A DNA stretch of 44,397 bases from Aquificota bacterium (lineage in GTDB: Bacteria > Aquificota > Aquificia > Aquificales > Aquificaceae): contig JAUZRJ010000081.1 in NCBI GenBank assembly GCA_030950545.1, positions 1 through 44,397 on the forward strand, in the 5' to 3' direction. The notes beneath the pieces are model-generated. The model had not been told where the DNA came from. It was given only the letters and a program-made list of their open reading frames with translations, and made no database searches. Positions 1-44,397 of this stretch are shown here, in pieces. The position numbers were made by a program, and so were the translations under genes. The stretch's first letter is position 1; every line of letters begins with the position of its first letter.

Positions 1-980
<980 letters not shown>

Positions 981-1091
981 AACCGGGCACAAGCTACTCC
1001 TAGCTGGACCCCAGATCCAGAGGGTTCCTTCCCCCTATTCAGTTGCCAAGGAGCCGGCGGGCCTCTTGGGACCCGCTTACCTCAAGTGCGG
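981..1091 (-). other. 16S rRNA leader (transcribed spacer before mature 5' end)
   Basis: This lies between the likely transcription start near 1091 and the mature 16S end. It contains two small dyads just before the 16S: arms AGCTA/TAGCT and CTGGA/TCCAG. They could form leader stems used in processing. No clear boxA antitermination element was recognised. The 64-aa ORF crossing it is not credible. Confidence 0.6.
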
Positions 1092-1097
1092 TCTATT

Positions 1098-1126
1098 AAT
1101 ATATCACCCGTTTAAGCGGTTGTCAA
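1098..1126 (-). promoter_or_regulatory. rrn operon promoter
   Basis: On the minus strand there is a perfect TTGACA -35 (1121-1126), a 17-nt spacer and TATATT as -10 (1098-1103), the best sigma-70-type promoter in the window. It points into the 16S leader. No AT-rich UP element is evident upstream. It is back to back with the tRNA-Arg promoter about 70 bp away. Confidence 0.85.
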
Positions 1127-1191
1127 GCCTTACCCCTGTATGTCGTGCGCAAAAATCCCAGAAGATACAACGCCTTACAGAACGCAGAAAC

Positions 1192-1220
1192 TTGAAAATC
1201 TTTGACTTCAGGTATATACT
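1192..1220 (+). promoter_or_regulatory. Promoter of tRNA-Arg/tRNA-Phe unit
   Basis: TTGAAA (1192-1197), 17-nt spacer, TATACT (1215-1220). The predicted start near 1227 leaves about 6 nt before the tRNA-Arg 5' end. It diverges from the rrn promoter. Confidence 0.75.
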
Positions 1221-1232
1221 TTTTATCTGGCA

Positions 1233-1309
1233 GTCCCCGTAGCTCAGGTGGATAGAGCGCGAGATTCCTAATCTCGAGGTCGCAGGTTCGAGTCCTGCCG
1301 GGGACGCCA
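1233..1309 (+). tRNA. tRNA-Arg(CCU)
   Basis: The cloverleaf closes with acceptor GTCCCCG/CGGGGAC, discriminator G and an encoded CCA. The anticodon loop is TTCCTAA, giving anticodon CCU, which reads AGG. AGG is visibly one of the commonest arginine codons in this window. The T arm has GGTTCGAGTCC. Nine nucleotides separate it from the next tRNA, so both are probably one transcript. ORFs on the opposite strand (GRTRTCDLEIRN-like peptides) are antisense-tRNA artefacts. Confidence 0.97.
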
Positions 1310-1318
1310 TTTATCAAA

Positions 1319-1391
1319 GGCCCGGTAGCTCAGTTGGTAGAGCACCCGGCTGAAAACCGGGGTGTCGGCGGTTCGAGTCCGCCCTGGGCCA
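1319..1391 (+). tRNA. tRNA-Phe(GAA)
   Basis: Acceptor GGCCCGG pairs with CTGGGCC, and the anticodon loop CTGAAAA gives GAA. The discriminator is A, followed by TAA, so CCA is not encoded and must be added by nucleotidyltransferase, unlike the neighbouring tRNA-Arg. The gene lies almost entirely inside the 3' end of the convergent topA reading frame, whose stop codon falls in the D-arm region of this tRNA. Confidence 0.96.
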
Positions 1392-2976
1392 TAACCTCCT
1401 TAAAGAGCTCCCTGACGACCTCCTTCCAGTTCCTCCTTCCTTCCTCAACCTTGTCCAGCTCCTCCTCCATCCTGGCCGTGAAGTTGTAATCCATGAGAAC
1501 GGTGAACTTCTCTCTGAGAACCTTGGCGACGCTAATCCCCTTCTCAGTAGGGTATAGCTTCCCCTTGACGACCCTGACGTAACCTCTTTCTTTCAGAGTC
1601 CTCACAATAACCGCGTAGGTGGAAGGTCTTCCTATACCGAGCTTTTCGAGGGTTTTTATCAGAGCTCCCTCAGTGTACCTCGGGGGTGGCTGGGTGACCT
1701 TCTCCTCGACAAATACCCTGACAACCTTAAGTCTGTCCCCCTCTCTGAGGTCGGGGAGAGTCTGTCCCTGTACCTCGTATGGGTATACCTTTGTCCACCC
1801 ATCGAAGAGGACCTTAACCCCTTTGGCGGTCAGTAAAACGGGTTTTCTCAGTGCGGGAGAGACCACCTCTATGCTGACCTCGGTCCTTTGCAGGACCATA
1901 TCGGACATCAGACTTGCGGTGGTCCTTCTGAAGATGAGGTCGTAAACCTCTTCCCCTTTAGGGGGTCTGCCTCCTACGGATGTAGGCCTTATGCACTCGT
2001 GGGCTCCCTGGGCGGTTTTTCTGTCCCTGAGCCTTCTCCGCTTCCCCACGTACTCTTTCCCGAAGTTATGTTCTATGAACTCTATAAACATCTTCACAGC
2101 ATCACCGCTCATCCTGTAGCTGTCGGTCCTGGGATAGGTTATGAAGCCTTCCTCGTAGAGCATCTGGGCTATAGACTGGACCCTTTCGGGTGACAGGCCA
2201 AGCCTTGAGCTTCCTTCAGACTGAAGGGATGAGGTTATAAAGGGTTTCGGGGGCGGTACCTTATCTTCCTTTTTGATAACGGACGCGACCACAAATATAC
2301 CGTCCCTTATCCGCTCCTCTATGTCCTTTGCGTCCGACGGGTTCGAGTAGCGGTAATCGTAAACCGCTTCGAACGTCCTTCCGTCCTTCTCAAGTATAGC
2401 CTTAACGTAGTAATACTTCCTTGGCTTGAAGTTCCTTATCTCCTCTTCCCTATCCACTATAAGCCTCAGGGCGGGTGACTGGACCCTTCCTGCGGAGAGG
2501 TTCCTTGACCCCAGCTCCTTCCAGAGTACGGGGGACACCTTGTAGCCTATCAGCCTGTCCAGTATCCTTCTGGCGAACTGAGACCTGACCAGGTTCATGT
2601 TTATATCACCCGCCTCTTCTATCCCCTTCCTGATAGCCCTTTCCGTTATCTCGTAAAAGACCACACGTCTTATCTCCGCTCCGGTGTCTCTCAGCTCCTC
2701 CTTGAGGAAGTAAGCTATAGCCTCCCCTTCCCTGTCAGGGTCCGTTCCTATGTAGACCACCTTAGATCTTCTGGCGATCCTCTTGAGGTCCCTGAGCTTC
2801 TTCTTCTTGCCCCTCAGATATACATACCTCGGCTTCAGGGTTCTTTCATCAACGCCTATGTCGTTTTCGGGAAGGTCCTTTATGTGGCCGAGGGTCGCCC
2901 TTACGATGAACTCTTTGCCGAGGATCCTGGATATGGTCTTGGCCTTGGTGGGTGATTCGACTATGAACAGAAACAT
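1330..2976 (-). CDS. topA: DNA topoisomerase I (type IA), short form
   Basis: Relaxes negatively supercoiled DNA through a 5'-phosphotyrosine intermediate. The N-terminal TOPRIM domain opens with FIVESPTKAKTI and contains GTDPDREGEAIA. The catalytic tyrosine lies in GFITYPRTDS. At 548 aa it ends after the core domains with no C-terminal zinc ribbons, as in the short Aquifex enzyme (family knowledge). The ATG directly follows the TAG of the upstream 181-aa ORF, so the two are co-transcribed with kamA. Oddity: the last 20 or so residues (MAQGGLEPPTPRF onward) are read from the antisense strand of tRNA-Phe, with no earlier in-frame stop. That tail is probably not conserved and the natural C-terminus may once have ended before it. 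Confidence 0.95.
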   Translation of the reverse strand: MFLFIVESPTKAKTISRILGKEFIVRATLGHIKDLPENDIGVDERTLKPRYVYLRGKKKKLRDLKRIARRSKVVYIGTDPDREGEAIAYFLKEELRDTGAEIRRVVFYEITERAIRKGIEEAGDINMNLVRSQFARRILDRLIGYKVSPVLWKELGSRNLSAGRVQSPALRLIVDREEEIRNFKPRKYYYVKAILEKDGRTFEAVYDYRYSNPSDAKDIEERIRDGIFVVASVIKKEDKVPPPKPFITSSLQSEGSSRLGLSPERVQSIAQMLYEEGFITYPRTDSYRMSGDAVKMFIEFIEHNFGKEYVGKRRRLRDRKTAQGAHECIRPTSVGGRPPKGEEVYDLIFRRTTASLMSDMVLQRTEVSIEVVSPALRKPVLLTAKGVKVLFDGWTKVYPYEVQGQTLPDLREGDRLKVVRVFVEEKVTQPPPRYTEGALIKTLEKLGIGRPSTYAVIVRTLKERGYVRVVKGKLYPTEKGISVAKVLREKFTVLMDYNFTARMEEELDKVEEGRRNWKEVVRELFKEVMAQGGLEPPTPRFSAGCSTN

Positions 2977-3468
2977 CTAAACTATTCTGCCCAGGACCTT
3001 CTCCCCCAGCTTTACGTGATACTCTAAGGTCCTCATTATGTCCTCAACCGTCTGTGCTATCTCATCGGTCGCCAGATTCTCCGCGTCCTGTATGGAGCTC
3101 TCTATGAACTCCGCGACAGCCTCTATCCTCTCAAGAAGCGGTTCCTCGTACAGGCTGACGCTCTCCAGGAAAAGGGGGGAGAAGGTCTCAAGGGCGGGAA
3201 GGAGAATGGAAGCCAGGGAAATACTCTCCGAGGTGAGTATTAGGGCTCTCTCCTTCGCGCTCCTCTCCTGCACAGTTTCCATCTCGTCCAAGATCAGGTT
3301 TATCAGTCTGAAGATCTGCACAAGCCTTTTGAGGATGTCTATGCTCCTTGATGTGATCTCCGTACTTACACTCTGGCCCGCAAAGAGAAAGGTGTTTATC
3401 GCTTTTCTCTGAAAGCTTATCTCCTCCTCGAGCTTGGCAAGGAGAATGTAAAAGGCTCCCGTATCCAT
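2977..3468 (-). CDS. Uncharacterised helical protein between kamA and topA
   Basis: I do not recognise a family. The product is almost entirely predicted helix, rich in Leu/Ile/Glu/Ser, with no signal peptide, membrane span or cysteines. The ORF opens at 3522 but that start overlaps kamA by 38 nt. The ATG at 3468 (MDTGAFYILLAKLEEE) sits 16 nt after the kamA stop and is preceded by AGAAG, so I use it (163 aa); the longer form stays possible. The stop TAG abuts the topA ATG. Its tight position inside a kamA-X-topA operon suggests a real, translated gene. Coiled-coil or four-helix-bundle behaviour is inference only. Confidence 0.7.
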   Translation of the reverse strand: MDTGAFYILLAKLEEEISFQRKAINTFLFAGQSVSTEITSRSIDILKRLVQIFRLINLILDEMETVQERSAKERALILTSESISLASILLPALETFSPLFLESVSLYEEPLLERIEAVAEFIESSIQDAENLATDEIAQTVEDIMRTLEYHVKLGEKVLGRIV

Positions 3469-3484
3469 TATCTTCTGGATCAAG

Positions 3485-4612
3485 TTAAACGTATTCCTCT
3501 TCCGTTTCAACCCTATACTCATCTACGAGTTCTGTGTAGTCGTCGAACCAGTGGGCCTCCGGATTCCTCCTGAAGACCATGAACTTACCCCGGTTTTCAG
3601 GATCCGCAGCCCTGTGGTACCTGAAGAATATGAGGCTTTCCGTCTTACCCAGGATCTCTATCTTTCCCGTCTCGTGGGACATGACATACCTGACACGGGC
3701 TGCGAGCCCGGAAGCTCTGGCCCTGGCTCTTTCGACTATATCTACCGTCTCCTCTATTTTCGTGGAGTACGCCTTGTTACCAGCTGTGGGCCTGCACTGG
3801 AAAAGGTAGTAGGGAGGGACACCCATAAAGGACAGCTCCTCTATCAGCTCCCTTATGACCTCCGCATCGTCGTTTATGCCTTTGAGAATAGGCGTCTGGT
3901 TTGTCTGGACGGTTCCCGTCCTGTGGACAAGGTCGACCGCCTGGCGGGCCTCTTTGGTGAGCTCCCTCGGGTGGTTGAAGTGGTTCATAAGGTACAGCTG
4001 TTTACCTGTCTTCGCGTTGAACCACTCGAAGAGCTCAAGGAGGGCAGGGTCGTCGGAGATCCTGAAGGGGTTTACCGCTGTCATCTTGGAGCCTATCCTC
4101 ACTATCCTCACGTGGGGTATGTCCGCGAGGGCGGTGAGGATCTTCTCCAGCTTCTTCGTGGCCAGGATCAAGGGATCGCCCCCCGTCAGAAGGACGTTGT
4201 TGATCTCGGGATGGTTCCTTATGTACTCAAGGCCCTCGGATACGTCCCTTGCCACCTCGTCGTTATCGTTCATGAACAACCTCTTCCTGAAGCAGAACCT
4301 GCAGTATATACCGCACACATCGGTGACAAGCAGGAGGGCTGTGTCCGGATATTTGTGCTCAAGTCCGTGGACCTTGGTGTACTTACTCTCGTTAGAGGCG
4401 TCCAGCTTACCCCATACCTCCAGCTCCTCCCGTGTGGGTATGACTATGCGTCTTATGGGGTCGTCCGGGTCGTCCCAGTTTATGAGCGAGTTGTAGTAGT
4501 CGTTGGTCCTGAAGGCGAACTTTTCAGTTACTTCCTGAAGCTCTTCTCTCTCGGATTGGGGAAGTTGCTCCACGAACTTCAGATCTATGATGTATTTAAC
4601 CCTTCTTTTCAT
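3485..4612 (-). CDS. kamA: KamA-family radical SAM protein (lysine 2,3-aminomutase-like)
   Basis: Radical SAM enzyme with the cluster motif CGIYCRFCFRKRLF (CxxxCxxC) and the following LLTGGDPLI glycine-rich SAM-binding segment. The family uses PLP and SAM to move an amino group from carbon 2 to 3 of lysine, or acts on a related substrate such as EF-P lysine chemistry. At 375 aa it is shorter than clostridial aminomutase, and the C-terminal CxCxxC zinc site of that enzyme is not evident, so the substrate is open. Start: the ORF opens at a GTG (4621), but AAGGAGGTG lies 8 nt before ATG 4612, which I choose. First gene of the kamA-X-topA unit, with its own promoter. Confidence 0.85.
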   Translation of the reverse strand: MKRRVKYIIDLKFVEQLPQSEREELQEVTEKFAFRTNDYYNSLINWDDPDDPIRRIVIPTREELEVWGKLDASNESKYTKVHGLEHKYPDTALLLVTDVCGIYCRFCFRKRLFMNDNDEVARDVSEGLEYIRNHPEINNVLLTGGDPLILATKKLEKILTALADIPHVRIVRIGSKMTAVNPFRISDDPALLELFEWFNAKTGKQLYLMNHFNHPRELTKEARQAVDLVHRTGTVQTNQTPILKGINDDAEVIRELIEELSFMGVPPYYLFQCRPTAGNKAYSTKIEETVDIVERARARASGLAARVRYVMSHETGKIEILGKTESLIFFRYHRAADPENRGKFMVFRRNPEAHWFDDYTELVDEYRVETEEEYV

Positions 4613-4671
4613 AGCACCCACCTCCTTCTGGTTGATAAAAGTGAAGCTGTAGCCAGTTTTTGCAGGAATTT

Positions 4672-4699
4672 ATTTTAAATTTAAGGTCCCGGATGTCAA
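4672..4699 (-). promoter_or_regulatory. kamA operon promoter
   Basis: Minus-strand TTGACA (4694-4699), 16-nt spacer, TAAAAT (4672-4677). It gives a leader of about 50 nt carrying the AAGGAGG ribosome-binding site of kamA. It is divergent from and adjacent to the dyad-bearing lipoprotein promoter. Confidence 0.7.
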
Positions 4700-4721
4700 G
4701 CCTTCACAGACTGAAAGTCTT

Positions 4722-4744
4722 TAAAGTGTATAATCTACACTTTA
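4722..4744 (+). promoter_or_regulatory. Perfect 9-5-9 dyad over the lipoprotein gene -10 and start
   Basis: Perfect inverted repeat with arms TAAAGTGTA and TACACTTTA around a TAATC centre. The -10 TATAAT (4729-4734) lies inside it and the ATG follows 1 nt after it. The position is that of a repressor operator. A weaker dyad AGACT-GAA-AGTCT (4708-4720) sits just upstream. No convincing -35 was found at 17 nt (TTCACA is 20 nt away). Confidence 0.6.
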
Positions 4745-4745
4745 G

Positions 4746-5510
4746 ATGGGGTTTTCAGGTTTGGTTTTAGGTTTTATATTTTTGAGTTTGATGTTTTTAG
4801 AGAGCTGTGGTGTGAAAAAACCGCCAAAACCACCTCCTTATCCTGAGTTTCAGGTTAAGAGAATAGGCGATCTCGTTTACGTGATCCCGAAAGGTAGAGA
4901 AGTTGTGGTTAAGGGTTTCGTGAAAGGAGAAGGATTCTGGTACAGGAAGGAAGAAGGAAGGTTCTGTTTTAAAGTCTCACACAGGAGGGGCAGATCGGTT
5001 CTGAGCTGTGTTGAGGGCAAGGTGACGGGCAAGCCCGAGGTTGAGGTCAGGGTTCTGGAGGACAGAGTGGTGATACGGGCAAGGGGGTTTGAGGGTTACA
5101 GGGTGTATCCGGTGATGGATGAGCTTATACCGATAGAGGTAGCCAGGTTCCGGAATGAGACCACCCTGAGGAGGGAACACACCCTGAGAAGATACGGGAT
5201 CACAGGAGTTGTACGGGGTGCGGAGACGGAGCCTGTAATAGTTGAGGTTCCTCCCCTGGAGCCTCCGGTCCCTGATCCTCCTGAAGATCTCAGCTACACC
5301 GTCAGAGGAAACAGAATAGTTATCTTCTGGAGGTGGGAGGAGGGTGTGAGCTACCTTGTCTACAGAGGGGATAAACTACTCACGGAAAAGCCTATAAAGA
5401 CAAACGTCTTCGTGGACGACCTCCCGCCAAGGGTGACCGTTTACAGGGTTGTTGCTGTGAACAGATTCGGGAAGAGAAGCAGACCCGCGGTTATAGTTTA
5501 CAGGCCGTAA
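4746..5510 (+). CDS. Putative lipoprotein with fibronectin-III-like C-terminal domain
   Basis: The hydrophobic N-terminus (GLVLGFIFLSLMFLESCG) ends in a lipobox-like LESC, so lipidation at Cys21 and envelope attachment are likely. A proline/lysine stretch follows (KKPPKPPPYP). The last 90 residues (PPDPPEDLSYTVRGNRIVIFWRW...YRVVAVNRFGKRSRPA) have the look of a fibronectin type III fold. No catalytic motif was seen; an adhesive or scaffold role is inference. The -10 box ends 11 nt before the ATG and there is no Shine-Dalgarno, so the mRNA would be nearly leaderless. The 3' end overlaps the convergent carboxylase gene by 13 bp. Confidence 0.75.
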   Translation: MGFSGLVLGFIFLSLMFLESCGVKKPPKPPPYPEFQVKRIGDLVYVIPKGREVVVKGFVKGEGFWYRKEEGRFCFKVSHRRGRSVLSCVEGKVTGKPEVEVRVLEDRVVIRARGFEGYRVYPVMDELIPIEVARFRNETTLRREHTLRRYGITGVVRGAETEPVIVEVPPLEPPVPDPPEDLSYTVRGNRIVIFWRWEEGVSYLVYRGDKLLTEKPIKTNVFVDDLPPRVTVYRVVAVNRFGKRSRPAVIVYRP

Positions 5511-6931
5511 TGGGCAGCTATCGCGGCGGATATGGCGAGGACCATATCCTCCTTATCTATCTCACCCTCCACCTCAAAGTCGTACTCGCCCCTCCGCAGT
5601 TTCTCCTCCAGAAACCTGACCCCGAAGTCCCCCTTCATGAAATCCGGGTCCCTGACTATCTCCCTGTAGAGGGGTATATTGGTGGGTATACCCCTTATGA
5701 TGAACTCGTCTATGGCACGTCTCGCCCTGGCGACCGCCTTTTCCCAGGTAAGGGCCCAGACTGTCATCTTGGCTATGAGTGAGTCGTAGTAGGGGGGTAT
5801 TATGTAGTCCTTGTAGACGCTCGCGTCTATCCTGACACCAGGCCCTCCGGGGGAGTAGTAGGCGGTTATCTTGCCCGGTGAGGGAGCGAAGTTCTTCTTC
5901 GGGTCCTCCGCGTTTATCCTGAACTCTATGGCGTAACCCCTGAAGGTTATATCGCTCTGGAGATAGGGAAGGGGTTCTCCCGCAGCTATCCTTATCATCA
6001 TCTCCACTATGTCCACACCCGTTATCGTCTCGGTTATGGTGTGCTCGACCTGAAGCCTCGTGTTCATCTCTATGAAGTAAAACTCCTTACTTTCCCTGTC
6101 CACGAGAAACTCAAGGGTCCCCGCGTTCTCGTAGCCCACCTTCATGAGCGCCTTAACCGCACTCCCCAGTATCCTCATCCTGAGCTCCTGGTCCAGGGCG
6201 GGCGACGGGGCTATCTCTATGAGCTTCTGGTGCCTCCTCTGGATCGAGCAGTCCCTCTCCCCGAGGTGTATTATGTTCCCGTATCTGTCTCCGAGGACCT
6301 GAACCTCTATGTGCTTGGGGTTGTCAAGATACCTCTCTATGAAGAGGTCTCCCTTCCCGAAGAAGGTCTCCGCCTCCCTGAAGGCGGACTCGAAGGACCT
6401 CTCGAGCTCTTCCTCCGATCTTACGACCCTCATACCCCTACCGCCCCCTCCGTAGGCGGCTTTCAGCATGAGGGGGAAGCCTATCTCCTTAGCAGCATGT
6501 TTTGCGTCCTCAAGAGACTTGACGGGTTCATCGGCTCCGGGAACTACGGGGAGACCCGCCTCCTTCATTATCCTCTTAGCCTTCACCTTGTCACCGAACA
6601 TCTCTATCTGTTCAGGTGTCGGACCTATGAAGACTATCCCCCTCTTCCTGCAGTATCTTGCGAAGTCCGCGTTCTCCGCCAGGAAGCCGTAACCGGGGTG
6701 TATCGCCTCCGCACCCACCTGGCGGGCGAGGTCCACTATCCTGACGTAGTCAAGGTAAGCCCTCACAGGGTCTCCGGGTATGAGGTAAGCTTCGTCCGCC
6801 TTCTTCACGTAGAGGGCCTTTACATCCGCCTCCGAGTATACCGCTACCGTTCTTATACCGAGCTCCTTGCAGGCCCTTATTATCCTGAGGGCCACTTCTC
6901 CCCTGTTGGCGACGAGAACCTTCTTGAACAT
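5498..6931 (-). CDS. accC: Biotin carboxylase subunit (AccC / PycA / CfiB family)
   Basis: ATP-grasp enzyme that carboxylates biotin on a carrier subunit. The N-terminal domain opens MFKKVLVANRGEVALRII; HPGYGFLAEN, the ATP loop KAAYGGGGRGMRVV and the core FIEMNTRLQVEH are present. After the AccC-like core there is an extra tail ending DKEDMVLAISAAIAAHYGL, a feature I associate with the split pyruvate carboxylase A and 2-oxoglutarate carboxylase small subunits. The partner may therefore be acetyl-CoA, pyruvate or 2-oxoglutarate carboxylase, and no partner gene is in the window. The usual QVEHPVTE is QVEHTITE here. The ORF opens at a GTG (6958), but the family start is ATG 6931. A MerA remnant lies directly upstream on the same strand. 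Confidence 0.88.
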   Translation of the reverse strand: MFKKVLVANRGEVALRIIRACKELGIRTVAVYSEADVKALYVKKADEAYLIPGDPVRAYLDYVRIVDLARQVGAEAIHPGYGFLAENADFARYCRKRGIVFIGPTPEQIEMFGDKVKAKRIMKEAGLPVVPGADEPVKSLEDAKHAAKEIGFPLMLKAAYGGGGRGMRVVRSEEELERSFESAFREAETFFGKGDLFIERYLDNPKHIEVQVLGDRYGNIIHLGERDCSIQRRHQKLIEIAPSPALDQELRMRILGSAVKALMKVGYENAGTLEFLVDRESKEFYFIEMNTRLQVEHTITETITGVDIVEMMIRIAAGEPLPYLQSDITFRGYAIEFRINAEDPKKNFAPSPGKITAYYSPGGPGVRIDASVYKDYIIPPYYDSLIAKMTVWALTWEKAVARARRAIDEFIIRGIPTNIPLYREIVRDPDFMKGDFGVRFLEEKLRRGEYDFEVEGEIDKEDMVLAISAAIAAHYGL

Positions 6932-6947
6932 AAGGAAAATATTAGCA

Positions 6948-7073
6948 TCACTGGGCACAGCAGGAGAGCCTGGAGATATCCTTCCTGAAGCTCTGTGCCC
7001 AGAGCTTTACGCACTCGGAGAAGGTCGGGTAAACGTCCACAGTGTCTATTATGTCCGCGAGTGTTAAACATTC
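6948..7073 (-). pseudogene. C-terminal remnant of a MerA-like flavin disulfide oxidoreductase
   Basis: The minus-strand frame reads LTLADIIDTVDVYP, then TFSECVKLWAQSFRKD, then ISRLSCCAQ and a stop. This matches the end of mercuric(II) reductase, where a segment like [33 protein letters not shown] leads to the terminal LSCCAG whose paired cysteines deliver Hg(II). Only about 40 codons survive. There is no start codon or body upstream, where the frame runs into the divergent rsmA gene. It sits 16 nt before the carboxylase ATG, as if once the preceding gene. It is absent from the ORF track because it lacks a start. Assignment to MerA rather than a generic relative rests on the LSCC tail. Confidence 0.75.
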
Positions 7074-7105
7074 CACCCGACTGGAAGGCAAGTATCTTTT
7101 TACAG

Positions 7106-7843
7106 GTGAGGAGGCTGAAGAAGGAGCTCGGACAGCACATACTCGTATCGGGCGGAGTTCTAAGGAGGCTGGTAGAGTTCCTGGAGGTGTCCGAGGGGGA
7201 CACCGTGGTCGAGGTAGGGGGCGGGACGGGAAACCTCACGAGGGAGCTTCTCAGAACCCGCCTCGGGAGACTCGTAACCCTGGAAGTTGATGGTGATATG
7301 GTTAAGGAGCTGAGGAAGATAGAAGACAACAGGCTCACCGTTCTGGAGGCGGACGCCACCGCCTTTGACCTCTGCTCCCTGGGAGAGAACGTCAAGGTCA
7401 TAGGCAACCTGCCCTACAACGTGGCGTCCCTGATACTGGAGAACACGGTAAGGTGCAGGTCGTGTGTCCCCCTTGCCATCTTCACCTTCCAGAAAGAGGT
7501 AGCCCTCAAGCTGACAGGGAAGACAGAACCCGGCTGGCTTACCCTCTTTGTCCACACCTTCTACAGGGTAGAGTACATGATGAGCATCCCTCCCAAGTTC
7601 TTCTTTCCGAAGCCGAGGGTCGAGTCCGGGGTTGTGAGACTGAGAAGACGGGAGGATGCGGGTGTCGGGGATTTGATCTCGTACAAGAGATTCCTGACGA
7701 GGGTCTTCTCAGGCAAAAAGAAAAAGATCAAGAACCTTATACCCCAGGACATTGTAAACCGTGCGGGGATAGACCCGGACCTCAGACCTCACCAGCTATC
7801 CCTAGAGGAGATCCTGAGGCTGTATAATGTTCTTGAGCGATGA
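7106..7843 (+). CDS. rsmA: 16S rRNA adenine-N6,N6-dimethyltransferase
   Basis: KsgA/RsmA dimethylates the two adenosines in helix 45 of 16S rRNA late in 30S assembly. The family opening KKELGQHILV, the SAM loop VVEVGGGTGNLT, and the catalytic NLPYNVAS are all present. About 245 aa from the GTG at 7106 matches the family length. The ORF extends upstream without a stop, but that part (MPRALRTRR...) overlaps the MerA remnant antisense and is not family-like. GTG 7061 is an alternative start. The stop overlaps the speE start as ATGA. Confidence 0.94.
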   Translation: MRRLKKELGQHILVSGGVLRRLVEFLEVSEGDTVVEVGGGTGNLTRELLRTRLGRLVTLEVDGDMVKELRKIEDNRLTVLEADATAFDLCSLGENVKVIGNLPYNVASLILENTVRCRSCVPLAIFTFQKEVALKLTGKTEPGWLTLFVHTFYRVEYMMSIPPKFFFPKPRVESGVVRLRRREDAGVGDLISYKRFLTRVFSGKKKKIKNLIPQDIVNRAGIDPDLRPHQLSLEEILRLYNVLER

Positions 7844-8682
7844 AGGACGTTCTGTTCTTCGAGAGGGACCCTTACGCACCCATAAGGCACTGCTACCCGG
7901 TCTCCAAGGTCCTCTACGAGGGAAAGAGCGATTATCAGGAGATACTTGTGATAGAAACCCCCGATTTCGGGAAGCTCCTGATACTTGACGGTGTGGTTCA
8001 GCTCGATGAGAAGTACGAGTTCATGTATCACGAGTTTCTCGCCCACGTTCCCATGCACGCACACCCGAAACCGGAAAGTGTCCTGATAATAGGAGGCGGT
8101 GACGGAGGCACCCTGAGGGAGGTCCTGAAGCACGACTGTGTGAAGAGGGCTGTCCTCGTCGACATAGACAGGGAGGTCATAGAGGTCTCCAAGAGGTTCT
8201 TCCCAACACTTTCCAAGTCTTTCGACGACCCGAGGGCCATAGTGGTAAACGAGGACGGCTACAAGTTCGTCCAAGAGTGTGAGAACGAGTTCGATGTAAT
8301 CATAGTGGACTCCACGGACCCTGTAGGCTTTGCCCACGCACTCACCACAGAGGAGTTCTTCAGGTTCGTCCACAGGGCTCTTAAGGAGGACGGCATATTC
8401 ACCGCCCAGACAGAGTCAATCCACTACCACCTGGACATGGTCGTCAGGATACAGAAGAGTCTGAGGAAGATCTTTCCCGTGGTGGACCTCTTCACCTCCG
8501 TCATTCCCGTATACGCGGGCTACTGGTGGACCTACTCCATAGCTTCTAAGAAACACCCCGTAAGGGAGCCCGTCAGGGAGGTGAAGGTCCAGACGAAGAT
8601 ATACTCGGAGGAGATGCACAGGTACGCCTTCCTGCCGGAGGGTTTTTACAGGAAGATACTCGAGGGAGGGTTTAAGTTATAA
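7840..8682 (+). CDS. speE: Polyamine aminopropyltransferase (spermidine synthase)
   Basis: Transfers aminopropyl from decarboxylated SAM to a diamine and releases 5'-methylthioadenosine. The conserved LLILDGVVQLDEKYEFMYHE, the SAM-type loop VLIIGGGDGGTLREVLKH and the catalytic region VIIVDSTDP are visible; 280 aa is normal. Hyperthermophile versions often have broad amine specificity and make longer polyamines (family knowledge). Translationally coupled to rsmA (ATGA). The stop codon TAA lies inside a TATAAT that may be the -10 of the ribosomal protein operon. An MtnP-family gene about 11 kb downstream would handle the by-product. Confidence 0.95.
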   Translation: MKDVLFFERDPYAPIRHCYPVSKVLYEGKSDYQEILVIETPDFGKLLILDGVVQLDEKYEFMYHEFLAHVPMHAHPKPESVLIIGGGDGGTLREVLKHDCVKRAVLVDIDREVIEVSKRFFPTLSKSFDDPRAIVVNEDGYKFVQECENEFDVIIVDSTDPVGFAHALTTEEFFRFVHRALKEDGIFTAQTESIHYHLDMVVRIQKSLRKIFPVVDLFTSVIPVYAGYWWTYSIASKKHPVREPVREVKVQTKIYSEEMHRYAFLPEGFYRKILEGGFKL

Positions 8683-8684
8683 TA
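8679..8684 (+). promoter_or_regulatory. Possible -10 box of the rpsF operon
   Basis: TATAAT overlaps the speE stop codon. The predicted start near 8691 would leave a leader of about 25 nt with GGAGGTAAGG before rpsF. No good -35 was seen. A small CTTG/CAAG stem in the leader precedes a CCG triplet, faintly recalling the S6:S18 autoregulatory motif, but the fit is weak. Confidence 0.4.
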
Positions 8685-8715
8685 TCTTGACTGTCCCAAG
8701 TCCGGAGGTAAGGTT

Positions 8716-9057
8716 ATGCCGAGGCAGAGACACTACAGGACCCTGAGATTTTACGAGACCGTCTTTGTCCTAAAGCCCACCCTGAACGAGGAGGAAGTCA
8801 AGAGAAGAGCTGAGGAGATAAAGAAGTTCATAGAGTCCAAGGGAGGGGAGATACTCCACTTCCAGGACTGGGGGACCAAAACCCTCGCTTACAGGATAGA
8901 CAACTACAACCACGGAAGGTACTTCCTCATCCAGTTCAAGACGGAAAACCCCCAGCTACCCAACGAGCTCGACTTCCAGCTCAAGATAAACGAGGACGTG
9001 ATAAGGTGGCTCAACTTCCAGATAAAGGAGAGCGAGGTGATAAGAAGTGCTAAATAA
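8716..9057 (+). CDS. rpsF: 30S ribosomal protein S6
   Basis: S6 binds the 16S central domain as a dimer with S18. LRFYETVFVLKPTLNEEEVKRRAEEI at the start and DWGTKTLAYRIDNYNHGRYFLIQFK in the middle are typical. At 113 aa it has no acidic or glutamate tail. GGAGGTAAGG gives a strong ribosome-binding site for ATG 8716. First gene of the classic rpsF-ssb-rpsR-rplI order; its 3' end overlaps the ssb GTG start by 11 nt. Confidence 0.97.
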   Translation: MPRQRHYRTLRFYETVFVLKPTLNEEEVKRRAEEIKKFIESKGGEILHFQDWGTKTLAYRIDNYNHGRYFLIQFKTENPQLPNELDFQLKINEDVIRWLNFQIKESEVIRSAK

Positions 9058-9469
9058 GGTCCTCCTGATAGGAAGGCTGGTAAAGGACCCCGTGATAAGG
9101 TATCTCCCTTCGGGAACACCTGTTACCGAGTTCGGGATAGTCTGGAACAGGAGGTTCAGGTCGGGGGAGGAGTGGAAGGAGGAGAGCCACTTTTTCGACA
9201 TAAAGGCTTACGGCGGTTTGGCGGAAGACCTCGCCAGCAGGCTTTCCAAGGGGTACACAGTTGTGGTTGAGGGCAGGCTCTCCCAGGAGCGGTGGACGGG
9301 CCAGGACGGAAAGACCTACAGCAGGGTCAGGATAGTGGCTGAGAGCGTGAGGATCATAAGGAAGCCCAAGATGGAGGAGGTGGAGTCGGAGGAGCTACCT
9401 GAGCCAAAGGTCTCCCCCGGCGTTGAAGAAACCTCACCCTTCGGTGAGGAGGACGAGATACCCTTTTGA
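9047..9469 (+). CDS. ssb: Single-stranded DNA-binding protein
   Basis: The OB-fold opens MLNKVLLIGRLVKDPVIRYLPSGTPV. The acidic tail ends in GEEDEIPF, the partner-binding tip of bacterial SSBs. 140 aa. It starts with GTG inside the end of rpsF, behind GAGG. Location between S6 and S18 is the conserved arrangement. Confidence 0.97.
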   Translation: MLNKVLLIGRLVKDPVIRYLPSGTPVTEFGIVWNRRFRSGEEWKEESHFFDIKAYGGLAEDLASRLSKGYTVVVEGRLSQERWTGQDGKTYSRVRIVAESVRIIRKPKMEEVESEELPEPKVSPGVEETSPFGEEDEIPF

Positions 9470-9481
9470 GGAGGTAAGGAC

Positions 9482-9703
9482 ATGGCGATAAAGAAACCCG
9501 CCAAAAAGAAGAGCTGTTACTTCTGCGAGGCGGGCAGGGAACCTGACTACAAGAACTACGAAGAGCTCAGGCAGTTCATGACCGATAGGGCCAGGATAAA
9601 GTCGAGGAGGCAGACGAACCTCTGTGCCAAGCACCAGAGGAGACTCGCCCTGCAGATAAAGAGGGCGAGACAGCTGGCCCTGCTCCCGTACGTGGTTGTT
9701 TAG
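9482..9703 (+). CDS. rpsR: 30S ribosomal protein S18
   Basis: 73-aa basic protein with YKNYEELRQFMTDRARIKSRRQTNLCAKHQRRL, the S18 signature. It retains CYFC...C in the N-terminal half, the cysteine-bearing form that can bind zinc. GAGGAGGTAAGG precedes ATG. S18 pairs with S6 encoded two genes upstream. Confidence 0.97.
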   Translation: MAIKKPAKKKSCYFCEAGREPDYKNYEELRQFMTDRARIKSRRQTNLCAKHQRRLALQIKRARQLALLPYVVV

Positions 9704-9713
9704 GAGGGGTCCG

Positions 9714-10166
9714 ATGAAGGTCATACTCACAAGGGATCTTGAAGGCTACGGTTTTTTTGGTGATATAGTTGAGGTCAAGGACGGGTTCGCCAACAACTAC
9801 CTGATCCCGAGGGGCTACGCCCTTCCCGCGACGGAAGGAAACGTAAGACACGTACAGGAGATCCTGAAACAGAAGAGGAGAAAGCTCGAAAGGGAAAGGA
9901 GGAAGGCGGAGGAGATAGCCAGAAAGCTGGAAGGTGTGGTCGTTCGTGTGGAGAAGCAGGCGGGAGAGGGTGGAAAGCTCTTCGGATCGGTCACCCCTGC
10001 GGATGTGGTCGAAGCTCTCAGAGAACAGGGCGTTGAGATCCAGAGGAAGATGGTGATCTTCCCCCACCCCATAAGGGAGGTAGGTGTTTATCCGGTAAAG
10101 ATAAGGGTTCACAGGGACGTAACCGTTGAGATCAAGGTCGATGTCAGACCGAAGGAGAAGGAATAA
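9714..10166 (+). CDS. rplI: 50S ribosomal protein L9
   Basis: The N-terminal domain MKVILTRDLEGYGFFGDIVEVKDGFANNYLIPRGYA is followed by the long charged connecting helix (KQKRRKLERERRKAEEIARKL) and a C-terminal rRNA-binding domain. The ORF opens at 9696, but ATG 9714 has TAGGAGGGG before it and matches the L9 N-terminus; 150 aa. The stop TAA lies within TAAATT, a possible weak -10 for ccsA. Confidence 0.97.
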   Translation: MKVILTRDLEGYGFFGDIVEVKDGFANNYLIPRGYALPATEGNVRHVQEILKQKRRKLERERRKAEEIARKLEGVVVRVEKQAGEGGKLFGSVTPADVVEALREQGVEIQRKMVIFPHPIREVGVYPVKIRVHRDVTVEIKVDVRPKEKE

Positions 10167-10178
10167 ATTATTTGAACC

Positions 10179-11114
10179 ATGAAAGAGGTCGCGGTAGAGA
10201 AGAAGAGGATAGGGGTTCCGTTAGGCTTTATCCTGGCTCTGGGAGGTTTCCTGACAGCGGTCGGTCTCTCACTTCTTCCCTTTGACAACGTCTTCTGGTA
10301 CAGGTCCGCCATGTTAGCTTACGGACTGGGGTCCGTGGTCTACATAGCCCACGCTGTCCTCAGGGACAGGATAATAGGAGGGGTAGCCACAGGGGTTCTC
10401 TCTCTGGGACTTCTCCTCAACCTCACAGGCATGATAAGGAGGTCCATAGAGAGCTACCAGCTCGGTATATTCCATCCGCCCTGGAGCAACCTCTTTGAAG
10501 CCCTCACCTTCTGGAGCTTCATAGCGGGTTTTGTTTACCTCATCATAGAGAGGAAGTACGGCTTCAAGCTCATAGGAGCCTTTGTCCTCCCGGTTATATT
10601 CTTCACATCCGCCTTCGCCATATTCAAGGCTACCCACGAGATCCAGCCCCTCATGCCCGCCCTGAGGAGCTACTGGCTCTACATCCACGTCGTGACCGCC
10701 TTCACAGGTTATGCGGGATTTACGGTCGCCTTCGGAGGTGCGGTTGCGTATCTTATAAGGGAGTACCTCGGTAAGCACGAGAAGGTGAGGCGCTACCTGC
10801 CCTCACCTGAGATCCTCGACGAGATAACCTACAAGTCCATAGCCATAGTGTTTCCCGTGTGGACCGCCTCGATAATCCTGGGTGCCGCGTGGGCGAACGA
10901 GGCCTGGGGAGGGTACTGGAGCTGGGACCCCAAGGAGGTCTGGTCCCTTATAGTGTGGCTCTTCTTCGGAGCTTACCTGCACGCCCGCCAGCTGATGGGT
11001 TGGAGGGGCAAAAGAGTAGCTTGGATGGTCGTGGCGGGATTCGTGACCGTCCTGATATGCTTCTTTGCCATAAACCTGTACTTTCCGGGTCTTCACAGCT
11101 ACGCTACTGAGTGA
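10179..11114 (+). CDS. ccsA: Cytochrome c biogenesis protein CcsA-type (WWD haem handler)
   Basis: Polytopic membrane protein of system II cytochrome c maturation, which presents haem to apocytochromes outside the membrane together with ResB/Ccs1. The WWD motif WANEAWGGYWSWDPKEVW, about eight hydrophobic spans, and histidines in the flanking loops (YIHVVTAFTG, FGAYLHARQL, LHSY) are visible. No resB-like gene is in the window. The window encodes at least four CxxCH proteins that would need it. It follows rplI by 12 nt with no Shine-Dalgarno, so it may have its own start. The 3' end overlaps the convergent EAL-HDOD gene by 11 bp. Confidence 0.9.
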   Translation: MKEVAVEKKRIGVPLGFILALGGFLTAVGLSLLPFDNVFWYRSAMLAYGLGSVVYIAHAVLRDRIIGGVATGVLSLGLLLNLTGMIRRSIESYQLGIFHPPWSNLFEALTFWSFIAGFVYLIIERKYGFKLIGAFVLPVIFFTSAFAIFKATHEIQPLMPALRSYWLYIHVVTAFTGYAGFTVAFGGAVAYLIREYLGKHEKVRRYLPSPEILDEITYKSIAIVFPVWTASIILGAAWANEAWGGYWSWDPKEVWSLIVWLFFGAYLHARQLMGWRGKRVAWMVVAGFVTVLICFFAINLYFPGLHSYATE

Positions 11115-12321
11115 TCTCCCTTGTGATCCGGTGGGCGGTTTCGACCGCGGACCTGACCTTTTCGGGAGGGACTTTCAGGACCCTCGCCACCTTCCCTATG
11201 AGCCCGCTGTCCTCCGGGTCCTCCTCCAGAAGCTCGACTAAGGAGAGTATTAGCCCGAGCTCGTTATACCTCGTCTCGTAAGCCTCCACTATCTCCTCGT
11301 CTAAGTTGAGCTCCCTCGCTATGTCCTGAGGGTGTTCGCCCATAAGTTCGTCCATGAGTGAAAAGAGGCCGGTTATGTAAGCCTTGTCCTCCAGCCCGGG
11401 GGCATAGAGGCGGGCGAGCTCTTCCGACATGCTCGCCCTGAGGAGTGACCTCTTTATCAGCTCCTCCTCTTCATGCCCAGCAAAGAGCTCCGTTATGGCG
11501 AGTGCGAGGGTGAAGTTGGCCACGTTGTTTAGACTGAGAAGAGATATCGCGTCCTCCACGGAGTTTATCTCATGGGCACGCTCTTTGTACAGAGACTTCA
11601 CGAACCTGAGAAGTCTGTAAGTAGCTCCCACGTCCTGCTCTATAACCTCCGCAGCTTTCCTCAGGTCCCTCCTCTTCAGGGCTTCGTAGAGCTTTATCAC
11701 GGTGCTCTTCATGAAGTAGAGGCTCCTTATGTCTCTCAGGGGAACGGGTCTGGCGAGATAGTAGCCCTGGAAGTAGTCCACACCCGCCCTTTTGGCGCGG
11801 TCGTAGTCCTCCTCCGTTTCTATATGCTTGGCTATGACGCCTTTTCCGAGCTCCTTCAGGACGTTCATAACCTCCTTCAGCTCCTCTTCCGTGTAAACGA
11901 GCTCCCTCCAGTTTATCTTCACGAGGTGACACCTGCTCAGCAGGGGGAGGTAGTTGACCTTCTCAAATCCGAAGTCGTCTATACAGAAGATAAAGCCCCT
12001 GTCCACCAGCTCGTTGACCGCCCTTAGGAGCTCATTTGTTATGCTTCTGTTCTCAACAAGCTCTATGCCCACGTACTCGGGGGGCAAGAGTTCGAACATG
12101 GTCGCCTCTAAAAAGAGGGACGGGACGTTTATAAAGACGGGCTTTCCCCTGCCCACCTTCTCCGGGTTCAGGTCCGCAACGATGTTTATGGTTATAGATG
12201 TGGCCCTGAGGGGGTCAAGCCCCTCGGGAAACCTCTTGGTCTTTATGTCCTTCAGGGTAAGCTCGTAGAAGGCTACGTTACCTTCCCTGTCGAAGATGGG
12301 CTGTTTAAACAGAACGTACAT
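11104..12321 (-). CDS. EAL-HDOD (YuxH-like) signalling protein, EAL degenerate
   Basis: The first half is an EAL-fold domain in which the signature is worn down: YELTLKDI in place of ExLxR, KINWREL in place of KID, although ELVENRSI, CIDDFGFEK and FQGYYLARP are retained. It is therefore unlikely to hydrolyse c-di-GMP. The second half (about 200-400) is an HDOD domain (LLRFVKSLYKERAHEINSVEDAISLLSLNNVANF), a fold linked to regulatory protein contacts. This architecture occurs in stress and motility regulators. It follows folC by 12 nt on the same strand. Its 3' end overlaps ccsA. Confidence 0.85.
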   Translation of the reverse strand: MYVLFKQPIFDREGNVAFYELTLKDIKTKRFPEGLDPLRATSITINIVADLNPEKVGRGKPVFINVPSLFLEATMFELLPPEYVGIELVENRSITNELLRAVNELVDRGFIFCIDDFGFEKVNYLPLLSRCHLVKINWRELVYTEEELKEVMNVLKELGKGVIAKHIETEEDYDRAKRAGVDYFQGYYLARPVPLRDIRSLYFMKSTVIKLYEALKRRDLRKAAEVIEQDVGATYRLLRFVKSLYKERAHEINSVEDAISLLSLNNVANFTLALAITELFAGHEEEELIKRSLLRASMSEELARLYAPGLEDKAYITGLFSLMDELMGEHPQDIARELNLDEEIVEAYETRYNELGLILSLVELLEEDPEDSGLIGKVARVLKVPPEKVRSAVETAHRITREITQ

Positions 12322-12333
12322 ACTCTCATCATT

Positions 12334-13554
12334 TTATATAACGGAGTGTTCCCTGGCTTCTTTAATCTCCCCGACAAGGTAAAGGGAACCGAGGGCGAGC
12401 ACGTTCTCATCTATGGTCCAGACCTCCGCGGGAGTCCTCAGGACCTCCACCTTTCTAAAACCGATTTGCCTGGCCACCTTGTAGAGGTTGGCCACACTCT
12501 CACCCCTGTGGTAGCTCACCTGGGTGAGGTAGACGGTGTCCGTGTGTCTCCTTATTATCTGAAGGGATAGCTCCCACTCTTTATCTCTGAGGCCCGTGAA
12601 GAGTATGCGGACATCGAACACCCTGAGGGCCTCTTTGACGACCTTGGCGATGGCGTAAGGGTTATGGGACCCGTCCACTATGAGGAGCGGGTCTTCCCTC
12701 AGGACTTCCATCCTGCCTTCCCACCGTGCGTCCTCAAGGGCCTTCTTTGCCTTGGAGGGGTCAAGGTCTGTGAACAGATGGGAGGCGGTGAGGGCAAGGG
12801 CAGCGTTGTCCACCTGCCACTTACCCCAGAGACCGAGCCTCGCCCTGTCCAGGTGCAGGTCCTGAAAGCTGTAGTCCTCCAAAAAGGTGTCTGAACCTTC
12901 CACGCTTCCCGAGTAGGTGAAGTCCGCCCCCGCGACCACAAGGTTCTCAGCCCCGAGCTCCATAGCCCTGGTGTAGAGGGGATACCTTGAGCTTCCTATG
13001 ACCAGCGGTTTCCCTGGAACGCGGAGGTTCAGCTTGTCCTCCGCTATCTCCTCCACGTTTTTACCGAGCCATCTGGTGTGATCCCTTTCCGCATTTGTGA
13101 TCACAACCACTTCAGCACCACAGACCTTGGTCGCGTCCCACCTTCCGCCCATCCCCACCTCCATGACCGCAACGTCCACACCCTGGTCCGCAAAATAAAG
13201 GAGGGCTATAAGGACCGTCGCCTCAAAGTAGGTGAGCCTGAACCTCTCGAAGACACCTTTCAGGTCCTTTATGTAGTGGTTGAGCGTTTCGTCGGTTATC
13301 TGGTTCCCGTTCACCCTCCACCTTTCGTTTTCCGAAACCAGATGGGGGGATACGAACCAGCCCGTTTTGAAACCGTGATATCTTAAGATCCTCTCCAGAA
13401 ACGCGCAGGTGGACCCTTTGCCGTTCGTCCCCCCGACGAGCACAGCGGGAAACCTCCTCTGGGGGTTGCCCACATAGTCCACCGCCTCTTTAATCCTTTT
13501 CAGAGTGGGAACTATGTTGTAGTCCCTTCCCCTGTAAAGGTCCCAGAGCTTCAT
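12334..13554 (-). CDS. folC: Folylpolyglutamate / dihydrofolate synthase
   Basis: Mur-ligase-type enzyme adding glutamate to folates, and in bifunctional versions to dihydropteroate. The P-loop VLVGGTNGKGSTCAFLE, the conserved MEVGMGGRWDAT and IVDGSHNPYAI are present; 406 aa fits. First gene of the folC/EAL-HDOD unit. A minus-strand promoter, TTGAAA (13586-13591), 16 nt, TAAATT (13564-13569), ends 9 nt before the ATG and there is no Shine-Dalgarno. Confidence 0.95.
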   Translation of the reverse strand: MKLWDLYRGRDYNIVPTLKRIKEAVDYVGNPQRRFPAVLVGGTNGKGSTCAFLERILRYHGFKTGWFVSPHLVSENERWRVNGNQITDETLNHYIKDLKGVFERFRLTYFEATVLIALLYFADQGVDVAVMEVGMGGRWDATKVCGAEVVVITNAERDHTRWLGKNVEEIAEDKLNLRVPGKPLVIGSSRYPLYTRAMELGAENLVVAGADFTYSGSVEGSDTFLEDYSFQDLHLDRARLGLWGKWQVDNAALALTASHLFTDLDPSKAKKALEDARWEGRMEVLREDPLLIVDGSHNPYAIAKVVKEALRVFDVRILFTGLRDKEWELSLQIIRRHTDTVYLTQVSYHRGESVANLYKVARQIGFRKVEVLRTPAEVWTIDENVLALGSLYLVGEIKEAREHSVI

Positions 13555-13563
13555 GGGAGATGA

Positions 13564-13591
13564 AATTTAGAGTACATCAACCTCTTTTCAA
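13564..13591 (-). promoter_or_regulatory. folC promoter in the folC/trpB2 divergent region
   Basis: Minus-strand TTGAAA (13586-13591), 16-nt spacer, TAAATT (13564-13569), 9 nt before the folC ATG. On the plus strand TAAAAT (13594-13599) could be the trpB2 -10, leaving a leader with AGGAGGTGG. Confidence 0.5.
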
Positions 13592-13626
13592 GTTAAAATG
13601 ACCAGAAACACTTAGGAGGTGGAAGG

Positions 13627-14928
13627 TTGAGGAGGTATACGCTTCCCGAGACGGAGATCCCGAAAAAGTGGTTGAACATACTCCCCCTGCTTCCAGAACC
13701 GCTGGACCCTCCCCTTGACCCCGAGACCAGGGAACCCGTCTCCCCCGACAAGCTCCTGGCTATCTTTCCAGAACCCCTTGTGGAGCAGGAGGTATCGGAT
13801 AAGGAGTGGGTGGACATACCCGAGGAGGTTCTTAACGTTTACTCCCTCTGGAGACCCACACCCCTTCACAGGGCGAAAAACCTTGAGGAGTATCTGGGAA
13901 CTCCCGCCAAGATCTTCTACAAGAACGAGAGTGTCTCTCCGCCCGGGTCCCACAAGCCAAACACCGCGGTGGCCCAGGCTTACTACAACAGGATATCCGG
14001 CGTGAAGAGGCTAACCACGGAGACGGGAGCGGGTCAGTGGGGAAGCGCCCTCTCCTTTGCGACGCAGTTCTTCGGCCTTGAGTGCAGGGTTTACATGGTC
14101 AGGGTAAGCTACAACCAGAAGCCCTACAGAAGGGTACTCATGGAGACCTGGGGTGCGGAGGTGGTGCCTTCGCCCAGCCCGAACACAGAAGCAGGCAGGA
14201 GGTTCTACGAGAAGGACTCCGAACACCCGGGGAGTCTGGGAATAGCCATAAGTGAGGCTATCGAAGAGGCGGTAACCAGAGAGGACACAAAGTACTCCCT
14301 CGGAAGCGTCCTGAACCACGTCCTCCTGCACCAGACAGTTATAGGTCTTGAAGCGAAGAGGCAGATGGAGGAGGCAGGGTTGTACCCCGATGTAGTTATA
14401 GGTGCGGTTGGGGGCGGTTCAAACTTCGCAGGGCTCTCCTTACCCTTTATAGCGGACAAGCTGAGGGGTGAAAGGCCCGACCTTGAGGTCATAGCGGTAG
14501 AACCCACCGCCTGCCCGACCCTCACAAAAGGCGAGTACAGATACGACTTCGGAGACACAGTCGGACTTACACCCCTGATAAAGATGTACACCTTAGGACA
14601 CGAGTTCGTACCTCCGCCGATCCACGCGGGAGGTCTCAGATACCACGGGGACGCTCCTATAGTTTGCAAGCTCTACGACCTCGGGTACATATCCGCGGTC
14701 GCCTACAGCCAGAGGAAGGTGTTCGAAGCAGCTCTTATGTTCGCCAGGACCGAGGGTATAGTCCCAGCTCCCGAGTCCGCCCACGCCATCAGGAAGGCTA
14801 TAGACGTGGCTCTTGAGTGCAGGGAAACGGGGGAGGAGAAGGTTATACTCTTCAACCTCTCAGGACACGGCTACTTTGACCTGTCCGCCTATGAAAGGTA
14901 CCTGAAAGGTGAGCTCGAAGACACCTGA
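13627..14928 (+). CDS. trpB: Tryptophan synthase beta chain, TrpB2 type
   Basis: PLP enzyme making tryptophan from indole and serine. The PLP lysine lies in [22 protein letters not shown] binds substrate, [11 protein letters not shown] holds the phosphate, and the N-terminal extension ([18 protein letters not shown]) with [12 protein letters not shown] marks the TrpB2 branch. That branch commonly lacks tight coupling to TrpA and is thought to salvage indole (family knowledge). The TTG start is set by AGGAGGTGG just upstream. It is not with other trp genes; trpC, trpF and trpA are absent from the window. Confidence 0.95.
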
Positions 14929-14947
14929 GCGCTATATTTAAATTCCC

Positions 14948-15625
14948 ATGATCCGCAGGGTCTTCCAGATATTCCGTGAGAAGGGCGGTCTTCTGAAGGC
15001 CCTTGACCTCTGGGACTGGTACGAGAACCTGGAGCCCAGATACCAGAAGGCCATAAAGAAGTATTACTCCATCAAGGTGATCAAAAACCTGAACTTCCCC
15101 TACAAGGCGAAGCACTTCGACAGCGGAGAGGTGGAAAGACCCCTCTACACGAAGAGGACCTTTCTGGCGACCATAGCCCAGACCGCACTACTCGAAGGTG
15201 ACTACGGGTTTGCGGAGTGGCTCTACAACGAAGCACTGAAGCAGGAAGGCACCCCCTACGAAGCCCACCTCATATACAACGACCTGCTGCTCCTCGCCCA
15301 GAAGATCAGGGACTTCGATAAGATGAAGAGGTACTGCGAGGAGGATATAAAGATCTACCCCCAGTATAAGGAGGAGCTAAAGAACAAGTGGGGAGGGAAG
15401 CTACCCCAGATAAACACCTTTGAGGTTTACGTCTACCTTCTCGAGAGGGAGGGGAAGATAAGGGAATCCCTTGAGTTTGTTGAGTTCATTAAACGGGAAG
15501 GTATAACCTATCCTTACTATGATGAGGTAAAGGAGAGGCTCATCGGGAAGATCGGAGATGAAGGCAACGAGCAGGGTGGTCAGGAAGGTCATAAGGCTAC
15601 AGAGGGAGGAGAGGATAATCCCTGA
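14948..15625 (+). CDS. TPR-like helical protein, function unknown
   Basis: 225 aa, almost all helix. LATIAQTALLEGDYGFAEWLYNEALKQEG and EVYVYLLEREGKIRESLEFVEFIKREGI resemble tetratricopeptide repeats. There is no signal peptide, membrane span or catalytic motif. TATATT ends 9 nt before the ATG and no Shine-Dalgarno is present, so a near-leaderless start is likely. The last 22 codons overlap tilS in another frame and encode a low-complexity Gly/Glu tail, a sign that the 3' end may have been extended into tilS. Confidence 0.75.
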   Translation: MIRRVFQIFREKGGLLKALDLWDWYENLEPRYQKAIKKYYSIKVIKNLNFPYKAKHFDSGEVERPLYTKRTFLATIAQTALLEGDYGFAEWLYNEALKQEGTPYEAHLIYNDLLLLAQKIRDFDKMKRYCEEDIKIYPQYKEELKNKWGGKLPQINTFEVYVYLLEREGKIRESLEFVEFIKREGITYPYYDEVKERLIGKIGDEGNEQGGQEGHKATEGGEDNP

Positions 15626-16514
15626 AGGCTCATCGGTTCTCGTGGCCTTCTCGGGGGGCGTGGACTCGGTGGTCCTCGTTGAGGTCCTTCTGGAGCTCAA
15701 GGGCTTTTTCAGGCTGAAGAGGATAGCCCTCGCCCACTTTAACCACATGATCAGGAAAGAGGCGGAAAGAGACGAAGAGTTCTGCAGAACCTTTGCGGAG
15801 GCCAGGGGTCTGGAGATATTCACGGGAAGGGAAAACGTTAAGGAGTTCGCGAGAAAAGAGGGAAAGAGCCTGGAAGAGGCGGGGAGGGATCTCAGGTACA
15901 GGTTCCTGAGGGAGGTCAAAAAGAGGGAAGGTTTTGACCTTATAGCGACGGCCCACCACCTCACGGATATGGTTGAGACCGCTATCCTGTGGATGGTGAG
16001 AGGTTCGGGCGTAGAAGGGATCCTGGGCTTTGAACCGAGGGAAGGGGACGTCGTCAGACCCCTTTACAGGGTCAGTAAGGAGGAGATCCTCGAGTTCGCG
16101 AAGGCTAAAGGTCTTTCCTGGGTGGAGGACAGGACCAACTACGACATGAGGTTCTTCAGAAACAGGATAAGGCACAGGGTCATACCCGTCCTCAAAACCG
16201 CCAACAGGAACCTCGAGGAGACCTTCCTCAGGATGAGGGAGATCCTGAAGAGGGAGGACGAACTCCTGAAGAGGCTCTCCCGGAAAGTACTCGAAGAGGC
16301 ACGGGAGGGAGACGAATGCCTGAAGGTTTCGAGGCTCCGCTCTGAGGATGTAGCCCTCCAGAGGAGGGTCATAAGGGACTGGGCGGGTGTAAGGAACCTC
16401 TCCAAGGTCGAGCAGGTGAGGAGTCTCCTGCGGAGAGGAGGTGAGGTGAACCTGGGAGGAGGGCTTCTGGTGAGGAGGAGAGGCCCCCTCCTTTGCTTGA
16501 AAAAGTCAACCTGA
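15558..16514 (+). CDS. tilS: tRNA(Ile)-lysidine synthase
   Basis: Modifies C34 of tRNA-Ile(CAU) to lysidine so it reads AUA. The PP-loop VAFSGGVDSVV lies at residues 29-39; ALAHFNHMIR, ATAHHLTDMVETAILWMVRG and RNRIRHRVIPVL are family signatures. At 318 aa it closely resembles my recollection of the Aquifex enzyme, including the N-terminus, so ATG 15558 is kept despite a 68-nt overlap with the upstream gene. It precedes ftsH, a common pairing in bacteria. Confidence 0.95.
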   Translation: MKATSRVVRKVIRLQREERIIPEGSSVLVAFSGGVDSVVLVEVLLELKGFFRLKRIALAHFNHMIRKEAERDEEFCRTFAEARGLEIFTGRENVKEFARKEGKSLEEAGRDLRYRFLREVKKREGFDLIATAHHLTDMVETAILWMVRGSGVEGILGFEPREGDVVRPLYRVSKEEILEFAKAKGLSWVEDRTNYDMRFFRNRIRHRVIPVLKTANRNLEETFLRMREILKREDELLKRLSRKVLEEAREGDECLKVSRLRSEDVALQRRVIRDWAGVRNLSKVEQVRSLLRRGGEVNLGGGLLVRRRGPLLCLKKST

Positions 16515-16553
16515 GACCCTATCTTCTATTTCTACGGGGGTTTTGAGGTGCAG

Positions 16554-18446
16554 ATGTTCAAGAGCTTCTTCGTCTGGATTCTGATCATAGGTGCCACGAT
16601 CGTCGCCTTTAACATCTTCGAGCAGAGACACGAGATGGCCACCAAGATCCCCCTCACAAGCTTCGTTCAGCTCCTCGAGGAGGAAAAGATCCAGGAGGCA
16701 AAGGTAAAGGGTAAAACGATAATAGCCACAACCAAGGACGGCCAGAGGGTAGAGACCGCAATACCTCCCGGCTCTACCATAGTGGACGAGATGGTGAAGA
16801 AGGGTATAAGGGTGGAGGTGGACACGGGTGATTCGGGAGCGGGCTGGCTGATAAACCTGTTCATCTCCTGGCTTCCCATACTCCTCTTCATAGGCATATG
16901 GATAGCCCTGATGAGGCAGATGAGCGGTGGAGGAGGTGCCAACGGGCCGGGAAGGGCCTTCTCCTTCGGGAAGAGCAGGGCAAAGGTCTACATAGAGGAG
17001 AAGCCCAAGGTCACCTTTGAAGACGTCGCTGGCATAGATGAGGTGAAGGAGGAGGTCAGGGAGATAATAGAGTATCTTAAGGACCCTGTAAAGTTCCAGA
17101 AGCTGGGCGGAAGACCACCCAAGGGTGTACTCCTCTACGGTGAGCCGGGCGTGGGTAAGACCCTCCTCGCCAAGGCTATAGCGGGTGAGGCTCACGTTCC
17201 CTTCATATCGGTTTCGGGCTCCGACTTTGTGGAGATGTTCGTGGGTGTGGGTGCTGCAAGGGTGAGGGACCTCTTTGAAACCGCCAAAAAGCACGCTCCC
17301 TGCATAATCTTCATAGACGAGATAGACGCGGTAGGAAGGTCAAGGGGTGTTATAAACCTCGGCGGAGGCCACGACGAGAGGGAACAGACCTTGAACCAGC
17401 TCCTCGTGGAAATGGACGGCTTCGATACCTCAGAGGGGATCATAGTGATAGCGGCGACCAACAGACCAGACATCCTGGACCCAGCCCTCCTGAGGCCTGG
17501 GCGGTTCGACAGGCAGATATTTATACCGAGGCCTGACGTTAAGGGAAGGTACGCGATCCTCAAGGTCCATGCCAAGAACAAGAAGCTGGCGGAGGACGTT
17601 GACCTGGAGCTCGTCGCCAGAGCAACACCCGGCTTTACGGGTGCGGACCTTGAGAACCTTCTCAACGAGGCAGCCCTCCTAGCGGCGAGAAAGGGTAAGG
17701 AAAAGATCTCAATGGAAGAGGTGGAGGAGGCCATAGACAGGATAACCATGGGCCTTGAGAGGAAAGGCATGGCGATATCGCCCAAGGAGAAGGAGAAGAT
17801 AGCCTACCACGAGGCGGGACATGCCCTGGTTGCCCTCATGACAGAAGACTCCGACCCCGTCCACAAGGTTTCCATAATACCCAGGGGTATGGCCCTCGGA
17901 GTTACCCAGCAACTTCCCATAGACGACAAACACCTCTACGACAGGAAGACCCTGTTCTCCAGACTGCTCGTCATGATGGGGGGAAGGGCGGCGGAAGAGG
18001 TGTTCTACGGGAAAGACGGTATAACCACCGGAGCGGAGAACGACCTCCAGAGGGCCACCGAACTCGCCTACAAGATGGTATCCATGTGGGGTATGAGCGA
18101 TAAGGTCGGACCCATAGCCATAAAGAAGGTGTCAAACCCCTTCATAGGGGGTATGACCAACAGCGTGGAGACGAGCCCGGACCTCATGAGGGAGATAGAC
18201 GAAGAGGTGAAGAAGATCCTCACGGAGGCTTACCAGACCGCCAAGAACATCATAGAGACCCACAGAGAACCTCTGAGGGCGGTCGTTAAGAAGCTCCTCG
18301 AGAAGGAGACCATAACCTGCGAGGAGTTCATAGAGGTTCTGAAGCTGTACGGTGTTGAGGTGAAGAACGGGTGCAAGAAGGAGGAGACGAAGACCTTTGA
18401 GACCAAGGAAGAGGAGTTTAAGGAGAAGAAGGAGGAGGTGGTCTGA
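16554..18446 (+). CDS. ftsH: ATP-dependent zinc metalloprotease FtsH
   Basis: Membrane AAA+ protease that degrades membrane and some soluble proteins. There are two N-terminal spans (about 6-24 and 100-121) around a small external domain; Walker A GEPGVGKT, Walker [13 protein letters not shown], the second region of homology [21 protein letters not shown], and zinc site [10 protein letters not shown]. The ORF opens at GTG 16548, but GAGG five bases before ATG 16554 favours the latter (630 aa). The C-terminal tail is Lys/Glu-rich. The stop shares bases with the leuC ATG (TGATG). Confidence 0.97.
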
Positions 18447-19744
18447 TGGGTATGACTATAACCGAGAAGATCCTCGCGGATCATGCGGGGAAGAAGGAGG
18501 TCAGGCCGGGTGACCTCATAACCGCTAAGATAGACCTCGCGATGGCCAACGACGTCACCGCCCCCTTGGCCATAAAGATCCTCGAAAAGTACGGCATAGA
18601 CAGGGTCTTTGACCCGGAAAAGATAGCCCTTGTTCTCTCCCACTTCGTTCCGGCCAAGGACATAAAGTCCGCGGAGCAGGCGAAGATAGTGAGGGACTTT
18701 GCCAAGAGGCACAGGATAAGGTGGTTCTTCGAAGAGGGAGAAGGTATAGAGCACACGATCCTGCCCGAGGAGGGGATAGTTGTCCCCGGAGACCTGGTGG
18801 TGGGTGCGGACTCCCACACCTGCACCTACGGGGGTATAGGCGCCTTCGCAACCGGAGTGGGCTCCACGGACATAGCATACGCCATGGCGACGGGAGAGAT
18901 ATGGCTGAAGGTTCCCGAGTCCATGAAGTTCATATTCTACGGAAAACTTAAACCCTGGGTAACGGGTAAGGACCTCATACTTCACACCATAGGTCAGATA
19001 GGGGTCGACGGCGCACTCTACAGGGCGATGGAGTTCGAGGGAGAGACCATAAAGGAGCTTTCCATAGACCAGAGGCTCACCATAACCAACATGGCTATAG
19101 AGGCAGGAGGAAAGAGCGGGATAATAGCTCCTGATGAGAAGACCTTAGAGTACGTGAAAGCGAGGGCTAAAAAGGAGTGGAAGGTTTACACCTCGGACCC
19201 CGATGCGGAGTACCACTCCGTTTACGAGTGGGATGCGGGTAAGATAGAACCCCTCGTCGCCTGGCCATACCTTCCTTCGAACGTTCACCCTGTGTCCGAA
19301 TCCACCCACATAAGCGTAGACCAGGCCTTCATAGGCTCCTGCACCAACGGAAGGCTTGAGGACCTCAGGCTCGCCGCCAAGGTCTTTGAGTCTGCTTTGA
19401 AGCAGGGGAAGAAGGTACACCCCTATGTGAGGTGCATAGTCATACCCGCCTCCAAGAAGGTTTACATGCGGGCCATGAGGGAAGGGCTTATAGACATATT
19501 TATGGAAGCGGGGTGTGTGGTCTCCACCTCCACCTGCGGACCCTGTCTGGGAGGACACATGGGGGTTCTGGCGGAAGGGGAGAGGTGCATATCCACCTCA
19601 AACAGGAACTTTCCCGGAAGGATGGGACACCCGAAGGCGGAGGCGTATCTGGCCAATCCCGCGGTGGTCGCAGCGAGCGCGGTCCTCGGGAGGATAGCCC
19701 ATCCGGAAGAGGTTGTGAAGGCTGAGGAGCTGGTGGGGGCTTAG
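18446..19744 (+). CDS. leuC: 3-isopropylmalate dehydratase large subunit
   Basis: Aconitase-family [4Fe-4S] enzyme of leucine biosynthesis, working with LeuD (not in the window). GADSHTCTYGGIGAFATGVGSTD, GSCTNGRLEDL and TCGPCLGGHMG carry the active-site and cluster cysteines. At 432 aa it belongs to the shorter archaeal-type LeuC/homoaconitase-like branch, so citramalate or homoaconitate substrates cannot be excluded. It overlaps ftsH by one base and ends overlapping the convergent cytochrome gene by 4 bp. Confidence 0.92.
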   Translation: MGMTITEKILADHAGKKEVRPGDLITAKIDLAMANDVTAPLAIKILEKYGIDRVFDPEKIALVLSHFVPAKDIKSAEQAKIVRDFAKRHRIRWFFEEGEGIEHTILPEEGIVVPGDLVVGADSHTCTYGGIGAFATGVGSTDIAYAMATGEIWLKVPESMKFIFYGKLKPWVTGKDLILHTIGQIGVDGALYRAMEFEGETIKELSIDQRLTITNMAIEAGGKSGIIAPDEKTLEYVKARAKKEWKVYTSDPDAEYHSVYEWDAGKIEPLVAWPYLPSNVHPVSESTHISVDQAFIGSCTNGRLEDLRLAAKVFESALKQGKKVHPYVRCIVIPASKKVYMRAMREGLIDIFMEAGCVVSTSTCGPCLGGHMGVLAEGERCISTSNRNFPGRMGHPKAEAYLANPAVVAASAVLGRIAHPEEVVKAEELVGA

Positions 19745-20070
19745 AAGGTCTCAAAGAGCCACTCCGCAACCCTTTCCTTCTCCTTCTCGCTCATACTCCT
19801 CCCGACAGGGGGCATCACACCGAAGACCATGTAGGTCATAGGCATGCACACCCCCTTATCGGGGGAAGGTTTGGTTATGTAGTCCTTTACAAACCTAACA
19901 AATTCTTCCCTTTTCGGATAAAAGAGCTTGACCCTGTAGGCGACCATGCTCATGGGCGGAGCCTTCAGGGGAGGAGGGTATAAGGAGTGGCAGGAGGAGC
20001 AGTATCTTTTGTAGACCTCGAAGCCCTCAGCACCAAACACGAAGAAGGGCATAAGCAGTAGAGCGAGCAT
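19741..20070 (-). CDS. Small secreted c-type cytochrome
   Basis: 109 aa. Signal peptide MLALLLMPFFVFG, then a single haem site CSSCH at residues 24-28 and a likely distal Met near MPPVGRSM. A further cysteine (GVCMPM) lies in the middle. It would be periplasmic and act as an electron carrier; the partner is unknown. Its ATG lies 17 bp from the divergent mtnP start. There is no Shine-Dalgarno, and TAAATT ends 6 nt before the ATG. Confidence 0.85.
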   Translation of the reverse strand: MLALLLMPFFVFGAEGFEVYKRYCSSCHSLYPPPLKAPPMSMVAYRVKLFYPKREEFVRFVKDYITKPSPDKGVCMPMTYMVFGVMPPVGRSMSEKEKERVAEWLFETF

Positions 20071-20094
20071 ATAATTAATTTACTCCGATGCTCG
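20064..20094. promoter_or_regulatory. Symmetric divergent promoter region, cytochrome c / mtnP
   Basis: Only 17 bp separate two oppositely directed ATGs. The arms CGAGCAT and ATGCTCG, which include both start codons, are a perfect inverted repeat around an AT-rich centre. On the plus strand TATAAT (20070-20075) serves mtnP; on the minus strand TAAATT serves the cytochrome. The symmetry may simply reflect two proteins that both start Met-Leu-Ala/Gly. Confidence 0.5.
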
Positions 20095-20921
20095 GAATAA
20101 TAGGAGGAAGCGGTCTTTACTCCTTAGAGGGCGTAAGGATCGTGGACGAGGTCTTCCCCGAGACCCCCTTCGGCGAACCTTCATCACCCCTCACCGTTGC
20201 GGAGGTGGAGGGCAGGCGGGTGGTCTTTCTTGCGAGGCACGGGAAGGACCACTCCTTACCGCCACATCTGGTCCCTTACAGGGCGAACCTGTGGGCTATG
20301 AGGGAGCTGGGTGTTGAGAGGGTCCTGGGTGTCTCCGCGGTCGGCGGTATAAACAGAGACCTAATGCCCGGGGACCTCTTCATACCCACAAGTTTTATCG
20401 ACCTCACCAGAAGCAGGGAGAGGACCTTCTACGAGGGAAGGTTCTCAAAGAAGGTGGAGGGTGAGGACAGGGTGGCGAGGCTCATGAGGGAGGGTAAGGT
20501 CGTCCACGTTGACGTCTCCGACCCTTACTGCCCCGAGATGAGGAACACCCTGGACAGGATCCTGAGGGACCTTTCGCTGAGGTACGTTCACGGTGGAGTG
20601 TACGTCTGCACTGAGGGACCAAGGTTCGAGACCACAGCGGAGATACGTATGATAGATAAGCTGGGCGGTGATGTGGTCGGCATGACGGGTGTACCCGAGG
20701 TGGTCCTGGCGAAAGAGCTCCGGATGTGCTACGCATCTCTCTGCGTTGTGTCGAACCCGGCAGCGGGCATATCGGAGAACAGACTGACGAGCGAGGAAGT
20801 CCTGGAGATGATGGCGGAGAAGGAGGAGGATATAAGAAGGGTTGTCCTGGAGTTCGTGAGGAGAGTTCCACAGAGCAGGTCCTGCCCGTGTCCCGGCTCC
20901 CTGGAGGGGGCGGAGGTTTGA
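20088..20921 (+). CDS. mtnP: MtnP-family nucleoside phosphorylase (methylthioadenosine, methylthioinosine or 6-oxopurine)
   Basis: Cleaves the glycosidic bond of a purine nucleoside with phosphate. [36 protein letters not shown] and [16 protein letters not shown] are the family motifs. Where methylthioadenosine enzymes usually have a TDYD-like acidic base contact, this one has [13 protein letters not shown]. The Asn recalls 6-oxopurine phosphorylases, so methylthioinosine or inosine/guanosine may be preferred. The C-terminus has a CPC pair as in disulfide-stabilised archaeal homologues. Start ATG with TATAAT 12 nt upstream and no Shine-Dalgarno. Confidence 0.88.
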
Positions 20922-21223
20922 GTCTTCAGGAGCTGAACTTTCCGGAGTCCGTAAGGACCGCTGGGCTCGGCGGTGCGGTGGGCTTCTTGGTGGGGTTCAC
21001 CTTGAAGAGGGCCTTCAGGATGTTCATCGTCTTTCTGGGCATATACCTTCTCTCACTCCTCTGGCTCTCCGACCTCGGGCTGATAGCGGTAAGGTGGTCC
21101 GAGATGGACAGGTTTCTGGGGGAGGTCCTGACATCCATTTCCGAGCTTGCGGGCTGGCTGGTCAGAACCCTTCCCTTTACGGGGAGCTTCCTAGCGGGGT
21201 TCCTGCTGGGTCTGAAATTATAA
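20918..21223 (+). CDS. FUN14-domain membrane protein
   Basis: About 101 aa from TTG 20918, which overlaps the mtnP stop as TTGA behind GGAGG. Glycine-zipper hydrophobic helices ([35 protein letters not shown] and [16 protein letters not shown]) flank a short amphipathic middle; this pattern is the FUN14 family, small membrane proteins of unknown bacterial role. The ORF track starts it far upstream at 20726, inside mtnP. That start is not credible. The stop codon overlaps the TATAAT of leuT. Confidence 0.75.
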
Positions 21224-21224
21224 T
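21219..21224 (+). promoter_or_regulatory. leuT -10 box
   Basis: TATAAT overlaps the FUN14 stop codon, 10 nt before the leuT ATG. There is no Shine-Dalgarno and no convincing -35. Confidence 0.5.
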
Positions 21225-21234
21225 ATTGACCATC

Positions 21235-22764
21235 ATGAAGAGGGAGCTGTGGGCTACCAGAATAGGCCTTATCCTCGCCATGGCGGGGAACGCGATAGGC
21301 CTCGGGAACTTCCTCAGGTTCCCCGTCCAGGCTGCGGAGAACGGAGGGGGAGCCTTCATGATTCCCTACATAATCGCCTTCCTGATTATAGGCATACCTC
21401 TCATGTGGATAGAGTGGGCTATAGGTAGGTACGGGGGCTCCAAGGGCCACGGTACTACACCCGCCATATTTTACCTCCTGTGGAGGAACAGGTTCGCGAA
21501 AGTTATAGGGGTCTTCGGCCTCTGGATACCCCTTGTCGTGATCATCTACTACATATACATAGAGTCCTGGACCCTGGGCTTCGCGATCAAGTTCTTGCTT
21601 AACCTGGTTCCACAGGCTTCCCCCGAGGTGGAGGATCCCGAGACCTATCTGAGACCTTTCAAGGAGTTTCTCACCGAGTACAAGGGTTCAGGAGATGAGT
21701 TCCTGAGACCCTCCCTTTACGCCTATTTTGTATTTCTCCTCACCATGGCCATAAACGTCGCCATACTGATAAGGGGTGTGTCGAGGGGTATAGAGGCCTT
21801 TGCCAAGGTCGCCATGCCCACACTCTTCATCCTTGCGGTGGTCCTGGTAGTCAGGGTGTTCCTCCTTGAGACCCCCAGAGGGAGCGCTATCGAGGGTCTT
21901 AACTTCCTGTGGACGCCTGACCTCTCGAAGCTGACGGACCCGGGCGTGTGGATAGCTGCGTCCGGACAGATATTCTTCACCCTGAGTCTTGGCTTCGGGG
22001 CCATAATAACCTACGCATCTTACATAAGAAAGGACCAGGACGTTACCCTCAGCGGTCTTACCGCCTCAACCCTGAACGAGACCGCGGAGGTCATTCTGGG
22101 AGGTTCCCTGGCGATACCTGCGGCTGTAGCCTTCTTCGGTGTTGCGAACGCGGTCGCCATAGCCCAGGCGGGTGCCTTTGACCTGGGCTTCATAAGCCTT
22201 CCCGCCATCTTCGTTAACATGCCCGCGGGAAACTTCTTGGGCTTTATGTGGTTCTTCCTGCTTTTCTTTGCGGGACTCACCTCCTCCATAGCCCTCATGC
22301 AACCGCTCATAGCCTTTTTTGAGGACGAGTTCGGTCTCTCGAGGAAAAACGCGGTTCTGATGACCGCGGGGATAGTCTTCTTCAGCGCTCACCTCGTTAT
22401 ATTCCTGAGCGGTTCCCTCGATGAGATGGACTTCTGGGCGGGGACCATAGGGGTTGTGTTCTTCGGCCTTCTGGAGATAATCCTGTTTTTGTGGATCTTC
22501 GGGGGTGAGAGGGCGTGGGAGGAGATAAACAGGGGAGGGATCATCAGGATACCCAGGGTCTACTACTACGTGATGAGGTATGTGACTCCCGTTTTCCTCA
22601 CAGCCCTTCTCGTAACCTGGGCGAGGGAGTACATACCTAAGATCCTGGCGGAGACCCACTGGACCGTTTGGGTTACAAGGTTCTTCCTGATAGGTCTGTT
22701 CCTGTTCCTCACGCTCCTCGTGTTCATAGCAGAGAAGAAGAAGGCAAAGGAGGTTGAAGGTTGA
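21235..22764 (+). CDS. leuT: LeuT-type Na+-dependent amino acid transporter
   Basis: Neurotransmitter:sodium symporter family, very close over its whole length to A. aeolicus LeuT as I recall it. It has 12 membrane segments. Broken TM1 [15 protein letters not shown]3 YYIYIES, TM6 [12 protein letters not shown] and TM8 LTSSIALMQ carry the leucine and two sodium sites. The Glu of NETAEV that replaces chloride in LeuT is kept. LeuT Ile359 in the substrate pocket is Leu here. It should import hydrophobic amino acids with Na+. ATG 21235 matches the LeuT start; the ORF's earlier ATG (21094) lies inside the FUN14 gene and is rejected. 509 aa. Confidence 0.96.
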
Positions 22765-23171
22765 ACAGGGTTATGATATTCCTGCTATCCTTTTACTTCG
22801 GTCTCGGGACCTTCTTCAGCTTCGTAGTGGCTCCCACCCTCTTCAGGGTTCTGGAAAGACAGCAGGCGGGGGCTGTGGTTGAGAAGGTCTTCCCTGTATA
22901 TTTCGGAATAGGTCTCGGAGCTGTGGGCATATCACTGCTTCTCGGGATAACCTCCAAGATGAGCAAGTTTCTGAACCTCCTGCTCCTTCTTAACCTTCTT
23001 GTCCTGATCGCCCTTGAGTTTTACGTCCTGCCGAAAGCCCACACCCTGAAGATCGCGGGTTCTCCTGAGTTCATGAAGTACCACCTTATATCGGTTATAA
23101 TGAGCACGGTCTCCCTGTTCTTCACCTTCGGAGCTATAGTTTACCTTATAGTCAGGGATGGTCGTCCTTAG
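22761..23171 (+). CDS. DUF4149 / TMEM205-like membrane protein
   Basis: 136 aa with four predicted spans. The N-terminal [22 protein letters not shown], with an aromatic-rich span followed by a Pro-Thr-Leu-Phe turn, and the later [14 protein letters not shown] are typical of DUF4149. Function unknown. The TTG start overlaps the leuT stop (TTGA) with AGGAGG 7 nt upstream, so it is translationally coupled; ATG 22773 is an alternative. Confidence 0.75.
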
Positions 23172-23532
23172 GCTCTCCCAGATCCCGGTTCCCAAAACGA
23201 ACAGGTATATAAGGAGAAAGGGGGGTAAGGTGTTCAAGCCACCGAGGGTGAAAAACTGGGAGGTGAGGGCCCTCTGGGAGATAAGACAGCAGTACAGGGG
23301 AGACCCGATAGAGGATAAGGTCTCTATCGATATAACCCTCACACTCCCGAACCGCAGGAAGAGGGACATAGACAACATGCTCAAGAGCCTGTGGGACGTC
23401 CTTGAGAAGGCGGGCGTCATAAAGAACGACAACCTGATCTACGAGGTGAGGACCGTAAAGAGGGTGGTGAGGGGAAAAGAGGGTGTGGAGATAAAGATAA
23501 GGGAGTTCAAGGATCCTGAAGGTAGTTCCTGA
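23158..23532 (+). CDS. rusA: RusA-family Holliday junction resolvase
   Basis: 124 aa. LPNRRKRDIDNMLKSLWDVLEKAGVIKNDNLI contains the clustered aspartates and lysine that bind metal and DNA in RusA. RusA is mostly a prophage enzyme in E. coli, but a chromosomal copy is known in Aquifex (recollection). No phage genes surround it here, and it sits in an ordinary overlapping gene string (14 nt into the DUF4149 gene). The 3' end overlaps the convergent miaA by 26 bp. Confidence 0.88.
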   Translation: MVVLRLSQIPVPKTNRYIRRKGGKVFKPPRVKNWEVRALWEIRQQYRGDPIEDKVSIDITLTLPNRRKRDIDNMLKSLWDVLEKAGVIKNDNLIYEVRTVKRVVRGKEGVEIKIREFKDPEGSS

Positions 23533-24421
23533 CTATAAGCTCAACCGCCCCTTCCCTCCCTAACCTGTCCAGGTCCACCTCTGTCCAGCCCTGCTTCCTG
23601 AACCACCTTATCTGCCTTCTGGCGTACTCTCTCGTGTTTCTGACAGCTTCCTTAAAGGCTTCTTCAAAACTCACCTTCCCCTCAAGGTAGGGTATGAACT
23701 CCTTGTAGTTGATCGCCTGGGGCGAGGTGAGAAAGCTCTTAAAGCCCCTATTCAGAAGCCCTCTTATCTCATCCAGGAGGCCTCTTTCTATCATGGACCT
23801 TAGTCTTTCCTCTATCCTTTTAGATAGACTTTCCCAGCTTCTCATCAGTACAAAGCCTGCAAAACTCAGCCTCGGCCTTTCCCACCTGTGGAAGCTGGAG
23901 AAGGGCTTTCCAGTAGCTATAAAGACCTCAAGGGCTCTGACTATCCTCCTGAGGTCGTTAGGGTGTATCTTCCTCGCGTAAACCGGGTCCACGACCCTCA
24001 GCCTCTCGTAAAGGTACCCGCTTCCTTTTCTCTCCGCCACCGCGTAAAGCCTCCTCCTGAGCTTCCAGTCGGGCTCGGGTGTCTCCTCTATGCCGTAGAG
24101 GAGAGCCTGCAGGTAGAGATAGGTTCCCCCTACCACGAGCGGGACCTTTCCCCTTCCCGTTATGTCCTCAATAGCTTTAAGAGCCTTTTCCTCAAAGATC
24201 TTCGCGTCAAAGTAGTCTCCGGGATCTACGACGTCTATGAGATGGTGCCTTACCTTCTCCATGCACTCGAGAGGTTTGGCTGTGCCTATGTCCATGCCCC
24301 TGTAAACGGTCATCGAGTCAGCGCTCACTATCTCGCCCCCGAGCTTCTGTGCTATCTGGCAGGCGGTTTCCGACTTTCCCACAGCGGTGGGACCACCTAT
24401 GACGAGGAGCTTCCTCCGCAT
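23507..24421 (-). CDS. miaA: tRNA dimethylallyltransferase
   Basis: Adds dimethylallyl to A37 of tRNAs reading UNN codons. P-loop VIGGPTAVGKSETA, SADSMTVYRGMDIGTAKP, LVVGGTYLYLQALLYG and the C-terminal NTREYARRQIRWFRKQ are diagnostic. Start ATG 24421 (304 aa). The ORF track's N-terminal 33 residues (GRGDLNPRPSAPKADALPPELRP) are antisense tRNA-Pro and are excluded. The ATG lies 17 bp from the tRNA-Pro gene, so the two diverge from one small AT-rich gap. Confidence 0.95.
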   Translation of the reverse strand: MRRKLLVIGGPTAVGKSETACQIAQKLGGEIVSADSMTVYRGMDIGTAKPLECMEKVRHHLIDVVDPGDYFDAKIFEEKALKAIEDITGRGKVPLVVGGTYLYLQALLYGIEETPEPDWKLRRRLYAVAERKGSGYLYERLRVVDPVYARKIHPNDLRRIVRALEVFIATGKPFSSFHRWERPRLSFAGFVLMRSWESLSKRIEERLRSMIERGLLDEIRGLLNRGFKSFLTSPQAINYKEFIPYLEGKVSFEEAFKEAVRNTREYARRQIRWFRKQGWTEVDLDRLGREGAVELIVRNYLQDP

Positions 24422-24438
24422 ACTAAAATAATTATTGA

Positions 24439-24511
24439 CGGGGCGTAGCTCAGGTGGCAGAGCGTCGGCTTTGGGAGCCGAAGGTCGGGGGTTCAAGTCC
24501 CCCCGCCCCGA
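24439..24511 (+). tRNA. tRNA-Pro(UGG)
   Basis: Acceptor CGGGGCG/CGCCCCG, anticodon loop TTTGGGA giving UGG, T loop GTTCAAGTC, discriminator A. CCA is not encoded. The discriminator base also begins the AGGGG ribosome-binding site of the protease gene, whose ATG is only 10 nt away, so the two are almost certainly one transcript. TAAAAT at 24424-24429 is a plausible -10. Confidence 0.96.
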
Positions 24512-24521
24512 GGGGAACACA

Positions 24522-25781
24522 ATGAGGAAGTTTCTTCTCTCCGTTCTGGTCCTGCTGTTGTCCTGTGCCCCTCTTTCAGAGACAATACAGCACGCTATCC
24601 TTCCTCCTGAGGAAGAGATAAGGATAGGGAGAAGCTACGTACCTTACGCGATAGCGGAGAACGAGGGTCTGTACCCGGACCCGCAAGTTCAGGAGTACGT
24701 GAGATCACTGGGAGAAAAACTCTCTAAGCTCTCGCCCAGAAAGGTTCCCTACAGGTTCTACGTGGTGAACTCTTCGGTCCAGAACGCCTTCGCCCTTCCC
24801 GGCGGCCCTGTCTTCATAACGAGGGGCCTGCTCCTCATGCTGGAAAACGAGAGTGAGCTGGCGAGCGTCTTGGGACACGAGATAGGCCACATAGGCAGGA
24901 GGCACCACGCAAGATACCTGGAGAAGGTGCTCGGCCTTTCCCTGCTTCTCCGGGTAACCGCGGTTTTAGTTGGAGACAGGGGTGCGAGCTCGCAGATCCT
25001 CCTTCAGGTGGCTAATATAGGAGCGAATCTCCTTGCCCTTAAGTTCAGCAGGGACCAGGAAAGGGAGGCGGACGCCTTCGGCGTTGGTCTCGTTGCAAAG
25101 GCGGGTTACGACCCAAAGGGTTTTGTTGGTCTTTTCGAGAAGTTCAGGAAGATCCAGAAGGAAAGACCTCCCGCCTGGCTCTCCACCCACCCGCTTCCCG
25201 AGGAGAGGATAAGAAACGTCTCACGGATGATAGCGAATTACAGAAAGCCCGGCATGAGGGTTGACTCCGCTGAGTTCAGGAAGGTAAAGGAGAAGATCCT
25301 CTCGACCAAGAGGTCTTTTGACCTGTACGAAGAGGGAAAAAGACTCTTCAGGGAGGGTAAAAAGGACCTTGCCCTTGAGAAGTTCAGAAAGTCCCTGGAG
25401 GTCTTTGAGAGAAACCAGATGGCCCACATCTACATAGCGGTGATCCTGACAGACAGGGGAAGACACAAAGAGGCGCTGAAGCACGCAACGGAGGCGGTGA
25501 GGATAGACCCTGACCTTCTCTGGGCGAGGTTTGTAAGAGGGGTAGTACTTTTCAACACAGGGTCTTACAGAGAAAGCCTGAAAGAGCTTGAGAGGGCAAG
25601 ACAGCTCGTTCCCGCCTTTCCGGATACTTACTACTACCTCGGCAGGAACCTGGAAGCTCTGGGGAGGCTGAAAGAGGCCCTCAAAAATTACGAGAGAGCT
25701 TTGAGCCTCGCAAGGGGTGATGAGCCCTGGTTGGGGGATGCGAGGGAAAGGTATGAGAGGTTGAGGAGATACGTCTGGTAG
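24522..25781 (+). CDS. M48 metalloprotease lipoprotein with C-terminal TPRs (BepA-like)
   Basis: The signal peptide ends in lipobox LLSC (Cys15 counted from ATG 24522). The zinc site is [14 protein letters not shown] (119-123), with the third ligand in [19 protein letters not shown]. The C-terminal third contains at least three TPRs ([57 protein letters not shown]). This is the layout of BepA, the periplasmic protease-chaperone for outer-membrane proteins and LPS machinery; BamA lies just downstream. The ORF's first 29 residues are tRNA sequence and are excluded. Periplasmic, anchored by lipid; 419 aa. Confidence 0.9.
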
Positions 25782-25803
25782 CCTAAAATATAAAACTCGG
25801 AAA

Positions 25804-25880
25804 GGGCCCGTAGCTCAGCTGGATAGAGCAGGGGATTTCTAATCCCCGGGTCGGGGGTTCGAGTCCCTCCGGGCCCGCCA
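25804..25880 (+). tRNA. tRNA-Arg(UCU)
   Basis: Acceptor GGGCCCG/CGGGCCC, anticodon loop TTTCTAA giving UCU, discriminator G and encoded CCA. It reads AGA/AGG. It sits between the BepA-like gene and bamA, 21 nt before the bamA ATG. The antisense ORF with [26 protein letters not shown] is an artefact. Confidence 0.97.
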
Positions 25881-25901
25881 CCCTTATATACTTCTTTGTT
25901 A

Positions 25902-28523
25902 ATGAGATACATAATAACCCTGCTGTTTCTGATCTCATCCGCATCGGGTGAGGTCTTCATAGAGTCCAATTACCCTCTCAGAAAGACCAACCTCGGAGAA
26001 GTAGCCACAGAGGAGAACCTGGACCTTGTCCTGTGGGTCCTCAAAAACCTCAGGGACGTCAGGGATGTGAAGGTTTTCAAGGTAGGCGATGACACGGTCA
26101 TCTACGTAGAAAGATACCCGATACTCAGAGAGGTTAACATAAAAGGAAACAGGGGCATAGGAGAGGAAGAGATAAAGAGCTTTCTTGGTCTCAGGGAAGG
26201 AGAACCCCTCATAGGGTTCAGCCCTGACACAGCGGAGGAGGCCCTGCTCAGGTTTTACCGGGACAGAGGGTACGTGGAGGCAAGGGTTCAGGTGGACCTC
26301 AGCGTGGACGAGGACGGCTTCGCCCGTGTGGACATAGAGATTGAGGAGGGAGATATACACTTCCTCGGCGGTGCCCTGTTTGAAGGGGCGAAGTCTTTTT
26401 CCGGGAGGAGGCTTCTCTACGAGTCGGGGCTTGAAGTGGGCGAGGTCTTCGGAGGGGATATGGCGGAAAAGGGAGAGGAGAAACTCAGGGAGTTTTACAG
26501 GAGGGAGGGTTTTCTGGAGAGTTACGTCTACCTGAAGGATATAAAGATGGTAAGAGCAAAAAAACCCTTCGCCTACGTTCTTATACCCGGATACAGAAGA
26601 AAGGGCTTCAGGGACGCTCTGAGGTCCTTCCTGAGGGGTGTGTCGAACATGCTCTCCCATCCTGTAGCGGTCCTCAACGCCCTGAGGGGGAGAGGACACC
26701 TCGCAGTTCCCGTTTACAGGATCGTCGAGGGGAGGAGATACACATTCAGATTCGAGGGCAACAGGTTCCTGAGCTCGGAGGAACTCTCTCGCCTTATAGA
26801 CAGGGAAACTCCGGCGGTTGACCTGACCTTTCTGGAAAGGCTGAAGGAAAGCATAAGAGAACTTTACAGGAAAAAGGGTTTCTTTGACGTTGAGGTGGAT
26901 TACAGCTTCGAAAGGAACACGATAGTCTACAGGATAAGGGAAGGTCAGAGGTACAGAGCGGTGCCCTTCGGCAGAACGGACCTGGGTCTTCCCGAATACT
27001 ACGACGAGGAGAAGATAAGGGAGGTTCTGGAGAGGGAAGTGAGAAGGTTAAGGGAAGAGGGATTTCTCACAGCGAGGTACAGCCTCAAAAGGAAGGTAAT
27101 CAGGGAAAGAAAAGAGGTCTGGGTAGTCTTAGACGTGGTCAGGGGAAAGAGGATACTTCTTAAAGACCTCATTCTGGATAAGGGTCCAGAGGGATTGAGA
27201 CAGGTATTTGCAAAACACAGGGCCATCCTTCCCGCTGTGCTGGACGAGCGGATCATAGACTCCCTCAACAGGGACCTGGAAAGGTTTCTTCTGGACAGGG
27301 GCTATCTGGAGGGTAAGTTCTCGGTGGACATCAGGGTAGAAGAGGACGAGGAGAACATGTATCTGACCTACGTTTACTCCGTGGAAACGGGACCGAGGTA
27401 CACCTACGGGAAGCTCATAACCTACGGGAACGAAAAGACCAGGTACAGGGAGATCCACTACACCGTCGTGAAGCAGAGATACTTCTCAAAGGAGGCGGAG
27501 GAGGAGAGTCTGTGGAACCTTATAAGGAGCGAGATATTCACGGGTGTGAGGATAGAACACTTCGTAGACAGGGAAAAAAAAGTGGTCCACAGGCTCGTGG
27601 AGGTGAGGGAGGACAGGAGGGGAGTTCTCGAGCTTTCCGTCGGCTACAACACGGAGGAAAGGCTGAAGCTGGAAGGGTCGGTAAAGCTGAAGAACCTCTT
27701 CGGCGTCGGGATCACAGGCAGGCTCTCCGCATCGAAGAGCGAAAAGTACGAGACGTATGAGGCGGGCCTTTCGGACAGGTTCCTCTTTTCGAGAAGATAC
27801 TTCTCGGATATGGCCCTTTTCAGGAGGCTTGAGTTCCACAGGAGCTTTGACCTGACAAGCCAGGGTTTTTCCGTTTCCCTCGGCTACAGGTTTTCGAGGT
27901 GGGTGTCCGCCAGCCTGTTTTACTCCCCAACTACTAACGATGTGGACGGGTTTGAGGCGGGAAGAACCCACCTCAGGAAGGTCGGCCTCCTGACCGCCTA
28001 CGAGAGGAGAGACAACCCTGTAAACCCGAGGAGGATAACCCACGTAAGTCTCAAGATCAGCTACGCATCGGGTGACAGGGACTACTACGGTGCGGAAGGT
28101 AATCTCTTTATCCTCAGGGAGATAACACCGAAGGTTTCGGTGAACTTCAGGCTGGCTGGCGGTGCGGTGGGTAGAGATGCCCCCATCTTCGACAGGTTCT
28201 TCCTGGGAGGTCTGAGGAACATGAGGGGGTATGATTTTGAGATCATAGGTTACCCTCAGGGTGGCAGGGCGTACGTGTTTTCAAGGGGCGAGATCGTGTT
28301 TCCCTTAAAGGACCCTTTCAGGGGTGCGGTTTATGTGGACTCGGGATCAGTTGGTGACAGTCTGAAGGAGGCGGTCGGAGATCTCAAGTACGGTGCGGGT
28401 GTGGCGGTCGGCGTCGGTTCACCTGTGGGTTTTGTGAGGGTAGACCTGGCGGTCCCCTTATCCGGGCTACCTGTTCCCACGTCGAGGTTCAGGGTCTATC
28501 TATCAATTGGGTTTGTTTACTGA
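25902..28523 (+). CDS. bamA: Outer membrane protein assembly factor BamA (Omp85 family)
   Basis: The signal peptide [16 protein letters not shown] is followed by repeated POTRA-like units ([45 protein letters not shown], others) to about residue 570. The C-terminal 16-strand barrel contains [14 protein letters not shown], the loop-6 RGY/RGF element, and ends [10 protein letters not shown] with an aromatic last residue. Inserts outside standard POTRAs ([23 protein letters not shown]) are notable. TamA is an alternative, but size and context with a BepA-like protease favour BamA. The ORF opens at TTG 25896; ATG 25902 gives the better signal peptide. TATACT ends 9 nt before it; no Shine-Dalgarno. 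Confidence 0.92.
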
Positions 28524-29376
28524 TGGCATTCCGGAGGTAGGCGAGGAGTTCTTCCTTTATGTCCTCCCTCTTCATTGCGAACTCAAAAACTGTCTTCAGG
28601 TAGTCAACGGGGTTTCCTGTGTCGTAAACCCTTGTCTCCACCTTGTAGGCGTAGATCACCTCCTCCTTGAGCAGGAGTCTCATCGCGTCCGTCAGCTGGA
28701 TCTCACCACCCTTTCCCGGTTTTGTGTCCCTGAGCATCTCAAAGATCTTCGGTGTGAAGACGTACCTTCCCACTATGGCCAGGTTCGAAGGCGCCTCCTC
28801 AGGAGAAGGCTTCTCCACCAGGTCCTCCACTATGTAAACCCCTTCCTCTATCTCCTTCACCTTTGCTATCCCGTACTTTTTCACCTCCTCCCTTTCAACC
28901 TCGTGCAGGGCTATGACGCTCTTTCCGAACCTCTGGAATGTATCCACCATCCCTCTCACTATCTCGCTTCCCTTTTCAAGTATTATGTCCCCGAGGGATA
29001 CGAGGAAGGGCTCCCCGCCCACAGCAGGCTCAGCGGTCAGGACCGCATGGCCGAGACCCAGCTGTTCCTTCTGCCTAACATATATGGGGTTTATCATGTG
29101 GCTTATCTCCCTTATGTTCTCAAGGACCTCCCTCTTCCCCGCCTCTTCAAGGTGCTTCTCCAGGTCCGTGTTTATGTCAAAATGGTGCTCTATGGGTCTT
29201 TTGTGTCTTCCCGTCACAAAGATTATGTTCTCTATACCCGCCTCAAGAAGCTCCTCTACGATGAACTGGATCACAGGCTTGTCTATTATGGGGAACATCT
29301 CCTTGGGCATGGCCTTGGTTGCGGGCAGGAACCTGGTCCCCCACCCCGCGACGGGAAGGACCGCCTTCCTTACCAT
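28489..29376 (-). CDS. galU: UTP-glucose-1-phosphate uridylyltransferase
   Basis: Makes UDP-glucose for envelope glycans. KAVLPVAGWGTRFLPATKAMPKEMFPIIDKPVIQFIVEE is the nucleotide-binding signature; QLGLGHAVLTAE, KGGEIQLTDAM and YDTGNPVDYLKT follow. 295 aa is normal. It begins 4 nt after the pdxJ stop with GGAGG upstream, so it is the distal gene of pdxJ-galU. The 3' end overlaps the convergent bamA by 35 bp. Confidence 0.96.
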   Translation of the reverse strand: MVRKAVLPVAGWGTRFLPATKAMPKEMFPIIDKPVIQFIVEELLEAGIENIIFVTGRHKRPIEHHFDINTDLEKHLEEAGKREVLENIREISHMINPIYVRQKEQLGLGHAVLTAEPAVGGEPFLVSLGDIILEKGSEIVRGMVDTFQRFGKSVIALHEVEREEVKKYGIAKVKEIEEGVYIVEDLVEKPSPEEAPSNLAIVGRYVFTPKIFEMLRDTKPGKGGEIQLTDAMRLLLKEEVIYAYKVETRVYDTGNPVDYLKTVFEFAMKREDIKEELLAYLRNAISKQTQLIDRP

Positions 29377-29380
29377 CCCC

Positions 29381-30109
29381 TCACCCTCCTTTTATAAGCG
29401 CTATCATCTCCCTGACCGCCCTCTCAAAGCCGAAGATCACCGCGTTGGCCACTATGGAGTGGCCTATGTTAAGTTCCTCTATTATGCCCTTAAGCCTCAG
29501 TATACCCTTTACGTTCTGGTAGGTGAGCCCGTGTCCCGCGTAAACCCTGATGCCCAGATCCCTCGCGACCCTTCCCGCCCTCTCCAGGCGCTTCAGCTCC
29601 TCCTCCGCCTCCTTAAACCTGTGTTCGTTCCAGAGATTCGCGTAGGTCCCCGTGTGGAGCTCGACCGCGTCCGCCCCCACTTCCCTGCTTGCTCTGACCT
29701 GATCCTCCTCCGGGTCTATGAAGAGGGAGACCTCTATCCCCGCACCCTTAAGGGGCTCTATGAAAGTTTTTAAGACCTCTTTTGATGAGACAACGTCAAG
29801 CCCCCCTTCGGTGGTTATCTCCTCCCTCCTTTCGGGAACGAGGGTAACCCTGTCGGGCTTTACCCTCAGGGCTATGGTCCTCATCTCCTCGGTGGGAGCC
29901 ATCTCAAGGTTTACGGGGATACTCACAAGCTCCCTTATGAGCTCAAGGTCCCTGTCCTGGATGTGTCTCCTGTCCTCCCTCAGGTGAAGGGTTATCTGGT
30001 CCGCCCCTGCCTGCTGGGCTATCAGTGCCGCAAAGACCGGAGATGGCTCAAAGGTCCTCCTGGCCTGCCTTACGGTTGCCACGTGATCTATGTTTACTCC
30101 GAGACGCAT
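29381..30109 (-). CDS. pdxJ: Pyridoxine 5'-phosphate synthase
   Basis: Last step of the DXP-dependent vitamin B6 pathway, joining deoxyxylulose phosphate and aminoacetone phosphate. [51 protein letters not shown] and [10 protein letters not shown] are family blocks; 242 aa is typical. The -10 TAAAAT ends 6 nt before the ATG, giving a leaderless start. It also lies 14 nt downstream of the GGDEF-EAL stop, so it can be read through from that gene as well. Confidence 0.96.
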
Positions 30110-30115
30110 AGGGTT

Positions 30116-30121
30116 ATTTTA
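30116..30121 (-). promoter_or_regulatory. pdxJ -10 box
   Basis: Minus-strand TAAAAT placed exactly so that initiation falls on or beside the A of the pdxJ ATG. No Shine-Dalgarno in the 14-nt gap after the GGDEF-EAL stop. No good -35. Confidence 0.5.
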
Positions 30122-30123
30122 AT

Positions 30124-32661
30124 TCAGGATTTAAGCTCAGGAGAAGGTCTCCCGAAGAAAAAGCCCTGCCCGTAATCAACACCACACTCCTTCATGACCT
30201 TGAGGGTTTGTTCGTCTTCTATGAACTCCGCCACAGTTCTTATACCCATTCCCCTTGCAAGTGTAACTATTGACTCAATGAAGGTTTTATCCTTCCAGTC
30301 CGTGACAGCGCCCTGTACAAACTCCCCTTCAATCTTCACAAAATCCGCAGGAATCTTCTTCAGGTAATGGAAAGAAGAGTATCCAGAACCAAAGTCGTCT
30401 ATGGCAAAGCTGACTCCTATATCTTTCAGGGAGCGGGCAAAGGACTCTACAAGATCGGGATTCCTTATGCTCTCCCTTTCAGTAAGTTCAAAGACAACGT
30501 TTTCCGGTTTTATTCTGTAATCTTCTATCAGCTTCCTTATTCTGACCACGAACTCCTCCAGAGTAAGCATCCTTGCTGAAAGGTTAATAAATATCTTCTT
30601 ATCGTAGTTCTCCTCCCTTACCCTCCTGAACACTTCCTCATAGAGTATCATGTCCATTCTTGTTATCACACCAAGGTTCTCCGCAACTTCTATAAACTCA
30701 CCTGCAGGCATGTTCTCCTGTCCTATTCGCATAAGTACCTCATTTGCAAAGACACTGCCGGTTTTCAGGTCAATTATGGGCTGGAAGAAAGGCTTTATAG
30801 TCCTTTTGTTTAAAGCGTCCAGAACCTGTATGCTTTTTCTTGTAAGCTCACGGCGGGGCAAGCTCAGGTCTTCAAAAGAAGGCACCCTTATTCTGCTCCT
30901 TCCTTCCTCTTTCGCTTTCCTGAGCATGCTGTCCGCTATCAAAAACAGGTCCTTAGGATTCTTGGCATGGTCGGGGTAAGTTGATATCCCTATGGATACC
31001 TGCAGTACGACAACTTCCTGACCGCTTACAGAAAAGGAAGATGACTCAATAGCATCCTTTATTCTCTTTGCAAGGCTGAAAGCCTGCTCAACGTCTGAAC
31101 CTACCGCTATTATCGCAAACTCGTCCCCGCCGTACCTTGAGGCAACGTCCGCTTTCCTTTTGGTCTCAGAAAGTATCCTCGCCACTTCCCTGAGAATCTT
31201 GTCCCCGAAGGCATGACCGTAAGTATCGTTTATCACCTTGAAGTTGTCCAAATCCATCATTATCAGGGAGAGCTTCCTCCCGAAGCGGTTTGCCCTCTCA
31301 ATCTCGTAGTTGAGAAGCTCCCAAAATGTCCTCTGATTGTAGAGGAAGGTGAGCGGGTCCCTCATGGCGTAAAACTCAATGTCTTTTATGTAGGAACTTA
31401 TGGCTTTGGTTGAGCCTATAACGTTCACAAGGGTGGCAAGCACCGTATCTATAACGGGCTCTCTGTGTCTGTCCAGGGCAAGGTCGGTGGTCATACCCAC
31501 ACCCACCACCCCTCCCAAGTGGGGCTTGTCCAGTACGAGGGTCTTGGTCCTCATCCTGAGCTTTTCCTCTTCGAATCCGTTGAAGCTCTCACCTTCCAAG
31601 GCTACGTTGTGGTTTATGTTCAATGTTCTGTTACCCACTATGGATATGGGTATCCTGCTCATCACCTGCTCTTCCAGACTCTTCTCAAAGGCTTTTCTGA
31701 GTTTATCATCAGGCCTTTTGAGCCAAAAGACCTCTGTGTTTATGTGGCTGTCCTCTATAAAGATTGAGAAGACTCGCTTTACATCCGTGACCTTATGTAT
31801 ATCACCGAGCAGAGAGGATATGTACTCCTTCCAGTCCTTTATGAACTGGTGGGTGATTATGAACCTCTCAAGTATGTTAATTTCCAGCTCAAGGATATCT
31901 TTGTCTATGGCTATCTCCCTTATCTTCTCCGCCAGGCTCTTGAGGGACCTGTTCAGTTCATCAAATTCTCTGTAAGGTACCTCAGCTTCTACAAGCCTCT
32001 CTACATCTTCCACCCTTTTTATGCTTTCAATAGCGCTCTCAATGTTTTCCCTTATCCTCCTTATGCTTCTCATGAAAAGCAGGGAGACCCAGATGGAAGT
32101 CCCTATACCAAGGGGTACGATGAAGAGGCTTGATAGGAAAAAAGTGCTCCTGACCTTGGAGAACATGGAGGACATGTCTATCTTTGTTTCCACAACACCG
32201 AGAACATCACCCTCCCGCGCGTTCACGTGGCACTTTACACACTCACTCCTAGCCACTATAGGCTGGACATACCTGTACAAACTTTCCCTGATCTGGGAAG
32301 TGGAAGCTTTGAGCTTGAAAGCCTTTCTGATCACATCATCCCTCTGGGGTTCTGGCACGCTCCCGAAGAGATCAACCACCTTGTCCCCCCTGTATATGTT
32401 CACACTCAAAGGTGTGTCTGCATAGGAAACCTCCAGAGCCCTCAGAAACTCAATCACATCGCTTCTTTTCCATCCTCTGCTCATAACCTGATACATGGAA
32501 GCAAAAACCTGCCGTGATATACCCTTTGCGGTCATTTCAGCCATATCTTCTGCGGACCTTCGCACCATGCTCCAGAAGAGGAAGTAAATCGCACCGAGGG
32601 AAAACAGGAGTATGGAAAGGGTTATAAAGAAAGTTGCCAGGCTCAGAGAGCGGGTTCTCAT
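30124..32661 (-). CDS. Membrane GGDEF-EAL protein with extracytoplasmic CxxCH sensor domain
   Basis: 845 aa. Two spans (about 8-31 and 174-197) enclose an external domain that holds SECVKCHVN (C141-H145), a c-type haem attachment motif, in a context resembling the DUF3365/Tll0287-like haem sensors. A HAMP-like helix and linker (200-270) and an unassigned GAF-like region (270-420) follow. GGDEF is intact (RYGGDEF, 509-515) with the inhibitory RxxD site RKAD (502-505). EAL is near-complete (EVLMRI, INLSARML, ELTERES, IDDFGSGYSS, QGFFFGRP), with KIE in place of KID. It can plausibly both make and degrade c-di-GMP under redox or ligand control. It follows motB2 by 25 nt. Base use looks more AT-rich than the neighbours. 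Confidence 0.92.
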   Translation of the reverse strand: MRTRSLSLATFFITLSILLFSLGAIYFLFWSMVRRSAEDMAEMTAKGISRQVFASMYQVMSRGWKRSDVIEFLRALEVSYADTPLSVNIYRGDKVVDLFGSVPEPQRDDVIRKAFKLKASTSQIRESLYRYVQPIVARSECVKCHVNAREGDVLGVVETKIDMSSMFSKVRSTFFLSSLFIVPLGIGTSIWVSLLFMRSIRRIRENIESAIESIKRVEDVERLVEAEVPYREFDELNRSLKSLAEKIREIAIDKDILELEINILERFIITHQFIKDWKEYISSLLGDIHKVTDVKRVFSIFIEDSHINTEVFWLKRPDDKLRKAFEKSLEEQVMSRIPISIVGNRTLNINHNVALEGESFNGFEEEKLRMRTKTLVLDKPHLGGVVGVGMTTDLALDRHREPVIDTVLATLVNVIGSTKAISSYIKDIEFYAMRDPLTFLYNQRTFWELLNYEIERANRFGRKLSLIMMDLDNFKVINDTYGHAFGDKILREVARILSETKRKADVASRYGGDEFAIIAVGSDVEQAFSLAKRIKDAIESSSFSVSGQEVVVLQVSIGISTYPDHAKNPKDLFLIADSMLRKAKEEGRSRIRVPSFEDLSLPRRELTRKSIQVLDALNKRTIKPFFQPIIDLKTGSVFANEVLMRIGQENMPAGEFIEVAENLGVITRMDMILYEEVFRRVREENYDKKIFINLSARMLTLEEFVVRIRKLIEDYRIKPENVVFELTERESIRNPDLVESFARSLKDIGVSFAIDDFGSGYSSFHYLKKIPADFVKIEGEFVQGAVTDWKDKTFIESIVTLARGMGIRTVAEFIEDEQTLKVMKECGVDYGQGFFFGRPSPELKS

Positions 32662-32686
32662 GATTTAAGTGTATGATAATACAGCC

Positions 32687-33361
32687 TCACTCCCTCCTCC
32701 TGTTCAGGCTTATGTATATCTCAACCCTGTTGTTCCTCTCCATCAGGATAGGCTGCCTCCACGTGTAGAGGGGTCTTGTATCACCGTAACCCGCTGCGGC
32801 CATTCTCCCGGGGTCAACTCCGAGCCCCTGGAGGAACCTGACTACTTCGGTCGCCCTCCTCAGAGAGAGCTCCCACCTGTCCCTCACGTAAGGGTCCTTT
32901 ATCTCAACGATTTCGCTCACGTGTCCCTCCACCCTTATCTGGACGTTTTCGGGTAGCTTTTTCAGAACCTCAACTATCTCCTCAAGGGTCTTCCGGGCTT
33001 TCGGCGTCAGCCTGTAGGTTCCGTCTTCAAAGAAGATCTTGTCAAAGAGCCTCAACTTAACGAAGTCGGAGGTGACGACTATCTGGAAAGCCCAGGGAGG
33101 GAGAACCTTCTGGATCCTTCTCTTTATCTTCAGAGCGACCTCCTTAGGCGGTGGGTTTATCGGCTCGAGTATGGACGTCTTCTTAAGGTAGAACTTCCTT
33201 TCGGGCTGGAAGTAGGAGATGAACTTCTCAAGCTGGGCTATGTCGAGACTGCTCATCGCGTAGATGAGTATGAAGAAGGTAAGAAGCAAAGACATGAGGT
33301 CGCTGAAAGAGGTGAGCCAGGCGGGAGGTCTTTTGCACTCTTCCTTCTTCCTGAAGGCCAT
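32687..33361 (-). CDS. motB: Flagellar stator protein MotB, second paralogue
   Basis: 224 aa. The single N-terminal span PAWLTSFSDLMSLLLTFFILIYAMS holds the ion-binding Asp21. The C-terminal OmpA/MotB peptidoglycan-binding domain has VQIRVEGHVSE, DRWELSLRRATEVVRFL, AAGYGDTRPL and RNNRVEIYI. The domain diverges from motB1 in the first half. Two motB genes behind one motA is an arrangement I recall from Aquifex. It starts 9 nt after motB1. Confidence 0.92.
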   Translation of the reverse strand: MAFRKKEECKRPPAWLTSFSDLMSLLLTFFILIYAMSSLDIAQLEKFISYFQPERKFYLKKTSILEPINPPPKEVALKIKRRIQKVLPPWAFQIVVTSDFVKLRLFDKIFFEDGTYRLTPKARKTLEEIVEVLKKLPENVQIRVEGHVSEIVEIKDPYVRDRWELSLRRATEVVRFLQGLGVDPGRMAAAGYGDTRPLYTWRQPILMERNNRVEIYISLNRRRE

Positions 33362-33370
33362 GTCAGTACC

Positions 33371-34072
33371 TCAGGGGTTTAGCTTTATGCACAGCTCTAT
33401 CCTCCTGTTTCTCTCCCTTCCCTCGGGCGTGTCGTTGGGAGCTATAGGTCTGTACTCGCCGTAACCGACCGCGGATAGGAGGTCAACGGGGTAACCGCAG
33501 TCCTCGAAGATCCTCAGAACCGATACCGCCCTTGCCGCGGAAAGCTCCCAGTTTGAGGGGAACCTCGGCGTTGATATAGGAAGGTCGTCGGTGTACCCCT
33601 CAAAGGTGATGGGGAGGGAGAAGGGTTTCAGCCTGTAACATATATCCCGCAATATGTCCACCGCCTCCGGGTACGGGTTCTCGCTCCCCAAGGGAAATAT
33701 CCTCCCGGTTGTTATTCTCAGCTTCATGCAGGTTCCAGTCACGAGGTAGTCCGCCTCTATGCCCATGCTCATGAGGGTCTCCTTTATCTTGAGGATCTCC
33801 TTCTTCAGATCCGCGAACTTCTTTACCCTGAAGTGCATGTTCTCCATCTCTATGGGTATCCTGGAGGCCTTGATGGACCCGTCCTCAGAAAAGACGACCT
33901 GCCTTCCACCAAAGGCCTCTATCAACCCCTTGAGAACCTGGTAGAACTTCTCGAGAGATATTATGCTCATGGAGTAGAGCAGGATGAAAAATGTAAGGAG
34001 CAGGGACATAAGGTCTCCGAAGGAGGTGAGCCAGGCGGGAGCCTTCTTGCACTCCTCCTTCTTTTCCCTCAT
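33371..34072 (-). CDS. motB: Flagellar stator protein MotB, first paralogue
   Basis: 233 aa. PAWLTSFGDLMSLLLTFFILLYSMS carries Asp20, the ion-binding residue. The C-terminal domain has ITFEGYTDDLPI, SNWELSAARAVSVLRIFED, SAVGYGEYRPI and RNRRIELCIKL. Its ATG shares a base with the motA stop (TGATG), so MotA and MotB1 are translationally coupled. Both MotBs begin with a similar Lys-Glu-Glu-Cys-Lys stretch. Confidence 0.93.
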   Translation of the reverse strand: MREKKEECKKAPAWLTSFGDLMSLLLTFFILLYSMSIISLEKFYQVLKGLIEAFGGRQVVFSEDGSIKASRIPIEMENMHFRVKKFADLKKEILKIKETLMSMGIEADYLVTGTCMKLRITTGRIFPLGSENPYPEAVDILRDICYRLKPFSLPITFEGYTDDLPISTPRFPSNWELSAARAVSVLRIFEDCGYPVDLLSAVGYGEYRPIAPNDTPEGRERNRRIELCIKLNP

Positions 34073-34836
34073 CAGGTTTCCTCCGCCACCTCGATGCCGA
34101 GCATTATGGAGAGCTCCTGTCTGAGGATGTTCGGGTTCACACCCTTCTGTATGGCTTCTATGGCGAGGAGGTATATGTTCCTGTAGAGTATCTCGGTGTC
34201 CTTTATCTTTTTGAGCTTGGAGGCTACGGGTATGGCAAAGGCGTTGGCGAGGATAGCACCGTAGAGGGTGGTGATGAGGGCGACCGCCATGCCGGGCCCC
34301 AGGGCGGATGGGTCGTTTAGGTTTCTGAGCATCTGGATAAGACCTATTAAGGTCCCTATCATGCCGAAGGCGGGGAAGAGCTCACCGAGCCTTTCCCAGA
34401 CAGCGACGTTTGTGGATAGCCTCTCCTCGAGCTGGGCTATCGCCCCTTCCGCACTCATCTTTATCTCCTCAAGCTCCAGACCGTCCACCAGCATCCTTAT
34501 CATGTCCCCGAGGAGAGGGTCCCTCTGGTAGTAGAGGTCTATCTCCGACTCAAGGGCGAGTATACCTTCCCTCCTCACCTTGGTCGCTATCTCCGACAGA
34601 AACTCCACCGTCTCGAGGGGATCGGGAGGCTTCCAGAGGAAGGCGTCTTTGATCGAGGCAAGGCCCCTTATGAAGTCCTTGAGGGGAAAAGCACCCAGCG
34701 TCGCAGCCATGCCACCGCCGACGACTATGAATATCGAAGGGATGTTTATAAAGGCGGTCGGACTACCGCCTATGATAATGGCGATGGAGATCATGGCAAA
34801 GGCTCCGAGAATCCCTATGAGGGCTGACGGATCCAT
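34072..34836 (-). CDS. motA: Flagellar stator protein MotA
   Basis: 254 aa, four spans, of the PomA/MotA short type. FINIPSIFIVVGGGMAATL near the start, the cytoplasmic loop, and FPAFGMIGTLIGLIQMLRNL with VALITTLYGAILAN, the Pro-bearing ion-channel helices, are visible. Whether protons or Na+ drive it cannot be decided from sequence. On the minus strand TATATT lies only 4 nt before the ATG and there is no Shine-Dalgarno. It diverges from rnr across a 38-bp gap. Confidence 0.94.
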   Translation of the reverse strand: MDPSALIGILGAFAMISIAIIIGGSPTAFINIPSIFIVVGGGMAATLGAFPLKDFIRGLASIKDAFLWKPPDPLETVEFLSEIATKVRREGILALESEIDLYYQRDPLLGDMIRMLVDGLELEEIKMSAEGAIAQLEERLSTNVAVWERLGELFPAFGMIGTLIGLIQMLRNLNDPSALGPGMAVALITTLYGAILANAFAIPVASKLKKIKDTEILYRNIYLLAIEAIQKGVNPNILRQELSIMLGIEVAEET

Positions 34837-34861
34837 CAGGAATATAAATCGGAATCTAACT

Positions 34862-34867
34862 TATAAT
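34862..34867 (+). promoter_or_regulatory. rnr -10 box
   Basis: TATAAT ends 7 nt before the rnr GTG, placing initiation at the start codon. No Shine-Dalgarno, no clear -35. The opposing motA -10 (34841-34846) lies 15 bp away. Confidence 0.55.
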
Positions 34868-34874
34868 TTAAAAC

Positions 34875-36989
34875 GTGAAAGAGAGAAGAAAGAGTCTGTC
34901 TGAGAAGCAGATCCTCGACATACTCACCAGATCCAAAAAACCCCTCCACTTCCTGCAGATAGCAAAGGCTCTCGGGCTTGATAAGGACGGCAGGAAGAAG
35001 CTGAAGAAGACCCTGAGAAAGCTCAAGAGAGAAGGCAAGGTAAGGGTGGTGGGAGGCAAGTTCACAGCGGAGAGGGAGGAGAAGGTGGTGGGAAGGGTGG
35101 TTCCCTATCCGGGTGGCTTCGGCTTCCTTGAGGTCGATGAGGGTAAGGACCTTTACATACCCCCCTTTGAGATGGCTAAGGTCTTCGCAGGGGATCTGGT
35201 GAGGGCCAAGGTTGTTGAGTTCAGGGGAAAGAAGGAGGTAAGGATAGAGAGGGTGATCAGAAGGGCGAGGCAGGAGATAGTGGGGAAGGTCATAAAGGAG
35301 GAGGGAACCTGCAGGGTAGTTCCCCTCGACGACAACGTCCACCAGGTTCTCGTCCTGAGCAGGAAGGACTGCTCAAGAGTAGAAGACGGAACGGTTGTTG
35401 TCGCCAGGATAACCCAGTTCCCGACCGAGAGATCACCCGCCAGGGCAAAGGTCAAAGAGGTGATAGGCCACCCCGAGAAAAGGTTCATAGCCATAGACCT
35501 TATTATCAGGAAGTACAACCTCCCGACGGGATATCCCGAAGACGTCATGAAGGAGGCGGAAGCACTACCCGGAGACATACCCAAAGAGGAGATAAAGAGG
35601 AGAAGGGACCTCAGGGACCAGATCTGCTTCACCATAGACCCTGAGAGGGCGAGAGATTTTGACGACGCGGTAGCCATAGAGACGACGGAGGAGGGTCACT
35701 ACAGGCTCTTCGTTCACATAGCGGACGTAACCTACTACCTTAAAGAGGGGTCCGCCCTCGACAGGGAAGCCTACAGAAGGGGCTTTACCTTTTACCTTCC
35801 CGACAGAGCCCTTCACATGCTTCCCGAGAGGCTCTCTTCGGACCTTTGCAGTTTAAAGCCGGATGAGGACAGGCTGGCAATCACCTGCGAGATGGTATTT
35901 GACGAAGAAGGGAACCTTGTCTTTTACGACATTTACGAAAGCGTCATAAGGAGCAGGGCAAGACTCACGTACAACGAAGCCCTCTCCCTCATAGTTGGCG
36001 ACCCCACCCTCGAGAACAAGTACCCCCACCTGGTAAAACCGCTGAGGCTCATGGAGGACCTCTACAGGATCCTGAGCAGGAGGAGGTGGGAGAGGGGAAG
36101 CATAGACTTTGACCTGCCTGAGGCTGAGGTTGTGGTGGATGAGTTCGGGGAGCCTACCGCGGTAGTTCCCTACGAGAGGCACATAGCCCACAGGATAATA
36201 GAACACTTCATGATATCCGCCAACGAGACCGTGGCGAGACACCTGGAGACCCTGGGATACCCATGCCTCTACAGGGTCCACGAGCCTCCTGACCCTGAAA
36301 GGGTTGAGAACCTGCTCGAGATCCTAGAAGGCCTGGGATACAGGGTAAAGAGGCCGAAGGAGTACACGCCCAAGTTCTTCCAGAGGATAATAGAGGACTT
36401 TGAGGGAAGGCCAGAGGAACAGCTCATAAGGTTCCTCACCTTAAGGTCCATGGCGAGGGCCAAGTACAGCCCCCACAACCTCGGGCACTTCGGCCTTGCG
36501 TCCGACACATACACCCACTTCACATCACCCATAAGGAGGTATCCGGACGTAATAGTCCACAGGCTCCTCAAGAAGGCCTTAAAGGGTGAGGACGTAGATT
36601 CGGAGAGGTGGCTGGAGTACTTAGAGGAAGCGGGGGAGCACCTGTCTCAGCAGGAGAGGCTCGCGGACGAGGTGGAGTGGGAGGCGCTGGACGTACTCAA
36701 GGCGAGGTACATGAAGTCTAGGGTGGGAGAGGTCTTTGAGGGGATAATAACAGGTGTGACCTCCTTCGGCTTCTTCGTTGAGATAAAGGAGACCCTCGTC
36801 GAGGGTCTTGTGAAGATCTCAACCCTCACCGACGACGACTACGTTTACGACGAGCCCGCTCACAGGCTCGTCGGTGTGAGGACAGGAAAGGTTTACAGGC
36901 TCGGTGATACGGTAAGGGTCAGGGTTTTATCCGTTGACGAGGAGAGGGGGAAGGTGGACCTCATCCTTGCAGAAGATAGTCAAGTATGA
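34875..36989 (+). CDS. rnr: Ribonuclease R (RNB-family 3'-5' exoribonuclease)
   Basis: 704 aa. N-terminal winged-helix-like region (LHFLQIAKALGLDKDGRKKLKKTLRKLKREGK), two cold-shock OB domains (GRVVPYPGGFGFLEV...DLYIPP), the RNB catalytic domain with CFTIDPERARDFDDAVAIE (metal-binding aspartates), and a C-terminal S1 domain (GEVFEGIITGVTSFGFFVEIKETLVEGLVKIS). Degrades structured RNA. No Lys-rich tail after S1. GTG start directly after the -10 box. The 3' end overlaps the convergent Nudix gene by 29 bp. RNase Y at the window's right end is a second RNA-decay enzyme. Confidence 0.96.
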   Translation: MKERRKSLSEKQILDILTRSKKPLHFLQIAKALGLDKDGRKKLKKTLRKLKREGKVRVVGGKFTAEREEKVVGRVVPYPGGFGFLEVDEGKDLYIPPFEMAKVFAGDLVRAKVVEFRGKKEVRIERVIRRARQEIVGKVIKEEGTCRVVPLDDNVHQVLVLSRKDCSRVEDGTVVVARITQFPTERSPARAKVKEVIGHPEKRFIAIDLIIRKYNLPTGYPEDVMKEAEALPGDIPKEEIKRRRDLRDQICFTIDPERARDFDDAVAIETTEEGHYRLFVHIADVTYYLKEGSALDREAYRRGFTFYLPDRALHMLPERLSSDLCSLKPDEDRLAITCEMVFDEEGNLVFYDIYESVIRSRARLTYNEALSLIVGDPTLENKYPHLVKPLRLMEDLYRILSRRRWERGSIDFDLPEAEVVVDEFGEPTAVVPYERHIAHRIIEHFMISANETVARHLETLGYPCLYRVHEPPDPERVENLLEILEGLGYRVKRPKEYTPKFFQRIIEDFEGRPEEQLIRFLTLRSMARAKYSPHNLGHFGLASDTYTHFTSPIRRYPDVIVHRLLKKALKGEDVDSERWLEYLEEAGEHLSQQERLADEVEWEALDVLKARYMKSRVGEVFEGIITGVTSFGFFVEIKETLVEGLVKISTLTDDDYVYDEPAHRLVGVRTGKVYRLGDTVRVRVLSVDEERGKVDLILAEDSQV

Positions 36990-37371
36990 TCCTCCTGTGG
37001 TCAAAGACGAGCCTGTCAAGGGGTATGTCCTCGAGCCTGAAGACCCTGACCTCCTTCGCGTCGCTTCCAGCCTTCGGTGTGCCTTCCGCGTCACCCACAA
37101 AGACGACGGAGACAACATGGAATCTCGGATCCCTCTTGGGGTCGGAGTAAACGCCGAGGAGTCTTCTGATCCTCACCCTTAACCCGGTCTCCTCCTCTAT
37201 CTCCCTCACAGCAGCCTCTTCCACAGACTCACCCACCTCCACAAAACCTCCCGGTATGGCAAGACCTACCGGTGGGTTCTTCCTCTCCACAAGGACTATG
37301 CCCTTAAACCTCTCTCCCTCCCAGAGGCGGACTATGACATCCACAGCAAGGTAAGGTGTTCTGAGTGTCAT
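36961..37371 (-). CDS. Nudix hydrolase (ADP-ribose pyrophosphatase-like)
   Basis: 136 aa. The Nudix box is intact: GGFVEVGESVEEAAVREIEE followed by ETGL. The N-terminus PYLAVDVIVRL and the following YSDPKRDPRFHVVSVVFVG resemble small ADP-ribose/NADH-type hydrolases. The exact substrate is not predictable. TATAAT lies 8 nt before the ATG with only a T-run between, so near-leaderless. Confidence 0.9.
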   Translation of the reverse strand: MTLRTPYLAVDVIVRLWEGERFKGIVLVERKNPPVGLAIPGGFVEVGESVEEAAVREIEEETGLRVRIRRLLGVYSDPKRDPRFHVVSVVFVGDAEGTPKAGSDAKEVRVFRLEDIPLDRLVFDHRRIILDYLLQG

Positions 37372-37379
37372 TAAAAAAG

Positions 37380-37385
37380 ATTATA
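37380..37385 (-). promoter_or_regulatory. Nudix gene -10 box
   Basis: Minus-strand TATAAT, 8 nt before the ATG and 28 nt after the upstream cytochrome gene. A C-rich stretch followed by five T precedes it, which could mark the end of the cytochrome operon transcript, but no hairpin was found. Confidence 0.5.
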
Positions 37386-37413
37386 AAAAGGGGCGAAGGG
37401 GGCGCGGAGCTTA

Positions 37414-37887
37414 TCAGGGATATCCTGGTCCCGACTCGACCCTGACGGGCGGATACTCCCTCGTGTTGTCTCCGGGCCTCAGGGGGAATCCCCTGTACAT
37501 GTATATGGCGTACGCTTCAAGCGCCTTCATCTCCTCGCTGTCCTCGGGCAGGGCCTTGCCCTCCAGGGGTCTCTCTATACACCAGTTTATCATCTCCCTC
37601 AGGGTCGCTACCTTCCCCACGTTGTCCTGGAACTTGGGGAAGGTGTGCGGGTTGGTGTTTGCGGCGTCAGGGTGGCAGTTAGCGCAGGTGAGCCCGTTCT
37701 TGCCGAGCTTCGGGCTGTGCCATAGCTCGTCCCCCTTCTTGACGAGGGCCATGAGTTCTTCGTTCATGAGTTTGAGGTCCTCTTCCGTGAAGGGCTTTCT
37801 CGCTTCCGCGGTGTTGATTATGAAGCTTATCCCTATACCCGCTACAGCTCCCGCCCCTAATAGAGCCAGAGTCTTAACACCCTTCAT
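37414..37887 (-). CDS. Membrane-anchored or secreted monohaem cytochrome c (operon gene 4)
   Basis: 157 aa from ATG 37887; the ORF's GTG 37896 overlaps the AAGGAGGTG ribosome-binding site, so the ATG is preferred. The N-terminal hydrophobic segment TLALLGAGAVAGIGISFIIN may be an anchor or uncleaved signal. One haem site CANCH (68-72) lies in GLTCANCHPDAANTNPHTFPKF, followed by LREMINWCIERPLEGKALPEDSEEMKALEAYAIYM, a layout that recalls SoxA/SoxX-type and related cytochromes. Likely an electron carrier to or from the peroxidase two genes upstream. Confidence 0.82.
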   Translation of the reverse strand: MKGVKTLALLGAGAVAGIGISFIINTAEARKPFTEEDLKLMNEELMALVKKGDELWHSPKLGKNGLTCANCHPDAANTNPHTFPKFQDNVGKVATLREMINWCIERPLEGKALPEDSEEMKALEAYAIYMYRGFPLRPGDNTREYPPVRVESGPGYP

Positions 37888-37903
37888 CCCAGCCACCTCC
37901 TTA

Positions 37904-38914
37904 TCACAGAGGAACTCCGTCCTTTATGTCCTCAGGTATAAGGTCCGCCCAGGTGTGGTATTTCATGGTGCCGAGGAACGTATCGTCTATAAAGGTGCTG
38001 GCGAACCCCACCCCGTCGTAGATGTCACCCGGGTCCACCCTGAACATCCTGATCTTCGGGAAGGGCAGGTCCACGGGAGGATAGGGCCAGGGCCACGCGG
38101 TTGCCAGATTCCCTATGTGGACCATGTTGCCGGTCTTGTTGTAAACGACCTGGTGGACGTGCCCGTGAATGGCTATGACCTTCTCGAACTTGGAGAGGAT
38201 CTGCCTTATCTGGGGTGCGTCCCTGGTCTGGAAGTTCCACCTCGGGTAGTAGTTCCACAGGGGTGAGTGGGTGAAGATCACGACCGGTGTATCGGGCGGT
38301 AGGTTCTTCACATCCTTCTCGAGCCACTCCAGCTGCTCCTCACCCACACCCCACAGACCGCATATGTGACATTCCAGCTCCGCTATGGCGAGCATCCTCT
38401 CCCAGGGAGACATGTTCCTGGCGGTCCAGTAGTCGTCCACCAGTATGGAGTTCATGCCTATGAAGTGAACACCCTTGTGGTCAAAAGACCAGAAGGGCTT
38501 CCCGAACATCTCCTTCCAGGTCTTACCCATGTCAAGGTACCAGTCGTGCTCTCCGGGTATTATGTAGTAGGGTATGCCCGCCCTCCTGAGCCTGTCTAAG
38601 AACCTCTTACCCTTTTCAAGCTCCTTGACCTTTCCGAACTGGGCGAGGTCGCCTATGAAGAGGACAAAGTCGGGTTTAGGCCTCATGTTGATGACATCGT
38701 TTATCGCCCTTTCGAAGGTCTTGTCGAACCTGTGGTTGGGCATCTCGTAGAGGTGGGCATCACCTATGACCACGAACCTGAAGGGTGTTATTTTGGACCT
38801 CTTTGAGGTCTTGGCCTCCGCGACGTTCACCACACCGAGAAGCGGTGAGACCGCACTCGCGGTAAATGCTGCCATACCCGCCTTAATGAGCTTTCTTCTG
38901 GTTATGCCCTTCAT
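37904..38914 (-). CDS. Tat-exported calcineurin-like metallophosphoesterase (operon gene 3)
   Basis: 336 aa. Twin-arginine signal TRRKLIKAGMAAFTASAVSPLLG predicts export in folded, metal-loaded form. The metallophosphoesterase motifs are complete: IGDAH, IGDLAQFG, PGEHDWY (in place of GNHD), FTHSPLW and IHGHVH. A central HICGLWGVGEEQL segment carries a cysteine/histidine pair unusual for the family. The substrate is unknown. ATG 38914 has GGAGG 9 nt upstream; the TTG at 38920 overlapping the peroxidase stop is the alternative. Its presence between a peroxidase and a cytochrome is unexplained. Confidence 0.88.
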   Translation of the reverse strand: MKGITRRKLIKAGMAAFTASAVSPLLGVVNVAEAKTSKRSKITPFRFVVIGDAHLYEMPNHRFDKTFERAINDVINMRPKPDFVLFIGDLAQFGKVKELEKGKRFLDRLRRAGIPYYIIPGEHDWYLDMGKTWKEMFGKPFWSFDHKGVHFIGMNSILVDDYWTARNMSPWERMLAIAELECHICGLWGVGEEQLEWLEKDVKNLPPDTPVVIFTHSPLWNYYPRWNFQTRDAPQIRQILSKFEKVIAIHGHVHQVVYNKTGNMVHIGNLATAWPWPYPPVDLPFPKIRMFRVDPGDIYDGVGFASTFIDDTFLGTMKYHTWADLIPEDIKDGVPL

Positions 38915-38916
38915 CT

Positions 38917-40035
38917 TCAACCACCTCCCTTCGCGATTTCTTCTTCATAGGGCGGAAGTTCTGGTTCTTCAACAAAAGGTATGTTTTCACAGGTGAGGGC
39001 CTCCAAGAAAGCCTTGAGAGCCTCCTTTTCCTCCTCGGTCAGGTTTAGGGGTTTGAGTAGAGGCGACTTGTTGGGAACGTCTCCTCCGCCCCTGTTGTAG
39101 AACTCTATCACCTCGTCGAGGGTCTTAAAGACGCCGTTGTGCATGTAGGGCGGTGTAAGGGCCACGTTCCTCAGGGTAGGGGTTTTGAAGGCACCTTTAT
39201 CTTTTTCCTTCTTTGTTATGAAGTACCTGCCAAGATCTCTGTCGATCTTGTCCGGGTTCTTAAAGCCCGCCTGCCTTAAGACGAAGTTCCTCGTCGCCCT
39301 GACCAGGGCGTCGTCTTCCACTCTGTTCTTGGGAACTCCCGTCACGTGGAACTTGTTGTCTGTGAAGTTAGGACCGTTGTGGCACTGAACACAACCCGCC
39401 TTTCCGACGAAAAGCTTCATACCCTTTATCTGAAGCTCGTCCATGGCGTCCCTGTCTCCCCTCATGTACCTGTCGAAGGGAGAGTCGTTGCAGACGATCG
39501 TCCTCTCAAAGGCTGCTATTGCCTTGGCTACGTTGTCTATGGTTATGGGGTCCTTCTCACCGGGGAAGGCCTTTTTAAAGAGCTCCCTGTACTTGGGTAT
39601 GGCCTTCAGCCTCTCAACGAGGAGGTCATGGTTCATGTTCATCTCGAAGGGGGACTCTATGGGCTTTTTCGCCTGCTCCTCAAGGGTTTTCACCCTCCCG
39701 TCCCAGAACATCATCGTGTTGTAGGCCACGTTAAGGATCGTGGGAGAGTGTCTGAAGTGCTTGTTTTCAGGATAAGCGGGAGACATAACCCTTCTCTTAC
39801 CCCAGGCGTGGTTGGGGTCATGGCAGGTCGCACAGGAAACGGAACCGTCTCCCGACAGTCTGGGATCAAAGTACAGGAGCTTACCCAGTTCCACCTTTAC
39901 GGGTGTTGTCGGGTTGTCGGGCGGGTCTGGTGGTCTGTCGGGCAAGGGTTCTATGGTCGGGGCCTTTTTGGAGTCACCGTAACTCACCAGGAGTGACAGG
40001 GAGACAACAGCAAGGGCTACCGCCTCCTTTCTCAT
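38917..40035 (-). CDS. Dihaem cytochrome c peroxidase / MauG-family protein (operon gene 2)
   Basis: 372 aa with an N-terminal signal-type helix and a Pro-rich linker. Two haem sites: CATCH (68-72) and CVQCH (215-219). [29 protein letters not shown] and [35 protein letters not shown] are standard bacterial peroxidase/MauG blocks; the Met in PYMHNG fits an electron-transfer haem ligand as in true peroxidases. It would reduce H2O2 in the periplasm or oxidise a partner protein. AAGGAGGTG ribosome-binding site; 14 nt after the cupredoxin gene. Confidence 0.93.
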
Positions 40036-40049
40036 CTTCTCACCTCCTT

Positions 40050-40796
40050 CTATCTCAGCTCAAAGACAACCCTTGCGGGTCTGTCCCCTGAGACGTTAAC
40101 GGTCATGGTCTTCTCACCCAGTCCCTCATGCCACACCTTGAGCTTGTACCTCCCTGGAGGGAGACCTTCTATTCTGAAGGAGCCGTTCTCGTCCGTCACC
40201 GCAAAGTAGGGGTTCTCCACAACAACCGCCCAGGCCTTCATCCAGCCGTGGATGTTGCAGGTGACCTCAACCACGCCCGGCTTTTTCAGGCTCACTTTAT
40301 CCACCATACCCTTTTTGGGTTGAGATATCTGGAATATGGTCTCAAAGTCCTGAACACCGTTCGCCTCGTGCTTGGTCGCGTCCCTGTTCACTATCTCAAG
40401 GGTCGAACCTGCGGTGAGAGCCACAACCCTGGGATGGAACTCACACTTCTCTTGGATCAGCGTGGCACTCCTGGAAGATCGGGTCTTTAGACCCTCAACG
40501 AATACGACCGCGTTCTTCACACCGCCTTCCTCGGAGATCTCATATACCCTGTCTATCTTGTAGCCCCTACCGCAGACCTCCTTATCCTTGGTTATGAGCT
40601 TTCTCCTGTTCTTGAGCTTCCTCTTTCCGACGTAAACCACCTTCCCTTCGATAACACCCTTACCGGTCCCCGCAAAGGCAACACCCGGAAGGAACTCCTT
40701 GACATACCTCACCGAGTAGTGGGAACCTTCCTGAGCACCGAAGGAGACACTGAGGATCAACACCGTGGAGAGTGCAGAGATCCTAAGAGTTTTCAT
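40050..40796 (-). CDS. Exported cupredoxin-like protein with C-terminal Ig/CarboxypepD-type domain (operon gene 1)
   Basis: 248 aa. Signal peptide ends near SVSFGA. Residues 100-193 look like a cupredoxin: TLEIVNRDATKHEANG supplies His143, and VTCNIHGWMKAW supplies Cys180, His183 and Met186, a type-1 copper ligand set. CEFH (118-121) is a further possible metal site. The C-terminus FAVTDENGSFRIEGLPPGRYKLKVWHEGLGE is a carboxypeptidase-regulatory-like fold. Similar proteins are often annotated methylamine utilisation protein near MauG genes. Probably periplasmic, perhaps the peroxidase's electron donor or target. It heads a four-gene operon with GGAGGG before its ATG. Confidence 0.85.
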   Translation of the reverse strand: MKTLRISALSTVLILSVSFGAQEGSHYSVRYVKEFLPGVAFAGTGKGVIEGKVVYVGKRKLKNRRKLITKDKEVCGRGYKIDRVYEISEEGGVKNAVVFVEGLKTRSSRSATLIQEKCEFHPRVVALTAGSTLEIVNRDATKHEANGVQDFETIFQISQPKKGMVDKVSLKKPGVVEVTCNIHGWMKAWAVVVENPYFAVTDENGSFRIEGLPPGRYKLKVWHEGLGEKTMTVNVSGDRPARVVFELR

Positions 40797-40818
40797 CTTC
40801 GCCCTCCTATCTTTTGCT

Positions 40819-40836
40819 AACTATTTTTGTATAGTT
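40819..40836. repeat. Inverted repeat downstream of the cupredoxin operon -10
   Basis: Perfect arms AACTAT and ATAGTT around TTTTGT, covering the expected transcription start of the cupredoxin operon. A second operator or a 5' leader hairpin are both possible. Confidence 0.45.
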
Positions 40837-40863
40837 TTATAAGCAAATGATAATTATTTGCAA
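40836..40863 (-). promoter_or_regulatory. Cupredoxin/peroxidase operon promoter with embedded Fur-family box
   Basis: Minus-strand TTGCAA (40858-40863), 16 nt, TATAAA (40836-40841). A 19-bp dyad GCAAAT-GATAATT-ATTTGC (40843-40861) fills the spacer. Read as a 7-1-7 element, TGATAAT-T-ATTTGCA matches 12 of 14 positions of the Fur consensus TGATAATnATTATCA. A bound regulator would cover the promoter. Fur, Zur or PerR cannot be told apart from this. Confidence 0.6.
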
Positions 40864-40908
40864 TAAGAAGTGCTAATAGCTACCATAAGCCCGGGTTAAG
40901 TTGCCCTC

Positions 40909-40917
40909 TGGTAAAAT
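40909..40917 (+). promoter_or_regulatory. Extended -10 element of pheT
   Basis: TGG-TAAAAT, an extended -10 (TGn), ends 7 nt before the pheT ATG. No Shine-Dalgarno. Initiation would fall on or beside the start codon. Confidence 0.55.
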
Positions 40918-40924
40918 AGCTCTT

Positions 40925-43246
40925 ATGCGTGTTCCCCTGTCGTGGATAGGTGAGTTTGTAGACATAACAGGAAGGGACCCTGAGGAGATAGCTGAGATCC
41001 TGTCCTTAAGGAGCGTGGAGGCTTCCCTCAACACCTTCGGTCCGCATGTGGAGGGGGTGTATCTTGGGAAGGTCGTAAAGGTTGAAGACCATCCGGAGCG
41101 GAATGACCTAGCGGTCGTACTTCTGGACCTCGGCGGGAGAGGTAAGGTGAGGGCAGTAACCTCGGACAGGGGTCTGAAGGAAGGTGTCCGTGTACCCGTC
41201 GCCCCGCCGGGGGCGAGGGTAAAGGGGAAGGTTGTGGAAAAGAGACCTTTCGGGTCAGTGATCTCCGAAGGTTTTATCCTGAGCCCCGGAGAACTCGACC
41301 TTGAAGATGGGGAAGGAGGTGTTCTGAAGATATACGAGGATCTGGAACCAGGAACGGATATAAGAGGCGTCCTCGGCTTCGGAGAGCCTGTCCTTGAGCT
41401 CGATATAACCCCGAACAGGGGGGACATGCTGAGCGTGAGGGGTGTCGCCAGAGACCTCAGCGCCCTCCTTAACCTACCCAAGAAGACCAGGGAGATACCT
41501 GACTACGGGGACCACGGAGACCTTACCATAGAGATCTTGGACCAGGACTGCCACCGCTACAGAGGTGTGGTCGTTGAGGGGGTCAGGGTAGGGACATCAC
41601 CCCTGTGGGTCAGGAAGAGGCTCTGGCAGGCGGGGATCAGAACCATAAACAACGTGGTGGACGTGACTAACTACATAATGATCCAAGAGGGCCAGCCCCT
41701 CCACGCCTTCGACCTTGATAAGATCAAGGGCTGTGTAAAGGTGAGGTCCGCAAGGGAGGGAGAGAGGATAAGGACGCTGGAAGGCTCCGAGGTAGCCCTT
41801 GATGAGGGTATCCTCGTTATAGCGGACGAGGAAAAGCCCATAGCGGTTGCAGGGATAATCGGGGGAGAGGAGACCGCGGTAACAGGGTCAACAGACGCCG
41901 TTCTCTTGGAGTCCGCTTACTTCAGTCCGGAGCGTGTCAGGAGAGGTTCAAAAACGCTCCGCATACAAACGGAGAGTTCTTACAGGTTTGAGAGGAACGT
42001 AGACATAGAGTGGCTTGACAGGGCCCAGAACCTGGCGGTCGGTATGATCCTGAAACTGGCGGGAGGCGAGGTGAGGGCTGTAAGGGACGTATATAAGAGG
42101 AGGTACGAGCCTAAGAGGATCTTCCTTCAGGTCGGCAAGTTCACGAGGTACTCGGGTTCCGAGTTCAGACCAGAAGAGGTCAGCAGGATACTGACCTCAC
42201 TTGAGATACCCTGCGAAGTAAAGAGATGCGGTGTAGAGGCGCTTATCCCTGCCCACAGGTCCTTCGACATCACCAGAGACGTTGACCTGATAGAGGAGAT
42301 CATGAGGGTGATGGGTTACGACAGCTTCGCCCCGGAACAGATAAAATTGCCTTCGAAGGCGGGTCCGGTTGAGGACCCTGTGAGAACGGTAACGGACTAC
42401 CTGAGGGCAAGGGGCCTGAACGAAGTCATAAACATATCCTACGAAGAGGTGGATCTCTACAGGTTACTCCGCCTCCCCCCGCCGGAGGTGGAGATACTGA
42501 ACCCCCTTGTACCTTCCCAGAGGTTCCTGAGATCGAGCCTGATCCCCTCCCTCATAAGGACAGCCCTTTACAACGACAGCCACTACAACCACGACATAGG
42601 GGTCTTCGAGGTGGGGAACGTCTTCTTCAGGGACGGTGAAGACCTGAGGGTCGGTATACTCCTTAAAGGGAACTCATCAACCTTCCCCGAAAAGGAGTAC
42701 GACCACATCGACCTCATGGTCCTGGTGCAGGGTATAGCCAGAGTCCTCGGGTCCGATATAACCTTAGACACATCAGAAGTCCCCTTCCTGCACCCGCAGG
42801 TCCAGGCGCGCGTGGTGATGGGGGAAGAAGAGGTCGGTACACTCGGCAGGCTACACCCTTCCCTGGAGAGGGAGATAGGACTGAAAGGCAGGGTCTACCT
42901 CTGCGAGTTGTCCCTGGGGAAGGTCCTTAAGGGAAAAAGGAAGAGGGTTTACGAGGGTGTGTCCAGATTCCCGCCCGTCATAAGGGACCTGGCCCTCTTG
43001 GTGGACAAAAGCCTCTCTGTGAGTAAATTATTAAATGAGATCCGATCTCATATGGGTGGTATGGTGGAAGAGGTGATGGTGTTTGACCTTTACACAGGCG
43101 AGAAGGTAGGGGAAGGCAAGAAGAGCGTAGGTGTGAGGATAGTTTTCAGAAGCAGGGACAGGAGTCTGTCCGGTGAGGAGATAGGATCAGCTGTCGAGAA
43201 ACTCATCGGGAGGTTGAGAGAGCGGTTCGGGGTGGAGATCAGATAA
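40925..43246 (+). CDS. pheT: Phenylalanine-tRNA ligase beta subunit
   Basis: 773 aa from ATG 40925 (MRVPLSWIGEFVDITG), the family's usual opening; the ORF's earlier start is rejected. The B2 tRNA-binding OB domain (VVKVEDHPERNDLAVVLLDLGG), B3/B4 editing region, B5 (FDITRDVDLIEEIMRVMGYD) and the C-terminal anticodon-binding FDX domain (FPPVIRDLALLVDKSLSVSKLL) are in order. pheS is not in the window, so the subunits are encoded apart, unlike the common pheST operon. The stop codon lies a few bases before the candidate 6S RNA. Confidence 0.96.
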   Translation: MRVPLSWIGEFVDITGRDPEEIAEILSLRSVEASLNTFGPHVEGVYLGKVVKVEDHPERNDLAVVLLDLGGRGKVRAVTSDRGLKEGVRVPVAPPGARVKGKVVEKRPFGSVISEGFILSPGELDLEDGEGGVLKIYEDLEPGTDIRGVLGFGEPVLELDITPNRGDMLSVRGVARDLSALLNLPKKTREIPDYGDHGDLTIEILDQDCHRYRGVVVEGVRVGTSPLWVRKRLWQAGIRTINNVVDVTNYIMIQEGQPLHAFDLDKIKGCVKVRSAREGERIRTLEGSEVALDEGILVIADEEKPIAVAGIIGGEETAVTGSTDAVLLESAYFSPERVRRGSKTLRIQTESSYRFERNVDIEWLDRAQNLAVGMILKLAGGEVRAVRDVYKRRYEPKRIFLQVGKFTRYSGSEFRPEEVSRILTSLEIPCEVKRCGVEALIPAHRSFDITRDVDLIEEIMRVMGYDSFAPEQIKLPSKAGPVEDPVRTVTDYLRARGLNEVINISYEEVDLYRLLRLPPPEVEILNPLVPSQRFLRSSLIPSLIRTALYNDSHYNHDIGVFEVGNVFFRDGEDLRVGILLKGNSSTFPEKEYDHIDLMVLVQGIARVLGSDITLDTSEVPFLHPQVQARVVMGEEEVGTLGRLHPSLEREIGLKGRVYLCELSLGKVLKGKRKRVYEGVSRFPPVIRDLALLVDKSLSVSKLLNEIRSHMGGMVEEVMVFDLYTGEKVGEGKKSVGVRIVFRSRDRSLSGEEIGSAVEKLIGRLRERFGVEIR

Positions 43247-43250
43247 AACT

Positions 43251-43405
43251 CCTGCCCCGTGCGTGGTCCGGAGCATACTGACGGGGCCTACAGGTCGGGC
43301 TGTAGGGAACCCGGCTTCGGGGAAGCCCCTTAGGGCTCTCCGAGAGGGTACCCACCTGAAAAGGTTGAGGCCCACCGGTATCTCCGGGGATCACGGCGGG
43401 GCGGG
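43251..43405 (+). ncRNA. ssrS: Probable 6S RNA
   Basis: This gap between pheT and fau is GC-rich, non-coding and folds into a rod. CCTGCCCCG (43251-43259) pairs with CGGGGCGGG (43397-43405). TGGTC/GATCA and CGGAG/CTCCG continue the stem with a two-base bulge, and ATAC/GTAT extends it toward a large irregular centre with further hairpins such as GGCTTC-GGG-GAAGCC. The gene just before fau (ygfA) is the classic location of ssrS, and a 6S RNA is reported in Aquifex. The length of about 155 nt or slightly more fits. Ends are approximate. Another structured RNA cannot be excluded. Confidence 0.55.
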
Positions 43406-43426
43406 TCACCTACCCTCTTGCCTTCC

Positions 43427-43444
43427 CCTCCTGGAAACAGGAGG
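43427..43444 (+). promoter_or_regulatory. GAAA-capped hairpin sequestering the fau ribosome-binding site
   Basis: CCTCCTG-GAAA-CAGGAGG is a perfect 7-bp stem with a GNRA tetraloop. Its 3' arm is the AGGAGG Shine-Dalgarno, 7 nt before the TTG start of fau. Translation should depend on opening of this stem. Confidence 0.65.
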
Positions 43445-43451
43445 TGGAAGA

Positions 43452-44006
43452 TTGACCATCACTAAGGAAGACCTGAGAAGGAGGATCCTGAGAAAGAGGA
43501 TATATCAAGACCCTGCGGAGAAGGAGAGAAAGGACGAGATCATAAGGAGCAGGCTCTTCAGCCTACCCGAGTTCACCAGGGCCAAGTCTGTGCTTCTTTA
43601 CTACCCCGTCAAGGGAGAGCCGGACCTCAGGCCCTTGTTTACCGAGGTGCTCAAAAACGGAACCCTGCTACTACCGAAGGTAAGAGGCGGAGAGCTTGCC
43701 CTCGTCAAGGTGAAGGATCCAAACAGGCTGAGGGCAGGCGCCTTCGGTATTCCGGAGCCTGAAGAAGGCGAAGAAGCGGACCCTGAGGAGGTGGAGCTCG
43801 CGGTAGTTCCCGGGGTGGTCTTTGACAGGATGTGTTTCAGGATCGGGTTCGGAAAAGGGTTCTACGACAGGCTTCTCACCAGGATCAGGGCGCCCAAGGT
43901 AGGTGTAGCATACTCCTTCCAGGTAGTCCAGGAGGTTCCCCGTGACCCCTGGGATGTACCCCTGGACTCGGTCCTTACCGAAGAGGAACTGATAAGGAGG
44001 TTGTGA
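43452..44006 (+). CDS. fau: 5-formyltetrahydrofolate cyclo-ligase family protein
   Basis: About 184 aa from TTG 43452. RRRILRKRIYQDPAEKERKDEII, SVLLYYPVKGEPDLRPLF, AVVPGVVFDRMCFRIGFGKGFYDRLL and VGVAYSFQVVQEVPRDPWDVPLD are family motifs, including the phosphate/ATP-binding GFGKGFYDR. Recycles 5-formyl-THF to methenyl-THF. The ORF track starts it at 43263, inside the 6S candidate, which I reject. It pairs conceptually with folC at 12-13 kb. It precedes rny by one base. Confidence 0.92.
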   Translation: MTITKEDLRRRILRKRIYQDPAEKERKDEIIRSRLFSLPEFTRAKSVLLYYPVKGEPDLRPLFTEVLKNGTLLLPKVRGGELALVKVKDPNRLRAGAFGIPEPEEGEEADPEEVELAVVPGVVFDRMCFRIGFGKGFYDRLLTRIRAPKVGVAYSFQVVQEVPRDPWDVPLDSVLTEEELIRRL

Positions 44007-44007
44007 G

Positions 44008-44397
44008 ATGGAACCGGTTGTGCTGGTGGCTATAGCGGGAGGTCTGGTCGCGGGTTTTCTCGTGGCGCTGATCATCACAAAGGGATCGGTAAAGCTTAAA
44101 AGGGAGGATCTGGAAAGGCAGGCTGAACAGATAGTTCAGGAGGCGAGGTCAAGGGCGGAAGCGATAATAAAGAGCGCTGAAGAGAAGGCGGAGTCCATAG
44201 TCAGGTCCGCGAAGGAAGAGGCGAGCAGGATAAGGAAAGAGATAAAAGAGCTTGAGGAGATCGTCCACTCCAAGGAGAGGCAGGTGGACAGGAAGTGGGA
44301 GGTCCTGGAAAAGCGGGAGGAGGAACTCTACAGGAGGGAAAGGGAGATAAGGGACCTGCAGAGGCAGGTGGAGCTGAGGGAAAGGGAGGTCTTTGAG
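44008..44397 (+). CDS. rny: Ribonuclease Y, N-terminal part (runs off window)
   Basis: Not in the ORF track because no stop lies in the window. From ATG 44008, behind AAGGAGG, it reads MEPVVLVAIAGGLVAGFLVALIITKG, one N-terminal membrane span, then a long charged coiled coil (QIVQEARSRAEAIIKSAEEKAESIVRSAKEEASRIRKE...). This is the RNase Y layout, with KH and HD catalytic domains expected beyond the right edge. 130 codons are present. The pheT-fau-rny neighbourhood supports it. RNase Y starts mRNA decay at the membrane. Confidence 0.88.
   Translation, partial: MEPVVLVAIAGGLVAGFLVALIITKGSVKLKREDLERQAEQIVQEARSRAEAIIKSAEEKAESIVRSAKEEASRIRKEIKELEEIVHSKERQVDRKWEVLEKREEELYRREREIRDLQRQVELREREVFE

Follow-up and report, generated by a model that had tools for sequence, protein, structure and literature searches.

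The sCache_heme class (DUF3365/Tll0287-like, PF11845) was described by Deshpande et al. in a 2026 preprint. Its defining insertion is a helix that carries CxxCH and precedes the last strand, and GSU0935, GSU0582, the WalK Cache and Tll0287 are the comparison structures that define the class (PMC12889525). The preprint lists GGDEF/EAL fusions and an enrichment in Aquificota, and two of the proteins were tested, with no GGDEF-EAL member among them (PMC12889525). Periplasmic control of c-di-GMP by a covalent haem was proposed only in 2026, from domain lists (PMC12889525). His144 and Met60 are the haem ligands of GSU0935; the axial Met60 is on when the haem is reduced and off when it is oxidised, and NO or CO displaces it (PMC8396549). 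GSU0582 and GSU0935 undergo redox-linked spin and ligand switching with midpoints of -156 and -251 mV (PMC8396549).

The gene studied here lies in a window of 44,397 nucleotides, the whole stretch of DNA that was analysed. It is an intact open reading frame with boundaries at exactly 30124-32661, and its translation can be divided as follows:

30124..32661, minus strand: coding sequence, 845 aa, in the order TM, sCache_heme sensor, TM, unnamed cytoplasmic domain, GGDEF, EAL
32569..32637, minus strand: TM1 by hydropathy, about aa 9-31 in a hydrophobic segment of about aa 4-34, with the positively charged N-terminus inside
32149..32562, minus strand: periplasmic sCache_heme sensor domain, about aa 34-171, from the AlphaFold2 model, Foldseek matches and a weak PF11845 match
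32494..32496, minus strand: Met56, alternative candidate distal ligand and second invariant Met of SMYQxM, from alignments
32482..32484, minus strand: Met60, candidate distal haem ligand, HMM-aligned with axial Met60 of GSU0935 (3b42)
32227..32241, minus strand: CVKCH, aa 141-145, predicted covalent haem-c attachment motif with His145 as proximal ligand, from its invariance in homologues
32068..32142, minus strand: TM2 by hydropathy, about aa 174-198
31387..32061, minus strand: signalling helix and unnamed conserved cytoplasmic domain, aa 201-425, from alignment and AlphaFold2
30892..31368, minus strand: GGDEF domain, aa 432-590, with the GGDEF signature and the I-site RKAD intact
30145..30825, minus strand: EAL domain, aa 613-839, with an EVL motif and the catalytic residues present

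Taken as a whole, we hold it quite probable that the product is a haem-c sCache-GGDEF-EAL receptor with a Met switch and NO or redox as its input, and that its position beside the mot genes is a lineage-specific insertion. The first-pass annotation had described a full GGDEF-EAL protein with SECVKCH in its external domain, and the Pfam matches (GGDEF, E=1e-44; EAL, E=7e-61, both far above cut-offs), the hydropathy profile and the frame boundaries agree with that description. SECVKCH occupies aa 139-145, contains the single CxxCH of the whole 845-residue protein and sits in an external loop of ~140 residues between TM1 and TM2. Both output domains look active from their residues. The diguanylate cyclase keeps GGDEF at 511-515, DLDNF at 470 and the I-site RKAD at 502, and in the orthologue alignment the EAL phosphodiesterase set (E641, N693, E725, D755, D756, K776, E812, Q832) is invariant. 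The NCBIfam equivalogs matched within the generic GGDEF-EAL part alone, far below their cut-offs.

Between TM2 and the GGDEF domain, the protein has a helix followed by a conserved domain of ~150 residues, in which W313 and H351 are invariant. This domain is modeled by AlphaFold2 as part of the middle region at a pLDDT of 76.9 and is possibly GAF-like; it has no Pfam family, and neither a profile search of the PDB nor Foldseek against the PDB returned anything significant for it. The genome also encodes a haem-less paralogue (C81) with the same middle domain, and the haem sensor is therefore a swappable module.

AlphaFold2, run on an alignment of 67 sensor sequences, gave a model of the sensor with a pLDDT of 92.7, in which two helices and a small helix are followed by a sheet. 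The third and fourth strands, the last of the sheet, enclose the CxxCH helix; numbered as in the model, the motif is at 113-117, with one strand before it at 100-108 and the other after it at 125-134. Foldseek against the PDB placed GSU0935 (3b42, E=7e-5) and GSU0582 (3b47, 3e-4) first, followed by the extracellular Cache of WalK (4ywz, 3e-3, TM 0.60) and Tll0287 (5b82, 8e-3). The TM-scores to 3b42 and 3b47 are low (0.41 and 0.36), which may be explained by domain swapping in those crystals. In sequence comparison, the 67-sequence HMM ranks 3b42 and 3b47 first among all PDB chains at a weak E of about 0.12; a PDB search with a 16-member alignment gave no relevant match (best E 0.29, cytochrome c3). 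PF11845 scores 19.1-19.4 bits on the window domain, under the curated domain cut-off of 24.1, and matches all 16 orthologue domains weakly (best 2.3e-6). The predicted fold and the Foldseek matches make it a well-supported assignment that the sensor is an sCache_heme domain of the PF11845 type, a member of the class already described in 2026.

The attachment motif is kept wherever the domain is found. CxxCH is present in 16/16 Aquificota orthologues found by full-length homology, a result opposite to the poor conservation the first-pass annotation had named as fatal to its proposal, and in these sensor domains, which share 30-57% identity with the window domain, both Cys, the His, N147 and G151 are invariant. 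The wider alignment, drawn from several phyla, has it in 67/67 homologues. In addition, we scanned 84,980 species genomes with the pattern F-x-x-M-[YF]-Q-x-M, which covers another part of the domain and does not include CxxCH. The scan gave 80 loci, and every one of the 76 GGDEF+EAL frames with the sensor carries CxxCH, the motif His being 83-86 residues past the second Met. Counting all homologous frames, the motif occurs in 81 of 82, and the single exception is a broken frame. Since the motif is conserved in the orthologues, in the aligned homologues and in the frames found independently of it, it is not there by chance. Met56 and Met60 belong to the scan pattern, and their conservation was judged on the 16 full-length-homology orthologues, in which both are invariant; the wider motif SMYQxM(K/R)xGW is conserved in the sensor subfamily.

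The family is found in Aquificota, Campylobacterota and beta- and gammaproteobacteria, with Sulfurimonas, Arcobacter, Thioalkalivibrio, Halomonas, Marinospirillum, Dechloromonas and Sulfuricella among its carriers, and the sensor profile matches in 49 of 136 Aquificota genomes. A search for plasmid carriage of the family returned weak GGDEF-EAL matches only.

Covalent attachment would require a maturation system, and the host encodes the system II machinery, as judged from profile matches. One component is in the window and the second, ResB (303 bits), is on contig C43 of the same genome:

10179..11114, plus strand: ccsB/ccsA, system II cytochrome c maturation (TIGR03144, 261 bits, cut-off 187.6)

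The invariant CxxCH, the fold match to crystallised haem-c sensors, the conserved Met and the system II genes together strongly support a haem-c sensor on sequence and modeling grounds. A haem-less relic, in which the CxxCH is structural or a degenerate Cache holds another ligand, could account for the PF11845 score under the cut-off; we regard it as very improbable, as C, C and H stay invariant across several phyla while the remaining domain drops to about 25-50% identity, the model matches crystallised haem domains, and the maturation system is present.

As for the ligands of the putative haem, when the family HMM is aligned with 3b42, the invariant Met60 falls on residue 26 of the chain. 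This chain has its CxxCH at 106-110, which corresponds to Cys140-His144 of GSU0935, and its residue 26 is therefore Met60 of GSU0935. This alignment suggests an axial Met in the N-terminal helix as in GSU0935, and with it a Met-on/Met-off switch responding to redox or NO. Among the 67 aligned homologues there is no invariant Cys beyond the motif, so that Cys/His ligation of the Tll0287 type is disfavoured, and a Tll0287-type redox protein was rejected for want of the distal Cys in this alignment.

The first-pass annotation had proposed that a covalently bound haem may sense redox state, NO or O2. The haem-c part of that proposal fits the motif, the fold, the Met and the maturation genes. The only membrane-bound sCache_heme protein tested so far binds NO with slow release and does not hold O2 (PMC12889525), and by analogy with this relative stable O2 sensing is less likely, NO or redox being the probable input. 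A cd1-type nitrite reductase, to which NCBIfam gave no family name, is encoded on contig C90 of the host genome (PF02239, 412 bits, with CxxCH at its N-terminus) and is a likely source of periplasmic NO. Its cluster on C90 (L250) also contains two more genes of the D1-like type, and a divergent haem-copper oxidase encoded there may be an NO reductase. Alternatively, the haem may sense periplasmic redox potential or electron flow, being Met-on when reduced and Met-off when oxidised, with NO binding incidental. The published mechanism of GSU0582 and GSU0935 is of this kind (PMC8396549), Met60 is conserved in the family, and the orthologues in G005, G015 and G023 adjoin multihaem cytochrome c genes. 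Set against the slow-release NO binding of the tested relative and a host that should make NO through its nitrite reductase, this purely redox role is a serious contender to which we give somewhat less than an even chance.

Our preferred reading, a receptor switched through its Met by NO or redox, leads to the following scheme. A one-component receptor would bind one c-type haem in its periplasmic sCache_heme loop through Cys141, Cys144 and His145, the haem being attached by the CcsB/ResB (system II) machinery of the host. In the reduced state, the sixth ligand would probably be an invariant Met in the first helix, Met60 or else Met56, and oxidation of the haem or NO binding would displace it. 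Release of the Met could then shift the long N-terminal helix, which is predicted to run directly into TM1, together with the TM helices, and the signal would pass from TM2 via a coiled-coil linker to the conserved cytoplasmic domain, finally resetting the balance between the GGDEF cyclase and the EAL phosphodiesterase. Haem occupancy, the identity of the ligand, NO or redox as the signal and the direction of the enzymatic output are what we infer in this scheme. PilZ proteins are encoded in the host genome and are possible c-di-GMP effectors.

Other haem-c sensors of this type occur in the same genome and around the orthologues. Contig C43 (L251:5368-7215) encodes a second haem-c sCache protein. 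It has 616 aa, its attachment motif is CLQCH, its output domain is of the GGDEF type (GGEE), and its gene follows resB at a distance of about 50 bp. The resB-sensor pair is also kept in G002, G006, G009 and G011, which with the present genome makes at least five same-genus genomes (L251, L255, L258, L252, L256), and all eight copies of the ResB-linked sensor that were read carry CxxCH. In G001 (L055), the haem-c GGDEF-EAL gene at 3227-5803 is directly followed by a chemoreceptor gene at 5748-7439 with a CxxCH domain of the same type (CLMCH), and in L134 (Chromatiales) a chemoreceptor with CMMCH is encoded just downstream of the haem-c GGDEF-EAL gene. The orthologues in G005 and G015 (L059, L063) and G023 (L058) have as close or adjoining neighbours genes for multihaem cytochromes c, which contain several CxxCH. 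It is conceivable, if rather unlikely, that an uncharacterised sCache-GGDEF-EAL family, many of whose hosts are sulfur oxidisers or denitrifiers, sets c-di-GMP by periplasmic NO or redox and acts here in tandem with the ResB-linked GGDEF protein. If so, c-di-GMP would also report cytochrome c maturation or denitrification. A haem-c c-di-GMP sensor within a cytochrome c maturation operon is noteworthy in its own right.

The gene is directly preceded by motA, motB1 and motB2 on the same strand, with a gap of 25 bp, as the first-pass annotation had placed it, and directly followed by pdxJ and galU:

34072..34836, minus strand: motA (PF01618)
33371..34072, minus strand: motB1 (PF13677 and OmpA)
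32687..33361, minus strand: motB2, left flank of the insertion, from Pfam and comparison with relatives
32662..32686, minus strand: motB2-side junction, 25 bp that the empty sites of relatives lack
30110..30123, minus strand: pdxJ-side junction, 14 bp, in which the leader TAAAATAACC is retained, which precedes pdxJ in several empty-site relatives
29381..30109, minus strand: pdxJ, right flank of the insertion, from Pfam and comparison with relatives

In nine genomes of the same genus (G002, G003, G004, G008, G009, G010, G011, G014, G016), motB2 is followed by pdxJ within about 20 bp. In the window, the 2.5-kb gene splits the two, with the TAAAATAACC leader left on the far side and 25 unrelated bases before its start. 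Because motB2 stands directly before pdxJ in these nine genomes, the gene is the insert. It interrupts a motA-motB1-motB2-pdxJ-galU run that is otherwise intact, and its place behind the mot genes is specific to this lineage. At the other gene-carrying loci with flanking DNA, no mot, pdxJ, galU or rnr gene was found close by, and adjacency to mot genes was seen in this genome only. Clustering the flanking frames of about 90 loci gave no recurrent neighbour partner; the neighbours are local and lineage-specific. Inserts of about 1.7 kb were also seen at the same motB2-pdxJ point in L219 (3821-5502, G006) and L220 (3864-5639, G001), which suggests a repeatedly used insertion site.

The gene had been noted as AT-rich and possibly acquired later; its composition confirms the first point and supports the second for the present position. 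Its GC content is 0.468 and its GC3 0.570, against means of 0.546 +/- 0.021 and 0.692 +/- 0.054 for the 33 other frames of the window, some of which are shadow frames; its GC is the lowest of the 34 and is under that of all other GGDEF loci of the genome (0.518-0.572). In the gene tree, in which the Sulfuricella row is a wrongly picked frame and was ignored, the window gene pairs, with support of 99/98, with that of G019, whose genus is a different one and to which it is 61-62% identical. The copies of its own genus, in G003, G016 and G001 (55-61% identity), group elsewhere. No copy was found in the closest relatives by pdxJ and motA (G002, G008, G011), whose genomes are 79-89% complete. The pdxJ tree is mostly unresolved, and the species placement therefore rests on genus membership and on pdxJ, motA and motB identities. 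Acquisition or relocation to the present position is well supported because of the empty sites, the atypical GC and a gene tree at odds with genus membership. Differential loss of paralogues may instead explain the distribution.

These results weigh on the direct coupling of redox sensing to swimming that had been read from the gene order, and the gene order does not support the coupling: the adjacency belongs to this genome and arose by insertion into an otherwise intact run. The insertion may give co-transcription with the mot genes, and the protein may affect motility via c-di-GMP, but the position does not reflect a conserved functional link to motAB. A dedicated motility switch, in which c-di-GMP turnover by the protein acts on the MotA/MotB stators of the same operon, would suit a gene on the same strand 25 bp behind motB2, and so probably co-transcribed, in a genome that encodes PilZ proteins. 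We consider it improbable in view of the other family loci, which have no adjoining mot gene, the relatives in which motB2 leads directly into pdxJ, and the atypical GC of the gene. The adjacency to motAB should accordingly be treated with caution, as an insertion and not as evidence of a motor switch. The analysis yields a clearly delimited, multi-phylum set of orthologues with an invariant candidate ligand, Met60, and outputs that look catalytically intact. This set includes proteins of thermophilic Aquificota, whose stability should probably suffice for spectroscopy and crystallography.

In general, the window protein shares features with several known systems. DosP and the H-NOX- or NosP-linked GGDEF/EAL enzymes are alike in placing c-di-GMP turnover under haem control. 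These enzymes are cytoplasmic, carry non-covalent haem b and have sensor domains unrelated to that of the window protein. DcrA of Desulfovibrio vulgaris, a periplasmic haem-c sensor of redox or O2 (PMC8396549), resembles the window protein by description, but its output is a chemoreceptor. Tll0287 (5B82) has the same haem-c Cache fold, but it stands alone and is Cys/His-ligated, whereas the window family has no equivalent invariant Cys. The chemoreceptor sensors GSU0582 and GSU0935 of Geobacter (3B47, 3B42) are the best fold matches to the window sensor, and their CxxCH lies about 84-85 residues past the axial Met60, which aligns with Met60 of the window protein; their output is a chemoreceptor, that of the window protein GGDEF-EAL, and identity in the structural alignment is 12-16%. 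Within the sCache_heme class at large (PMC12889525), the window domain differs in that it matches the Pfam model weakly, as do many of its orthologues, and its subfamily differs in having SMYQxM(K/R)xGW as a conserved motif and, ahead of GGDEF, a cytoplasmic domain that has no name. Like the class, the window protein would combine a periplasmic Cache fold, a CxxCH helix before the last strand and a TM-linked signalling output.
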